Source of the DNA: Owenia fusiformis
Lineage: Eukaryota > Annelida > Polychaeta > Sabellida > Oweniidae
Direction of reading: 5' to 3'
Assembly: GCA_903813345.2 (NCBI GenBank)
Contig: CAIIXF020000004.1
Coordinates: 7,521,525 to 7,585,524, forward strand
DNA: 64,000 nt
Shown here: positions 1 to 64,000 of the stretch, in pieces
Layout of the letters: the number at the start of each line of letters is the position of its first letter
How positions within the stretch are numbered: the stretch's first letter is position 1
Position numbers and translations under genes: made by a program
The notes under the pieces: model-generated
What the model saw: only the letters and a program-made list of their open reading frames with translations
Told to the model about the DNA's origin: nothing
Database searches by the model: none

Positions 1-1119
1 AAGGCATATGTATCTGATTGACAGGTTTTCTCGCATTCATTGCAGCTGTATGAATTGTAATTTCTGCTGTGCTTTTCATTCACGTCTATCGTTGACCTTA
101 TTTCGAATCCTTTGTACTGCTCTATTTCCCCTTGTATTTTTAAAATCGCATACATCTCTCTGTTAAGTTGATCTATTTTCCCAACACCGATTCGTATTCC
201 CTTTTGAATGAATATGATTCGATCTTCCAAGTGCTTCCTTTCGATTAGTACCTCTTTAGTAAGAGTGAGACTTCTAGTTTGGTAGGTCATCACAGCCTCG
301 ATGAACTCCTGAAAATTCTCCTCTCCCATTTCATAAGCGAGTAGATTGGCTGCTGCTTTTCTTCGACTCAGTTTGTCGTCTGCCGTCTGTTTCTTCTCGT
401 AAATAACCGAGTTATTGAATTTGAACGCATGGCTGTAGTGGAATTTGGCTTCTTTTATTCCACTTAGTACTTGAGGTTCATTTTCATCTGCGAACGTTAG
501 CAACATCATAATATTTTGTTCAATATCTTTCCCGAAAAGTGACAAAATCTTATCGAATATATATCTCTGGGTCGGTGTGAGTCTGGGTAGAGACGACTGT
601 GATACGAATCCGATGGCATCGATGTGATCAATACCAATATGGGAAGTAAAGAACGTACGTATCAATCCCATTATTTCTTCGTCCCTCTTAAAACCACCCG
701 TATCGCCAAACCCCGGAGTGTCGATAATGGTTAACGTGAATGGTATTTTTGAACCAAGACCCTTGTGAATTGTGTAAGAGGTGATGGTCTTGGTTTGGCT
801 TTCTGCTTGATTTGCATTCATAGCTTCCTGTATAAGTTTCAAACGCGAATCACTTTCAAACTGAACTCCAAACAAGTAGTTTACCATTGAATTGATAAAC
901 GTAGTTTTCCCTGAACCTGGTTGCGCCTACCAATAAAATCGTTTTCTCTTGTACATTAGATCTGATTCCGTATTCATATTTTCTTATACGTCCATCTGCA
1001 CTAGAATACGTGTGAGTGAGTGGTATTTGATAGATGGATGGGTTTCCCCCCTGTACCATATTGGATTGTACTAGTATTGGTTTCAAAAAAGCCTCATCGG
1101 CCGAACTTTCATGTGCCAT
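1..1119 (-). pseudogene. P-loop GTPase gene, 5' part, frameshifted in the Walker A motif
   Basis: This is the N-terminal and GTPase part of a large animal GTPase closely related to the intact gene at 24855-27437. The start chosen is the ATG at 1119, which opens MAHESSADEAF. A GGNPSIYQ stretch then matches GGKPSILQ of the relative, and KTILLVGA leads into the P-loop. After GTA-GGC-GCA (930-922) one extra A, near 921, breaks the frame. The frame beginning at 920 reads PGSGKTTFINSM and stays open to the window edge. It includes DTPGFGD (G3), LTPTQRYIF, LLTFAD, a helical region and the first cysteines of a Cys cluster (CNECEKTC). Unlike the relative, it has no fibronectin domains before the GTPase domain. 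The rest of the frame is clean, so the break is either recent, a sequencing error, or real inactivation. The 3' end lies outside the window. Confidence 0.78.
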
Positions 1120-1611
1120 TTTGAACAATAATCGTTTGATGAGTGTTAAATGAGATATATTATCCAACTTTAAGAAGCGAGAGTGGCAAAGCGGTCTACT
1201 TCTCACAAGACGATTGGAACTAAAATATTGCTGCGGGTTTCAATTATATAAAGACAGAGAATATGTTAAGTATCGTGTTATGATACACTACAAATGTCCA
1301 ACTCAATAGTTCATGTTATGCCAGATAGATTTTGGTTGTTGTGGTCTCAGTGGGACGGATCGTATCCTATTGTTCTATTCGAATCAAGATATATCAGCTT
1401 CGTGTATTATCTAAAGCAAAAAGATTATATTTGTTTTATCATATGTTCAGTTCAACACAATCTGGTAAAAGAATGGTTCTGTTTCAAATCAATATACAAG
1501 TTAATACCAAACAACATTCGCCAAGTTCGAGTTAAATGTTTAATTGATAAGCTATAATGAGGAGTGTGCAATCAAACTAATCGTTTAAGTTCTACTCAAT
1601 CTGTTTAAGAA
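1120..1611. other. Upstream region of the left-edge GTPase gene
   Basis: No coding signal is visible. The short open frames here lack recognisable domains. This stretch should contain the 5' flank or leader of the left-edge GTPase gene, but I cannot point to a TATA box or splice site with confidence. Confidence 0.4.
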
Positions 1612-2135
1612 ATATAGACCAAAGAGCAGGTGTTATATTGACGAATACACCCCCTTAGGACTAGGCACAAAAGCCTTCGAACCCCTCACTCATTTCGGTC
1701 GTTCGGGGTACAGAAAACGTTTGCGCCTAGCCCTGTGGGGTATATTTAAAGTTTGTGTCACTATAACGTGAAATGTATGCCTGAGTTCTCCCGATGCATA
1801 TGGATGGATATAGGCCGACCTCGGAAGGCTTTTTATTTGGGCAAGAACGAAAGCATAGTGGCATAACTGATGTATTACACACATTTATCCCCATGGCTAC
1901 TTTGTATCAATGACGTCACACATCTGTGTGCGAGTAGAATTTGATTGAACACGACGTCATGATATTGTCATGGTTATTAAAGAAAGCTAATATCGAAACG
2001 AGGTACGGGGGATAGGTAATCGGGAAATATCGCTGGATATAGCTTGCTAACTTTCCCATTGACTTCCATACAAATGCGTCGCGGTATGTAACATTTGTCG
2101 ATATAACACCTGCTCTTCGGTCTATATTACGATTC
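1612..2135. repeat. Inverted-repeat pair enclosing a foldback hairpin
   Basis: The segment TAGACCAAAGAGCAGGTGTT near 1617 recurs inverted near 2127 with few changes, giving arms of about 35 bp about 520 bp apart. Between them, 1644-1747 is itself an imperfect palindrome: GACTAGGCACAAA on the left pairs with TTTGCGCCTAGCC on the right, with matching bases around the centre. This is likely a small non-autonomous inverted-repeat element. I found no clear target-site duplication. Confidence 0.55.
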
Positions 2136-2667
2136 GAACATGAAAACTCACCAAAATTTTTCGAATATTCATTTAATGGTCTGCCATTACTACGGCCCGC
2201 CGTTATGTCACACATTACTCGTATTACCAGGTGTAATGTTGCCGAATATACCCCGGGTGAAATTTTGACTTTGTTCACTATTCATAGTAGGCGTGAATAC
2301 AGTCATGTTCGAATCATTATTATATCATTGCTAGAAATCGTATGATTTGATTGGCTGATTCGGTACTATGTGATCTAAAATACCTTAGCGTATTTCACAG
2401 CAGCCTCAATTTGTGGATAATAAAAGACGTATTGCCCGCCCGGGAATTCATAACTGGGCTGGACGAAAATATAAGTGTATCCAATGATACATGTACGTAC
2501 TTATGTTAACTGATGGGTTTATGATATATTTCTTGATTATAATAAATGTTCACGGGTTAAAACAAATATTATATATTTCTTTGAAATGCAAAGCGATCGT
2601 ATAGAATGTCTAGCAATGATACAATAAAACAAATATTTCATTCTATGTTCGGCCAATACCCGTTGCA

Positions 2668-2745
2668 CTTTCAATGATTTTTGCAGCATGTATTTCCCTC
2701 GTCTTGCGGGCTGCGGGCAATACATATTGCAAAAATCATTGAAAG
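2668..2745. repeat. Short hairpin, 26-bp arms
   Basis: Bases 2668-2693 and 2720-2745 are reverse complements over 26 bp with two mismatches, separated by a 26-base GC-richer loop. The size is that of a microRNA-type or small foldback hairpin. Nothing else shows whether it is transcribed. Confidence 0.55.
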
Positions 2746-3600
2746 ATGAACAGGTAATGCCCTCCATAAAATGAAATATTTGCTTAATATTCAACAGCAC
2801 GCGAACTTTGACAACCAGCCTGCTAAACACAAATAAAAGATATAGCCATAAGATTGAATTTCTTCGATGTTGTAACTTTACAATAACTTGGATAGAATCA
2901 CTTAAAAAAAACAAATCAATCATCACTCTATGATTAATATTGAATAATGAATACAACAATGTGACATATTTTGGAAATACTAAACCAAATTATGATTTGT
3001 TCCAGGAAAATTTCTATATGGGGACTATTTGAAAAGTGAATACCAATAGATCCCATCAAGAATTTTTTAAGGGGACTATTTTCAAAGTAAAAATCGATTA
3101 TCCCTATCTGGATAAAATTATACATGGTGATGGGATTATTAATCAACATGCATTGGCATATGATTAATAATTTCTTGGCTAGTTATGTATATAAATAATA
3201 TATATTTGGGAATATATTGCACATGGGTGAATAGCCAACTGGTCTAAACTGGGAGATAATACAAGGATTGCGGGCAAATACCTTTTGAAAATCTTCGATT
3301 TGTTCAAGAACAAAGAGATAAGATTAACTTGGATTGGTTACTTCAATTACAAAGAAACATTAATTGAAGAAAATATGAAATGATGAATAGTGCTTCTAAG
3401 ACATACAGTATGCTCCCTTACCTAAGTCAGTTCGGTGAACTTCCTTCGACAAATGTGTTCTGTGTACTATCTGGTGGATGTTGCTGATGTTGTGTATGTA
3501 GCAAATATGGATGACCTGCATAAAGTACAATGAATCCATTAGATAACAGATTGTGTATGATAGAACAACAACGACTTGTGGTGGTGTTTTGCTAATACTA
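2746..3600. other. Gene-free AT-rich stretch
   Basis: I see no gene here. The part at 3463-3540, around GTAGCAAATATGGATGACCT, has a diverged relative near 35930-36020. It is therefore a low-copy dispersed repeat rather than unique sequence. Confidence 0.4.
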
Positions 3601-4484
3601 TACTCCTCAAAAAAAGTTAAGGACCAGTCTTTTTTCCTCATAGGTTTACATGTTAATCCCCATGTATCTTAAAACTCAATTTTCTAAGCCCGAAACGAAA
3701 GAAAAACTGAAATTGAAAATGGATATGTACATTGACTATATTCTCTATATTTCAGGAAATTTTCTATTTAATTTCTCTATTACAATAGGTCAAAAATTAA
3801 TGTCAAAGTTGAGGAACTTTAAAAACAATGGCAGAACCCATGTTAACCAATTGGAAATGGTGGGTTACGGGTAAATCAGATTTTTGGATATTTATTCGGT
3901 AAAACATTTATTAAAAATAATTTCTGAGTAGACAATTGAATTGTTTTACTTTCTGCATGTTTGGTGTTAAGCTTACTTTGTGAGAATTACAGATTTAGAG
4001 CATCAACGTATTTTTGACAACTCGTTTTTGACCCTTGTGTTATTTCAATGGGAGGTTTATTGAGAAATGATTTTGACTTTTGAGATTCATAATTTTGTAG
4101 AACCTGGAGAAACAAATCAATTTTTTGTTGTAGACAAATCAGCAAATTCAATTGTCTATTTAAATTCCATTTTTGAGAGCAATTGAATGGATGGATATTT
4201 TCTCATATGACTTTTGGCAACCCAACCACTTCCCATTGGTTTACATTGGTTCTGCCATTTTTATTAAATTCTTCAAATTTGACATCAATTTTTGACATAT
4301 TGAAACGGAGAGATTGAATTGAAAATTTTCTGAAATATAGAGAATAGAGTCAAGGTACATATCCATTTACATTATCAGTTTTTCTTTCGTTTCAGGCTTT
4401 GAAAATAAGAGTTCAAACAGACATGGGGTTTAACATGTAAACCTATGAGGAAAAAGACTGGTCCTTAACTTTTTTTGAGGAGTA
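3601..4484. mobile_element. TA-flanked foldback element (Tc1/mariner-type MITE)
   Basis: The two ends are long inverted repeats. The left end opens TACTCCTCAAAAAAAGTTAA, and the right end is its reverse complement. The match can be followed inward for roughly 270 bp on each side with scattered changes. TA dinucleotides lie directly outside both ends (3599-3600 and 4485-4486), as expected for a Tc1/mariner-type insertion. No transposase frame is present, so it would depend on a full-length relative elsewhere. Confidence 0.75.
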
Positions 4485-4924
4485 TATTTTGATTTTTGTC
4501 AAGAAGCAACCACTTTAAGCACTCACAGGTGTATTTATGGATAAAATTGTAGTGCACTGCCTGCATTACTCGAACATGTATTTATTTTTTCTGCATCTTT
4601 ATTCGATTTTCACACTTTTGTATTTGATTACAACCATTCGATATTCCACTCTATTAAAATAATTCGAAACACGTAATAAATTTGTTTTTTTGAAACATTT
4701 ATATTTGATTTATGTACCTATATATGCGGTAAATGCACTTGTTTATGCGGTTTATGTTATTCAGTGTTTGGTAAAATATCACATATTTAAGTCCATGTAC
4801 GCACACGAACAAAGACGGTTGACACATATATTTAGATCACGCATCAAATACAAATACACTTTAGAACCAAACAATGTTCATTTACCAAACAATCATAGAG
4901 TACAAAATAGCACGGACATATGTT

Positions 4925-5290
4925 GTGACTTACCCCACATAATTAATGACATTCGCATAAAATCATGTGGGGTAAGTCACGTGACTTACCCCACATAAAT
5001 GACACATGCTGCATGTAGCATAAAACCATTCGGTAAATCACGTGACCAGTGACGTAGAAATTATTTCAAAATAGATGAAACAAGCGAGGAAAAAGAATTT
5101 GAACACGATTCATATTCACAATTCAGAAAGGAAATTGAGAAGTTATTAGATCATTGCAACATGCATGAGGCTACAAGCGATCCTTTCTTAATAAAAGATA
5201 CGTGTTCAAAGTCACGTGACTTACCCTACATCAAAACAGTGAACATTGGTTTATATAAAATCATTCAGTCACGTGACTTACCCCACAAAT
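4925..5290. repeat. Cluster of palindromic CACGTG / GACTTACCCCACA repeats
   Basis: The motif GTGACTTACCCCACAT appears at 4925 and 4981. It is inverted at 4965-4980, so 4965-4996 is a perfect 32-bp palindrome centred on CACGTG. Further copies of GTCACGTGACTTACC lie at 5211 and 5268, and a looser TCACGTGACC lies near 5038. Several copies are preceded by CATAAAATCAT or a close variant. CACGTG is the classic E-box core, but a role in regulation is only inference. It could equally be debris from a palindromic repeat. Confidence 0.6.
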
Positions 5291-6943
5291 GAATATGTTT
5301 ACCACAAATGAATATGTTTACCCAATACGAATGGTACTTGGCATCGCACATATTTAAAATACTTATCAAATTTATATTCGCTCGGGACGAATACAGTTTT
5401 GAAGCATCTTACATATTTGTTGTGTAAGACAGTCAATTATATGTGGGATAGTAGGTACCATTTGTTGTAACTGGTTTTGTTTATGTTCGGTTTAACTTAC
5501 TCCGTGGGGTAAAAACCAAAGATACTAATGTTACGAATATTGATGCAATAAATACACTATAATAGACATCTTCAAAGGATTGGCATCGATATGGTGAACC
5601 GAATTATTGAAAACATTCTGTACAAAAATACAAATACATAGAAATTAATATAAATCTTTTATTTCAGTAACAAGATATATATATTTCAAAATAAATCGTT
5701 ACATTTCAAAAGATGATCATTAAAATAATCATCATCAAAAGCGAAGCGGATGGATGAATGTCTATTATACAAGTGTGTGACAGGAAATAAATAAATAAAT
5801 AAATATTGTAAAGAGGTATGTATTATATTATCCCATCTCTTTTCAGATGGATATTTCGTCATGTTCGTCGTTATAAATAAATTTATCGCTAAATTCTAAG
5901 CATATAAAGTTGAATAGTTTATCGTTCTTTTTAAAAAAAATACAAAAGCTGCACGCAAATGCAGTTCGTAGGTTTGTAATTTGCTTAAGTTTATCGAAAA
6001 TGAGTTTTGTATCAAATGCCACTGATCGTGCATATTGCAGACTGTTTCAATCGATATTATATATGCAATAATAAGCTCAAAACGTATAGAAGAATCGTGT
6101 TTTCGACTGTTACTACCTCAAGATACGGAAAATACCATGGAGTCGCCAATCGTCATTCATATTTTATGAATCACGACACATATCATTTTGTTGTAAATTG
6201 AATTATCTTTCTTATGATATATAATTTATGGATATTTCCAAGATATCAGCTGATATTATAAAAATATGGACGTTTTTGGCCCACCCTGTAGATTTTATCA
6301 ATTATTTACGAATAAGGAAAGAATTGTCGGAGTACTAGACTTCAATTTTAATTACTGTAGCATTTTTAGGAACTCAGAAAATTTACAAATTCATTTCTTC
6401 ACGTATCTTTTACGTGCCATGGGTTCTTACCTTCAACTGTTCAATTCATTAGTTCAATCATGTATTTGCATTATATTTCAGCATTCTTATATCATTTTAT
6501 ATTAATGTAATCTCTTACTATCTTCTCGTTTTCAAGTGTAAACATAAAATGTTCACGTTTTGTTTTTACCGGAAGTTTAGACTTTCTTAACTTCCGTGAC
6601 GCATGCACGGTGCGTCAATTGCCATTTGTGGCGTCTTGGACATGCGCAATGCGCAAAAGAGAGAGAAAACACTTTTTTCGAGCGGGAAGTTGGAAAACTT
6701 TGAGCTCCGTGGAATTTGAGCTAGAATGTAACGACTGAACACGAATTATGTACTAGGGGGGTGGGAAAACGTATATAAAGTGTAAATAGATGTATATAGA
6801 AAGTTAAATTCAGTTTTGTTGGTGTTTTCTATGAGAAATAAGGATGGAAAAGGAAAGATAGAAATCACCCGGGGATCTTCGATGAGACCAACACCCGGGG
6901 TTGATGCTTGAGTCAAACGACCAGATGCCGATGTCTTCACATA
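5291..6943. other. Gene-free AT-rich stretch
   Basis: There is no convincing coding region. A short direct duplication containing CCACAAATGAATATGTTTACC sits at 5283-5321. The remainder is AT-rich with a few scattered open frames of under 80 codons that resemble nothing I recognise. Confidence 0.4.
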
Positions 6944-7187
6944 ATATATTCTGTACAAGAATATTTAAAGACCCCGTGTGAATTTATTTCATATGATTAT
7001 CCTGTGCAAGGATAGGCCTAATTGTCATTTCAATCAGTGTGTGAGGGAATATTCTGTACAAGAATATTCAATATCCTGTCCAAGGATATTTGTCAATTAA
7101 AGGCCCTGTATAAATTCGTATCCTGTCCAAGGATATTTGTCAAATCACTTAAAGGCCCTGTACTAATTTATATCCTGTACAAGGATA
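6944..7187. repeat. Six spaced short hairpins with covarying stems
   Basis: Six copies of a small hairpin occur near 6944, 6998, 7048, 7072, 7119 and 7171. Four have the form TATCCT-loop-AGGATA and two the form TATTCT-loop-AGAATA. When the fourth base of the left arm changes C to T, the matching base of the right arm changes G to A. Loops are GTCCA, GTGCA or GTACA. Some copies are followed by TTGTCAA or TTGACAA and then by AAAGGCCCTGTA or AAAGGTCCC. This paired change suggests that base pairing matters or mattered. Confidence 0.65.
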
Positions 7188-8429
7188 TTTGACAATTCAG
7201 TATTTAAAGGTCCCATGTAACACTTACGTATTTAAAGGCCTTGTCAAATTATTCAACAAGTGTATCAAAGATGCTTTGTAAAATTCAGCATCCTATATTA
7301 GTGCATCACTCAGCATAGTAATGCTCTAGAAACTTGAAGCCACTGTTTCATAATATCGCATCTCCAGGGCCCAGTATATGCGAGTGCGAGATATATTTCC
7401 AAGTCTTTGATGAACCGGGATTTCTATGATGATGCTAATTGATGAGATGACTAGCTGAGGGCACGGGTCTAACCAGGAATCCACTTTGATGTCAGAATGA
7501 TCTGTGACGAGGCGCCTGTCATGGACGTCATACATACATTACCACTTCAATGATTCCTCAGTGAGACAGAGAGATACATTTGATGGACGTACAGCTCAAT
7601 AAATAGCTGAAGATATACTTTCTTTTCATCCCACAATTACAATGTTACAACATGCATAAAAGCTTCATGCCTCTTTATGAGGCTTAATTACATTTTACAT
7701 AATTACAAATGTAAATATCAATACAAACAAATCTACACGCTACCTTTATTACAATCAACTGCTTCACTTGCTATATGTGATTTCATTTTCACATTGTTAT
7801 GAGCAGTACACACAATTAGGCAAATTTTGCACTTTTATTCATAGAATTATTGCACATTTAGTGTACTTATATTAGTAATCATTTATTTAACACATCACCC
7901 ATAATACATCACATCCGGCAACGCTATATTACTATGCCTCAGTCACTTTAGATCTACGGCAACCGTACAGCGGTCGTAGCTGAGACATAAGCTTGTGGTG
8001 GTGACAAAGGAATACACTCTTCTATACCTAACCCCTAGAAATGCATAAGATACTCTGTTTGTCCAATTGCATGGTTTAGTAAATTTTTGAAAGAACCTTA
8101 TTAACATCTAATGTCATCTGATAAACCATTAATAAGGAACAGACAAATAAAAACAAATAACATAATCATTACTAACAAGCTTTACTTTGCATATTGTCAT
8201 TTTTACAAACCTCATTTGGTAGACCATCATAACCCTTTGTTGTGAATTTGTTTGCCCTTGATACAACTTTATAAAATTCTGCTCTACATATGTAGTTAAG
8301 ATCCTTATTTGATTGACCAACATTTTCCATATCATTTAACTCTGAGAGGGCCTCCTCGTAAAATGTTTTACAAAATCTAGCACTTGTGATCCTTCTGTTG
8401 GCTAACTTCAAATTTATTATCCCATGGAA
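7188..8429. other. Gene-free stretch
   Basis: No gene, RNA or element could be supported. Open frames are short and have no recognisable domains. Confidence 0.4.
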
Positions 8430-9780
8430 CGAAGTTCGAAAGGGATATAGGGAAGCCGTCCGTCCGTTCGTCCATCTGTCCGGGTGATAACTCAAATAAC
8501 CGATTGATGAATTGAGTTCAAATTTTACAGGGATATACCTCTTGAGGACAGGACTCAACTATAAATGGTCGCCATTTTTCGTAAAAATGTAATCGTTGAT
8601 AATTAAAATACTAGTTAGTCACATTTGGTCTGAATTTATATGCTGATGCCTTGGGGCAAAGGAGCTTTTCTCAAGATATTTTCAACATGGCAACTGAATT
8701 TCAAACCACTACCTTTTTTCGTAATAAACGTTATCTTGATAACTCAAATACCAGGGAACGGATTTGTTTCAAATTTTATATGCAGATGCCCATGGCCTAA
8801 ATAGCTCTGTTCGCGAAACAATTCCAAGCTGCCCGCAAATTTTCAAAATAGCCGCCATATTTCGTAAAAACGTAATCTTTCAAAACTCAAATACTAGTGA
8901 ACGGATTTGGTTCGAATTTGATATGCTGATGCCTAGGGACACAGTAGGTCTATTGGATAAATAATTTTAAATATGGCTACTGAATTTCAAAATGGCCGCC
9001 ATTTTTCGTAAAACACATACTCCTTGATAACTCAAATACCAGTGAACGAATTTGGTTCTTTCATATGCTGATGCCTATGGACACAGTATAGACAACACAG
9101 TAAAATTTTCAAAGTGGCAGCTGAATTTCAAAATGGCCACCATTTTCGGACAAAACATAACTTTGATAATTCAAATCATCCTTCATTCAAAGGACTTCAT
9201 TTATTATTCAATTCAGCCCTTCATGCAAGACCAGGTAATTTCATTTTAGGGGTAATAAATAAGCTGAGTTTCCTTGTGGTCAACACAGAAAATGCGTTCT
9301 CCAATCGTAATGTTCTATACATAATTCAATTGGGATGTTTTGTCCTCCCTCTTTTTATGACCCCTTATGAGATGCAAATTACTTATAGATTGGATTCTTA
9401 AAAAGAAATGCATGCAGACTTGGGCAATAAACTCATTAGTGAACATTTTTCTTAAAGAACATATAAATCTATGAAAACTCAAATGCCAATTGACAGATTT
9501 TGCTCTTTTATATGTTGATGCCAAGGGACAAACGAGCTCTGCTGAAGATTTCAATTGCAATTTTAAAATTGCCACCATCTTTCATAAAACTCAAATATCA
9601 AATATCATATTGATATGGTTCAAATTATGCTTTTGCCTAGGCTTAAGGGAGCTCTACTTGAAAAAAATTTCAAGATGGCAGTTGAATTTCAAAATAGTCG
9701 CCATTTATCGGACAAACCATAATTTTTTAAATACCAGTGGATGGATTTGGTTCAAATTTTATATCCTGATATGCTCTAGA
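8430..9780. repeat. Diverged tandem array, about 142-bp unit
   Basis: Units share the words AACTCAAATACCAGTGAACG, ATATGCTGATGCC, GAATTTCAAAATGGC and CGCCATTTTTCGTAAAA. The word AACTCAAAT recurs near 8741, 8884, 9029 and (as AATTCAAAT) 9168, so the period is about 142 bp. Older, more decayed units extend to 8490 on the left. After an unrelated stretch of roughly 290 bp (about 9180-9470), units resume to about 9780. The array opens next to a CCGTCCGTTCGTCC microsatellite near 8458. It carries no gene. Confidence 0.7.
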
Positions 9781-10106
9781 TCTGTTTGAAAAGAGATTTT
9801 CTATTTTTTATGAAATAAATTCAAATAATGTTACAAACAAAAATTGCAACACGAACTAAACTACATTTCTAATACGCATGGGAAAGCTATCAACTGTCGT
9901 TAATAAGGTCACTATATTTACCATGAAATAACTTTACAGACAATTTTCTTTAGTAGCATTGCCTCTATTGTCATCTCAAAAACTTTATTGTCAAATCTTT
10001 GTTTGCCATTTCATAATTTCTACCATATGTTAAACATTGATGGACTTGAATACAACGAATTTTAACAGATCTAGACAACCGGTGTTAAAGTGCAAACGTT
10101 TAAGAA
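9781..10106. other. Gene-free AT-rich spacer
   Basis: I see nothing supported here, only AT-rich sequence between the 142-bp array and the next inverted-repeat element. Confidence 0.4.
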
Positions 10107-11505
10107 GTATAGTCACGCGGTCCTAACTTCGACCGTTAATTTGAATTTTTGACCTACCGGATGTTTGAAAATCAAGGATTACGAGTCTCATACTGCACCG
10201 TTTTTTGGCTCACACAGTGAGCCTATGGGATCGACCAGGCATCCGTCCGTTGGTCCGTCCGTCCGTCGTTGGTCCGTTCATCAACATTGGCCGCACAAAT
10301 TAAAACTGCTATTTGGATTGAGTCATAACCACAATCATTTTATGCATACCCATAATGCCTATTTGACCTAACATCGCCATTTCCCAAGTTCGCCCCGTTT
10401 CCGAGAAATTGCTGATTTTGACGTCAAAAAGTCAAATTTTCTATAAATACTAGACACTTTGTTGAATTAGAACTTTCAAATAACTTGTAGTACTTGCTGT
10501 ATATGCAATTTATGTCCTCTGAAGATTTCAAAGCTCTTGGAATTACAGTTTTTGGTGTTTACTCTATAAAATTTAACAAAAAGTAGGACTCAGTCATTTT
10601 CAGGAAACTTTCTCATGTATAAAGTCAATGGCAGGTTTTCTGATTGACAAGTTTCTCAAAGTTTGCCTTATACTTGACCATTTCTTGCAATGAATTACAT
10701 CATTGCTAGATTTAAGCATTGCCTACATATTGCTCAATATATGTCAGCATCAAATTTTTTACCGTTTTTGAGATATTTGGCGTCAAAAAACAGTAAAAAT
10801 AAGTTATTTTTCAACTTGCTTCAATTTGACCAAATTTCTTTTTGAAAATCATCTACAAGTTGTCAGGAGTTCAAATCTGACATTAGTTTTAGGATTTGTC
10901 TTTTACTTAATCTTCAGTGACCTTCGAAAGGTCAAGAAAGTTAGATTTTTCAAATTGACTTTTGTATGTAGATTTTGGTCAGCTTAATCACAAAAGACCT
11001 TACTGAGCTCTGAATAAGTAAAATTTTCAAAGTCAAAGGTCATCAAACTAGGTCACACAACTGTGCTATCTAAGTTTCTCAAAGTTCGAGACTACAAATC
11101 TAAATCAATATTTTTGTTTGAAAGTCAGGATATACATTCCTCTGAAGGTTCCAAACTGTGTGAGCACAGGACCGTGGGTCCTTCATCTTCAAACTTGTTC
11201 CATTTAAAGCATAACAAAATTGCCTTTCTGTCGGTGCATTACTTTATTGTAAAGAGTCCCTCATTCTAGCACCGTTTTGGTCCCCAGCTGTTAGAAGTCC
11301 TTCTTATAGCTGGAGACCAAAATGCCGCTTGAAGTAGGGACTCTGTGTAAGAGAATAATGTACCATCAGAAAGGGATTTTTGTTATGCTTTGAATGGAAC
11401 AAGTTTGAAGAAAAAACGGTGCAGTATGAGACTCATAATCCTTGATTTTCAATCACCCGGTAGGTCAAAAATTCAAATTAACGGTCGAAGTTAGGATCGT
11501 GTGAT
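10107..11505. mobile_element. Non-autonomous element with about 95-bp terminal inverted repeats
   Basis: The left end (TCCTAACTTCGACCGTTAAT near 10121) is repeated inverted at about 11470-11495. The match runs inward for about 95 bp to the shared GTGCAGTATGAGACTCAT / ATGAGTCTCATACTGCACC words. Inside the right half lies a second foldback, about 11171-11415, centred near 11296. A CCGTCCGT-type microsatellite lies near 10246-10285. No transposase frame is visible. The target-site duplication is unclear. Confidence 0.65.
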
Positions 11506-11734
11506 AGTGTCTTTAACAAATGAAACAGAAATAATGAACCGGACCAAGGAGCAGTTTTAGACATTATCGCATGAATAATAAATCTATAGCTACCTTCCCT
11601 TGTGGAGAATCACAATGACTGTACAGGTACTTTGAAAAAAGCCAATATAATCTTGTCCAGGTTTTCCCTTTGTTTTGACCTTAATATCCTGTGTATTTTT
11701 CTTTGTTTTAGGTCAGTATAAAAATACTCTAATA

Positions 11735-12012
11735 TATTGTCATCATCTAGCCTCTCGCTGTCAAGTGAAAGCTGCTATATATTTTTTCTGCTATCCTGGC
11801 ATAAATCGATTAACATCAAATTCTGAGAAGTGCGATCATCCTCCAGATGCATTGGATTTTCTGCATTGGGGGCATTTCAAATTGATAATGAATCTATGCC
11901 ATGAGAATGTGTCTGCTACCCTGGCATAAATCGATTAACTTCAAGTTCTGAGAACTGTGATCATTCTCCTGAGCATTTGATTTTCTGCATTCGAGACATT
12001 TCAAATTAATAA
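11735..12012. repeat. Tandem repeat of about 105-125 bp, third unit split by a LINE
   Basis: Units carry CTGCTACCCTGGCATAAATC and ATTTCAAATTGATAATGAAT-like words. Two units start at 11788 and 11913. The third is interrupted after TAATAA (12007-12012) and resumes at 14015 with TAATAATGAATCTGCTACCC, on the far side of the LINE. The intact order of the repeat therefore proves the insertion point. Confidence 0.65.
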
Positions 12013-14014
12013 GATTCAAGATTCAAGATTCAAGATTTTATTGTGTTTCAAACCAAACACTTGGTTTCCTCACAAAATCAATTACAAGACATTTACATAT
12101 AATTATACAGTTAAAAAACAACATGCATTGTTTCACAAATTCCATCATACAATCTTTCCTTTTTCAAATAGCTCCCGACGCTGATTAAAAAGTTTATTTA
12201 TAAAATGTATCAATTCGTTAACAATTTCAAAATCATCAGAAGTCATCAAAAAGTTATATTTTTCTTTATCCGACATATTATCAAATGTGTCAATAAAACT
12301 TAGTTTATTAAAAAATTCAAATCTACATTTTTTATAGCCATCACACACAAGAAGAAAATGCTTTTCATCCTCTACTTCCCCCTTATTGCAAATCTGACAA
12401 ATTCTTTCATTTATTTCAAGTCGATGCTGTTTAGTGCCATCTTTTTTCTTTTTCTCGTGTCTCCCTGTTTCAATTCTTAAATTATGGTTTGCTAATCTAA
12501 ACCTGGCCATTTTAAAAATTAACATTTTGTTCACGCTTAATGTTAAATATCTTTCCAGATTGTAATCAATTTTCATATAATTTCCAAGTTTTCTATTTTC
12601 CCTTATAGCTCTATCATTAAGTTCTATATATTTTCTTTGCATTTCAAGTTTAATTGCTTTTAGTAATCGTTTTATTCCAAACGTACTCCCATTTTCAAAG
12701 ACATGTTGAAAATGAAAGTACTTTAATATGCATTCCATGTGTTTGACATATATGTTATTTTTATCCCGAAATGATATATTTATTAAGCTATCCGCGTTTG
12801 TTTGATGCACACATTTCAACCAATATTTTATGGAATATATAAGTGAGTCTATAGCTAATGGAAATCTTCCTAAATCTTTTTTAACGGCATAACTTGAAGT
12901 ATATTTGTTAACCCCTAAAAGGAATTTGCAAAATTTATTGTGTATTTTTTCAGGAATAAAGTCTTCATAAGAACTCTCTAGTTTAAGGTCCCCTTGACTA
13001 ATCCTTCTGTCAACTTTCAAGTGAAGCATTGACCAAAATTCACTTCCGTATAATAATATAGGCTTAACACACATGTCAAAGATTTTTGTGTGCAATTCTA
13101 CATTGATAGTTGAAAACTTAAAATTTTGTCTCATCATAAAAATAACTTTCATCGCCTTCTTACTTAATTCTGATATGCCATGTTTCAAACTCCCAGAGCT
13201 TTTTAAAACAAATCCCAAATATTTATATTCATTTACTTTTTCTATATTTATACTTCCAAATTTAAAATGACTGTGTTTTATTATTTTTCCTGATTTATTA
13301 AAAATCACAACTTTCGTTTTTTCAATATTAATGTTTAATTTCCATTTTGAACAATATGTTTTTAGTTTATCAAGACAGTATTGTAGTCCCTCATTTGTTT
13401 CTGATATCAAGACCAGATCATCCGCATATAAGAGTACATTTATTAACGTTTCATCATTACTACCGATTTTGACAGGCTTACATTGGTCATCAAAAATATC
13501 TATTATGTCATTTATATATAAGTTGAAACATAAAGGACTGATTAAGCAGCCTTGTTTTAATCCTAATTTAGAGTGTATTGGACTTGTTAACCCGTTTTTA
13601 AGTTTTACTCTGTATATGACACTTGAGTACATGTTATCGATTATATCATATATTTTGCCTCCCATGCCTATATTTTTTAATTTCTGCAATAAAAGTGGCC
13701 TGGGTATGCTATCATAGGCTTTTCTGAAATCTACAAAGCATGTATATAAATATTTCCCTACCGTCACGTGTTTATCAATTAGCTGTTTCAATATCAATAA
13801 GTGATCTGCAGTTCGGCAATTCTTTTTAAACCCGATTTGTTCTCTATGAATTATATTTTGCGACTCTATGAATTCTTCCATTCTTTTATTCAAAATATCC
13901 GCAAACAATTTACTCATTGCACTTGATAACGCAATCCCACGATAATTATTTGGTAATAAATAATCTCCACTTTTAAATAAAGGTTTAATTAGACTCTCTC
14001 TCCATTGAGTAGGG
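12013..14014 (-). mobile_element. 5'-truncated LINE with tandem tail and target-site duplication
   Basis: The element sits between two copies of TAATAA (12007-12012 and 14015-14020), the likely target-site duplication. Its 3' end, on the minus strand, finishes in a run of ATTCAAG/CTTGAAT-type tail repeats near 12013-12035. Non-LTR elements often end in such simple tails. The 5' end is truncated inside the reverse transcriptase. It is a copy created by target-primed reverse transcription into the tandem repeat at 11735. Confidence 0.82.
12145..14014 (-). CDS. LINE reverse transcriptase, 5'-truncated, otherwise open
   Basis: This encodes the polymerase of a non-LTR retrotransposon. The frame is open from the truncated left end of the protein (about 14014) to the stop at 12145, without any break. 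The first ATG is at 13917 and gives 590 codons, but homology (KPLFKSGDYLLPNNYRGIAL) begins before it, so that ATG is not the true start. Counted from that ATG, the palm motifs are FVDFRKAYDS (61-70), LKQGCLISPLCFNLYINDI (about 120-138) and the catalytic YADD (164-167). Near residue 507, CQICNKGEVEDEKHF followed by Cys resembles the C-terminal zinc-knuckle region of several LINE clades. The endonuclease domain is missing through truncation. The intact frame suggests a fairly recent insertion. The clade is not assigned. Confidence 0.88.
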
Positions 14015-14020
14015 TAATAA

Positions 14021-14544
14021 TGAATCTGCTACCCTGGCATGAATCAATGCCATTAGATGTGTTTTGATTCCAATAACTGGCTTCTTAAAGTGTGTGCGAA
14101 TCTAGAGTGCGCCGCCCGGTGTCCGTAATACAAGTTAGGTAGTCAATTGAATTTGCTTACTTTGTTGAACAAAAAGATTATGTATATGTTTCTTCAATTT
14201 CAACATCTTCTTTCATCACATGGTATCATATGAGGGGAGTGTACATTGACACGTGTCTTCTCCGAATGCTGAGGTTTTGATGTCATTTTGTCTGTCGATT
14301 TGAATAATAAATGTCGATTCCTTGCGTGTTAACCAAAACATCACAACGACGTGTTATATTCGAAAACTATAGCTGGAGTCGGACAAACGAAGGAAGATGG
14401 GCAAGGGATGGATTTATGTCTGTCATCTCTAATCTCTCGGGTTTTCTCTCCTCTTGTGTCGCCTTGCAAATCTCCGTAATGACGCAGGGGAAAATCTAAA
14501 AAGTCCATTGTCTTTGATGGAGTCTTGCCAGCATTCCATCCAAG
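14021..14544. other. Gene-free stretch after the LINE
   Basis: After the third unit of the interrupted tandem repeat ends near 14060, I see no gene or element. Confidence 0.4.
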
Positions 14545-14915
14545 GAGGATTGGCTCCCAGGATCGAAGCTTGATATTTTCCAACAATAAAAACATCGAAA
14601 TGTCGTTATTTTCTGAAATTATATCCAACAATAAATTCCAAATAAACAGTCCTCAAGATTTGAACCAATATCACGATCATTCTTGTGAGTTTTTGAATTT
14701 TTCATTTAGAAATAGGCCTAATACCAAAATTCATGATTCAAATGTTGAAGTAAACAAAATGGCGGCTGTTTGAATTCGAATTTTGAATCACGACATCCTC
14801 ATATATGGGACAGAATATCGATATTGCACTCCAGCCAGTCCTCCTTGCATTCCATCTCGATATTTTGCCGTATATGGCGTCATGTCGTGATTACAAAGGA
14901 TCTGTCACCCCAAGT
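14545..14915. repeat. Dispersed repeat, copy 1 (partner at 19786-20060)
   Basis: The stretch containing GGCTCCCAGGATCGAAGCTT and ACAAAATGGCGGCTGTTTGA is repeated in direct orientation at 19786-20060, with roughly three quarters of bases matching by eye. The right portion, 14784-14892, folds back on itself through AATCACGACAT and ATGTCGTGATT. It ends with AAAGGATCTGTCACCCCAAG, which recurs inverted at 19068-19088. Confidence 0.6.
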
Positions 14916-16012
14916 GCCACTATAAATTAAGTATAAATTCAATGTATGAATATGTGTTAAATTCTTCTAAAAAATAAAGGTATAGTATTATCTCACCGAC
15001 TCCATACTACTTTTGAAATTAAATCAACGAGAACATGTTTTCAGGCAGTTTCAAGAGCGACCCATTTCTCTGCCAAAATTTTATTTTTCTCTTGATAATC
15101 ATTTGTCTGAGGTTTAAAGTGTCTCACATATTCGATCAAAACTTGCCATGCGAACATGTTAGTCTACTTTACTGGCCCCCCTTGCTGTAACAAGGAACCC
15201 AAAACACATTAAAACGTAAACATAAACCAATTAGTCACTTCACTATGAAAGTGGGGGTGTCAGCAAAATACGCTGTGTGCATGGACTAACACAATATCAG
15301 TGGTCATTTACTGTGTCAACTTAGTAACCCTTGCATATCGTGCTCACTCAAGTATTGAATAATTTTTTTTATGATCTAAATGTTTGTGGTTTATAAAAAA
15401 AAAGTGATATATTTTAGTTAGAAATACATTAATTAATATATTCATTCAAACGGCACTAGAATGCGGGAAGAAAGAGCAATGGTGACAAAATGCAGACAGA
15501 ATTTTCCGTAAGGGTTTCAAACATTTCTGGACACAATCATACATGTACTTCAGGTGTACTGTTATTTTTAGTACTGTATTTATAGATATAATTTCACGTA
15601 TTAAAATCATATTTTCCAGCAATTACTTCAAATTCGGAACCACACCCATATAACATTTTCTTCAATAACTCCAAACATGTGTAAACATTGACCATGTGCA
15701 TATAAATTCAGATTTCACGAGCTCTTTCCTATTCGAATACCTCATACACCCCTGCATGGATTTGAGTTGGATTCGCCTTTTATATGTGAGCCGATACACA
15801 TCGCAAACGCTGAATGGATAAAGATTGCGAGAATCTTTAAGAATAATTTACATTCAATATTCTAACAATATCAAGATTTATTCATGCCTTGTATTGTTTT
15901 CTAACGATATGGTTTACAAATGTTTACAGCATAACGTACAATGGTCTTCAAAAACATATAGATTACCACAGTTTTATAAAATATAACTCCATACCTTAAA
16001 TATAATACATAG
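14916..16012. other. Gene-free AT-rich stretch and probable 3' end of the next LINE
   Basis: No gene is supported. The final one or two hundred bases before 16013 are likely the 3' untranslated part of the minus-strand LINE. I cannot place its 3' end because no tail or target-site duplication was recognised. Confidence 0.4.
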
Positions 16013-18297
16013 TTATTGGCTTAATAGTTCACTAACCGATCTCCAAGTCTTATAGAATGTTTCTTGCATATCATTTGAATTTGCAATGTTTTGTTCATCT
16101 TTGATTTTATATTTTATGATTTCCTTTATTTGGATAAAGGTGATTTTAGTTTTAGTCAGTCTCGATTTATGTATTAAACTTTTTGTATACAAAATACAAA
16201 AATTAATGGCTTTAGTTTTATCCTCGTTTTCTTCATCTAATTTTCCTATAATTATATCTTTATATGTTAGATCAACATTGAGGACAATTTTGAAATCGTC
16301 CCAAATCTTGGCAGAGTTTGGGCACTCAATATAAAAGTGTATGGTATCATCGATTTTGTTATTATTGCATATATCACACAATTTTGAATTTTTGATCTTC
16401 TTTTGAGTTAGAAAGTTATTGTTTGGCGTTAGATTTAAAATGAGTTTGTATTGGAGACATTGTATTCTTGGTTCACGTACAGTCTTAAAAGGTAAAGTGA
16501 AAATATGTTTCCATTCCTCTTCTGCGACATTAAATTTTGTAATTAGAAAGTTTTTACCAGTTGGTTCTTTGAATAAATCCTCTATGAGACCCCAATAGAT
16601 AGTTTTAGTTTTAATAGCCTTGATGTTAATTGTACCGTCTTTAATTTGAAGTTCTTCATTTTTAAGCTTCTTGTCATTTGAATTTTGTTTAATTAATTGT
16701 TTCCATGTGTGTGGTATTGCGTGGATTAAGCCATAGAAGGTTACGAATGGTGTATTAATGTTGTATTTACGAGAAAATTCTTCAAACCCCATGAAATCAT
16801 TATTAATAACAAGGTCTTTAATTTGGAGAATACCCTTGTTAATCCAGTTAGCATAACTCACTGTTAAATTATTAATTTTTATAAAATCATTATTCCAGAT
16901 ATACTCCTTTAAGACAAGTTCCTTATTATATGGCTCTTTATTATGTAAACATTTCCACGTTTCCATCATACTGAGGTAAAATGGTGGTAATCTAGCCAAG
17001 GTTTCTACTGGAAATTTAGATTGAAAGATTGCCTCCGGCTGTAGATTTGGAAAGAAACTGTAAAAATATTGTTTCCATTTGCAAGGTTTGCTTTGGAATA
17101 ACCTTTTTACCAATTGGATTTGTAATGCCTTTATTTGAGACTCGAAATGCAAACTTTTGACCCCACCTTTCTCTATTTTGCCTATAGTTGTTAAATTACT
17201 AATAAGTGGAGGTTTTTTGTTCCACAGAAAATTGTTAATGATATTTTGAACTTTATTGATGATTTGCTTTGGTACGAGTATGATTGATGCCAAGTAAGTA
17301 AGTTTTGAAATGGCTAGAGCTTTAATGAGCACATTTTTCCCTATTAGGCTAAGATTCCTCCATTCCCATATTTTAAATAAGTTTTCTATAGCTTTAATTT
17401 TAGGGGTAAAATTACGATCGTTTCGTTCCTCTATATTATGGCTAAACCACACTCCGAGTGTGTAGAAGGATTCATTGTTAATTTTAATTTCTGATACAAG
17501 ACTTTTGGGTGCAATATGTGGAGGATTTGTTTTAAATTGTCCCAACCATCTACCTTCCGTTTTTTGAAGATTGGGCTTGAGGCCAGAAATTTCTGAAAAG
17601 GTTCTTAAAATTTGAAGGGCTTTTTCGGTTGATGCTATGGAGTTCATGAAGAAGGTTGTATCATCAGCAAACATTGAAATTTTGATTTCGGTATTATTTA
17701 AGAGTATACCTCCAATTTCGTTATTTTGTCTAATTGATATGGCTAGTATTTCCGCTACTATTATGAAAAGGTATGCCGATAGGGGGCATCCTTGACGAAC
17801 TCCCCTTGATGGTGAAAACATAGTTGATTGATACCCATTATTTGTTATACATGTTTGAGCATTTTTGTAAAAGGTTTTTACCCATTTGATTAATGTTCCT
17901 CCAAAATTGAATAATGTCAGAGCTTTTTCAATGAAATTCCAGTTTACCGAATCAAAGGCTTTTTCGAAATCGATTTGAAGGAGTAAACCAGGGATGTTAC
18001 CTTGGTGAATTCTAAAATATCTTCTATAAGTCTTATATTTTCCCCTATGTATCTATCAGTTACATAAGCAGATTGGTCGGCATTAATTATAGATGTTAAA
18101 GTTTTACGTATCCTATTCGCAATTGATTTAGTACCTATTTTATAGTCCGTGTTCAATAGAGTAATTGGCCTCCAGTTTTTAAGGAATAATCTAATTTTGT
18201 CTTTCTTCGGAATTAAGGTAATGACGCCTTGCTTTTGGGAAATTGAAAGCTCTCCAGATTCAAAAGCATATACTATCAAATAATGACTAAAGGGCAA
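16013..18297 (-). pseudogene. L1/Tx1-like LINE reverse transcriptase, truncated and frameshifted
   Basis: This is an L1-like (Tx1-type) reverse transcriptase remnant. The first part (18297 to about 18000) reads GVITLIPKKDK, then KNWRPITLLNTDYKIGTKSI, then YVTDRYIGENIRLIEDILEF. These are the early polymerase motifs. Near 18000 the frame shifts by one base. The second frame then continues without a stop through LLLQIDFEKAFDSVNW, SPSRGVRQGCPLSAYLF and the catalytic FADD box (MFADDTTFF) to a C-terminal CDICNNNKIDDTIHFYIEC-like knuckle, and stops at 16013. The portion 17821-16013 alone encodes 602 residues. The endonuclease and first ORF are missing, so it is 5'-truncated. It cannot encode an active protein as it stands. 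Confidence 0.85.
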
Positions 18298-18414
18298 TTG
18301 GTAACCTGTCTAGGTATCAAGATATGGGTGTCTCCAGGGTGAGAAGGAGCATTACCCCCAGCTCATTTGAAATTTTGAATAATATTGACTTAACACGAGG
18401 ATATCATCATATTG

Positions 18415-18735
18415 ATATGTAAGGGTTATGTGCTGTGAGGTTTTGGATATGGGTTTATCCAGAGAGAGATATGCATATCTACCTGAGGGACCGCAGGGAC
18501 CGAAGGTAGATGTGCATATCTTACGAGGGGTGAACCAAATATCCAAACCGACCGTACATAACTGCTTTATCCTATACCAAGTAGAGTTTTCAGTGAAATT
18601 ACCGGATATGCACCGAAGCGGGAGATATGGCGGGAGATATGGAGGTTCTGGATATGGAAACCTCAAAATCAGGATACGGGATATATCTTATATCTTAACT
18701 TATCTCCCTAAAACTCTACTTGGCATAGGATAAAT
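18415..18735. repeat. Foldback repeat and inverted pair
   Basis: Bases 18415-18577 form an imperfect palindrome. GGTTTTGGATATGGGTT near 18436 pairs with CCAAATATCCAAACC near 18537. The core, 18468-18522, pairs AGATATGCATATCTACCT with AGGTAGATGTGCATATCT around GGGACCGCAGGGACC. A second pair, TTATCCTATACCAAGTAGAG at 18573 and its inverse near 18715-18734, encloses the GGGAGATATGGCGGGAGATA repeat. It looks like a non-autonomous element lying at the 5' junction of the adjacent LINE. Confidence 0.55.
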
Positions 18736-19732
18736 AGAGATTATCCTTTATTATGCACCTTATTAAAATACTCAAATCTGATTGGTTCTTAATTGCTTGT
18801 AATTTGGCAATACTCTGCTTTTTTCTGAAAACTGCCGGATATTTTTTTAATATCTGACCCTTTCGAGAAAAAGGGTCGGATATTTTTTTCGATGATTTTG
18901 CACTCGAATGTTTGATTTTCAGGTATGCACTGACTTGGCCTTTACAAGGTCACAATGACCTCAATATCACTTTGGATGCACCTGAACACTATACCATTAT
19001 TAACTCCTTACTAAATACCATATTATACGCATAATGGTTATGGATGCTCTGTAGGCACGTTTTATTTACTTGGGGTGACGGATCCTTTCTGAATTAAACA
19101 GGTACCATTTTTTCACTTCAGAAATTTGAATCGCGACATTCAGACATTGACAACAGTGTTGTCTTCGTCGTTTTCATCGCTAGAATATCCGCCATTCTTA
19201 TTGCAGCCGTGGAAATATGTAGGAACGATCAGCACTGAACAGTTGTTGTTTTTGGAATTGTTGTTTGGAGATTAAAATATCGAATTGGAAACCATATGAA
19301 CCTATTTTCCTTGCTTGCAAGTTAACAATTGAGCTCTTGATTCAAAAAATGTAATTAGTAATTTGGTATTCATATCATTCTTTGATATTTAATTTAACAT
19401 TTAATGAATATACCAAAAATGTCATCCCTGGGTCAGCTATACTGGGTATACTTCATTAAACACATCAAAATGATGTATCAATGTAATGTAGAAAAATTAA
19501 CTAAAATTGTAATTCTATTGTAAATGATGCTAGCAGATTACTAGTGTCAGCTTCCTGTAATATAAGTTCATATGAAATCCACACATATGTGGGAAATAAT
19601 GATACATATTAATACATACACTCGTATGTCCGAAAGCTGAAAACTGGTCAAATCATTATTCTAATGTGCTATAGCATGTTGTTTTATCAAGAAACTAGGT
19701 GTTGTTTTTGAGAGTTTTTTCCATAGGTTTTG
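18736..19732. other. Gene-free stretch
   Basis: No gene is supported. The word ACTTGGGGTGACGGATCCTT at 19068 is the inverted partner of 14895-14915. Confidence 0.4.
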
Positions 19733-20140
19733 GGCCGATATAAAGATGGTAGCACCGACAGAATCCAGTATTATCTGTTTCTACAAAGAGGTTGGCTCCA
19801 AGGATCGAAACTCGATATTCCATATCTAACAATGAAAACGTCGATTATTCGTTAACCGAATATAAATTCAAAAGATTCGAACCATCATCTCGATCATTTC
19901 TTGCGAGTTTTGGAATTTCCCGTTTGGAAATAAGACAAAAATTTACGATTCAAATGTTGAGGTGAACAAAATGGCGGCTGTTTGAATTCGAATTTTGTAA
20001 TCACGACATGCCCATATATGACAAAAATATCGATGTTGCACTCTGGGAGCAAATCTACCTTGCTTTAAACAAAGCTCGAATTTCATGCTATAAAAAATTA
20101 TTTTTCTATCGACCTAAGCCTATGGTGCTACCATCTTTAT
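19733..20140. mobile_element. Short element with 22-bp terminal inverted repeats
   Basis: The left end CCGATATAAAGATGGTAGCA and the right end, read inverted as CCGTTATAAAGATGGTAGCA, match at about 20 of 22 bases and are 408 bp apart. The interior contains the direct repeat shared with 14545-14915, including ACAAAATGGCGGCTGTTTGA. Size and ends fit a MITE. No target-site duplication was recognised. Confidence 0.6.
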
Positions 20141-21661
20141 AACGGCATTCTACCAATTACATTGCATCGCATGTAATTTCAAATAATAGGCAATACAAGT
20201 ACATCCCCTTTACATTTGTACCCGGGCATTTGTACTTATGTTTTTCAAATGTTGCCCTTGTGGATTTCAACTTAAATCAAAATGTTGGTAGACATGTATG
20301 GTGTCAATATTGTATCAAAATTGGACATCTTATATTTATGGGATATCTCCAACACATTGAATGGCGTCTAGCAGAATACATACACAATCCGTGTGATTTC
20401 ATACACGATTTGTTTGCACATACTAGAGTCAGATCCATAGATAATTACTATCGATTTCAAAAAGACATTCTGTCGCACATATAATAAATTCTTACCTCAG
20501 GGAATTAAGTACTATATTTTCTCCGTTCTGGAAAATACAAATATAGTGGAATTTGTGTCCATAATGACCATTTGGATCTTAAAAATTTGAAGTGATTTCC
20601 AGTTCCACATGTTAAATGTCCACCATTTTTGAAAATAATTGTGCATAATCTCAAAAACAATTTTGCAACAATCCATTTTAAAATAACATTTCACCACTTA
20701 CACAACTATAATATGTATTAAACCATACTTTATATGTCTTTATCAATCAATTGATCCAATAACATTACCAGATATACAAATTGAACAATTTACATTTTGG
20801 TTTGAGACTACAAAAACAATGGCTTCCATTTGAAAAGTGGATTCACATGTTTACAAACTATCCACCATACGCTGATATAAAGCCTTGGAGACATTTATTC
20901 TGCTAATAATCATTTACAGGAGTATATATTCTAGCAATGGAGGAGTGTTCAAATTCAGCAAACTGTGCCAAAAATTTCAGGTGTCTTTTATTTTTGGATC
21001 AGACTGTACATGTATGCTAGTAAAATCACACTTGTACATTCGGATTTGTGAGTGCATTGTTTAAAAATGACATCGAACAGAGTATACAAGTCGAACAAAT
21101 TCGTATACGGCTCACACAAACGTTTCTCCGTTCACAAACCATGATGTGAAGATCACACACCTTGATGTAACATAAATTGGTTTCTAGAGATGTTCGAGAT
21201 TTTGTTCGCGTTTTGTTTTGAAATCTCGTATGACTTTTGACTTTCTATGGAGGGCTCCGTATTGTGGAAAACAGGATTTAAATGTCACGTGACTTCAAAT
21301 CTCGCACCCTATGAGGTGCAAGTTGTTTGTGACAGCCTATGCGAGTGCGAACCATCCCACGCAAGTTTGAACTCAATGCGTGTGTAAAATTTACACGTTC
21401 GTTCGAAATTTACATTGATCTGTGTGAAATTCTTTCAGTATGCTATGCTACTTATAACACAATCCGACATTTCAACACTACTTTGGATTTTTGCAAAGTG
21501 ATTCGAATCAAGTGTAAATCTTTGTGGGACACTTGATAGAACCATAGATTGAAAATCGCATACGATGATGCGAGTTTCGAATATAACGATGCGTATTTCG
21601 AATTCGCATATTATGATGCGAGTTCCTGATCATATAGTTCGAGTGTCACATCATATGGTTC
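20141..21661. other. Gene-free stretch
   Basis: The longest open frames, at 20230-20484 and 21339-21536, have no recognisable domain and are not supported as genes. Bases 21540-21650 repeat the words GATGCGAGTT and ATATAGTTCGAGTGTC loosely. Confidence 0.4.
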
Positions 21662-21757
21662 GACTTTTCACATGGATCGTGTATTGTCCAATTTTGATAC
21701 AAAATAAATGACTTTTCACATGGATCGTGTATTGTCCAATTTTGATACAAAATAAAT
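21662..21757. repeat. Exact tandem duplication, 48 bp x 2
   Basis: The 48-bp unit starting GACTTTTCACATGGATCGTG at 21662 is repeated with no visible change at 21710. The identity implies a recent duplication or an assembly duplicate. Confidence 0.85.
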
Positions 21758-22767
21758 TCCATAGACATGGGTTTCATTACAATGATTTTCATCAAGTCAC
21801 TTATAATACAATCTAGTTTTTGCTAGCCTAGAACCTACAAAAGGGGCATTTATTTTGGGCCAATATTGCCCTCTGGCTTTTTGGGAATTTTCTCAAAGAG
21901 AAACCAGCGAGAATGTACTAATTAACCATGCTGTCATTGTCATTAATAAACATTGGTTCCACGGGGATAGAAAAAAAGAACACTATATTTCATATTTCAA
22001 GATATGAGTTTTGACGAATTAGAGCATGTATACACTGATTTTAAACCCATAATCACCGGTGACACTTTGATATCTAAACTGTATTTCCAACTCAATACAA
22101 AAGGGTTGCCTCAACCCGTTTTTCAAATCAAAATTTCTTGACTTCCATTGTGTTTCGCCAAAACGAGTTTGAGAATGACCCAGTTGAATAACCCAATCTA
22201 CATGTATGTACCGTATATTGAGTACAATAATAATTCAAAAATTCTAACAAAACACTTTTCTAATCTACATAAGCACAAGAAGGCTATATTGTTATTAATA
22301 TGAATTTCATCAAAATAAACATATGGATTACAAGAATTACATACATTAATATATAATATATATTTAAGTTTTAATGACATATTAATTTATTATACAGGTT
22401 TTAATTTTTCATTTCCGTAGTTTCATTGCACTGTTACTTTTTATTATACTTTGCCTCTAACTTTAAGAGGAATCATTCGACTTATTAAATTGTCTATACT
22501 GCCTATTATCGTTGAGAGCTTGATTACAGTTTGTTTAGAGTTTAATGTACATCACTAGACTAAATAGCAGTTTGGAGATTGAGCTCTAATCTACAGTTTC
22601 CAGGGTTGACTATATATTTACATTTATATCATGCATTCATATTCATTCTTTAAACAATGATCGATTATGCTTTGATGTCAAATTTTTTTCCAATTAAACA
22701 TTTACATGTATATATAATTTTGCCACAAATCTCAACTTTTGAGCGCATATTGTTCATTTGTATTACA
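21758..22767. other. Gene-free AT-rich stretch
   Basis: I see no gene, RNA or element. Confidence 0.4.
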
Positions 22768-23232
22768 CTGGTGATCCACTCAATTACGCTTGTTACCGAA
22801 ACGGATTGTTTCGGTAACAAAATGTCCGAACCTCGAGGGTACCAGTTTTTTTCTTTTTTTCCTCATTTCATGCGGTGTAGGCAGAATTCCCACGACATTT
22901 TTATCACAAATAGGTGTCAGTATTATATCGTAAACGGAATGGGCTAACAGTGTAAATCTTAACCGTTTTTTAAAGTTCTGTTTATGTAACAAAAGTGAGT
23001 TATTTAATCGACAATTGTGTTGTCTTCTGAACTATTTGTTCGCAACATATACATTTTCTTAATCATATGATACTGACATACGTTTTTGATAAAAAAAATG
23101 TCTTGGGACTTCAGCCTTTAACGCATAAAATAGGGAAAAAAGAATATCCGTACATTCGAGGTTCCGACATTTTGTTACCGAAACGAACCGTTTGGTGACC
23201 AGTATAATCGAGTGGATCAACAGTGTACTAGT
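22768..23232. mobile_element. Foldback MITE with long inverted arms
   Basis: The left arm (TGATCCACTCAATTACGCTT, then TTTCGGTAACAAAATGTCCG) pairs with the right arm ending near 23220 (TTGATCCACTCGATTATACT when inverted). The match runs inward for roughly 180 bp per side with many changes. The element spans about 465 bp, with a central part around AACCGTTTTTTAAAGTTCTG. A more diverged relative lies at 32818-33310. No coding capacity is seen. Confidence 0.65.
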
Positions 23233-23439
23233 AACTTTCACTTTATATACAAATTTAAAAATATCATTCTAGTAAGTACACTAATCTGCGTGTATTTGAA
23301 AATCATTCTCTCTTTATCATTTACATGATAATGCGCCTTGTATTTTGACTCTAACAGTTCAAAGTAGACAGCCCCTTTTGCAAGCTTTTGTTTACATACC
23401 TTGTTACAATGTTTCATCATATTATATCCTCTAGTTTGG

Positions 23440-23949
23440 TTCCAAAAGTAAGACTTTATTAGAAAAGCCTGGTATGTAAATAAATCAAATTGAATTTAAT
23501 AAAATATCTTCTCAACTGTCAAATATGTGTGTTTTCGTTTTTCTACAAGGACTGTGAACCTACAGAGCAAAATGTTAAGTCATCATAGAATGAGTTTTTT
23601 GCATTGCAACCAAATTCAGTATATTTTATTCAATATAATATTTTAAGGTTTGTACAAAAAATGGAACCAGACTCGCATATGAAAAAATAATAACTCTCAC
23701 AAAGAAATTACTCTTACAGCAACATGCTTGTGGTACCTAAATACTTAATATATGCATTATGTAAATACTAGATATACGTAAAGCCGACTTTTCATTAATT
23801 ACACCAAAAAGGTAACATCTTATGATTTATGATATACGTATATGAACAAACGAATATGTAAGTAGGATTTAACGTGCCATGTCATTTTTACGTCAATGTT
23901 CAGTCCCTCGACATCAATATATTTATTTAAATTCAGAAAATTTGAATGT
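23440..23949 (-). repeat. Duplicated 3' flank of the GTPase family, copy 1
   Basis: This stretch matches 24364-24840. Shared words include AGAAAAG-CTGGTATGTAAA, CAAGGACTG and GTAAATACTAGATATACGTA. Each copy lies just 3' (on the minus strand) of a GTPase-family coding segment. They are therefore duplicated 3' untranslated or flanking sequence, carried along when the gene was tandemly copied. Confidence 0.65.
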
Positions 23950-24360
23950 TATGCTCAACCTAATGGTAACATTCAAATTGGAGTTGAGGGTATTTCCTGA
24001 TATTTCCTGTACTTAACCTTTCCCTTGTACGTCCTACTCAAGCCGTCCTTCACGGCCGTCCAAGTATCAGTCACAAACGATTTCATTTTGGTAGTTATGC
24101 TAGCTTCCAACTGTTCCCCTTTGTTCTGTGCAGTTTTCCCGGAACTTGTCAAACGGATCTTGACCATTCTTCACCATCTCCGTCTTGATTCTTGGCTGCT
24201 GAATGTTGGTCAGCATAGTCTTCTATGTATTGTCATTGGGGCTCTTATATTTTATGATATATGCCTCCACGACCCTCTCGTCCAAGCGATTTCAGCTCTA
24301 ACTGGCGATAATTGCAATACTATTGGTTTCCCAGGACGAATCGTGTCTCCCATTTCATAA
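23950..24360 (-). pseudogene. Scrambled fragment of the FN3-GTPase gene
   Basis: This is a partial copy of the gene at 24855-27437 with most of the middle removed. Bases 24360 to about 24197 match the start of the second fibronectin domain (GDTIRPGKPIV and LSPVRAEIAW). They have a 19-base deletion relative to the intact gene just after AEIAW, which shifts the frame. At about 24196 the sequence jumps directly to the C-terminal end. There it reads NKGEQLEASITTKMKSFVT and DGLSRTYKGK, then stops at 23973. The GTPase domain and Cys/His cluster are absent. It cannot make a working protein. It shows that the locus has undergone tandem duplication followed by internal deletion. Confidence 0.82.
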
Positions 24361-24363
24361 TTT

Positions 24364-24854
24364 GGTTTCAAAATTTAGAATTCATTAGAAAAGTCTGGTA
24401 TGTAAAATAAATCAACTCAATAAAAAATCATTTCATCTGTCCAATTGGTATGTTTACATTTTTTCAACAAGGACTGATAACCATTGGTACAGAGCCAAAT
24501 ATTCCCATCGTTCGTATATGAGATTGAGTCTATTTTTCAATATATTTTCAACAGTTTATAAAAAAATATGACACTCTATGAGTAATAAAAAGCACCTCTC
24601 AGAAAGATATCACTGAAGTGTTTCATCCATATACTAATCAAGTATATCAGTTTCCTTGTAAATTGTATGTAATATGTAAATGGTAATAATATGGCTGCGT
24701 TATGTAAATACTAGATATACGTAAAGCCGACTTTCATTGCCCAAAAACAAAATGTTACATTTTATGATAGCTAAGTAGGGATAAATGTGCTACATTATAT
24801 TTTCACGTCAAAGTTCAGAAAACTTGAATGCTATGCTTAACCTAACGGTAACAT
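24364..24854 (-). repeat. 3' flank of the intact GTPase gene, duplicated copy 2
   Basis: This is the probable 3' untranslated and flanking region of the gene at 24855-27437. It is homologous to 23440-23949 through the words TCTGGTATGTAAA, ACAAGGACTG and GTAAATACTAGATATACGTA. Confidence 0.6.
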
Positions 24855-27437
24855 TCAAACTCGCGTTGAGGGCATTTTCTCAGATTTTCTTTTTTTAGAT
24901 GTTCCTTTGTAGACTCTGCTCAAGCCGTCTTTCATTCTTGTCCAATTAACGGTCACAAACGATTTCATTTTTGTAGTTATGCTATCTTCCAACTGTTCCC
25001 CTTTGTTCTCTTCCTTTTCAAGTTGCGCCTCGAAATTCTCCCGGAACTTTTCAAACGGATCTTCACCTTTTTTCACCATGTTAATGAACATCTCCGTCTT
25101 GACTCTTAGTTGTTTTAACTGTTTAACACGTTCGTGGTAACCAGGTCTTTGTTCTGCCGACTCTGAATCGATTAGTGTATCAATGTAGTCGAGCGTTGAC
25201 ATTGGATTCGGTTTTAATGCGATTTCATTCAGGTATTCAATAGTTTGTCTCACCTTTTCTGTAAGCATCCAGACGGTTGTCTGGTGATTATCGAAGTCTT
25301 TTTTCAAATTATCGATTAAGCGCTCTTTTGTCGTCTTGCCATCTACTCCTTGTTCATAGCGTTCTAACAAATCTTTAGCTTGTTTTGTAACTTCTCGCCT
25401 GACCGTAGTCATCACAAATGGCATATTTTTGTGCGCTGTCCAGTGGCACTTATTTGGACATATTCGACAATTACCTCCTGTCATCGCCCAGCACCCCATT
25501 TTGCCACTATCATCTTTGATTGCACATCTCTCATGACATGTTCTGTTACAATTTATACAGTTTGTTGTGTATTGGCTGTGAGGGATGTCCTGTTTTACGA
25601 TCGTATCTTCGAACACAGTATATTCGAAATCCTTGTTAGCATTTATCTGAGCCTCAAAGTTGATTACGATCTTGACTTCCTCAGTAAGGGTTTCCAATTT
25701 GTTCAAGCCAAGACTGATTTCTGTGTGCATTTGCATAACATCCAGCTCCAGTTGATGTCGCTCCACTAAGACTTCTTTTGTCTGTGATAAACTTTTCCTC
25801 TCAAAACGTGATAATGCATCAAAGCATAACTTAAAACTTTTCATGCCCATTTCCCAAAACATCTTGTTGAAAGCAGCGTTATCCTCCTCCTCAGTATCAT
25901 CCGCGGAATTAGCACCATTTTCCTCCTCAATATGATATCCAATGTCGGCATAAATTGCTGAATTGTTGAACTTGAAATACTTGTTGTATTTGAATCCAGC
26001 CTCTTTGATCCCACTTAAAACAGGTGGCTTCTGGGCATCAGCAAATGTCAGAAGCATGGTGATATTATCCTCGATGTCTTTTCCAAAAAGCGAAAGTATT
26101 TTATCGAATATGTATCTTTGTGTTGGTGTTAGCCGAGGCAAAGATGACTGTGTTACAAATCCAACTGCATCGATGTGATCAATCGAATCCAACCGATTTC
26201 CTGTAAAGAATTCACGGATATGGTCTGTTATTTCTTCATCTCTCTTGTAGCCTCCAGTATCACCGAATCCCGGTGTGTCAATGATAGTTAAAGAGTATGG
26301 AACTTTGAGACCAGGTTCATGGTGAATCGTGTAAGATGTTATTGATTTTGTTTGACTGATAGCCTGATTGCTGCTTAAATTTTCTGGAATAAGTTTCAAC
26401 CGTATTGGATCTTCCCATAATATGCCGAATATATAATTGATCATTCCGTTAATCAGTGTGCTTTTCCCCGCCCCGGTAGCTCCAACAATCATTATGACCT
26501 TTTCATCGCAAGCCTTGGCCTCATTTTTAATTCCATACTCGAACTTTTTGATAAACTGATTTGCGTTTTCACATGCAAGTTTCATTTTCATTTGAAGAAT
26601 TGATGGTTTGCCTCCTTTTTCTTCGGTAGATGATTCTTTAACTTTTGCTTTGCAGATTTCCTCTGGCAATGCAACGATTTTAAACTCATCACTCACATCG
26701 CTATCTTCGCTAACACAGTTGTCTTTGTACCATGCTTGCACAGAGAATATGATTGAAACGTTTGGTTCAACAGGAATATCGGTCTTAAATTGATGTGCTG
26801 TTTGTTGGTCAGTTGTCCCTGGAATGCGCATGGTCTTCCACGTGTTGTCACTGGGGCTCTTATATTTTATGATATATGCCTCCACGATCCTCTCGTCACA
26901 TTTATCCGGCTCATTCCAAGCGATTTCAGCTCTTATTGGCGATAGTTGCGATACAATTGGTTTCCCAGGGCGAATCATGTCTCCCGTTTCATAATTTGCA
27001 GGCAAACTCTTTTCCAAGTGAAGTGCTTCATTAGCATGCTTGCATAAGTCGTCGGGCTCAGCATAGCTCTGGTCGATTGGCGTTTGCTTGAATTCACACA
27101 GTTCGCTTGGATAACTTAAGTCATCATCCGTGTAAGACGCCTGGACAGTAAAGGTGTAACTCTCGTTTTCCTCCAAATCTAATGTCATATCTGTTTGAAT
27201 TGTTTGATCTTTATTTGGTTTCACATTAATTGCCTCCACTAATTGTTTCCACACTTTCTCTCCTGCTTTCTTCCATTGTATGATGTATGACTTTACGTCG
27301 TCACTGGTATCTGATACAGCCCATGCTATGCCGATGCGATTGTTTGGTTTTTGCCATACAATCGGCGTCCCGGGCTTTGATCGATTCACTAGTTCGAATT
27401 CTCCAACAGGACATATCTCAGACGCCTCAGGGTCCAT
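24855..27437 (-). CDS. Large GTPase with two FN3-like domains and a Cys/His cluster
   Basis: This is a single-exon frame of 860 codons starting at the ATG at 27437 (MDPEASEICP). Two fibronectin type III-like domains lie at about 20-118 and 155-256, each with conserved Trp and Tyr (IAWAVSD, YIIQWKK; IAWNEPD, YIIKYKS). The GTPase domain starts near 310. It has a P-loop GATGAGKST (319-327), switch II DTPGFGD (387-393), and LLTFAD (about 462-467) where a TKxD or NKxD box would be expected. It is acidic around 504-519. Helical, probably coiled-coil, regions lie at 540-600 and 680-810. Between them, 627-670 holds at least eight Cys and several His (CINCNRTCHERC, CRICPNKCHW), likely binding zinc. 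The P-loop resembles that of AIG1/septin-like GTPases, and similar animal genes are linked to immunity, but the role here is unknown. A truncated copy lies just downstream and a frameshifted relative at the left edge. Confidence 0.88.
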   Translation of the reverse strand: MDPEASEICPVGEFELVNRSKPGTPIVWQKPNNRIGIAWAVSDTSDDVKSYIIQWKKAGEKVWKQLVEAINVKPNKDQTIQTDMTLDLEENESYTFTVQASYTDDDLSYPSELCEFKQTPIDQSYAEPDDLCKHANEALHLEKSLPANYETGDMIRPGKPIVSQLSPIRAEIAWNEPDKCDERIVEAYIIKYKSPSDNTWKTMRIPGTTDQQTAHQFKTDIPVEPNVSIIFSVQAWYKDNCVSEDSDVSDEFKIVALPEEICKAKVKESSTEEKGGKPSILQMKMKLACENANQFIKKFEYGIKNEAKACDEKVIMIVGATGAGKSTLINGMINYIFGILWEDPIRLKLIPENLSSNQAISQTKSITSYTIHHEPGLKVPYSLTIIDTPGFGDTGGYKRDEEITDHIREFFTGNRLDSIDHIDAVGFVTQSSLPRLTPTQRYIFDKILSLFGKDIEDNITMLLTFADAQKPPVLSGIKEAGFKYNKYFKFNNSAIYADIGYHIEEENGANSADDTEEEDNAAFNKMFWEMGMKSFKLCFDALSRFERKSLSQTKEVLVERHQLELDVMQMHTEISLGLNKLETLTEEVKIVINFEAQINANKDFEYTVFEDTIVKQDIPHSQYTTNCINCNRTCHERCAIKDDSGKMGCWAMTGGNCRICPNKCHWTAHKNMPFVMTTVRREVTKQAKDLLERYEQGVDGKTTKERLIDNLKKDFDNHQTTVWMLTEKVRQTIEYLNEIALKPNPMSTLDYIDTLIDSESAEQRPGYHERVKQLKQLRVKTEMFINMVKKGEDPFEKFRENFEAQLEKEENKGEQLEDSITTKMKSFVTVNWTRMKDGLSRVYKGTSKKRKSEKMPSTRV

Positions 27438-28198
27438 ATTTACTTCACCAAGGTCAACAAGAAATGTCAGAAATGAAAAAAAGTCTTAGGTTTATAGCGA
27501 GAGTCCATGGATCACCACCCTTTGTAACGTTAACTTGTCAAAACCGGTTTGGCCCCTTTGCAGAGTCGTTGAAAAGACACACGATCCAAAAATGAAATAC
27601 GCACAGACGGTAAGATTTACGTATATAATAGTATTTACATTGATGAGTCGAAAAAAATATTTACAAAAGTTGATATGTATATGAACATGTGCAATATAAT
27701 TTTACTATTTTATATCTTTTTAGATAAGTTCTGTATATTGTTGTAACTCTTCACATCAACAAGTGTGTTTTTCTTAATGCTGGCTCAATCGAGGTGTCTG
27801 ATGGTTTTAGAAGTGGTGATGCCTCTCCGAGAATGCCCTCTATCTTTCTAGAATCTTACCTGGAAAAATATTGCGGGAAACGCAATTAGGTCCAGAGTCT
27901 CAAAGAAAACAAGCAAAAGAATTCACTCCAGATTTCCATCTGGAGTCTAATAATTTAGAATAACTTCAGCTGAGTCCAATAATTAAAATAATACAGTGAG
28001 TATAGTAGAGTGGTAGAGGAGTAGAGCGGGGAAGTAATATACCTATAATGTAAAACAAAGTTGCACGAATTTTTGTATTTTAGCAAATATTTTGTAATGA
28101 TACTTCACATTTAAGATTTTACCAATAAAAGTAATCACGCTGTAAAACAGACATAACGCTGAAGTGAGCTGCATTCCCTACTTCTATTCCAAAAGAGG
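27438..28198. other. Upstream region of the FN3-GTPase gene and spacer
   Basis: No gene is visible. The part next to 27437 should hold the promoter and leader of the GTPase gene. A small palindrome, CTCCAGATTTCCATCTGGAG, lies at 27926-27945. No TATA box could be assigned. Confidence 0.4.
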
Positions 28199-28570
28199 TT
28201 TCTACGATTACTAGACAACCAGCCAAGAATGGCACATTCAGCACCTCTCTTTAAGAAGTACAACATTTTACCTGTAAACCAGGTGTATGAATTTAATGTT
28301 TAAAATTTTGTCTATTGTTGTATTTACCAGGAACCTGTTTATTTCAAACTATATAATGATTATTTTAATCAAAATGAATATTTTCACAATTATCCTACAA
28401 GAAGAAGTCATGATTTACATGCTAGGGCTTACAAAACAAAAATAGGGTTATATTCAATCAAAGTACAGGGTCCAAGAATCTGGAATTCTATCTCAGATCA
28501 TGTCAGATTTTTGCCTTCTTTACTTCAATTTAAAATGACTAGAAAGAAAAACTTAATTGCTGAAATATAA
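28199..28570 (+). pseudogene. C-terminal remnant of a LINE reverse transcriptase
   Basis: Read in one frame, the plus strand gives ARMAHSAPLFKKYNILPVNQ, then one stop (TAA at 28301-28303). It then continues open through NYPTRRSHDLHARAYKTKIG and VQGPRIWNSISDHVRFLPSL to a stop at 28568-28570. Blocks of the type HSAPLFKK-LNILP, YxTRxxxxLH and GPxxWNxL are characteristic of the extreme C-terminus of several non-LTR reverse transcriptases. Palm motifs are absent, so this is a strongly 5'-truncated, inactivated copy. Confidence 0.72.
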
Positions 28571-29950
28571 TTCTATACTGTCACCTCATCTACCTTTCCA
28601 TCCATACATTTTCCTAAACCGAAATAGAGTTAACACATTGGCAGCCACAACCCACCACCACTGGCCATAAGTTAGATGCATACATATGCTATCAATATGT
28701 ATAGTTATTATTGAATTCATATTTTTGTCACTAAAACAACTTCATACACTTGTTAAAGTGTCAGTTGATGTATAATTTATGTATCATAACTTCACGAAAA
28801 ATAAACAGGGTTATAAGTCACGTTAAAATGAATGGTTTCGGCAGTTAAATGCTCCCTCCCCTCTCTCCACTCGGTTGAAGCATACTACGAGGGATGATCA
28901 TAAAGTTCTCATAATATCTCTCTAATTTATTTATTTTTCAATATTTTCTTATGAAATCTTGACAGAATGTGCAGCATGGAATGTTTTATTAATCCATAGA
29001 AAAATATTTAGAATAACAGAAACGTAAAGGCCCGGTCACACCGCCCGGACGTTGCTGGAGCGTTCCTTGAACGTTGAAAAAATTCATCAACGCTCGTCAA
29101 CGCGCACAAAATGGGGAAAAAAACAAAACACGGGCATTGGCTTAGCGGTGCACCGCTGAAGCCGGCGTTGCTTTAGCGTTGGTTAAGCGGTTGCGAGCGG
29201 TTGCGAGCGGTAGCTAGCGTTTGTTTAGCGGTAATGCGAGCGTTGGTATAGCGGCGTTCTGCGCATGAAAGCGTTGCCTCGGCGGGAGTATAAATAGCAG
29301 CAGCGTTGGTTTAGCAGCATATCGCGTTTGACTACTGAGCTGAACGGATCTATTTAAGAGTAAAGACCTTTATTGGAATTTGTAACTTTAACAAAAGTCC
29401 TTCAAGGATTAAAGAAGAAATGTTTTAAATCTAAAGTGCTTCTATTAATGTAATTTGACATTAAGAATGAATAACATTACAATTTTCTTTAATAATCGTG
29501 GTGCATTTCTCCACGTATTTATAGCCAAATTCTGGTCCCGCTCCGACACCTCTATACCAACGCCAAAGCAAAGTTCATCGCCGCCATGGAACGCTGCGAC
29601 AACGTCCGACACCGTTCCAACAACCCCATGTACGCTGATAAAATGCTAACAACCGCTCCACCGACGTTTGTGCAACGTTTAATCGCCGCCCGGGCAACGC
29701 TGGCGAAGCAGCGGTGGTCCAGCGTTTAAGATTTCTGCGTTGGTCTAGCGGATTCAAGCGTCCACGAACTTGCGTCTAGCGGTGCCAAACTTTGACTGGG
29801 CGTTGGTGGAGCGGTGATAAACTTTGCCAGGGCGTAAAATTGTCCCTTTTTCAACGCTCGCAATATTTTGAGCAGCTCAAAACTTTTGGAGCGTTATGAT
29901 GGCCACTCGAGAAACATCCGCGTTGGCCGAGCGTTTACAGCGTTGCTTAA

Positions 29951-32097
29951 AGTAGCGGTCACACTAGCCGTGTAGGCTCACCGTTCGCCACCGTTTGGCT
30001 AATTATGGCCAGACGGCGACGGCTGCATTGTTTTTATACATTTTTGACCGGGACTATACCGTTCTATTCCGGGTCTGTACCGGCTTCTCATCGGCCTTGT
30101 ACCGGACTTACCGTGTTTCAGAATTCTTGCTTACCGTTCTCGCCGTGTTCTCAACTGGCGCATACCATCCTCTCACCAGGTTTTCACCGGCCGGAACGCC
30201 TGGATATCGGGCGAACCGCCTTGATGGCGTCATGCAAACGCTCACAATATTTAACTCACTTTTTGGTATGTATGCTCAACCATCCACGTGTTCAAAGCTA
30301 AATGATTTATACAATTAATTTGCTTATACATCTTAATTATGTTCAATAACATTACAAGTTTGTCTATATTTAACTGTACAGTGTGGCCACATAGCTTGTC
30401 CATCCTGTAAGCAGCTAGTTGGGTCAACCGAGTTAAGTCTTTCTCTGTAATAGTTAGTATGTTTATTCCATGAAAATACGTTGAAAATGAATAGGTCTCG
30501 AGAACTTGACCAATTTTGGTAGACAAACATGCAATATCTATATTTCATCCGACCGTATCACGTTTTACGTTTTTACTATACGTTTTGAAACTAATTGCTC
30601 TGAGGGGTAACTATTTGTTTTGACATTACATTTTACGCAAAGCGTTATTGGAAGGTACAGATTGAACCTTTACTCCCCTCCAACGTTTAGAAATATTTTT
30701 CCTCATTAAAATGGAGGGATTCGAAGTGAACTGTACTCGAATTGGAATTGAAGTCAGTTTATTGAATCACTAATAAAAATATGCCAAATCTTATTTGATT
30801 TCGAAAAAAGACGGCGGTGTTTTATATTATTTTTATAACGTTTTGTAAAACGGCAACTACATATATTTTGTGATAATTGCGTCAACGTATATATTACAGG
30901 TCTTAGACCTGCGTCGTTTGAGTTATATACCAAAAAATATTGACTTTTTGCACGCTGGTGACGTCGCGCCTTTTTAAATTAATCGAATAACTCAGAAGGG
31001 TATCACTCGAAAATTCACGGAAGACTTCACATCTTTGTTATACCGTAGCTTAATCATTAAGGGATTAATGGGTGAACGTTAAGTTGTCATGAACATGAAT
31101 ATTGCAGTTTTATTGAATTTTCTGACAGAAATCGGCTCTTCCTCCACCCTATTAATTTTTTCTTATATAATTGGTCGTGTAAATGAGAAATAAAGCTTTC
31201 ACAACTTTTTGATGGACGGTAACGTGAACAGAAAGATCACGTAAAATGCATAAAACAGTTGATAGTTCGCAGTTTGGCTTATAATGCTAACTGGACATTT
31301 ATTTTCACTTTTATTTGAGCTTTAATCATTTTTGCAATTTATTTATTTTCTTCGTGTATGATAAGAGAAATATATTTGTAACTTGTTTTTCTCAGTGTCT
31401 TCAAAAGAATCTCTGTCAAAGTGGTTTGAGTGGATTTGTGGCTTCAAAGTACAAATGAGAAAGTCGAAGAATTGATCTGATGTCTCGAGTTACGGGACAA
31501 AACCTTGGACAATACCTGAATATTTAAATAAACTGAAGGCAAAACTGTTGAAACGGCAGAACACGGTGACAACACTGCGTCACGAGGCGGTACAATTGCG
31601 AGTTCACGGTAATAGGATGTTTAGAGGATGTTATGGAGCAGTTATAAGGCCGTTAACACGTTAATGGACTGTTACCTAAGCGTTAAGCGGCTGGTACCGT
31701 GAAAACCCTTTTTATGTGACCTTTCAAACCCCCGTTTGAACCTCGTTTATCGGACGGTACCCAAGCGGTACACTCTCGTTCGCAGCCCGTCACTGATAGA
31801 GTCAACGTCCACCATCGTCCCATTACCGCTCTGCGAACGTGTCCTTAACGGCCGCACCGTCCTTATACCATTCCCGTACCGCTATCACCGTTCGCAACCG
31901 AACGTTACTCAAACGGGAAAAGTTTTGAGCATGCTCAAAAAATTCGCCGGGTGTGGATGGACGGCAACGTTCCCTGAACGTTTCTCAACGGGCGGGAAAC
32001 GACCCACCGTGTGGCCATACCGTGCACCGCCGTCTGGCCATAATTAGCCACACGGTGGCGAACGGTGAGCCTACACGGCTAGTGTGACCGCTACTTT
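29951..32097. mobile_element. Element B1, nested in element A
   Basis: The left end TTAAAGTAGCGGTCACACTA and the inverted right end ending near 32097 match for about 60 bp, up to GGCTAATTATGGCCAGACGG. TTAA-like bases at both ends are compatible with a TTAA target. The outer 300 bp on the left and 500 bp on the right are GC-richer and filled with CCGTT/ACCGG words. The middle is AT-rich and shows no gene. Confidence 0.65.
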
Positions 32098-32817
32098 AAC
32101 GGATGCCAACTTTTGTTAAACGGTGGTGAACGTTAATGCTGTGGTCACACTTGCCGTGTAGGCTCACCGTTCGCCACCGTGTGGCTAATTATGGCAAGAC
32201 GGTGACGATTCAGCGACGGTCGCATTTCTTTTTGAATTTATGACCGGGTTTATACCGTGCTATACCGGGTCTGCACCGGCTTTATACCGACCTAGTACCG
32301 GGCTAACGTGTTTAAAGAGTAGTGGCTTACCATTGTCACCGTGCTTTCAACGGGTTTATACCTTCCTTTCACCGGGTTTTCACCGGTCGGAACGCATTGG
32401 TAACGCATTGGTACCGCCAAACCGCATTGAAAACGTCATGAAACCGCTCTCTATAAATCACTCATCTTTGGGACTAGTCTGTATGTGAACATAAGTTTGG
32501 ACATCTGTCTACTCTTTTCAATTTATTGTGGGTATAACATTATGGCAAAGTGACAAGGACTAGATAATATATCATGACAAAGTTTCATTTGTATTCATAT
32601 TCAAGATCGTCATGATTAAAACAGCGAGGGTTTCGTTTTTTACAAGTTAAATTTATTATACTGTAACATATTTCATGGATTTACCCCTGATTTAAATCAT
32701 TTTTAAGTGACGGTGTCTTTAACTAGGCAGAACTTCTGTTCTTGCACATTTTCATTTAGCAGTGCCCCGGGAGAATAGCAGAACGTTACAATACATTTCC
32801 AAGGACAGGCTGTCCTC

Positions 32818-33310
32818 GAAACTAAATGGAGGAACTCGTAAAGCCAGTTACGAGAACGGATCCGTTTTCGTAACACAATGGCGCAACCTTGAAGGTACGA
32901 TCTATCTTTTTTAAGATTTCACGAGTTGTAGGCAAAATCTTCACGACCGTTTTGGTACAAACATGTGTCAGCATCATATGTTTATGAAAATCTAATAATT
33001 TGTGAACGAATAATTCACGAGGCGCCAACATGATCAAAATTTTTCCTCAGTATAATTATGAATACGGAACTGTTAAAAGTGCAGATATTTAACCGTTTTC
33101 AACGTTCCGTTTTCATAACTTAAGTGGAGAAGTATATCGATGATTGTGTCGTCTTATGATTATTCGATCGCAAACGTTACGATTTTCTGAAACATATGTT
33201 GCTGCCACACAGTTTTGCCAAAAATGTCGTGGACATTCTACTTACATCTTGAGAATTCATGGAAAAAAGTAAAATCGTAGCTGCGACATTTATGAAGAGT
33301 TCATCCACAG
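32818..33310. mobile_element. Diverged relative of the 22768 MITE
   Basis: The words GAGAACGGATCCGTTTTCGT, GTGTCAGCATCATATG and TAACCGTTTTCAACGTTCCG correspond to those of the element at 22768-23232. The inverted arms are more decayed here. It lies inside element B2. Confidence 0.5.
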
Positions 33311-33571
33311 TGTATTCATCATAAGTTTAGTTTACCTACTCATCACTCTCTTCATAAGTGCAATCGAAACTAAATAAGTATATAATGTCAGGCATAAATC
33401 CTCATCATGTGAAAGTCCTTGTTCAAAACACATATCACACAAACTATCATTGCTATAAAAATGACTTTTGGTTTAATAGTATTGTCCAATCCAGATCAGA
33501 TGTAGGTTACCTCGCCTGTATACTCTAGTAATCATAAGTCTCTACTGATTAAAAAAATATTTTGAGTATAC

Positions 33572-33838
33572 ATACAAGGATCGATCAAAAAGTTTCTTAC
33601 CGTTGGCTCTAGGTTTTATAATAAGAGGAGTTGGATGCTAAAACTTTAACAAGAGACAGGGTAGTTAGTTTGCTTGAAACTCTATGAGTTTCATATAATT
33701 ATAATTTATATGAAACTCATAGCTATAGAGTTTCAAGCAAACAAACTACCCTGTCTTGTGTTAAAGTTTTAGGATCCAACCCCTCTTATTATAAAATCTA
33801 GAGCCAACGGTTAGAAATTTTTTCATCTACTCTTGTAT
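33572..33838. mobile_element. Near-perfect palindromic MITE
   Basis: The sequence folds back on itself over its whole length. For example, GTTGGCTCTAGGTTTTATAA at 33602 is mirrored near 33790-33811, and GAAACTCTATGAGTTTCATA is mirrored across the centre near 33705. Arms are about 130 bp with few mismatches and almost no loop. Ends read TACAAG / CTTGTA, again next to TA. A transcript through it would form a long double-stranded RNA. Confidence 0.7.
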
Positions 33839-33925
33839 AGTAAATAAGAACTAAATAACACAAATGTCTTTGTAAAACAAATTGCTTATCACAGAAGATA
33901 CGTTTAACGTGTAATTATTGATATA

Positions 33926-34000
33926 CAGGGTGATCCAAAAAGGTAACCTCAACAAATCTTTATATTTCAGTCATCCAGTATGGGTTTAAGATCGTATTTC
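33926..34000 (+). mobile_element. Solo end of a mariner-type element
   Basis: ACAGGGTGATCCAAAAAGGT at about 33926 has the CAGGGTGATC start of Tc1/mariner-type ends, as in the complete element at 55176. No matching opposite end is seen nearby. Confidence 0.4.
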
Positions 34001-35891
34001 GCACAATTAAATCTTATTTAATATAAGTTTCATTGGTCGACTCAAAAACGGTGAACATTTCATGGTCATTTTACCAAACATGCCCGAAATGCCGGTCTTG
34101 TCTTAAAAGCAAACTTGAACGTATCGGGTGAAGTTTTCTGACAACACACTCACAAATATCTTGTGTAATTTCTCTCATTTTCCTTCTACTCTATTGTTTT
34201 AGTGAAGTCACAAAAGGTACAATTTTGGGAATTCAGATTGTGTTATTTTGGTATGTTTTGGCATTTGGAGCATGTTTTTTTTAAAATGACTATTTTGGAG
34301 CATGTTTTGATGAAGACTGACAGTCTGACACGACCAAAAGTGTCACATGGTCAGGAGTGAATAAATCGAAGAGGAAAAAACTGCAGAAACTGCAGAAGAC
34401 GGTGACAAGCTGCGTCATTAGACGGTACGATTTCGAATTCACGGTAATAGGATGTTAGAAGGATGTTATGAAGCCGTTATAAGGCCGTCAGCACGTCAAT
34501 GGACTGTCACCTGGGCGTTAAGCGGCTGGTACCGTGAAAACGCTTTTAATGTGACATTTCAAACACCCGTTGGGAGCCCGTTTATTGGACGGTACCAAAG
34601 CGGTAAACTGTCGTTCGCAACCCGTCGCTGATTGAGTCAACGTCCCCCATCGTCCCATCACCGCCTTGTGAACGTGTCCTTAACGGCAGCACCGTTCTCA
34701 TACCATTCCCATACCGCTATCGCCGTTCGCAGCCGAACGTTAGTCAAACGGAAAAAGTTTTGAGCATGCTCAAAAAATTCGCCGGGTGTGGATGGCCGGC
34801 AACGTTCCTTGAACGTTTTCAAACGGCCGGGAAACGGCCCACCGTGTGACCATGCCGGCCATCGCCGTCTGGCCATAATTAGCCACACGGTGGCGAACGG
34901 TGGGCCTACACGGCTAGTGTGACCGCTACTTTACGAGCGTTGATGATTTTTTTCAACGTTCAAGGAACGCTCCAGCAACGTCCGGGCGGTGTGACCGGGC
35001 CTTTAGACAAGAAAACGTTGCCGTAGTAACTTGAAATCAAGGCACCCCGGGCAAATAAAAAACTAGCTTAAAAAATAGCTCAAATAGCCATCCTTAAACA
35101 TGTTTAAATACATAATAAGTTGTCAAATAAGCTATCAAACACGTTAAATTGTCAAATAATATGTGCTTTTGACTGTTGTGAACTATTATGATGGTCATGT
35201 GAATTGTATGGTCTCATAATGGATGATTGTTATGCTTCATTAGAAGTGACTTAGACTTTATGCCTGTCAAATATTCCGAGGAAAATTGATTTTGCCCTTT
35301 TAGATCATTTATACATGTTCAGACAGGGTATAATTCAGTTTATATCTTAGCAATATATTTGTTTTAGATCATGCTTAGTCTGACCAAAGGATCTACATGC
35401 TTAACATATTATTTTGTCAGTATGAATTTTATTTTTATGAAGATCTCTACATCTATTGCATTCTCTTACTCAGTCATTTCTAATCATCATTATCTTTGAG
35501 TCTAAGACTCTGGTATCATGCCTAATGAAGCACGAAAGCATCCCCCATGACATCTCACAATCCACATGATCAATTTTTTAATAGTAAAAGCATTTAATAA
35601 CATATTCAAGTTAACATTTGAACGTGTTTGGTAATTAATGAGAGTTTATTATGTGTGTTAAATATGGTTAATTAGAGCTATACTTCTCTCAATTACTTTT
35701 ATTTGCCCCGGGTGCCTTGATTTCCCGTTACTATGGCAACCATTTCTTATTTAATATTTCGTTTAAACTAAATATTTTTTGCTGAGTTAATAAGACAGTC
35801 TATTCTGCACATTCTCTGAAAATTTCATTGGAATATATTGAAAAATAAAGAAATTAGAGAGATATTATGAGAACTTTATGATCAACCCTCG

Positions 35892-36283
35892 TATGTACAT
35901 AATAATATATGATGATTCACTCACCTGTGTCTGGTGGATGTTTGATTCTCATATACAACTTAACAAATTCAGCAAATATGGAGGACCTGCAAAAAGTACA
36001 ATTAAAAAACTCCATTTGACAATTGGCTATATTTGAACAAGGACGATTTAGGGTTTGTGTCCTGTTTTTGAAATTTAATCTTATCAGTGACGAGTAAAAT
36101 AGTTTCTCAATTATCCAGCGAAAAGCACCATATAACGATAGCCAGCATTCAATAGCTACTATATTTGTTATCTAAATGAACATTTATAAGTATTTTTGAA
36201 TTCCTCCGGCGGATGTTCATCCATTTTGTTATGAAGACGTCATGTGGGGACAGTAAATAAGAAACAGGATTCATAATTTTTGA
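35892..36283. other. Gene-free spacer
   Basis: No gene is seen. Bases 35930-36020 are a diverged relative of 3463-3540 (shared AGCAAATATGGAGGACCTGC-like word). Confidence 0.4.
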
Positions 36284-37536
36284 CCTGTCATTGTCGGTAA
36301 AATGCATTGCTTAACTGACAAATATAGATCAGTTATAGGTAATTGTCAGTAAAATGCATTGCTTAACTGACAAATATAGATAGGATATAGGTCATTGTCT
36401 GTAAAATGCATTGCTTAACTGACATATATAGATCAGATATAGGTCATTGTCAGTACAATGCATTGCTTAACTGACAAATATAGATCAGATATGTGTCATT
36501 GACATTAAAATGCATTGCTTAACTGACAAATATAGATCAGGTATAGGTAATTGTCAGTAAAATGCATTGCTTAACTGACAAATATAGATCAGATATGTGT
36601 CATTGACATTAAAATGCATTGCTTAACTGACAAATATAGATCAGATATAGGTAATTGTCAGTAAAATGCATTGCTTAACTGACAAATATAGATAGGATAT
36701 AGGTAATTGTCAGTAAAATGCATTGCTAAACTGACAAATATAGATAGGATATAGGTCATTGTCTGTAAAATGCATTGCTTAACTGACAAATATAGATCAG
36801 ATATAGGTCATTGTCAGTAAAATGCATTGCTTAACTGACAAATATAGATCAGAAATAGGTCATTTTCAGTTAATTGCCTTTTTAACTGACAAATATAGAT
36901 CAGGTATAGGCCATTGTCAGTAAAATGCATTGCTTAACTGACAAATATGGATTGGATATAGGTCATTGTCAGTTAAATGCATTGCTAAACTGTCAAATAT
37001 AGTTCAGGTATAGGTCATTGTCAGTAAACTGTATTGCTTACTGTCAAATATATATAAAATATAGGTCATTGTCAGTAAAATGCATTGCTAAACTGACAAA
37101 ATTAGATCAGATATAGATCATTGACATTAAAATGCATCGCTAAACTGACAAATATAGATAAGATATAGGTCATTGACATTAAAATGCATTGCTAAACTGA
37201 CAAATATAGATCAGATATGTGTCATTGACATTAAAATGCATTGCTTAACTGACAAATATAGATAAAATATCAGGATATAGGTCATTGTCTGTAAAATACA
37301 TTGCTAAACCGACAAATATAGATCGGATATAGGTCATTGTCAGTAAAATGCATTACTAAACTGACAAATATAGATAGGATATAGGTCATTGTCTGTAAAA
37401 TGCATTGCTTAACTGACAAATATAGATCAGATATAGGTCATTGTCTGTAAAATGCATTGCTAAACTGACAAATATAGATAGGATATAGGTCATTGTCATT
37501 AAAATGCATTGCTAAACTGACAAATATAGATCAGAT
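36284..37536. repeat. Tandem array, 52-bp unit, about 24 copies
   Basis: The unit is roughly TGACAAATATAGATCAGATA followed by TAGGTCATTGTCAGTAAAATGCATTGCTTAAC. The word TGCATTGC recurs at 36303, 36355 and 36407, giving a strict 52-bp period, with small changes and one short insertion near 37266. Variants GTCAGTAAAA, GTCTGTAAAA and GACATTAAAA alternate in blocks, indicating multi-unit duplications. Confidence 0.88.
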
Positions 37537-38327
37537 CAGTGAACCTTGAACAGTTCTGTTGAGCTAATATGTACCTGTAATAAATGGTAAATCTAGATCA
37601 CTATGGCAACTGTCAATCGGCAAACCGCGGCCCCTGACGAGGATGTACACAACCGTAAGTCGTCCTGTCCTTCGATTGCTGAGCAACCCTCTTATCAAAC
37701 TGAAATATATTTATTATCAATCGGTACATTCTTATGTTCGTCATCAAATAAAAAGCGATTTATTTAGTGTTATTTAAAACATTTATAAAAAGTCTCAAGC
37801 ATACCTTACAGTATTATTTTTCAAAATAAAGATACATTTCGTCGCTCTGGTGAATAAATGATAAAGACAGCTCAAACCCGTTTAATGATTAATAATTGAA
37901 ATGATAAATAATAAATTAATTGAGTAATAGTTGCAAGTCACTTTTTCGGGAAACTATAGGGTATCATTATCAATCAGCTTTGACTTGGCATCACCTTTTA
38001 GGGCATTGCTAAGAATGTCCTACAGAGTCCCCAGTTGCTGTCTATCCAAACGTACCTTACAGTATTATTTTTCAAAATAAAGATACATTTCGTCGCTCTG
38101 GTGGATAAGATAAAGCTGATTGACAGATGCTATCACGTGATAGCAGACTAAATCGCTAAATATGTATCATTGCGCATTGACATGCATTTTTGAATTTGTC
38201 AATTCTCACATAATATGTAACCGATCTTTTTGATATTTGAACGATTTGTTAGTGATACTCTTAGGCTACTTTATAGAAATTATTAATCATTAAACGGGTT
38301 ATAACGAATGACAAAAAATTGAAAGCC
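37537..38327. repeat. Gene-free spacer with a direct duplication
   Basis: About 60 bp starting ATACCTTACAGTATTATTTT at 37800 is repeated almost exactly at about 38050 (CGTACCTTACAGTATTATTT), around 250 bp apart. CCCGTTTAATGATTAATAAT near 37878 recurs inverted near 38285-38300. No gene is seen. Confidence 0.6.
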
Positions 38328-38462
38328 CATGATAACATTAAGTTTTAAATTTGCAATATTTCGATTTATTCTATAAACAAAAACAAAATATAAATTAGTT
38401 GCTTGAAAAAGATTTATAGAATAAATCGAAATATTGCAAATCTAAAACATTTTGTTATCATA
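38328..38462. repeat. Palindromic foldback, about 50-bp arms
   Basis: TTTGCAATATTTCGATTTAT near 38350 is mirrored by ATAAATCGAAATATTGCAAA near 38422. Pairing extends outward to TGATAACA / TGTTATCA. The loop is about 32 bases. It is a probable small MITE. Confidence 0.65.
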
Positions 38463-38707
38463 ACTAATGACAATGTACGAGAATTATAATTACGTCACAT
38501 TGCGATATTTTTGTATTTATTTATTTATCTATTTCATATTTTATTCAAATAGTTCGTTTTTACTTGGTTGTTTGTTTGCTTGCATACTATTATTCTGAGA
38601 ACAGTATTGATTAATAGTAGCCCTTTTTCGAGAAGATAACAATTAGATAGTGTTTATAATGTAGACTCACTTAACCCAGACTTTGAAGTAAAGCTTGCAA
38701 ACTCAAT

Positions 38708-39064
38708 ATGATCGTTGTTCCCCTGTTCGGTTACCGAAATTACGAGACCGTCTCTCGTCTCTCCAATAGCACAGTCGTGTTTTCGCGTCTTGATAGAGCG
38801 TCAAATGAGATGGTTAGCGCTATTGAACAATTTATATGCGCATCAAGGAACAACTTCCCAGAAGTGCTATTTATAGTTGTTGTTTTCAAAACTGAAGTCA
38901 GAGTGCTCTACGACTATAAATTAAGTTGCCCTTGTCTCGATGAGTCACTCAAACATAATTACTCTATTTTCAAGACTACTTTTTTCATTACCTATGGTTG
39001 CTCTGCGATATTACAAAGAATGATGAAAGATAAATCAAATTTCACATTGGAAGTTATTCAATGA
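38708..39064 (+). CDS. Hypothetical 118-residue ORF, possibly CALHM-like
   Basis: The frame opens with an ATG at 38708 and stops at 39062-39064. I do not firmly recognise it. It has a hydrophobic segment (FPEVLFIVVVF), followed about 20 residues later by CPCLDESLKHNYSIFKTTFF and a second hydrophobic stretch. CALHM channel proteins have, after their first membrane segment, a CPC motif and an aromatic/Tyr-containing second segment, so the layout fits weakly. CALHM proteins are far longer. This would therefore be a first exon or a fragment, and I found no convincing splice donor. It could also be a chance open frame. Confidence 0.3.
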   Translation: MIVVPLFGYRNYETVSRLSNSTVVFSRLDRASNEMVSAIEQFICASRNNFPEVLFIVVVFKTEVRVLYDYKLSCPCLDESLKHNYSIFKTTFFITYGCSAILQRMMKDKSNFTLEVIQ

Positions 39065-39654
39065 GACATATATATATATAAATGATCTGTTAGGTTTAGA
39101 CAACTCTAAAAAAAGATTTTGTAATTGAAATATACCCCATAGCCTTGCCAAAGTCTGTATTTTCTTTTACTTATCTTGATATTCAATAATACCCTGTGCG
39201 CAGAGTCTAGTTAAACTACTGAAGACGAAGCTCTCTTTTAAGAAGTGAAGTCAAACAATTGCAAAGGGTAATTCAATAAGGACTTTACAATAAAATTTAA
39301 AAAATATAAAAAGACATCGTCTTGGGCAAGGCTTTTGTTGAGCTAGAGTGGAAAAAACTAAGGAATCTAATATGAATGCGCCTTATATTTCTTGGCCTTC
39401 TAATTAACATTGAAATAGACGATTATATTCTAAGTTATACGACATGAGACGACTTAAATTTTGAAATTGTGGATTTTCCAAATTTGGAAAGCAATATTTC
39501 ATTAAACCCAGCATATGAGGTCTGGAGGTCTGTGTATATTCCAGCTTATTAGATTTAAAATTTATTCTTCGACATGTATTGTAATGACTTCAAAAACTTA
39601 TGATGTTATGGTCTCGGATTGTAATATATGCATTTGCTCATACCACTGCACGGA
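39065..39654. other. Gene-free AT-rich stretch
   Basis: Nothing supported is seen apart from a short TA microsatellite near 39068-39080. Confidence 0.4.
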
Positions 39655-39790
39655 TCCAGGGGGGCATGCCCCCCCCCCTTTGTGGGCCAGGAAAAAACTT
39701 TAGGGCCCAACGATTTTGTATGGCCTAAAACTTTATGCCGGGCTCAAAATTTGGCCCCCGCCCCCTTGTTAGTTTCTTGATCCGCTACTG
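39655..39790 (+). repeat. C/G-tract dispersed repeat (GGATCCAGGGGGGCATGC type)
   Basis: This is a G-rich then C-rich stretch beginning GATCCAGGGGGGCATGCCCC and continuing with TTTGTGGGCCAGG and GGGCCCAACG-type words. It ends at CCCTTGTTAGTTTCTTGATC. A relative lies in the opposite orientation at 62990-63245. Pieces occur at 40536-40590 and 41167-41205. It looks like an interspersed non-coding repeat. Confidence 0.5.
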
Positions 39791-41219
39791 CATACCATTC
39801 ATTGCATATATACATTACAAATATTTGTTATACGGATGGGGTTCTGCGAAATTCAGTTTCCATTTCTCAGAAATGTTAAGTTCAAAACAAGAGGAGAAAA
39901 ACAAATCATTATGTCACATGCAACTTCCCAGAAGAGCACAAACACAAATCTGTTTTTTCGAGATAAGACCAACTGTTGATTCTTTTTTGCATCATTTAAT
40001 AAAATGGTATCAATTTCATTTTAATATTAAATATCTCAAGTGCTCCAAGTTACTTTTTTTTACTAATAACAATTTAAAAATACAGCAAACCTTTATTGAA
40101 CGGCATTTGGTGACATTTTTTTAAAATGTTAATGTGTTTGGCTGTAGTGAAAACGAGAGTCTGGGGTATGGCATGTGACACAATGTCACAAAAGGCTCAA
40201 TCGCACAAAGAGAAAAAATGTATCTCTAGAGGTCTAGAGTTGGGTTCTGATCAACGTTTAGCCCTACATAGCTGCCCCATCACCTAAGATCTAATGATGG
40301 CATATTGATATAAATAGTAGGTTGAAAAACGTCAGACATAGTTTTACATATTAGATATCGTTTTGAATGAGTTTTTTGTGATGACTGATTAGACCTCCAA
40401 CTATAAACACTGAAGTAATTCTGAGAAACAACCTACTCCTGTATTCCACATTCGATGAAATTGTAATTGTTTTATTATTTCTCGGAACTCTACTAATCTT
40501 TTGCCAATTGTACCATGATATGCATAGGTCTAGCCAGGGGGGGTGCGATGGGTGAATCGCAACCCCCCGAACCCCCCCCCCTTCTGGCTACTGATTAATG
40601 CTTATGGGGTCGTGAATCGCCATACTATGCCGTATTCGATATCGTCAATAACAACGGAATCTGAATTTAAATTAATTAAACAGAGCCGTGGCAACGGACT
40701 ATGGTAAATTGTGACTACGGACTATTGTGGATGTATTACATTGGAACATATAGGATAATGGACAATGGGAACTAGACGTATGATGAATTGATTGCATCAC
40801 AATTTTGATTTGAAAAAAAAGTGATTCCCCTATCTTATAGTGTTACACCCCCTCTCTTTTCAAGTAACGTAAGATTTTTGGACTTTTTACATTTAGCCAA
40901 CTAAGTGTTACCATGGGCTCTACCACTCTGATAGAGCCCATGGTGTTACTTACATCACAATTTCCAGTCTTAAGAATATAGATCTGGTAGTGATTGTAGC
41001 ATCTGAGCTGTTCTTCTCTGTACATTTTCGCGGCCCGGGATCGCCAAGTGTTAGTCGTCCCGATATTGCGTGTTTCTTGGAGCTACAAAATGCCGTTACT
41101 TTTAATTGGTGGATATACATTAACATGCATGAAGAAATAAACATACAGTTCACCGAAAAGTGGAGTGACCCCCATGCCCCCCCCCACACTGGATCCGCCG
41201 GTGATACCGGTAGTAATAG
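39791..41219. other. Gene-free stretch with small repeats
   Basis: A 12-bp-arm hairpin, CCATGGGCTCTA / TAGAGCCCATGG, is at 40911-40943. Poly-C tracts belonging to the dispersed repeat family are at about 40536-40590 and 41167-41205. No gene is seen. Confidence 0.45.
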
Positions 41220-41421
41220 TAGGGGAGAGCGGGGTAAGACGGAACGCGGGTTGAGACGGAACGATGGGTTTTTATTGAATAATTGTTTAAAAGAGGTTAT
41301 TGAAGTAAACTTTTTTTGAAAACATATCAAGTGATCTTTCTGTTCAACCACAATTTTCTTGTAGGCTGCAACTTATACTTTAATAAAAAACCACCGTTCC
41401 GTCTTACCCCGCTCTCCCCTA
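41220..41421. mobile_element. 202-bp MITE with 26-bp terminal inverted repeats
   Basis: It begins TAGGGGAGAGCGGGGTAAGA and ends with the exact reverse complement (TCTTACCCCGCTCTCCCCTA). Arms are 26 bp or more and the interior is AT-rich. The element is short, non-coding and well preserved. Confidence 0.75.
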
Positions 41422-41729
41422 ATTAGAGTAGCTTTGAAATCTATCAATGACCATGGGGCAATAATAATTGAACACTTTTTCTTGGGTTATGAGCTTGCTA
41501 ATAAAAGGTATTGCCCCATCATGGAACCCCAACTACTTCGAACTTCGAACTACCCGGGAGTTCACCTGGAAGATGCTGAACGAAACAACATACACTGGCG
41601 CAATCCGGCAGACTTTTGGATTTTGAAATTTCGGATTTTTTTGAACTTCTCTCTAATCATGTTATTACAACATAGATAATGAAACGATAGTACTATAATT
41701 TGATCAAAGAAGTAATTAATAATATTTAA
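41422..41729. promoter_or_regulatory. Immediate upstream region of VWA8
   Basis: These 300 bases precede the first VWA8 exon and should contain its promoter and leader. I could not identify a TATA box or initiator. The placement is inferred only from the gene start. Confidence 0.3.
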
Positions 41730-41835
41730 ATGCTGAATTTATATCGAATGCAGGCAGAACGAGCCCTGCGCAGGGTTCAAAACTTGCGGAATATTTTGAG
41801 TTCAAATCATCATGTTGGACTTCGACCAGTTTCAT
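41730..41835 (+). CDS. VWA8: VWA8 exon 1
   Basis: The exon encodes MLNLYRMQAERALRRVQNLR and the following NILSSNHHVGLRPVS, then one base of the next codon. The donor is CAT|GTAAGT at 41836. A TAA immediately precedes the ATG in frame. The start could also be ATG 41748. It is a basic, Arg-rich leader of mitochondrial-import type. Confidence 0.8.
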
Positions 41836-44800
41836 GTAAGTATATGAGCTGCACTTTGTTATGAGATGCAACATCTACGAAAGTGAGCGCACTATATTAT
41901 TAGATAAAATTCAAACGTTTAATAAGTACTTTTCTAGCATGACTGAGGAAAACAAGTTCCTATACATTATGTCATACAAATCAAATATGGACTCGGAGGA
42001 AATCCTGCATTTCATTGAAATGTGCAATAGAAAAGAAATCTCTAACATCGCAACCACTATGTGTACAACACATGTAAATATAACTGTATAAATGTAGTTT
42101 GTATAATTGTAGTCTGGCCATGCCCTGATAACACAGTGGCCGTAAATTCTAAATTCTTAAATTCTATATCTAGAATGAACAGAAGAACCTCCCCCCCCCC
42201 CACTACTGTATGTTATTATTTATTGACCAGAAGTGCGGAAACATTTAAAGAAATAATAATAATAAGCTAGATGGGAGAAAAATAATCTTGATTTACGTCA
42301 TTAATAAATATTTAAAATTCAGTCAAAGTGATGTCATATTTGATATCTACATGTAAAAGTACATCTTGAAATATGGTTTCGAAAACTGTTCATCAACTTT
42401 GAAAATTTGACTTCTTATTCAGGGAAATTTCCAATAAAAAGTGAAATGTCTTTTCCTGTATTCGACAGATAACATTTTCTTTTACTAGACATATTTTAAT
42501 TTTACATACTTATCATACTGTAAGGGTGATACATGTATGAAAATTGAACCACTAAACAGATGAATATTTAAAGTAAAGGGAACTTTCTACTATACCCGCC
42601 ATGCTATCTGACCCGACTGAGCCACCTGGTGATGAAAGTGGTAACTACCTACTCACTTCTGAGTTATTTGGGGAAAACTATTCCTTCAATTCAGTTGGTT
42701 TTTGTTGCAAATAAGCCATTCTTGCATACTCAAGTCCTTAGCAGTGCTACACATGTAGTCTTCAACATTCTGAGACACTGCAGGGGAGTTTGCCATTTTT
42801 GGCAATGAAAATTGCGTAATCTCAAGGTGGGGTGGGTGGAGTAAATTCTGTCCCAAACTATTTCATCACATGTCAATGTTGCATGATGCGAGATCTCGTG
42901 TGATCAAAATATAATACCCATCGTCATTTTGGAATGAAATGAAGTGCATTATCCAGCTCTACAAATAAATTTAGGATACCTTCACATATTCTCATACATC
43001 GACATCGTTATATAAGATAATAACTTTACATTTTCTTTTATCTAATGAGCTATTAAAAAATATCTGTGTAGTTGTTCGGAAGAAAATCTTTTGATTCAAT
43101 TTTGAACACAATTTGCATGATATGGTAAAGGTCCTCTAAGATTTTATTGAACCGATACGCTTCTGAGATTTGAGATCTATTAAAAAAAGCGCAAGGCCAC
43201 CAATGTGCACATTAGTCAATGGTTTTTGCTATTAATCTAGCAACAATAGCCTACATGACTTGTAATAAATACTCGTAAGTGACATTATCATAATGCAATT
43301 AATGTCATTGTTGACTCTATAAAATAAGTTTCTATACGTTATATGAAAAAATCGAAAAAATTGGGACGGAGGGGGAATATGTCTATAAGATATGATATGT
43401 TACTTGACTTTATGTCTTACAACTTCTTATTTCCCCATGTTTTCACTTTTCAGAGATGTACCATCCAGTTTCTTACTGAGTTACTGAGTTCATTTTTCAA
43501 ATACAAGAATTTGTGTAATTGTCTTCCACCTTATAGATTTGTTGAATTTTTGATCTAAAGTAGAAATTAATTGCCTTTTTGATAGTAATACATTAATATT
43601 TTATTTTAATTTATCCCACGATTAATGTGTTATCTGTACAATAACAGCTATTGATATTTCTGATATTATTGAAATCAGTGTGATATTTTCCAGAAAATCG
43701 TTTATCAGACTCATATGCGTGTGATATCGTTTATCTCACGCATATCCGTGTGATATCACATTTGCATTTCGCGCCACAATATTGTTGGAAATTAGGTCAG
43801 ATAATTTATTCTCTTGTTATATTTTATTATATTTTATTATTAAAATGTGATTGTAATCATGGGATAAACCCAATATCACATAATTTCTCTTGATATCATT
43901 TTATCGCATTGTAGATATCAAATATCAACACTCATTCGCTTCGCTCACTCGTGTTGATGTTTTATATCAACTCGGGGATTAAAATGATATCACTCAAAAT
44001 GATGTGATATTCTGTATATATTCATATTCACGAATCAAGAGGTCATGAAAGTAATTTGAGAAGAAAAATATCAATATTTTACCTCTCAAAAATATACATC
44101 TTCATGATGAGTATATCACATTTTGCACTCGTACAAGGCCGAGATAACACCCTCAATGATGTAGGGAAGAAAATAATCCATACCTCAATCATACTATTCT
44201 GGCTAGATAATACTGCAAATGTAAAATCATTGCAAAATTTTGAAGTTGATATGTATCACGCCTTATATTTTTACTTTCATACCCTGGTATATATATAATC
44301 AGCTGATATATAGTAGAACCTCATATTTGCAATTTAATGTTCAAAATGGTGAACATGATTCAGAGACACTTAGTTACATTGTCTTAATAAAAACTTATTA
44401 AGTGTAGGGCATTGCCTGGATCTCAAAATAGGTGAGGCAAAAATCAAGTCAAAGCAGTGTGATACCAAAAATTTGAATGTGACTAAGTATTATTTGAATG
44501 AATAAATCTTAATCAAAAATCCTGAATGTGGCTAAATATTTTTTGAATGAATTAATCGCAATCAAAAATCCTGAATGTGGCTTAATATTCTTTGAATGAA
44601 TAAATCTTAATCAAAAATCCTGAATGTGGCTAAATATTATTTGAATGAATAAACCTTAATAAAAAATCCTGAATGTGGCTTAATAGTATTTCAATGAATA
44701 AATCTTAATAAAAAATCCTGAATGTGGCTTAATATTATTTCAATGAATAAATCTTAATAAAAAATCCTGAATGTGGCTTAACATTATTTGAATGAATAAA

Positions 44801-47800
44801 CCTCAATAAAAATCCTGAATGTGGAGAATAAATCTTAAAAAAAAATCCTGAATGTGGAGAATAAATCTTAAAAAAAATCCTGAATGTGGCTTAATATTAT
44901 TTAAATGAATAAACCTTGATAAAAAAATCCTGTGACTTTTTGACATTCTGTATTTTAGTAGTTAAGTTCTAAAGTGATAAATGATGATATCAAATTGTTT
45001 TCTCATTTTCAGCTGACAGTAAGGTGTCCATTGGAGATGTGACAGTGACAGTAAAAACTCCAAAAAATGTTGAGCTGGTCCCAACTAAATATTGTAAGTA
45101 CTGATAATGTTTCTTCTTTCATATTATGAGTACCCCTCAGGTGTTTATTTAGTACCACTCTTTTGGCTACTAATGATTTTTATTGAGCCTAGCCAAGATG
45201 TTGTTGTAATATTAATTTTGTGAAATAAAATGAAAGATAAAAAATGTGTCACTCACTGCACTAAGGTATATTATGATTAGTGCCAAGTAAGATTAAGTAG
45301 CAATAGGATGAACTTTAAGTGTCCACTCAAGTGCATGATTGGTGCCAATTGAATGTTACTGTGTATGATTAGTGCCACTCATTTATATGATAAGTACGAA
45401 TCAGATGAACTTTATGTGTCCACACATGTTCATGATTAGTGTCATTAAGTATTTGATTAGTGTCATACAAGTGTATGATTAGCACCATTCAAGGTTTGAT
45501 AAGTACATGTTCAGTGAGTATGTTATTTTTAGCACTGCTTGATTTATTAGAGTCACATAGGTGATTTAGTAGGGTCATCCAGGTTGATTATTAGTACCAC
45601 TCATTGTATTATTAGTACCACTCATTGTATTATTAGTACCACTCATTGTATCATTAGTACCACTCATTGTATCATTAGTACCACTCATTGTATTATTAGT
45701 ACCACTCATTGTATTATTAGTACCACTCATTGTATTATTAGTACCACTCATTGTATTATTAGTCTAACTCGAATATTCAAATTAATGCAAGCTACAGTAA
45801 ATACATGAACATGACCTGTTTGTATGATAAGCATATAATTTAAGTATCCTATTGTTTTTTTTATCAACAAATTCAACAGGTATTATAAAAAATACCTGCT
45901 ACATTATGATCTCACAGCTCATAGCAAGTCGCCTACAGACAGTGTTTTATAGTAACTGACCCCCTCACCCAGTCTGTAGCCAGACATTTAAGATGGATTT
46001 ATGCAGAAGGACCTGCTAATTTTAATTTTTTTTTCATTGACTCATACACTTTTAAAATGCCCAGAAAGAACCAAATAGCATCTCAAAATTGTTAAATTTT
46101 CCGGGGGGGCACCCCTCACACCCCCCCCCCACAAAACAATGGAAAAGTTCTGAATTTGCCCTGACATCATCAAATACTAGTAGCTCCTTGATATAGTAAA
46201 TGATTTTTGGAGACTAACACTTACTCGCCCTCTGGCATCCCCACCCCACCTCACTCTTTGGCACCCCCCCCCCCCCCCCCTCTTTAAACCCCCCAAATTG
46301 AAAAAAACTGTGATTTTTTCATATTTGTTGTTGAGTCATGTACTTTGAAAGTGCCTAGAAAGCACCAAATAGCATATTAAAATTGTAAAATTTTCTAGGA
46401 GAGTTGGCATTTTCTAGGAGAGTTGGAGTTCACATCCCCCACAAAACAATTGAAATAATTTTGAATTTTATGTTTTGTCTCAGAGACTTTTAAAGTTCCC
46501 AGACATAATCAAGTAGCTCCTTGATATTGTCAATGTTTCTGGGGGACTAATACTTGATCCCCCTCTGGCATCCCCACCCCACCTCCCCCTCTGGCACCCC
46601 CCCCCCCTTGACACCCCTCCAAATAATGGAAAAAATTGTGATTTTCTCAAATGTTTTACTTGACTCATACACTTTGAAAGTGTCCAGAGAGCACCAAATA
46701 ATGTCTTAAAATTGTAAAATTTCTAGGAGGAGTGGGCCACCCCTCAACCCCCCCACAAAACAATTGAAAAGTTCCTTTATTTTATATATTGTCTCACACT
46801 TTTAAAGTGCCCTGACATCATCAAACAGCTCCTTGATATAGTCAATGATTCTTGGAGACTAACACTTACTCGCCCTCTGGCATCCCCACCCCACCTCGCT
46901 CTCTGGCACCCCCCCCCCCCCCCCACTTTAACCCCCCCCCCCCAAATTGAAAAAAAATTGTGATTTTTGTCATATTTTTTTGTTGAGTCATATACTTTGA
47001 AAGTACCTAGAAAGCACCAAATAGTATATTAAAATAGTAAAATTTTCTCGGAAAGTTGCCACCCCTCACATCCCCCACAAAACAATTGAAATAATTCTGA
47101 ATTTTGTGTATTATCTCAGACACTTTTAAAGTTCCCAGACATCATAAAATGGCTCCTTGATATAGTCAATGATTTTTACTCGCCCTCTGGCATCCGCACC
47201 CAACCTCCCCCTCTGGCATCCCCCCCCCTTTGACAACCCTCAAAAATTGAGAAAAAAAATTATTTTTCAATTTTTTTATTGACTCATACACTTTAAAAGT
47301 GCTCAGATGCACCAAATATCATCATAAAATTGTAAAATTTTCTTTGACATTTGGCCATCCTTCAAATCCCCCACAAAACAACTGAAAAAATTCTGAATTT
47401 CACTTATTGTCTCAGACATTTTTAAAGTGCCCAGACATCATTAAATAGCACCTTGATATGTTTCTGGGGGACAACCACTTGGTTCACCCTCTCATCCTCT
47501 TTGACACCCCCAAAAGAATTCCCATTTTTTAGCTCATTTTTTTATTGACTCATACACTTTGAAAGTACCCAGCAAGCACTATAAATAGCATCTAAAAAGT
47601 GTAAATTTTTCTACGGGGAGTGGGCCACTCCTCATACCCCATACAAAACAATTGGACAGTTTGGACACTTAAACAGTCACCAAGTGGCATAATGAAATCA
47701 TAAAAATTTCTGGCACCCAAACCCAAAAACGAAAGCATTCATTTACTCAAACACATTAAAAGTGCTCAGAAGTTATCAGACAGCATCTTGAATTGGTAGA

Positions 47801-50800
47801 ATCTTCCTGTGCTGCCCCCTCGCTTCCCTAAGAAGAAAATGATTGAAAATTTGAATTTCTTTAAATTAATTCTACTGATTAAAACACCTTAAAGTGTCCA
47901 GAAATCACTGAATGTGATCTTGAACTGGTAAAAAGTTTCGGGTAAACATTTATGCCATTCTAGCACACCTTCCCCCTATTCCAGTGTTGCCCAAATTGCT
48001 CATTCAATATTTAGTCTAAAAACAATAAAATACTACAAAATAGGCTGAATGGCCCCAATTGAGGGAGTAACCGACCCCCCCTGACTTACGCGATCGCGCG
48101 ATGTGAATTACGCTGCAAAAATTGACAATTTCATATTCTCTAGTCTTTAGTAAAAACCACACCCCCCTTGGAGAAAAGTGTCTTACGGACCTGAAAATAT
48201 TATTTTAATCTTATTCTAGTAACTGACCCCCTCCCAAAGTCTATTGCCAGACATTTAAGATGGATTATGGAGAAAGACTTGCTAAGACAAGCTGTCTACC
48301 TAATATGGATATCTAGCCCCCTCTTGCATATTATAGGGGTTAAGGGTTTATTTATATATTAAATATTCTTTTAATCTTATTCTAGTAACTGACCCCCTCC
48401 CACAATCTATTGCCAGACATTTAAGATGGATTATGCAGAAGGACCTGCTAAGTGCTAAGACAAGCAGTGTACCTAATATGGATATCTAGCCCCCTCTTGC
48501 ATATTATAGGGGTTAAGGGTTTATTTATATATTAAATATTCTTTTAATCTTATTCTAGTAACCCACCCCCTCCCAAAGTCTATTACCAGACACTTAAGAT
48601 GGACTATGCAGAAAGACTTGCTGGGACAAGCTGTCTACCTAATATGGATATCTAGCCCCCTCTTGCATATTATAGGGGTTAAGGGTTTATTTATATATCA
48701 AATATTACTTTAATCTTATTCTAGTAACTGACCCCCTCCCACAGTCTATTGCCAGACATTTAAGATGGATTATGCAGAAAGACTTGCCAAGACAAGCTGT
48801 CTACCTAATATGGATATCTAGCCCCCTCTTGCATATTATAGGGGTTAAGGGTTTATTCATAGATTAAATATTCTTTTAATCTTATTCTTGTAACTGACCC
48901 CCTCCCACAGTTTATTGCCAGACACTTAAGATGGATTATGCAGAAGGACTTGCTGGGACAAGACGTCTACCTAATATGGATATCTAGGCCCCTTTTGCAT
49001 ACTATAGGGGTTAAGGGTTTATTTATATATTAAATATTCTTTTAATCTTATTCTAGTAACTGACCCCCTCCCACAGTCTATCGCCAGACATTTAAGATGG
49101 ATTATGCAGAAAGACTTGCTGGGACAAGACGTCTACCTAATATGGATATCTAGGCCCCTCTTGCATATTATAGGGGTTAAGGGTTTATTTATAGATTAAA
49201 TATTCTTTTAATCTTATTCTAGTAACTGACCCCCTCCCACAGTCTATTGCCAGACACTTAAGATGGATTATGCAGAAAGACTTGCCAAGACAAGCTGTCT
49301 ACCTAATATGGATATCTAGGCCCCTCTTGCATACTATAGATGTTAAGGGTTTATTTATAGATTAAATATTCTTTTAATCTTATTCTAGTAACTGACCCCC
49401 TCGCCAAGTCTGTAGCCAGACATTTAAGATGGATAATGCAGAAGGCCCTGCTAAGACAAGCCGTCTACCTAATATGGATATCTAGGCCCCTCTTGCATAC
49501 TATAGGGGTTAAGGGTTTATTTATAGATTAAATATTCTTTTAATCTTATTCTAGTAACTGACCCCCTCCCACAGTCTATTGCCAGACACTTAAGATGGAT
49601 TATGCAGAAAGACTTGCTGGGACAAGACGTCTACTTAATTGGAGCACCAGGGCCACTCAGACGGACTATAGCCATGATGTACCTGGTGAGAAAAATTACT
49701 TATTTATAAGATAATGGGAATGTCCCACCTAAGCTAATGTCCCACCTTAGATAATGTTCTATCCTTATTCATTACCAATTCTACATCTTTGATCTTAAGC
49801 ATTTCTTTTTGCATCAATTTAAATTTTCGGATAATTAAATTTAAATCAGTTAAATTTTCGTTTGTTGCTTTGAATCAATGATTTAAAAAAATTGTTCATT
49901 AAAAGTTTTTTTGAATTATATGGAGGATGGTCTTATGCAGTTATAAAATTCTAAAATTGACACAACATTTTTGCACTCAAACAAGGCTATTCATTTTTTG
50001 CATTCCTTTGCCTATTTCTGATAAAATAATCATTGATGCTCTTAAACATAGATTTTTGATTTCTGAAATAAAGATTGTAAATATAAAAATTGTTTGATAT
50101 TTCTTATTGATATTTTGTATTAGGAATTGACCAAGAGAGAGGCAGAGTATGTTTCACTGTCAAGAGATACTACAGAATCTGACCTCAAACAAAGAAGAGA
50201 AATCAAATCTGGGACAGCTTTCTATATTGACCAGGTAAACTCTCAATTTCTATCAAGATGGTAGGGGTTTCACGAGAATTTCTCACAAAGGCCAAATATA
50301 TGGAAATCATGAATTTAACATGGAAAAGTTGAAAAGTTCCCAAAAACAACAGACGATTTTATGAAATAACTGGTGAAAATCGCCTGTTGCCTGCTGCTAA
50401 TGAAACCCCTGGATGACTAGGTGCTATTGTAAATGTGAACATTGCTTACAATAATAGCAATGGGGGTCAACTGGAAACGAAGACATGATGTTTTCATTTC
50501 AGTGGCGGGATTCCCAGTTGAAGAATTTGATAAGAATTTTTGTGTTCTTGATTTTATCACCTTTATGCTTTAAAGTTTAACTTAATATTTGGGCCATATA
50601 TAGTGCCTAGGTTCCTGTGACAAAATCGAGAAAACCAAAATTATTATCAAGTTCTTCTACGTGAAGTCCAGCCTTGCTAAAACGAAGACATAATGTCTTT
50701 GTTTCCAGTTGATCCTCAGTGAATACATGTAGTCATAGTCTCAGGGTCACCTACACCTGGGCTTGGGCCCATATTATTGAACCTTAATTATTACAAAACC

Positions 50801-51700
50801 TTTAAGAACAGTTTCATGGTACAGTGATTTGTAATTTCTCCCCCTACCTAGATGTTTATTTTCAGTGTGCTGTACGAGCAGCTGTTGAAGGGAGAATACT
50901 CATTCTAGAAGGTATAGAAAAGGCTGAAAGGAATGTCCTCCCTGTATTAAACAATCTACTTGAGAATAGAGAGATGCAATTGGATGATGGCCGGTTTCTT
51001 ATGGCAGCAGATAGATATGATAAATTATTGAAGGTGGGTCTCCAAAATATTTTTAAAAGGCAATAAATGTATAAGTAACTATATAATCCAATATTAGCGT
51101 TTCAGACTCATCAGATCAGGGGATTCATTTTCTCACACGGGAAATCCTTTGAGATGTCTCATATTGGATCCTCATCCTAGTCACATGTCTGAAACCAGCC
51201 AATCAGATACATGCATTTTTCTAGGACCATGAAAAGAGTGAATTAGATGCCTGGAAACTAGTAAGAGTCAACAAAGATTTCCGTGTAATCGCACTAGGTT
51301 TACCTGTTCCTCGTTACCGTGGCAACCCACTGGACCCCCCACTGAGATCCCGTTTCCAAGCAAGAGACATTACATCACTTCCATTTAAGGTAAATTGTTA
51401 TTTTTGCTTTAGTGAAAGAACCTTTATGCAAACGGCACCATTACCTAATAGAAAGTAAGCTAGTCCAAAAGTTTGCCAATAGGGGAGACAATGGTACAAA
51501 AATTTTAAGAATGGAAAAACCATAATGTTTCCTTAAATTTCCAATTATGCTCAAATCTACATATGCTAGATTTTCATATTTAATTTTTTGAATCCCTCGT
51601 ATGCATTTAATTGTTAGACCAAATGTATTTTAGATATTTGTATGTTTTAGGACCAGATTGATGTTTTGAATGCAGTCGGACCAAGAGTTCCCTCTGAAAG
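41730..51700 (+). CDS. VWA8: VWA8, 5' seven exons (mitochondrial AAA+ ATPase with VWA domain)
   Basis: The gene is spliced from exons at 41730-41835, 45013-45093, 49555-49685, 50124-50234, 50866-51033, 51225-51389 and 51651-51700. All introns are GT-AG and the phases agree. They encode about 270 residues of the N-terminal AAA module of VWA8. The Walker A position is degenerate (IGAPGPLRRTIAMMYL), there is a Walker B-like ILILEGIEKAERN, and LDPPLRSRFQARDI carries the arginine-finger region. The Arg-rich start (RMQAERALRRVQNLRN) fits a mitochondrial presequence. The start chosen is the first in-frame ATG, directly after a stop codon; the ATG at 41748 is an alternative. The family protein is about 1,900 residues with a C-terminal VWA domain. 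The remaining exons were not found before the window ends, so the next intron exceeds 12 kb. Confidence 0.93.
41836..44445 (+). other. VWA8 intron 1, left part
   Basis: This part of the intron holds no recognisable gene. The open frames at 41861-42091 and 43343-43558 have no domain. Palindromic words ATATCACAC/GTGTGATAT cluster at 43675-43760. The poly-C tract at 42191-42201 belongs to simple sequence. Confidence 0.45.
44446..44935. repeat. Tandem array, about 49-bp unit, in VWA8 intron 1
   Basis: The unit contains AAAAATCCTGAATGTGGCTT and AATATTATTTGAATGAATAAA. CCTGAATGTGG recurs at 44521, 44570 and 44619 (49-bp period). Shortened units lie near 44820-44880. There are about ten copies, ending about 75 bp before exon 2. 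Confidence 0.82.
45013..45093 (+). CDS. VWA8: VWA8 exon 2
   Basis: The acceptor is TTTTCAG|CTGACAG and the donor TATT|GTAAGT. It encodes SDSKVSIGDVTVTVKTPKNV, then ELVPTKY. It enters and leaves in phase 1. The sequence matches the conserved start of the first VWA8 AAA module. Confidence 0.88.
45110..45770. repeat. 21-bp tandem array and decayed relatives
   Basis: From about 45584 to 45763 the unit TATTAGTACCACTCATTGTAT is repeated about nine times, with single C/T changes (ATTATTAG versus ATCATTAG). Upstream, 45120-45580 holds older, irregular versions (GATTAGTGCCA and similar). The open frame over it is only a consequence of the period being a multiple of three. Confidence 0.85.
45953..46020 (+). 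pseudogene. Isolated partial copy of VWA8 exon 3
   Basis: TAACTGACCCCCTCACCCAG followed by TCTGTAGCCAGACATTTAAG matches the first 65 bases of exon 3, preceded by a TTTATAG acceptor-like end. One inserted T breaks the frame after HLRWI. It lies more than 2 kb upstream of the main exon-copy array. Confidence 0.75.
46021..47960. repeat. Diverged tandem repeat of about 300 bp with poly-C tracts
   Basis: At least six units recur near 46055, 46350, 46680, 47010, 47290 and 47570. Each has AAGCACCAAATAGCAT-like, ACAAAACAATTGAAA-like, CAGACATCATCAAATAG-like and TCTGGCATCCCCACC-like words, plus C runs of 8 to 20 bases. The repeats decay to the right. It is intronic and carries no gene. Confidence 0.75.
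48140..49554 (+). repeat. Eight tandem 166-bp units carrying partial VWA8 exon 3
   Basis: Exon-like starts lie at 48220, 48386, 48559, 48725, 48891, 49057, 49223 and 49389, and the true exon 3 starts at 49555. All spacings are 166 except one of 173. Each unit has a TTTTAATCTTATTCTAG acceptor tract (TTCTTG in the fifth), then about 80 bases of exon 3. It then diverges at CTACCTAATATGGATATCTA, where the true exon has CTACTTAATTGGAGCACC. The second unit has a 7-base insertion that shifts its frame. Most others keep the exon frame for 45 or more codons. Only the last unit continues into the complete exon with a GTGAG donor. GGG|GTTAAG near base 120 of each unit could be a weak donor. Confidence 0.9.
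49555..49685 (+). CDS. VWA8: VWA8 exon 3 (ninth unit of the tandem array)
   Basis: The acceptor is TTATTCTAG|TAACTG and the donor CCTG|GTGAGA. It is 131 bases, phase 1 to phase 0, encoding LTDPLPQSIARHLRWIMQKD, LLGQDVYLIGAPGPLRRTIA and MMYL. This covers the degenerate Walker A position, where GAPGPLRRT has no GKT; human VWA8 is, as I recall, the same at this module. Confidence 0.92.
50124..50234 (+). CDS. VWA8: VWA8 exon 4
   Basis: The acceptor is TGTATTAG|GAATTG and the donor GACCAG|GTAAAC. It is 111 bases, phase 0 at both ends. It encodes ELTKREAEYVSLSRDTTESD, then LKQRREIKSGTAFYIDQ, a highly conserved VWA8 block. Confidence 0.93.
50866..51033 (+). CDS. VWA8: VWA8 exon 5
   Basis: The acceptor is TTTTCAG|TGTGCT and the donor TTGAAG|GTGGGT. 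It is 168 bases, phase 0 at both ends. It encodes CAVRAAVEGRILILEGIEKA (Walker B-like, with Glu where Asp is usual), then ERNVLPVLNNLLENREMQLD and DGRFLMAADRYDKLLK. Confidence 0.94.
51225..51389 (+). CDS. VWA8: VWA8 exon 6
   Basis: The acceptor is TTTTTCTAG|GACCAT and the donor TTTAAG|GTAAAT. It is 165 bases, phase 0. It encodes DHEKSELDAWKLVRVNKDFR, then VIALGLPVPRYRGNPLDPPL and RSRFQARDITSLPFK. The FRVIALGLP strand is the sensor-1 region and PPLRSRF the arginine-finger region of the AAA module. Confidence 0.94.
51651..51700 (+). CDS. VWA8: VWA8 exon 7
   Basis: The acceptor is ATGTTTTAG|GACCAG and the donor GAAAG|GTGAGT. It is 50 bases, phase 0 to phase 2, encoding DQIDVLNAVGPRVPSER. This is the last VWA8 exon I could find in the window. 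Confidence 0.88.
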
Positions 51701-51784
51701 GTGAGTGCAGTCTGTGGTATATTTACAGAAGTTTTCTTAAAAAGTTTTCTTGATTGGTTAATGAAAACACAGAATGAAATCCTG

Positions 51785-51870
51785 TGCTAAGGGCTAATGT
51801 GGAAAAGTCAGTCCACCCCCGTGGGGATCGAACCCATGACCCCTTGCTTTCATGGCGATTGCTCAAAAAT
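51785..51870 (-). mobile_element. tRNA-derived SINE fragment
   Basis: On the minus strand the sequence contains GGGTTCGATCCCCACGGGGG, a good match to the RNA polymerase III B box (GGTTCGANNCC) of tRNA genes. It is preceded by AAAGCAAGGGGTCAT. A clover-leaf with an A box and acceptor stem could not be built, so it is more likely a SINE end than a tRNA gene. Confidence 0.5.
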
Positions 51871-52734
51871 TAACTGATACTTTTTAACTGATTCCTTTTC
51901 TATGCTCGACATGACTCTTTGTGCCTATCATGTTTGTTACAATGGACATGGAGAAAATTTATAAGAGATATATAAATAAAATGTATACGTGGACCAGTGG
52001 TGGTCCCAAATAAACTCTCTATGAATATTTTCATTTCCAGTTTTATTGAAATGTTGAATCGCCAGCACCTTTCAGCATAATTCAAAAGAAACAAGAAAAT
52101 GAACTTAAAATCTTTAATTAGGTATTTATTTCCACATATTTCATAAAAATGATAACAATAAGGATTCTTTTAATGGATATATTTGAACTAATTTCAATTT
52201 TCAGTACAAATTAAATATCTGTCCAGGATAAGGCAATTTTAATTAGAAAATTGTTCATGTCTATTGTCATTCAGATAATCTCAACTTTCATCATATAATG
52301 TGTCCAACTTTAAATATGAAACAATCAAATATGAAATCAATCAAAAATCGTCTTTCTCCAAAAGAAATGCATATTTGAACGCCTCTTAATAAATGAATGT
52401 ATTTCTGGTTCAAATTTTAAATCTGCATCAGACTTCCTATGTTAAGAATGTGGATTTTAGATTAAACAGGTTTTACTGTAATTGCAGATCATAACAGAAT
52501 GTTGCAACTTAAAATTTCAATCAGTATACTTGAGCACATTGTCATTTCCACGACAAATAATTACAACTGTATGGGTCAGGCCTGAAAATATCTATCAATA
52601 TAATTTGAATGACATACTAGATGATCAATATCCATTGTTCCTTATTTATTCTGTTTGTTGAGATTCATGACATGTATAGTAGTGTGATATTCTATACACA
52701 TTGTAAAATAGATTCTAACTCATAACTTGTAAAC
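51871..52734. other. VWA8 intron 7, left part
   Basis: No gene is seen. At 52468-52479 CAGGTTTTACTG is the terminal motif of the pogo-type element found complete at 55327-58334. It is present here without a partner, so it is a solo or decayed end. Confidence 0.45.
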
Positions 52735-55175
52735 ATACAATAAAACTATCATATCCAATTCCATCTCCATTCAAATAGATTCTCTCTTTCATTTTATGAC
52801 ATGTATACATACAATAAAACTATGATATCCCATTCCATCTCCATTCAAATAGATTCTCTCTTTCATTTTATAACATGTATACATACAATAAAACTATCAT
52901 ATCCAATTCCATCTCCATTCAAATAGATTCTCTGTTTCATTTTATAACATGTATACATACAATAAAACTATCATATCCAATTCCATCTCCATTCAAATAG
53001 ATTCTCTCTTTCATTTTATGACATGTATACATACAATAAAACTATGATATCCCATTCCATCTCCATTCAAATAGATTCTCTCTTTCATTTTATGACATGT
53101 ATACATACAATAAAACTATGATATCCCATTCCATCTCCATTCAAATAGATTCTCTGTTTCATTTTATAACATGTATACATACAATAAAACTATGATATCC
53201 CATTCCATCTCCATTCAAATAGATTCTCTGTTTCATTTTATAACATGTATACATACAATAAAACTATCATATCCCATTCCATCCCCATTCAAATAGATTC
53301 TCTGTTTCATTTTATAACTTGTAAACATACAATAAAACTATAAAATTCCATTCCTTCTCCATTCAAATAGATTCTCTGTTTCATTTTATAACATGTATAC
53401 ATACAATAAAACTATGATATCCCATTCCATCTCCATTCAAATAGATTCTCTGTTTCATTTTATAACATGTATACATACAATAAAACTATCATATCCCATT
53501 CCATCCCCATTCAAATAGATTCTCTGTTTCATTTTATAACTTGTAAACATACAATAAAACTATAAAATTCCATTCCTTCTCCATTCAAATAGATTCTCTG
53601 TTTCATTTTATAACATGTATACATACAATAAAACTATCATATCCCATTCCATCTCCATTCAAATAAATCCTCTCTTTCATTTTATGACATGTTTACATAC
53701 AATAAAACTATCATATCCAATTCCATCTCCATTCAAATAGATTCTCTGTTTTATTTAAAACTTGTATACATACAATAAAACTATCATATCCCATTCCATC
53801 TCCATTCAAGTAGATTCTCTCTTTTTCATTTTATAACATGTATACATACAATAAAACTATTATATCCAATTCCGTCTCCATTCAAATAGATTCTCTGTTT
53901 TATTTAAAACTTGTATACATACAATAAAACTATCATATCCCATTCCATCTCCATTCAAGTAGATTCTCTTTTTTTCATTTTATAACATGTATACATACAA
54001 TAAAACTATGATATCCCATTCCATCTCCATTCAAATAGATTCTCTGTTTCATTTTATAACATGTATACATACAATAAAACTATCATATCCCATTCCATCC
54101 CCATTCAAATAGATTCTCTGTTTCATTTTATAACTTGTAAACATACAATAAAACTATAACATTCCATTCCTTCTCCATTCAAATAGATTCTCTGTTTCAT
54201 TTTATAACATGTATACATACAATAAAACTATCATATCCCATTCCATCCCCATTCAAATAGATTCTCTGTTTCATTTTATAACTTGTAAACATACAATAAA
54301 ACTATAACATTCCATTCCTTCTCCATTCAAATAGATTCTCTGTTTCATTTTATAACATGTATACATACAATAAAACTATCATATCCCATTCCATCTCCAT
54401 TCAAATAAATCCTCTCTTTCATTTTATGACATGTATACATACAATAAAACTATCATATCCAATTCCATCTCCATTCAAATAGATTCTCTGTTTTATTTAA
54501 AACTTGTATACATACAATAAAACTATCATATCCCATTCCATCTCCATTCAAGTAGATTCTCTTTTTTTCATTTTATAACATGTATACATACAATAAAACT
54601 ATTATATCCAATTCCGTCTCCATTCAAATAGATTCTCTGTTTTATTTAAAACTTGTATACATACAATAAAACTATCATATCCCATTCCATCTCCATTCAA
54701 GTAGATTCTCTTTTTCATTTTATAACATGTATACATACAATAAAACTATTATATCAAATTCCATCTCCATTCAAATAGATTCTCTGTTTCATTTTATAAC
54801 ATGTATACATACAATAAAACTATCATATCCAATTCCATCTCCATTCAAATAGATTCTCTGTTTCATTTTATAACATGTATACATACAATAAAACTATCAT
54901 ATCCCATTCCATCTCCATTCAAATAGATCCTCTGTTTCATTTTATAATATGTACAATAAAACTATCATATCCAATTCCATCTCCATTCAAATAGATTCTC
55001 TGTTTCATTTTATAATATGTTTACATACAATAAAACTATCATATCCCATTCCATCTCCATTCAAATAGATCCTCTGTTTCATTTTATAGTATGTATACAT
55101 ACAATAAAACTATCATATCCCATTCCATCTCCATTCAAATAGACCCTATGTTTCATTTTATAATATGTATACATA
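52735..55175. repeat. 74-bp minisatellite, left block (about 33 copies)
   Basis: The unit contains CATACAATAAAACTATCATA, TCCCATTCCATCTCCATTCA and AATAGATTCTCTGTTTCATT. ATGTATACATACAATAAAAC recurs at 52801, 52875 and 52949, a strict 74-bp period. Variant units (GTAAACATAC, TTTATTTAAAACTTGT, CAAGTAGATTC, ATTCCGTCTCC) recur together. For example, the GTCTCC variant is at 53871 and again at 54613, 742 bp apart. This indicates ten-unit higher-order duplications. Confidence 0.92.
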
Positions 55176-55679
55176 CAGGGTGATCACTAAGTTCTGGGAA
55201 TTGGTCTGTCATTTCAATATTTTTCAACCAATTCAGTTGAAACTTCCAGCAAATGTACATTGTATAATTCTGAATTGACAGACAATGTTTCATATACATA
55301 TCACTTTTACAATTTATTTTATTGTACAGTAAAACCTGCGAACAGGGAATGCTCTTCGGACTGGAGGAAAGTTTCCTTGTTCAGAGGTTTTCCCTACAGA
55401 GAGGGGCCGCAATTTCAGCAAACTCAGAATTGCCAAATAAGCAATTTTTGTATATATTTGAGCATTTATTAATTTTACCAATGCTGACTCCATACTTGGT
55501 TGCTAGACCTTGTTGTGACATCTTGGAAGATGAATGAAGGTCTCCCACCTCCCTCCTTTAGCTGAGGGTAAGGAGCATTCTCCCGATGTTGATTTTAGCC
55601 CCTGCTGCTGACGTATGATGATGTCTAGTTGTAGAAAGATGATATAATGTTGCCAAACGTTCAAATGAACCTCATCATT

Positions 55680-57815
55680 GGCATAAATACAAGTCACTAC
55701 GGAAATTAATCCATAGTGAAATTCGTAAAGAACATCAGCGCTACATCAACGATCTGCTTGACATTGATGAAAGCGAAATCATAAATGAGAATGTTCAGCA
55801 CAAAGGCATTACCAAACGCTTCTGGAGCTACATAAAGTCTAAACGCAAAGATGCATCAGGTATCAGCATGCTGCGTAACAAAGATGGCGACGAAATAACA
55901 GACGCCGCCCAGAAAGCAAACATCCTCAATGACCAATACAATTCTGTATTCACAGATGAGGATGCCACTCTACCGACAATGGTACCTAGTCAAATTCCTG
56001 AAATGCCAAATATCAAAATTTCGACAAAAGGAATTCACAAATTGCTAACTGGCCTAAATCCATCAAAAGCCACTGGACCTGATCTTATTCCGACTAGGGT
56101 CCTGAAGGAATGCAGTGACAGCATATCACCATTCCTTCAAATAATTTTTCAACAGTCTATCGATGAAGGCTTAGTGCCTATGGACTGGAAACATGCCAAT
56201 GTTACTGCTATCTACAAAAAGGGACGAAGAGATGAGGCTGTGAATTACAGGCCTGTATCTCTGACGTCAGTTCCATGTAAAATAATGGAACATATTATAT
56301 TCCATCATGTTATGGCCCACTTTGACCTCTATGAAATTCTAGTAAAATTCCAACATGGATTCAGGTCAAAGCACTCATGTGAAACACAACTTGTCAATAC
56401 AATAGAGAATATAGCTCGGGCCCTAAACAACAATAAACAAACAGACATGTTGGTATTAGACTTTTCCAAAGCGTTTGACACGGTGGCTCACGAACGCCTC
56501 TTGCTCAAACTCGACTATTATGGAATTCGCAATAATAACTTGAACTGGTTCAGATCCTGGCTTTTGGGAAGATCACAACAGGTAGTGCTCGATGGTGAAT
56601 CAAGTTCAAAAACTCCAGTAAAATCAGGAGTTCCTCAAGGAACAGTTCTTGGACCACTCTGTTTCCTTGTTTATATCAATGATATGGGCAATAACCTATC
56701 ATCCTCAGCCAGTCTTAAGCTTTTTGCCGACGACAGCCTTTTATTCATGACAGTCGAAAGCAAGCAAGATGCATTAACACTACAGGAGACTCTTGATAAA
56801 CTGGTCTCCTGGGCATCAACATGGCAAATGAAATTCCATCTATCAAAATGCTATGTGCTAAATATTCACAAAGGTAAATCTCCTATCATGCACAATTACA
56901 CCATGCTAGGGGAAAACCTTAAGTCGGTAACACACATCCCATACCTAGGAATTGACATCACAAATAACTTACGCTGGACTACACATATTCAAACTATTGT
57001 ATCCAAAGCCAATAAGGTGCTCGGATTTCTCAGGCGCAACCTCAATCAATGCCTTGAAAAAGTGAAGGCTCAGGCGTATAAGTCACTAGTCCGGCCTAAT
57101 TTAGAGTATGCCAGCTCGGCATGGGATCCATACCGACAAAAAGATATTGATATGTTGGAACAGGTACAGAGAAGAGCAGCCAGGTTTGTAACCAAATGTC
57201 ACTCAAGGGAACCAGGCTGCGTCACCAAAGCTCTTCAAGACCAACAGTGGGAGCCACTGAAGGAGCGTCGAGAGGCTGCTAGAGTTTTCCTTTTCTACAA
57301 AGGAAAGCAGAACCTAGCAGCCATCGACGTGCCTCCATACTTCCGCCAACAGATCAATACCAACACTAGGTTGTATCATCCTTCTAAGTACATACAACCA
57401 TCAACTAGAACGGATGCATACAAATTTAGCTATTTCCCTAGGACAATAGCTAAATGGAACACTCTACCTGGTGACATCTTAGACTGTGACAGTCTAAGTA
57501 GTTTTAAATCATCATACTATGCCTATGTCAATAACTGCAATTAAATAGGTGTGTTTTTAATTTAGATCTATGTTTTAATGTAAAGGGTCCCCAGTGCACA
57601 GCAACAAGCCTGCACTACTGGTAAAGAGGGGTGATGTCAACGCGGTAGCCTGACAGTCTCCCCAGGTAAAATGAGTTGTAAACCATAGATCTATTTTTAA
57701 ATGTTAAGGTTTTAAATTATATTCTATTCAAATTCTATCACTGTTAAATTATATATCTGCTTTATATGGGCTTATTAGCCTTTTGCAGATTATTGACATA
57801 GACATAGACATAGAA
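55680..57815 (+). mobile_element. 5'-truncated CR1/L2-like LINE
   Basis: Reverse transcriptase coding sequence begins abruptly near 55680 without a start. It ends at 57544, and a 3' tail of about 270 bp finishes in GACATAGACATAGACATAGA near 57795. Such a short tandem tail is typical of CR1/L2-type elements. It lies within the pogo-like element. Confidence 0.8.
55686..57544 (+). CDS. CR1/L2-like LINE reverse transcriptase, 5'-truncated, open frame
   Basis: The frame is open from the truncation near 55686 (KYKSLRKLIHSEIRKEHQRY) to the stop at 57542-57544. The first ATG, at 55868, gives 558 codons and is probably not the native start. Motifs in order are GPDLIPTRVLK, NYRPVSLTSVPCKIME, HGFRSKHSCETQL, VLDFSKAFDTVAH, SGVPQGTVLGPLCFLVYIND, the catalytic FADD (LKLFADDSLLF), YLGIDI, and RPNLEYASSAWDPY in the C-terminal part. 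The end FPRTIAKWNTLP is the typical C-terminus of this group. The endonuclease domain is missing. The lack of stops or frameshifts across 1.8 kb suggests a young copy. If translated it would give polymerase without the endonuclease that these elements need to insert. Confidence 0.92.
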
Positions 57816-58399
57816 ATTATTGATACATTTGGCTCAACATGACACATGTACTTATCTGTTATCTCCATAAAACAATTGTGTCAATCTCTAGATTATCACA
57901 ACTGATGTAATTAGGTTTGTCGAAGGGAAGAATTAGTGTCATGATAATTAGTAACAATCAGATTAGTATTAGTTTTAAAATATATCAGGGTAATTAACAG
58001 TGGGTGGGATGCTTCATCGTGTAAACAATTGGCTTATCTTAATCTCAATCATATTAATCCAAGCTTTTTAGAATCAGATATAGGCTTAAGACTTTCACAC
58101 CTCTGAAAAATAATGGAATATACAGTGTCACCAATATTCCATATTTCTTGTTCACAGGTGAATTTTCATAATTTGCCCCAAAATAGTGTTCCTTGTTCCC
58201 TGTTCACAGGTTTTCCCTACAGAGAGGGTCCGTTAACATGTAAGTCAATGGAAAAATATTTGGTTCTTTTGAAAAGCATTCCTTGTTCATAGGTTTTCCC
58301 TACAGAGAGGTATTCCATCGGACAGGTTTTACTGTAATTATAAAAAAAGCAAAAGTGATCAGCGGGTCAGCAAATTTTGACTGATGTTAATTTGAAAAT

Positions 58400-58925
58400 A
58401 TCCTGCTAAAACATATTCATCTTCCCTAGATGGTTGGTTCAAACTTATGGTACAAGAGGCAGAACAGTACTCTTAGAGTCATTTATTCAGAAGTATTCTT
58501 CATTGCTGGAAGGATCATTTCATTTATAATGATTTCCATAGGCCTGGACGCCCATGCATTGTTGTCAAACCTAGTCCATAAAGTTTCTTTCCAGTCCTCC
58601 CTTTGGTATCCCTTGAAAATATGCTCAAGCTGTTGAGATCAGTCCCTCGTTGGAACCTAACTTATGATGATCTCTCATATGATGCTTCAACAGTCAAATT
58701 TAGTGAATCTAATGGTGGTTCATTTGGTGAACATTATATGGTGAATATGGGGCATGAACAACTTGTTTGAACCCTAATTCTTTAAGACTAGTATGGGCAC
58801 TTTGGGAATGGAAAGAGGCATAGTCATAATGGAAGATAACTCCCCGCTATTTTGAGTCATGATTGTGACTTTGAGAGTCTGACCAATGATAAGAAAATTG
58901 AGCAAAGTGGACTCTGTATATCACA
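58400..58925 (-). pseudogene. Decayed mariner-type transposase fragment
   Basis: On the minus strand, the part around 58745-58830 reads HTSLKELGFKQVVHAPYSP. It matches the mariner-family signature in which the catalytic DNA-x-H segment is followed by L-x3-GF and HxPYSPDLAP. Frames before and after are broken by stops and shifts. A later piece near 58560-58630 reads RKLYGLGLTTMHG-like in one frame. It is therefore an inactivated remnant belonging to the surrounding mariner-type element. Confidence 0.6.
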
Positions 58926-59257
58926 ATAAAGATGTTACTTTAGAAACTAAAGTTAGAAATATTTGAAAATATAAAAAATCACAGAAATTTGTCTACTAAA
59001 TAGGTATTAATTAACCATACTTTTGGATCAAGTAAAATAAAAATGAATTCAAGTTTTGCTTGACCCGCTACGCCATTTGTCATGTTGCTATAGTAACAAT
59101 AATTATCCATTGTGACATCATATGACAATGAAACTGTTTAATCCAACCCAAAACTATATTCTCCATTTACCTTGAAAATTTCAAGTAGATTGGTTGAAAA
59201 ATAATGAAATGACAGATAAATTCCCAGATAAATTCCCAGAACTTAGTGATCACCCTG

Positions 59258-61455
59258 TACAATAAAACTATCATATCCCATTATATCGCCATTCAAATAG
59301 ATTCTCTGTTTCATTTTATAACATGTATACATACAATAAAACTATCATAATGAAGTCTATCTCCATTCAAATAGATCCCCTCTTTCATTTTATAACTTGT
59401 ATACATACAATAAAACTATCATATCCCATTCCATCCCCATTCAAATAGATTCTCTGTTTCATTTTATAACATGTATACATACAATAAAACTATCATATCC
59501 AATTCCATCTCCATTCAAATAGATCCTCTCTTTCATTTTATGACATGTTTACATACAATAAAACTATCATATCCAATTCCATCTCCATTCAAATAGATTC
59601 TCTCTTTCATTTTATAACATGTATACATACAATAAAACTATCATATCCAATTCCATCTCCATTCAAATAGATCCTCTCTTTCATTTTATGACATGTTTAC
59701 ATACAATAAAACTATCATATCCAATTCCATCTCCATTCAAATAGATCCTCTCTTTCATTTTATGACATGTTTACATACAATAAAACTATCATATCCAATT
59801 CCATCTCCATTCAAATAGATCCTCTCTTTCATTTTATGACATGTTTACATACAATAAAACTATCATATCCAATTCCATCTCCATTCAAATAGATTCTCTG
59901 TTTCATTTTATAACATGTATACATACAATAAAACTATCATATCCAATTCCATCTCCATTCAAATAGATCCTCTCTTTCATTTTATGACATGTTTACATAC
60001 AATAAAACTATCATATCCAATTCCATCTCCATTCAAATAGATTCTCTCTTTCATTTTATAACATGTATACATACAATAAAACTATCATATCCAAGTCCAT
60101 CTCCATTCAAATAGATTCTCTCTTTCATTTTATAACTTGTGTAGATATAATAAAACTATCATATCACATTCCATCTCAATTCAAATAGATTCTGTATTTC
60201 AAATGATAACATGTATACATACAATAAAACTATCATATCCCATTCCATCTACATTCAAATAAATCCTCTCTTTCATTTTATAACATCTATACATACAATA
60301 AAACTATCATATCCCATTCCATCTCCATTCAAATAGATCCTCTGTTTCACTTTATAACATGTATACATACAATAAAACTATCATATACAATTCCATCTCC
60401 ATTCAAATAGATTCTCTGTTTCATTTTATAACATGTATACATACAATAAAACTATGATATCCCATTCCATCTCCATTCAAATAGATTCTCTGTTTCATTT
60501 TATAACATCTATACATACAATAAAACTATCATATCCCATTCCATCTCCATTCAAATAGATCCTCTGTTTGATTTTATAACATGTATACATACAATAAAAC
60601 TATCATATCCAATTCCATCTCCATTCAAATAGATCCTCTGTTTCATTTTATAACATGTATACATACAATAAAACTATCATATCCCATTCCAACTCCATTC
60701 AAAAAGATCCTGTTTCATTTTTTAACATGTATACATACAATAAAACTATCATATCCCATTCCAACTCCATTCAAAAAGATCCTGTTTCATTTTATAACAT
60801 GTATACATACAATAAAACTATCATATCCCATTCCAACTCCATTCAAATAGATCCTCTGTTTCATTTTTTAACATGTATACATACAATAAAACTATCATAT
60901 CCCATTCCAACTCCATTCAAAAAGATCCTGTGTCATTTTATAACATGTATACATACAATAAAACTATCATATCCCATTCCAACTCCATTCAAATAGATCC
61001 TCTGTTTCATTTCTTAACATGTATACATACAATAAAACTATCATATCCCATTCCAACTCCATTCAAAAAGATCCTGTTTCATTTTATAACATGTATACAT
61101 AGAATAAAATTATCATATCCAATTCCATCTCCATTCAAATAGATTCTCTCTTCCATTTTATAACTTGTGTACATACAATAAAACTATCATATCCAATTCC
61201 ATGTCCATTCAAATAGATCCTCTATTTCATTTTATAACATGTATACATACAATAAAACTATCATATCCAATTCCATCTCCATTCAAATAGATTCTCTCTT
61301 CCATTTTATAACTTGTGTACATACAATAAAACTATCATATCCAATTCCATGTCCATTCAAATAGATCCTCTGTTTCATTTTATAACATGTATACATACAA
61401 TAAAACTATCATATCCCATTCCATCTCCATTCAAATAGATTTTCTGTTTCAGTTT
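59258..61455. repeat. 74-bp minisatellite, right block (about 29 copies)
   Basis: This is the same unit as 52735-55175, continuing in register after the mariner-type insertion. Units near 60670-61080 carry CCAACTCCATTCAAAAAGAT and lose two bases. This gives a local subfamily and a long but meaningless open frame (YNKTIISHSNSIQ repeats). Confidence 0.92.
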
Positions 61456-61905
61456 GTCATATACCAACTGTAGATTCTGTGTTTCATTTGATAACATGTA
61501 TGCATATACATTCAGTACATGTAAATTGAAAGCTATGAATTCCTATTCCATCTCCATTGAGATAAATTCTGTGTTTTGCTGAATTGCTTGAGTTTGAATG
61601 TTGATATCATTCACAAGTTATTATTAAATTCATAGATTCTGTGTTTCATTTGATCAACATGTATGCATGTACATTCAGTACATGTATTTTGAAAAATATG
61701 ATTTCCTATTCCGTCTCCATTTAGGTAAATTCTGTGTTTTGCTGAATTGTTTGAGTTTGAATGTTAATATCATTCACAAGTTATTATTAAATTCATAGAT
61801 TCTGTGTTTCATTTGATAACATGTACATGTACATTCAGTACATATATATTGAAAACTATGATTTCCATTTCCGTCTCCATTGAAGTAAACTCTGTGTCAC
61901 ACTGG
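61456..61905. repeat. Longer-period relatives of the minisatellite
   Basis: About three units of roughly 160 bp start near 61471, 61633 and 61797. Each carries TAGATTCTGTGTTTCATTTG, ACATTCAGTACATGTA and CCATTGAGATAAATTCTGTG-like words. The TAGATTCTSTGTTTCATTT core is shared with the 74-bp unit, so these may be the ancestral or border form of the array. Confidence 0.65.
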
Positions 61906-62984
61906 ATAGACCCAATGCATTCTTGAAGTCAGTTATGATTGAATTCATTGCATGAACTGACTTAATGGTCTGTTATCTTAATTTGGCTCCATATTTACCT
62001 GCCACCACTTAGATTGCATTGGCTTTAGCCAGTGTGTGCTACTTGATGACTTATTTACAAATGATTAGAAAAATGATACTGCATTTAGGACATGATGTAT
62101 GAAGATCTCTCCTTGGAAACCTGAAATAAAAATAAATCATTTTAAGAGGAGTCTTGTCAAACAAATTTTTAGCATGCACGTTAGGGGTTTCGCAATTGCT
62201 CGGATTTGCTAGAGCACTTGAGCAATTAGGCACGATACGAGCATATCGATACTCACTTAGAATATTGGTTAAAATCCTGTATCATTTTTAGCCTCCAAAA
62301 ACAGCAAAATCATGTTCAAAAGCACCTTAAATATCTTATTAAGAATATAGAATATACTCGGGTGTATGATATTTTGGAGAAAAAACTATGAAAATAGAAT
62401 TCTCGAAAGAACGAGGGTAATGGACCATTTTGCCACCTAATTATCACCAAGGACAGTGGTGTTTTAAAGAAAAATGAATCAAGTACCAAGTGTGAACTCT
62501 TAGGTGCAACTCTAATGCAATGGCCAAACAACAAACATATATATATTTTACTTGGAGATGTTTAATGACAAAGACCAGACAATATAAGCAAGCTTATATT
62601 TCTGAAAATGAATATGAAGTAATCCATGTATTAGCTTAGTCTACATCGTCAGTACTTAGACTTGCCTTCTGAGTGATGATCAGATGAACCATGGACTATA
62701 TATTGGTGGACTAGACACTTGTCACTAGGGGGCATTAGCTTTAGGACATTCATACTGTTTGGCTGTTGGCATTTTTTGGCATGTTATGTCTTGTTTACCC
62801 AAATGTTCTTATAAAATAAATTTATATGTTACGCATAAAGATTGCTCGTATCGTTTGTATCGTGATTCGTATCTTGAGGTAAATATCGTTGCTCATATCG
62901 AAATTGAAGATGATGTATTGTGGGACCCCTCATGCACATGAAGCAAACATATGCATAAACATTAATTTCTGATTCTAGTTTGAC
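61906..62984. other. Gene-free stretch
   Basis: No gene is supported. ATACGAGCATATCGATAC near 62234 and CGTATCGTTTGTATCGTGAT near 62848 are loosely related words. No VWA8 exon was recognised. Confidence 0.4.
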
Positions 62985-63245
62985 TACCTGAATCCACTGG
63001 CGGGGCAGAAAAAAGGGCCTTTAAAAATTTTTGGCCTAAAGGCTGCAAAAAGTAGGCCCTTTTGGTCATTACTGGGCCTTGTAAGGCCTTATTTTTTAAT
63101 TTCAGGCCAAATTTTGAAGAAAATGGGCCTAAAAATTTCAAAATTTGTGGCCACTCTTGGGTTTTAGGGGCCCAAAAATATTTTTTATGTGACCTGAAAT
63201 TGGGGCCCCTCCCCTTGTTAATTCCCAGATCTGCCCCTGGAATCA
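62985..63245 (-). repeat. Dispersed repeat related to 39655-39790
   Basis: Read on the minus strand it begins near CCAGGGGCAGATCTGGGAAT and continues through AACAAGGGGAGGGGCCCCAA, with repeated GGGCC/GGCCC words. It ends at CTGCCCCGCCAGTGGATTC. The two open frames over it are on opposite strands and are not genes. This is an interspersed non-coding repeat. Confidence 0.5.
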
Positions 63246-63564
63246 TTGATGGTATTAGATGTTTAATACTTATGAATCAGCATTTATTTTGCCCTGACTT
63301 CCTGGGAGTACTAGCTTTACTACTCTCAGACTATTACATTTTTTATTTTCCATGTAGCGCTAATGCTGATTACATTTAATGTTATCTTAACAATCTCATG
63401 TCAATTAGGCGTCTTCAGGATAAAGTTCATTAATATTGCCAAATATAATTGCCCAAACTTTCTGAATACAGATTCTTATTGAAAATAGGCCAATTCAAAG
63501 AAAGTTCTTTCTATAAACTGTTGATGAATTCAAGGTTTTGTAAAGGGAACGAATATTTATTTAC
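63246..63564. other. Spacer and probable 3' flank of the Bcl-2 family gene
   Basis: No coding signal is seen. Directly after the Bcl-2 stop codon (TAG at 63567-63565, minus strand) the sequence is GTAAAT, which could be a splice donor in the 3' untranslated region or chance. Confidence 0.35.
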
Positions 63565-64000
63565 CTAAGTGTCAGGTCTTTGCGCTAGCAATGCTCCCAA
63601 TGTTATTACACCTATTGCTCCAACTCCAAATGAGAGTATGCTCTTAATGTCTGGAACTGTATGCCGACCATCTGTATCATCAATCCCATAATGCTGTAAC
63701 AGTCCATCCCAACCTTCATTTTTATTCATCCACTCTGCTAAATTTTTGTTTATGTACTTCGATGTCCATTCACGGATTTCGTCTACAAGTTTTGGTAGAC
63801 CTAGTTCAACACACTTTACAGCAAATGATCCTGAAAATGCAACCAATGCTACAACCCTTCCCCATTTAACTCCATCTTGGAAAAGCTCGTCCGCGATCGC
63901 TGTGAATGTGCTATGGCTTGTCGATGGAGTAACATGAAGTTGGTTTGTCATCTCTTCGAAAACTTCCCCGTATCTTTCCTGAAATTTATCGCCCAATTTT
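63565..64000 (-). CDS. Bcl-2 family apoptosis regulator, 3' part
   Basis: The frame enters from the right edge (KLGDKFQERYGEVFEEM) and stops at 63565, giving 144 visible residues. The TTG at 63996 is not a start; the 5' part lies outside. LGDKFQERY corresponds to the end of the BH3 helix. ELFQDGVKWGRVVALVAFSG is BH1, with KWGR in place of the common NWGR. EGWDGLLQHYG is BH2. ILSFGVGAIGVITLGALLA is a C-terminal membrane anchor, followed by QRPDT. The presence of BH1, BH2 and an anchor suits a multidomain protein on the mitochondrial or ER membrane. A pro-survival role is likelier than a Bax-like one from the BH1 pattern, but this is inference. The coding sequence has no intron in the visible part. 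Confidence 0.9.
   Translation of the reverse strand, partial: KLGDKFQERYGEVFEEMTNQLHVTPSTSHSTFTAIADELFQDGVKWGRVVALVAFSGSFAVKCVELGLPKLVDEIREWTSKYINKNLAEWMNKNEGWDGLLQHYGIDDTDGRHTVPDIKSILSFGVGAIGVITLGALLAQRPDT

Follow-up and report, generated by a model that had tools for sequence, protein, structure and literature searches.

Intronic minisatellites and satellites have a fixed period and carry mosaic variants of the kind left by exchange. Tandem exon duplication is a described class, to which unannotated intronic copies with some support in RNA also belong (Ivanov and Pervouchine 2022, PMC9013439). A survey of human mutually exclusive exons lists three means of exclusion, among them a short donor-branch distance and frame incompatibility; frames are incompatible in 60% of clusters, and the donor-branch distance is below 50 bp in 9% (PMC5740500); both papers are cited here from parts of their text. 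We compared these systems with a locus of the annelid Owenia fusiformis, located in a window of 64,000 nt (assembly GCA_903813345.2, contig CAIIXF020000004.1, positions 7,521,525 to 7,585,524), in which eight tandem copies precede exon 3 of a gene that is presumably VWA8.

The array shares a fixed period and mosaic variants with intronic minisatellites and satellites: tandem repeats finder (TRF) detects head-to-tail copies of fixed period, and failures of the four-gamete test indicate exchange. It differs from them in having as its unit an exon with an acceptor and a candidate donor, and in ending with the working exon. As in the duplications outlined in the excerpts of PMC9013439, copies of a coding exon lie beside that exon in the same gene; they are homologous, adjacent and on the same strand, and by its sequence the array belongs to the tandem exon duplications. 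Unlike what those excerpts describe, it comprises eight copies with a nearly fixed 166-bp period and 47-nt gaps, in the manner of a satellite, and strong similarity covers only about two thirds of the true exon. With mutually exclusive clusters of the Dscam type it has in common equal phases, a frame broken by joint inclusion and a short gap between donor and acceptor; in contrast to the clusters in the portion of PMC5740500 used here, the copies have weak donors, are nearly alike rather than diversified and are known from sequence alone. The phase, similar length and open frame of mutually exclusive exons are found in seven of the eight copies (119 versus 131 nt) and are absent from copy 2. 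The unusual traits of the array are its satellite-like regularity and the apparent signs of exchange with a working exon. Among the literature matches listed (titles and beginnings of abstracts), there was neither a VWA8 exon 3 array nor an exon-derived intronic satellite like this one, and those combining VWA8 with "mutually exclusive exon" were tumour transcriptome studies.

Host gene and anatomy of the array

The name VWA8 is putative and follows the initial annotation, and the part studied contains the first exons only (Table 1). The reading frame of exon 2 runs on into exon 3. Exon 3 alone gave no Pfam match, and the AAA_5 match of exon 6 (51225-51386, E 2.9e-4, 21.3 bits) falls just under the cut-off of 22; the spread of the AAA_5 domain across consecutive exons, strong in exon 5 and weak in exon 6, is as expected for VWA8. 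A sequence search of PDB with exon 3 alone found no match, and with exons 3-6 it found four distinct Midasin sequences (E about 2.5e-6), the best stretch being peptide residues 82-133, within the part encoded by exon 5. The end of exon 3 encodes a P-loop-like GAPGPLRR that is without the usual lysine; two weak Midasin stretches (-4.1 and 6.1 bits) set LIGAPGPLRR against the Walker A motif, a placement made by motif and not by score. The exon bases coding for this segment and the true exon 3 donor lie in a predicted hairpin (CACCAGG/CCUGGUG, 49636-49697, folded without a shuffle control), which was not seen in the four copies folded (1, 3, 6 and 8). Searches with the exon 3-6 peptide returned 27 candidate stretches in microbial genome contigs and one in viral contigs, none of them confirmed and with no bearing on animals, and a degenerate pattern had no match in the viral contigs, a collection of viruses without bearing on animal relatives.

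Table 1 Exons of the host gene, units of the array and the isolated upstream copy (positions in the window)
Feature	Position	Strand	Description
VWA8 exon 2	45013..45093	+	81 nt; donor ATT|GTAAGT; leaves one codon base; open AG..GT segment
Tenth copy of the exon 3 start	45947..46019	+	truncated, frameshifted, with acceptor AG; 87-88% identity over 71-73 bases
Tandem array	48195..49685	+	eight units (166, 173, then six times 166 bp) and true exon 3; TRF, alignments
Exon copy 1	48220..48338	+	119 nt, open, phases as exon 3
Exon copy 2	48386..48511	+	126 nt, 7-base insertion, in-frame stop
Exon copy 3	48559..48677	+	119 nt, open
Exon copy 4	48725..48843	+	119 nt, open
Exon copy 5	48891..49009	+	119 nt, open, acceptor TTG
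Exon copy 6	49057..49175	+	119 nt, open; 3 differences from the true exon in the first 83 bases
Exon copy 7	49223..49341	+	119 nt, open; donor GAT|GTTAAG
Exon copy 8	49389..49507	+	119 nt, open; most diverged, 14 differences in 83
True VWA8 exon 3	49555..49685	+	131 nt; donor CTG|GTGAGA; ninth unit of the array
VWA8 exon 4	50124..50234	+	donor CAG|GTAAAC
VWA8 exon 5	50866..51033	+	Pfam AAA_5, E 8.9e-13
VWA8 exon 6	51225..51389	+	donor AAG|GTAAAT; Pfam AAA_5 weak

The array is beyond chance expectation, since TRF reports it with a score of 2371 (48195-49643, period 166, 8.7 copies, 91% matches) and a 16-base core occurs 11 times in the window at up to three mismatches, against 0.18 expected. 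The nine tandem units described in the initial annotation, the last of them the true exon, were recovered at the starts listed in Table 1, with seven of the eight spacings at exactly 166 bp; the beginning had been set at 48140, 55 bases too early, as homology begins at 48195. The 3' limit is not sharp, and homology may extend into intron 3 to about 49712, where a match of the intron tail ends.

The description of the splice signals was likewise confirmed. The acceptor AG is retained in seven of the eight copies, copy 5 having TTG instead of TAG, and seven retain a length that preserves the frame and have no stop, the exception being copy 2, in which the insertion destroys the frame. GTTAAG stands at +119, or at +126 in the case of copy 2, and follows GGG in every copy except copy 7, so that a donor GT is found in all eight; acceptor AG, donor GT and frame are intact together in six (copies 1, 3, 4, 6, 7 and 8). 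The lengths of 119 and 131 nt are both 2 mod 3, which gives the copies the phases of the true exon, and two such exons included jointly shift the frame. Between neighbouring copies, the donor lies 47 nt from the next acceptor.

Farther upstream in intron 2 lies a tenth partial copy (Table 1), absent from the initial annotation, which has one extra T and diverges after the matched stretch; judged by eye, it has variants in common with copy 8. This copy thus suggests that exon 3 sequence was copied upstream more than once, or that a piece broke off an earlier array. Intron 2 also holds about 3.3 copies of a 296-bp repeat (46430-47459), starting some 400 bases past the tenth copy, and a stretch at 48066-48081, AGTAACCGACCCCCCC, has two mismatches to the exon 3 start with acceptor AG and is possibly a further decayed relic.

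Several other features were observed in the window. A stretch of about 4.1 kb (55174-59259) has inverted ends (35 nt at 94% and 56 nt at 86% complementarity), contains a reverse-transcriptase ORF (55868-57544) and is flanked by 74-bp repeat arrays (52722-55177 and 59258-61455), by eye of the same repeat, as if one array had been split. A 52-bp tandem repeat occupies 36287-37536 (23.9 copies). On the minus strand are a single-exon ORF of 860 aa with fn3 and a septin/AIG1-like GTPase domain (24855-27437) and, opposite in strand to VWA8, a Bcl-2 family ORF (63565-63996, E 2.5e-30). The reverse-transcriptase, fn3/GTPase and Bcl-2 domains of these ORFs point to animal DNA. Scans of the window for tRNA and Rfam families found none.

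Homology of the copies to exon 3

From 25 bases before the acceptor through exon base 83, the copies differ from the true exon at 3-14 of 108 positions, with 3-14 differences also in the first 83 exon bases. The earlier figure of about 80 exon bases per copy holds for the nearly identical part, which measures 82-83 bases, but leaves out the next 36, which are also exon-like in register. Without gaps, 18-20 of these 36 bases match the true exon in all eight copies, and in each the match peaks at offset 0 (best of 25 offsets, the others giving at most 15). The consensus value of 19/36 was equalled by 8 of 20,000 shuffles and at 12 of 62,395 window positions, in tests that were framed after the match had been noticed. 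The 12 residues of this part have BLOSUM62 scores of 10-16, the best of which (copy 8) was reached by 29 of 20,000 shuffles.

Other comparisons of the 3' part gave null results. In blastn, the copies had no match to the last third of the true exon past the ~82 nearly identical bases. Gapped global alignment of the 3' part was not significant (335 and 319 of 5000 shuffles and 118 of 8904 window positions as good), and neither was local alignment of the 36 bases for copy 8 (274 and 231 of 2000 shuffles, 90 of 2006 windows) or copy 1 (1806 and 1619 of 2000 shuffles, 1424 of 2006 windows). For the intron tail, TTATTTATAGAT, compared with 49700-49712, 151 and 54 of 2000 shuffles and 17 of 2007 windows were as good as copy 8, and 581 and 174 of 2000 shuffles and 82 of 2007 windows were as good as copy 1; the 36 bases and the tail combined were not significant for copy 8 (576 and 420 of 2000 shuffles, 201 of 2005 windows). 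Duplication of a whole exon with both splice sites is supported by the in-register match and not by the gapped and local alignments, and an origin of the copies from whole exons appears likely.

Variation and probable exchange among the copies

In pairwise comparisons of the eight copies, with the insertion of copy 2 left out, 6-20 of 166 sites differ. Variable sites make up 28/119 in the exon versus 6/47 in the spacer (p 0.14), and the most variable part is the first 83 exon bases (23/83 versus 11/83 elsewhere, p 0.03). The exon changes comprise 15 synonymous and 15 non-synonymous ones where 27% synonymous are expected (p about 0.007 at kappa 4, and 0.0008-0.014 across kappa 1-8); these counts treat related copies as independent, which makes the p-values optimistic. 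The excess exists only in the VWA8 frame, the wrong frames giving p 0.45 and 0.92. It amounts to 10/19 among changes private to one copy (p 0.017), 5/11 among shared changes (p 0.16), 12/24 with copy 8 left out (p 0.015) and 11/25 in the six usable copies alone (p 0.055), and the 36-base 3' end, with two synonymous and three other changes, is uninformative. Random substitution across exon and spacer alike, one of the signs by which the initial annotation would have recognized an inert satellite, is thus found only in part: the exon varies no less than the spacer, but its changes are rich in synonymous ones in the VWA8 frame.

The four-gamete test is failed by 15 of 36 pairs of informative sites over the nine units and by 40 of 66 over the eight copies. 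Only 4 and 3 of 108 positions separate copies 5 and 6 from the true exon, yet both end like the other copies, that is, they present the GQD version of the true exon on the common copy 3' end. Together, the four-gamete failures among the copies and the composition of copies 5 and 6 point to exchange. The copies may be under coding constraint now or formerly, or their variants may have come from the coding exon by exchange; the excess among private changes leans against exchange with the coding exon as the sole source. Selection on the copies was considered and not adopted as the best reading: the synonymous excess is no stronger in the six usable copies than in all eight.

Splice signals and alternative explanations

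Donors were scored with a table of human data, not trained on this species, in which the GTTAAG donors reach -2.7 in seven copies and -5.7 in copy 7, all exceeded by the true donors of exons 2-6 (1.2, 5.6, 3.7, 6.7 and 3.2). Among 345 intronic GTs, 22% reach the copy donor score and 0.3% that of the exon 3 donor. When a bulge is allowed, pairing with U1 amounts to -5.9 kcal/mol in seven copies and -3.5 in copy 7, compared with -6.8, -8.1, -8.6, -9.9 and -6.8 kcal/mol in exons 2-6; 7% of intronic GTs pair as well as the seven copy donors, which come near exons 2 and 6. As donors of mutually exclusive exons, the copies would combine a low score, by this human table, with moderate bulged U1 pairing. 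Docking sites for mutually exclusive splicing were sought between one 47-nt spacer and three flanks (45094-45946, 47460-48194 and 49686-50123, leaving out the repeat-rich 45947-47459) and rejected, with 6, 1 and 57 of 60 shuffles as good. Since the ninth exon has the better donor, the copies are probably mostly skipped in splicing. Competition among them, as proposed in the initial annotation, is possible in so far as six keep AG, GT and frame, but it is disfavoured by the weak donor scores and the 47-nt gaps.

We consider it fairly probable, with some reserve, that the locus is an exon-seeded tandem array that exchanges sequence with the true exon and is largely skipped in splicing. The anatomy described initially is supported, and so is seeding by an exon, one of the options raised there. 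The array at the end of VWA8 intron 2 would have been seeded by exon 3 itself, through duplication of a segment that took in the exon with its donor, plus 25 bases of intron 2 (the tract and acceptor) on one side and about 20 bases of intron 3 on the other. The final third of the duplicated exon would have diverged and become 12 bases shorter, with GGG|GTTAAG as the donor, and unequal exchange would then have multiplied this copy to eight units of about 166 bp; this order of events is what we infer. The first ~82 exon bases would still be exchanged with the true exon and the diverged ends not, and exon definition would prefer the ninth exon with its better donor, leaving the copies mostly skipped in RNA.

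A composite seed is unlikely: here only the first ~82 bases would come from exon 3, and the following 58 bases of the unit, unrelated to it, would have been joined before amplification, the array being inert. Such a seed agrees with the lack of significance of the 3' part in gapped global and in local alignment; the in-register peak at offset 0 in all eight copies speaks against it, and the 58 bases were not found directly upstream of the array, where scores as high were reached in 1189 of 2005 control windows. Misassembly is common in tandem arrays and could have inflated or collapsed the copy number here too, but the pairwise differences are unlike the repeated joining of one unit, and we regard an artefact as very improbable. 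In exon definition, acceptors without a good donor tend to go ignored. This general tendency weakens the case for decoy or poison exons, in which copy acceptors would sometimes capture the spliceosome and lower VWA8 through frame-shifted double inclusions or retained spacer. The AG in seven copies, a tract almost as in the true acceptor (alike over 25 bases) and the frame shift of joint inclusion would suit decoys, but a homogenised array is expected to retain its acceptors anyway, and the chance of this reading is slim.

We think it quite unlikely that the copies act as mutually exclusive or alternative exons, with exon 2 joined to one of copies 1, 3, 4, 6, 7 and 8 and then to exon 4. The product of such splicing, improbable in the same measure, would be a VWA8 four residues shorter, in which GAPGPLRRTIAMMYL is replaced by WIS(R/S)PLLH(I/T)I(G/D). 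In favour of it, the phases match, seven copies are without a stop, six retain AG, GT and frame, double inclusion would be hindered by the 47-nt gap and the frameshift, and the synonymous excess is confined to the true frame and extends to private changes; frame incompatibility and short donor-branch distance are known in human mutually exclusive exons, according to the part of the survey cited above (PMC5740500). On the other hand, the donors are weak, exon sites vary no less than the spacer, the six usable copies show no stronger synonymous excess, no clear docking pairing was found and open frames are cheap, the probability of no stop in 30 random changes being 0.19. It is decidedly doubtful that the six intact copies serve as genuine, regulated alternative exons by which VWA8 swaps the P-loop segment of its first AAA+ domain. 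On that similarly doubtful view, a mitochondrial ATPase would contain a mutually exclusive cluster whose members stay alike through exchange with the constitutive exon and use a bulged U1 pairing at GTTAAGG.

The locus offers a natural test of competition, in which eight copies, seven of them with nearly the same acceptor, stand ahead of a single true exon, the main differences lying in the final 48 bases of that exon and in its donor. Whether the ninth exon wins, and for what reason, would show how far donor strength governs the choice of an exon. The array also suggests how a coding exon can turn into the unit of a satellite, and the satellite may in turn return variants to the coding exon, which would be a route to clusters of alternative exons or to damage of the exon.
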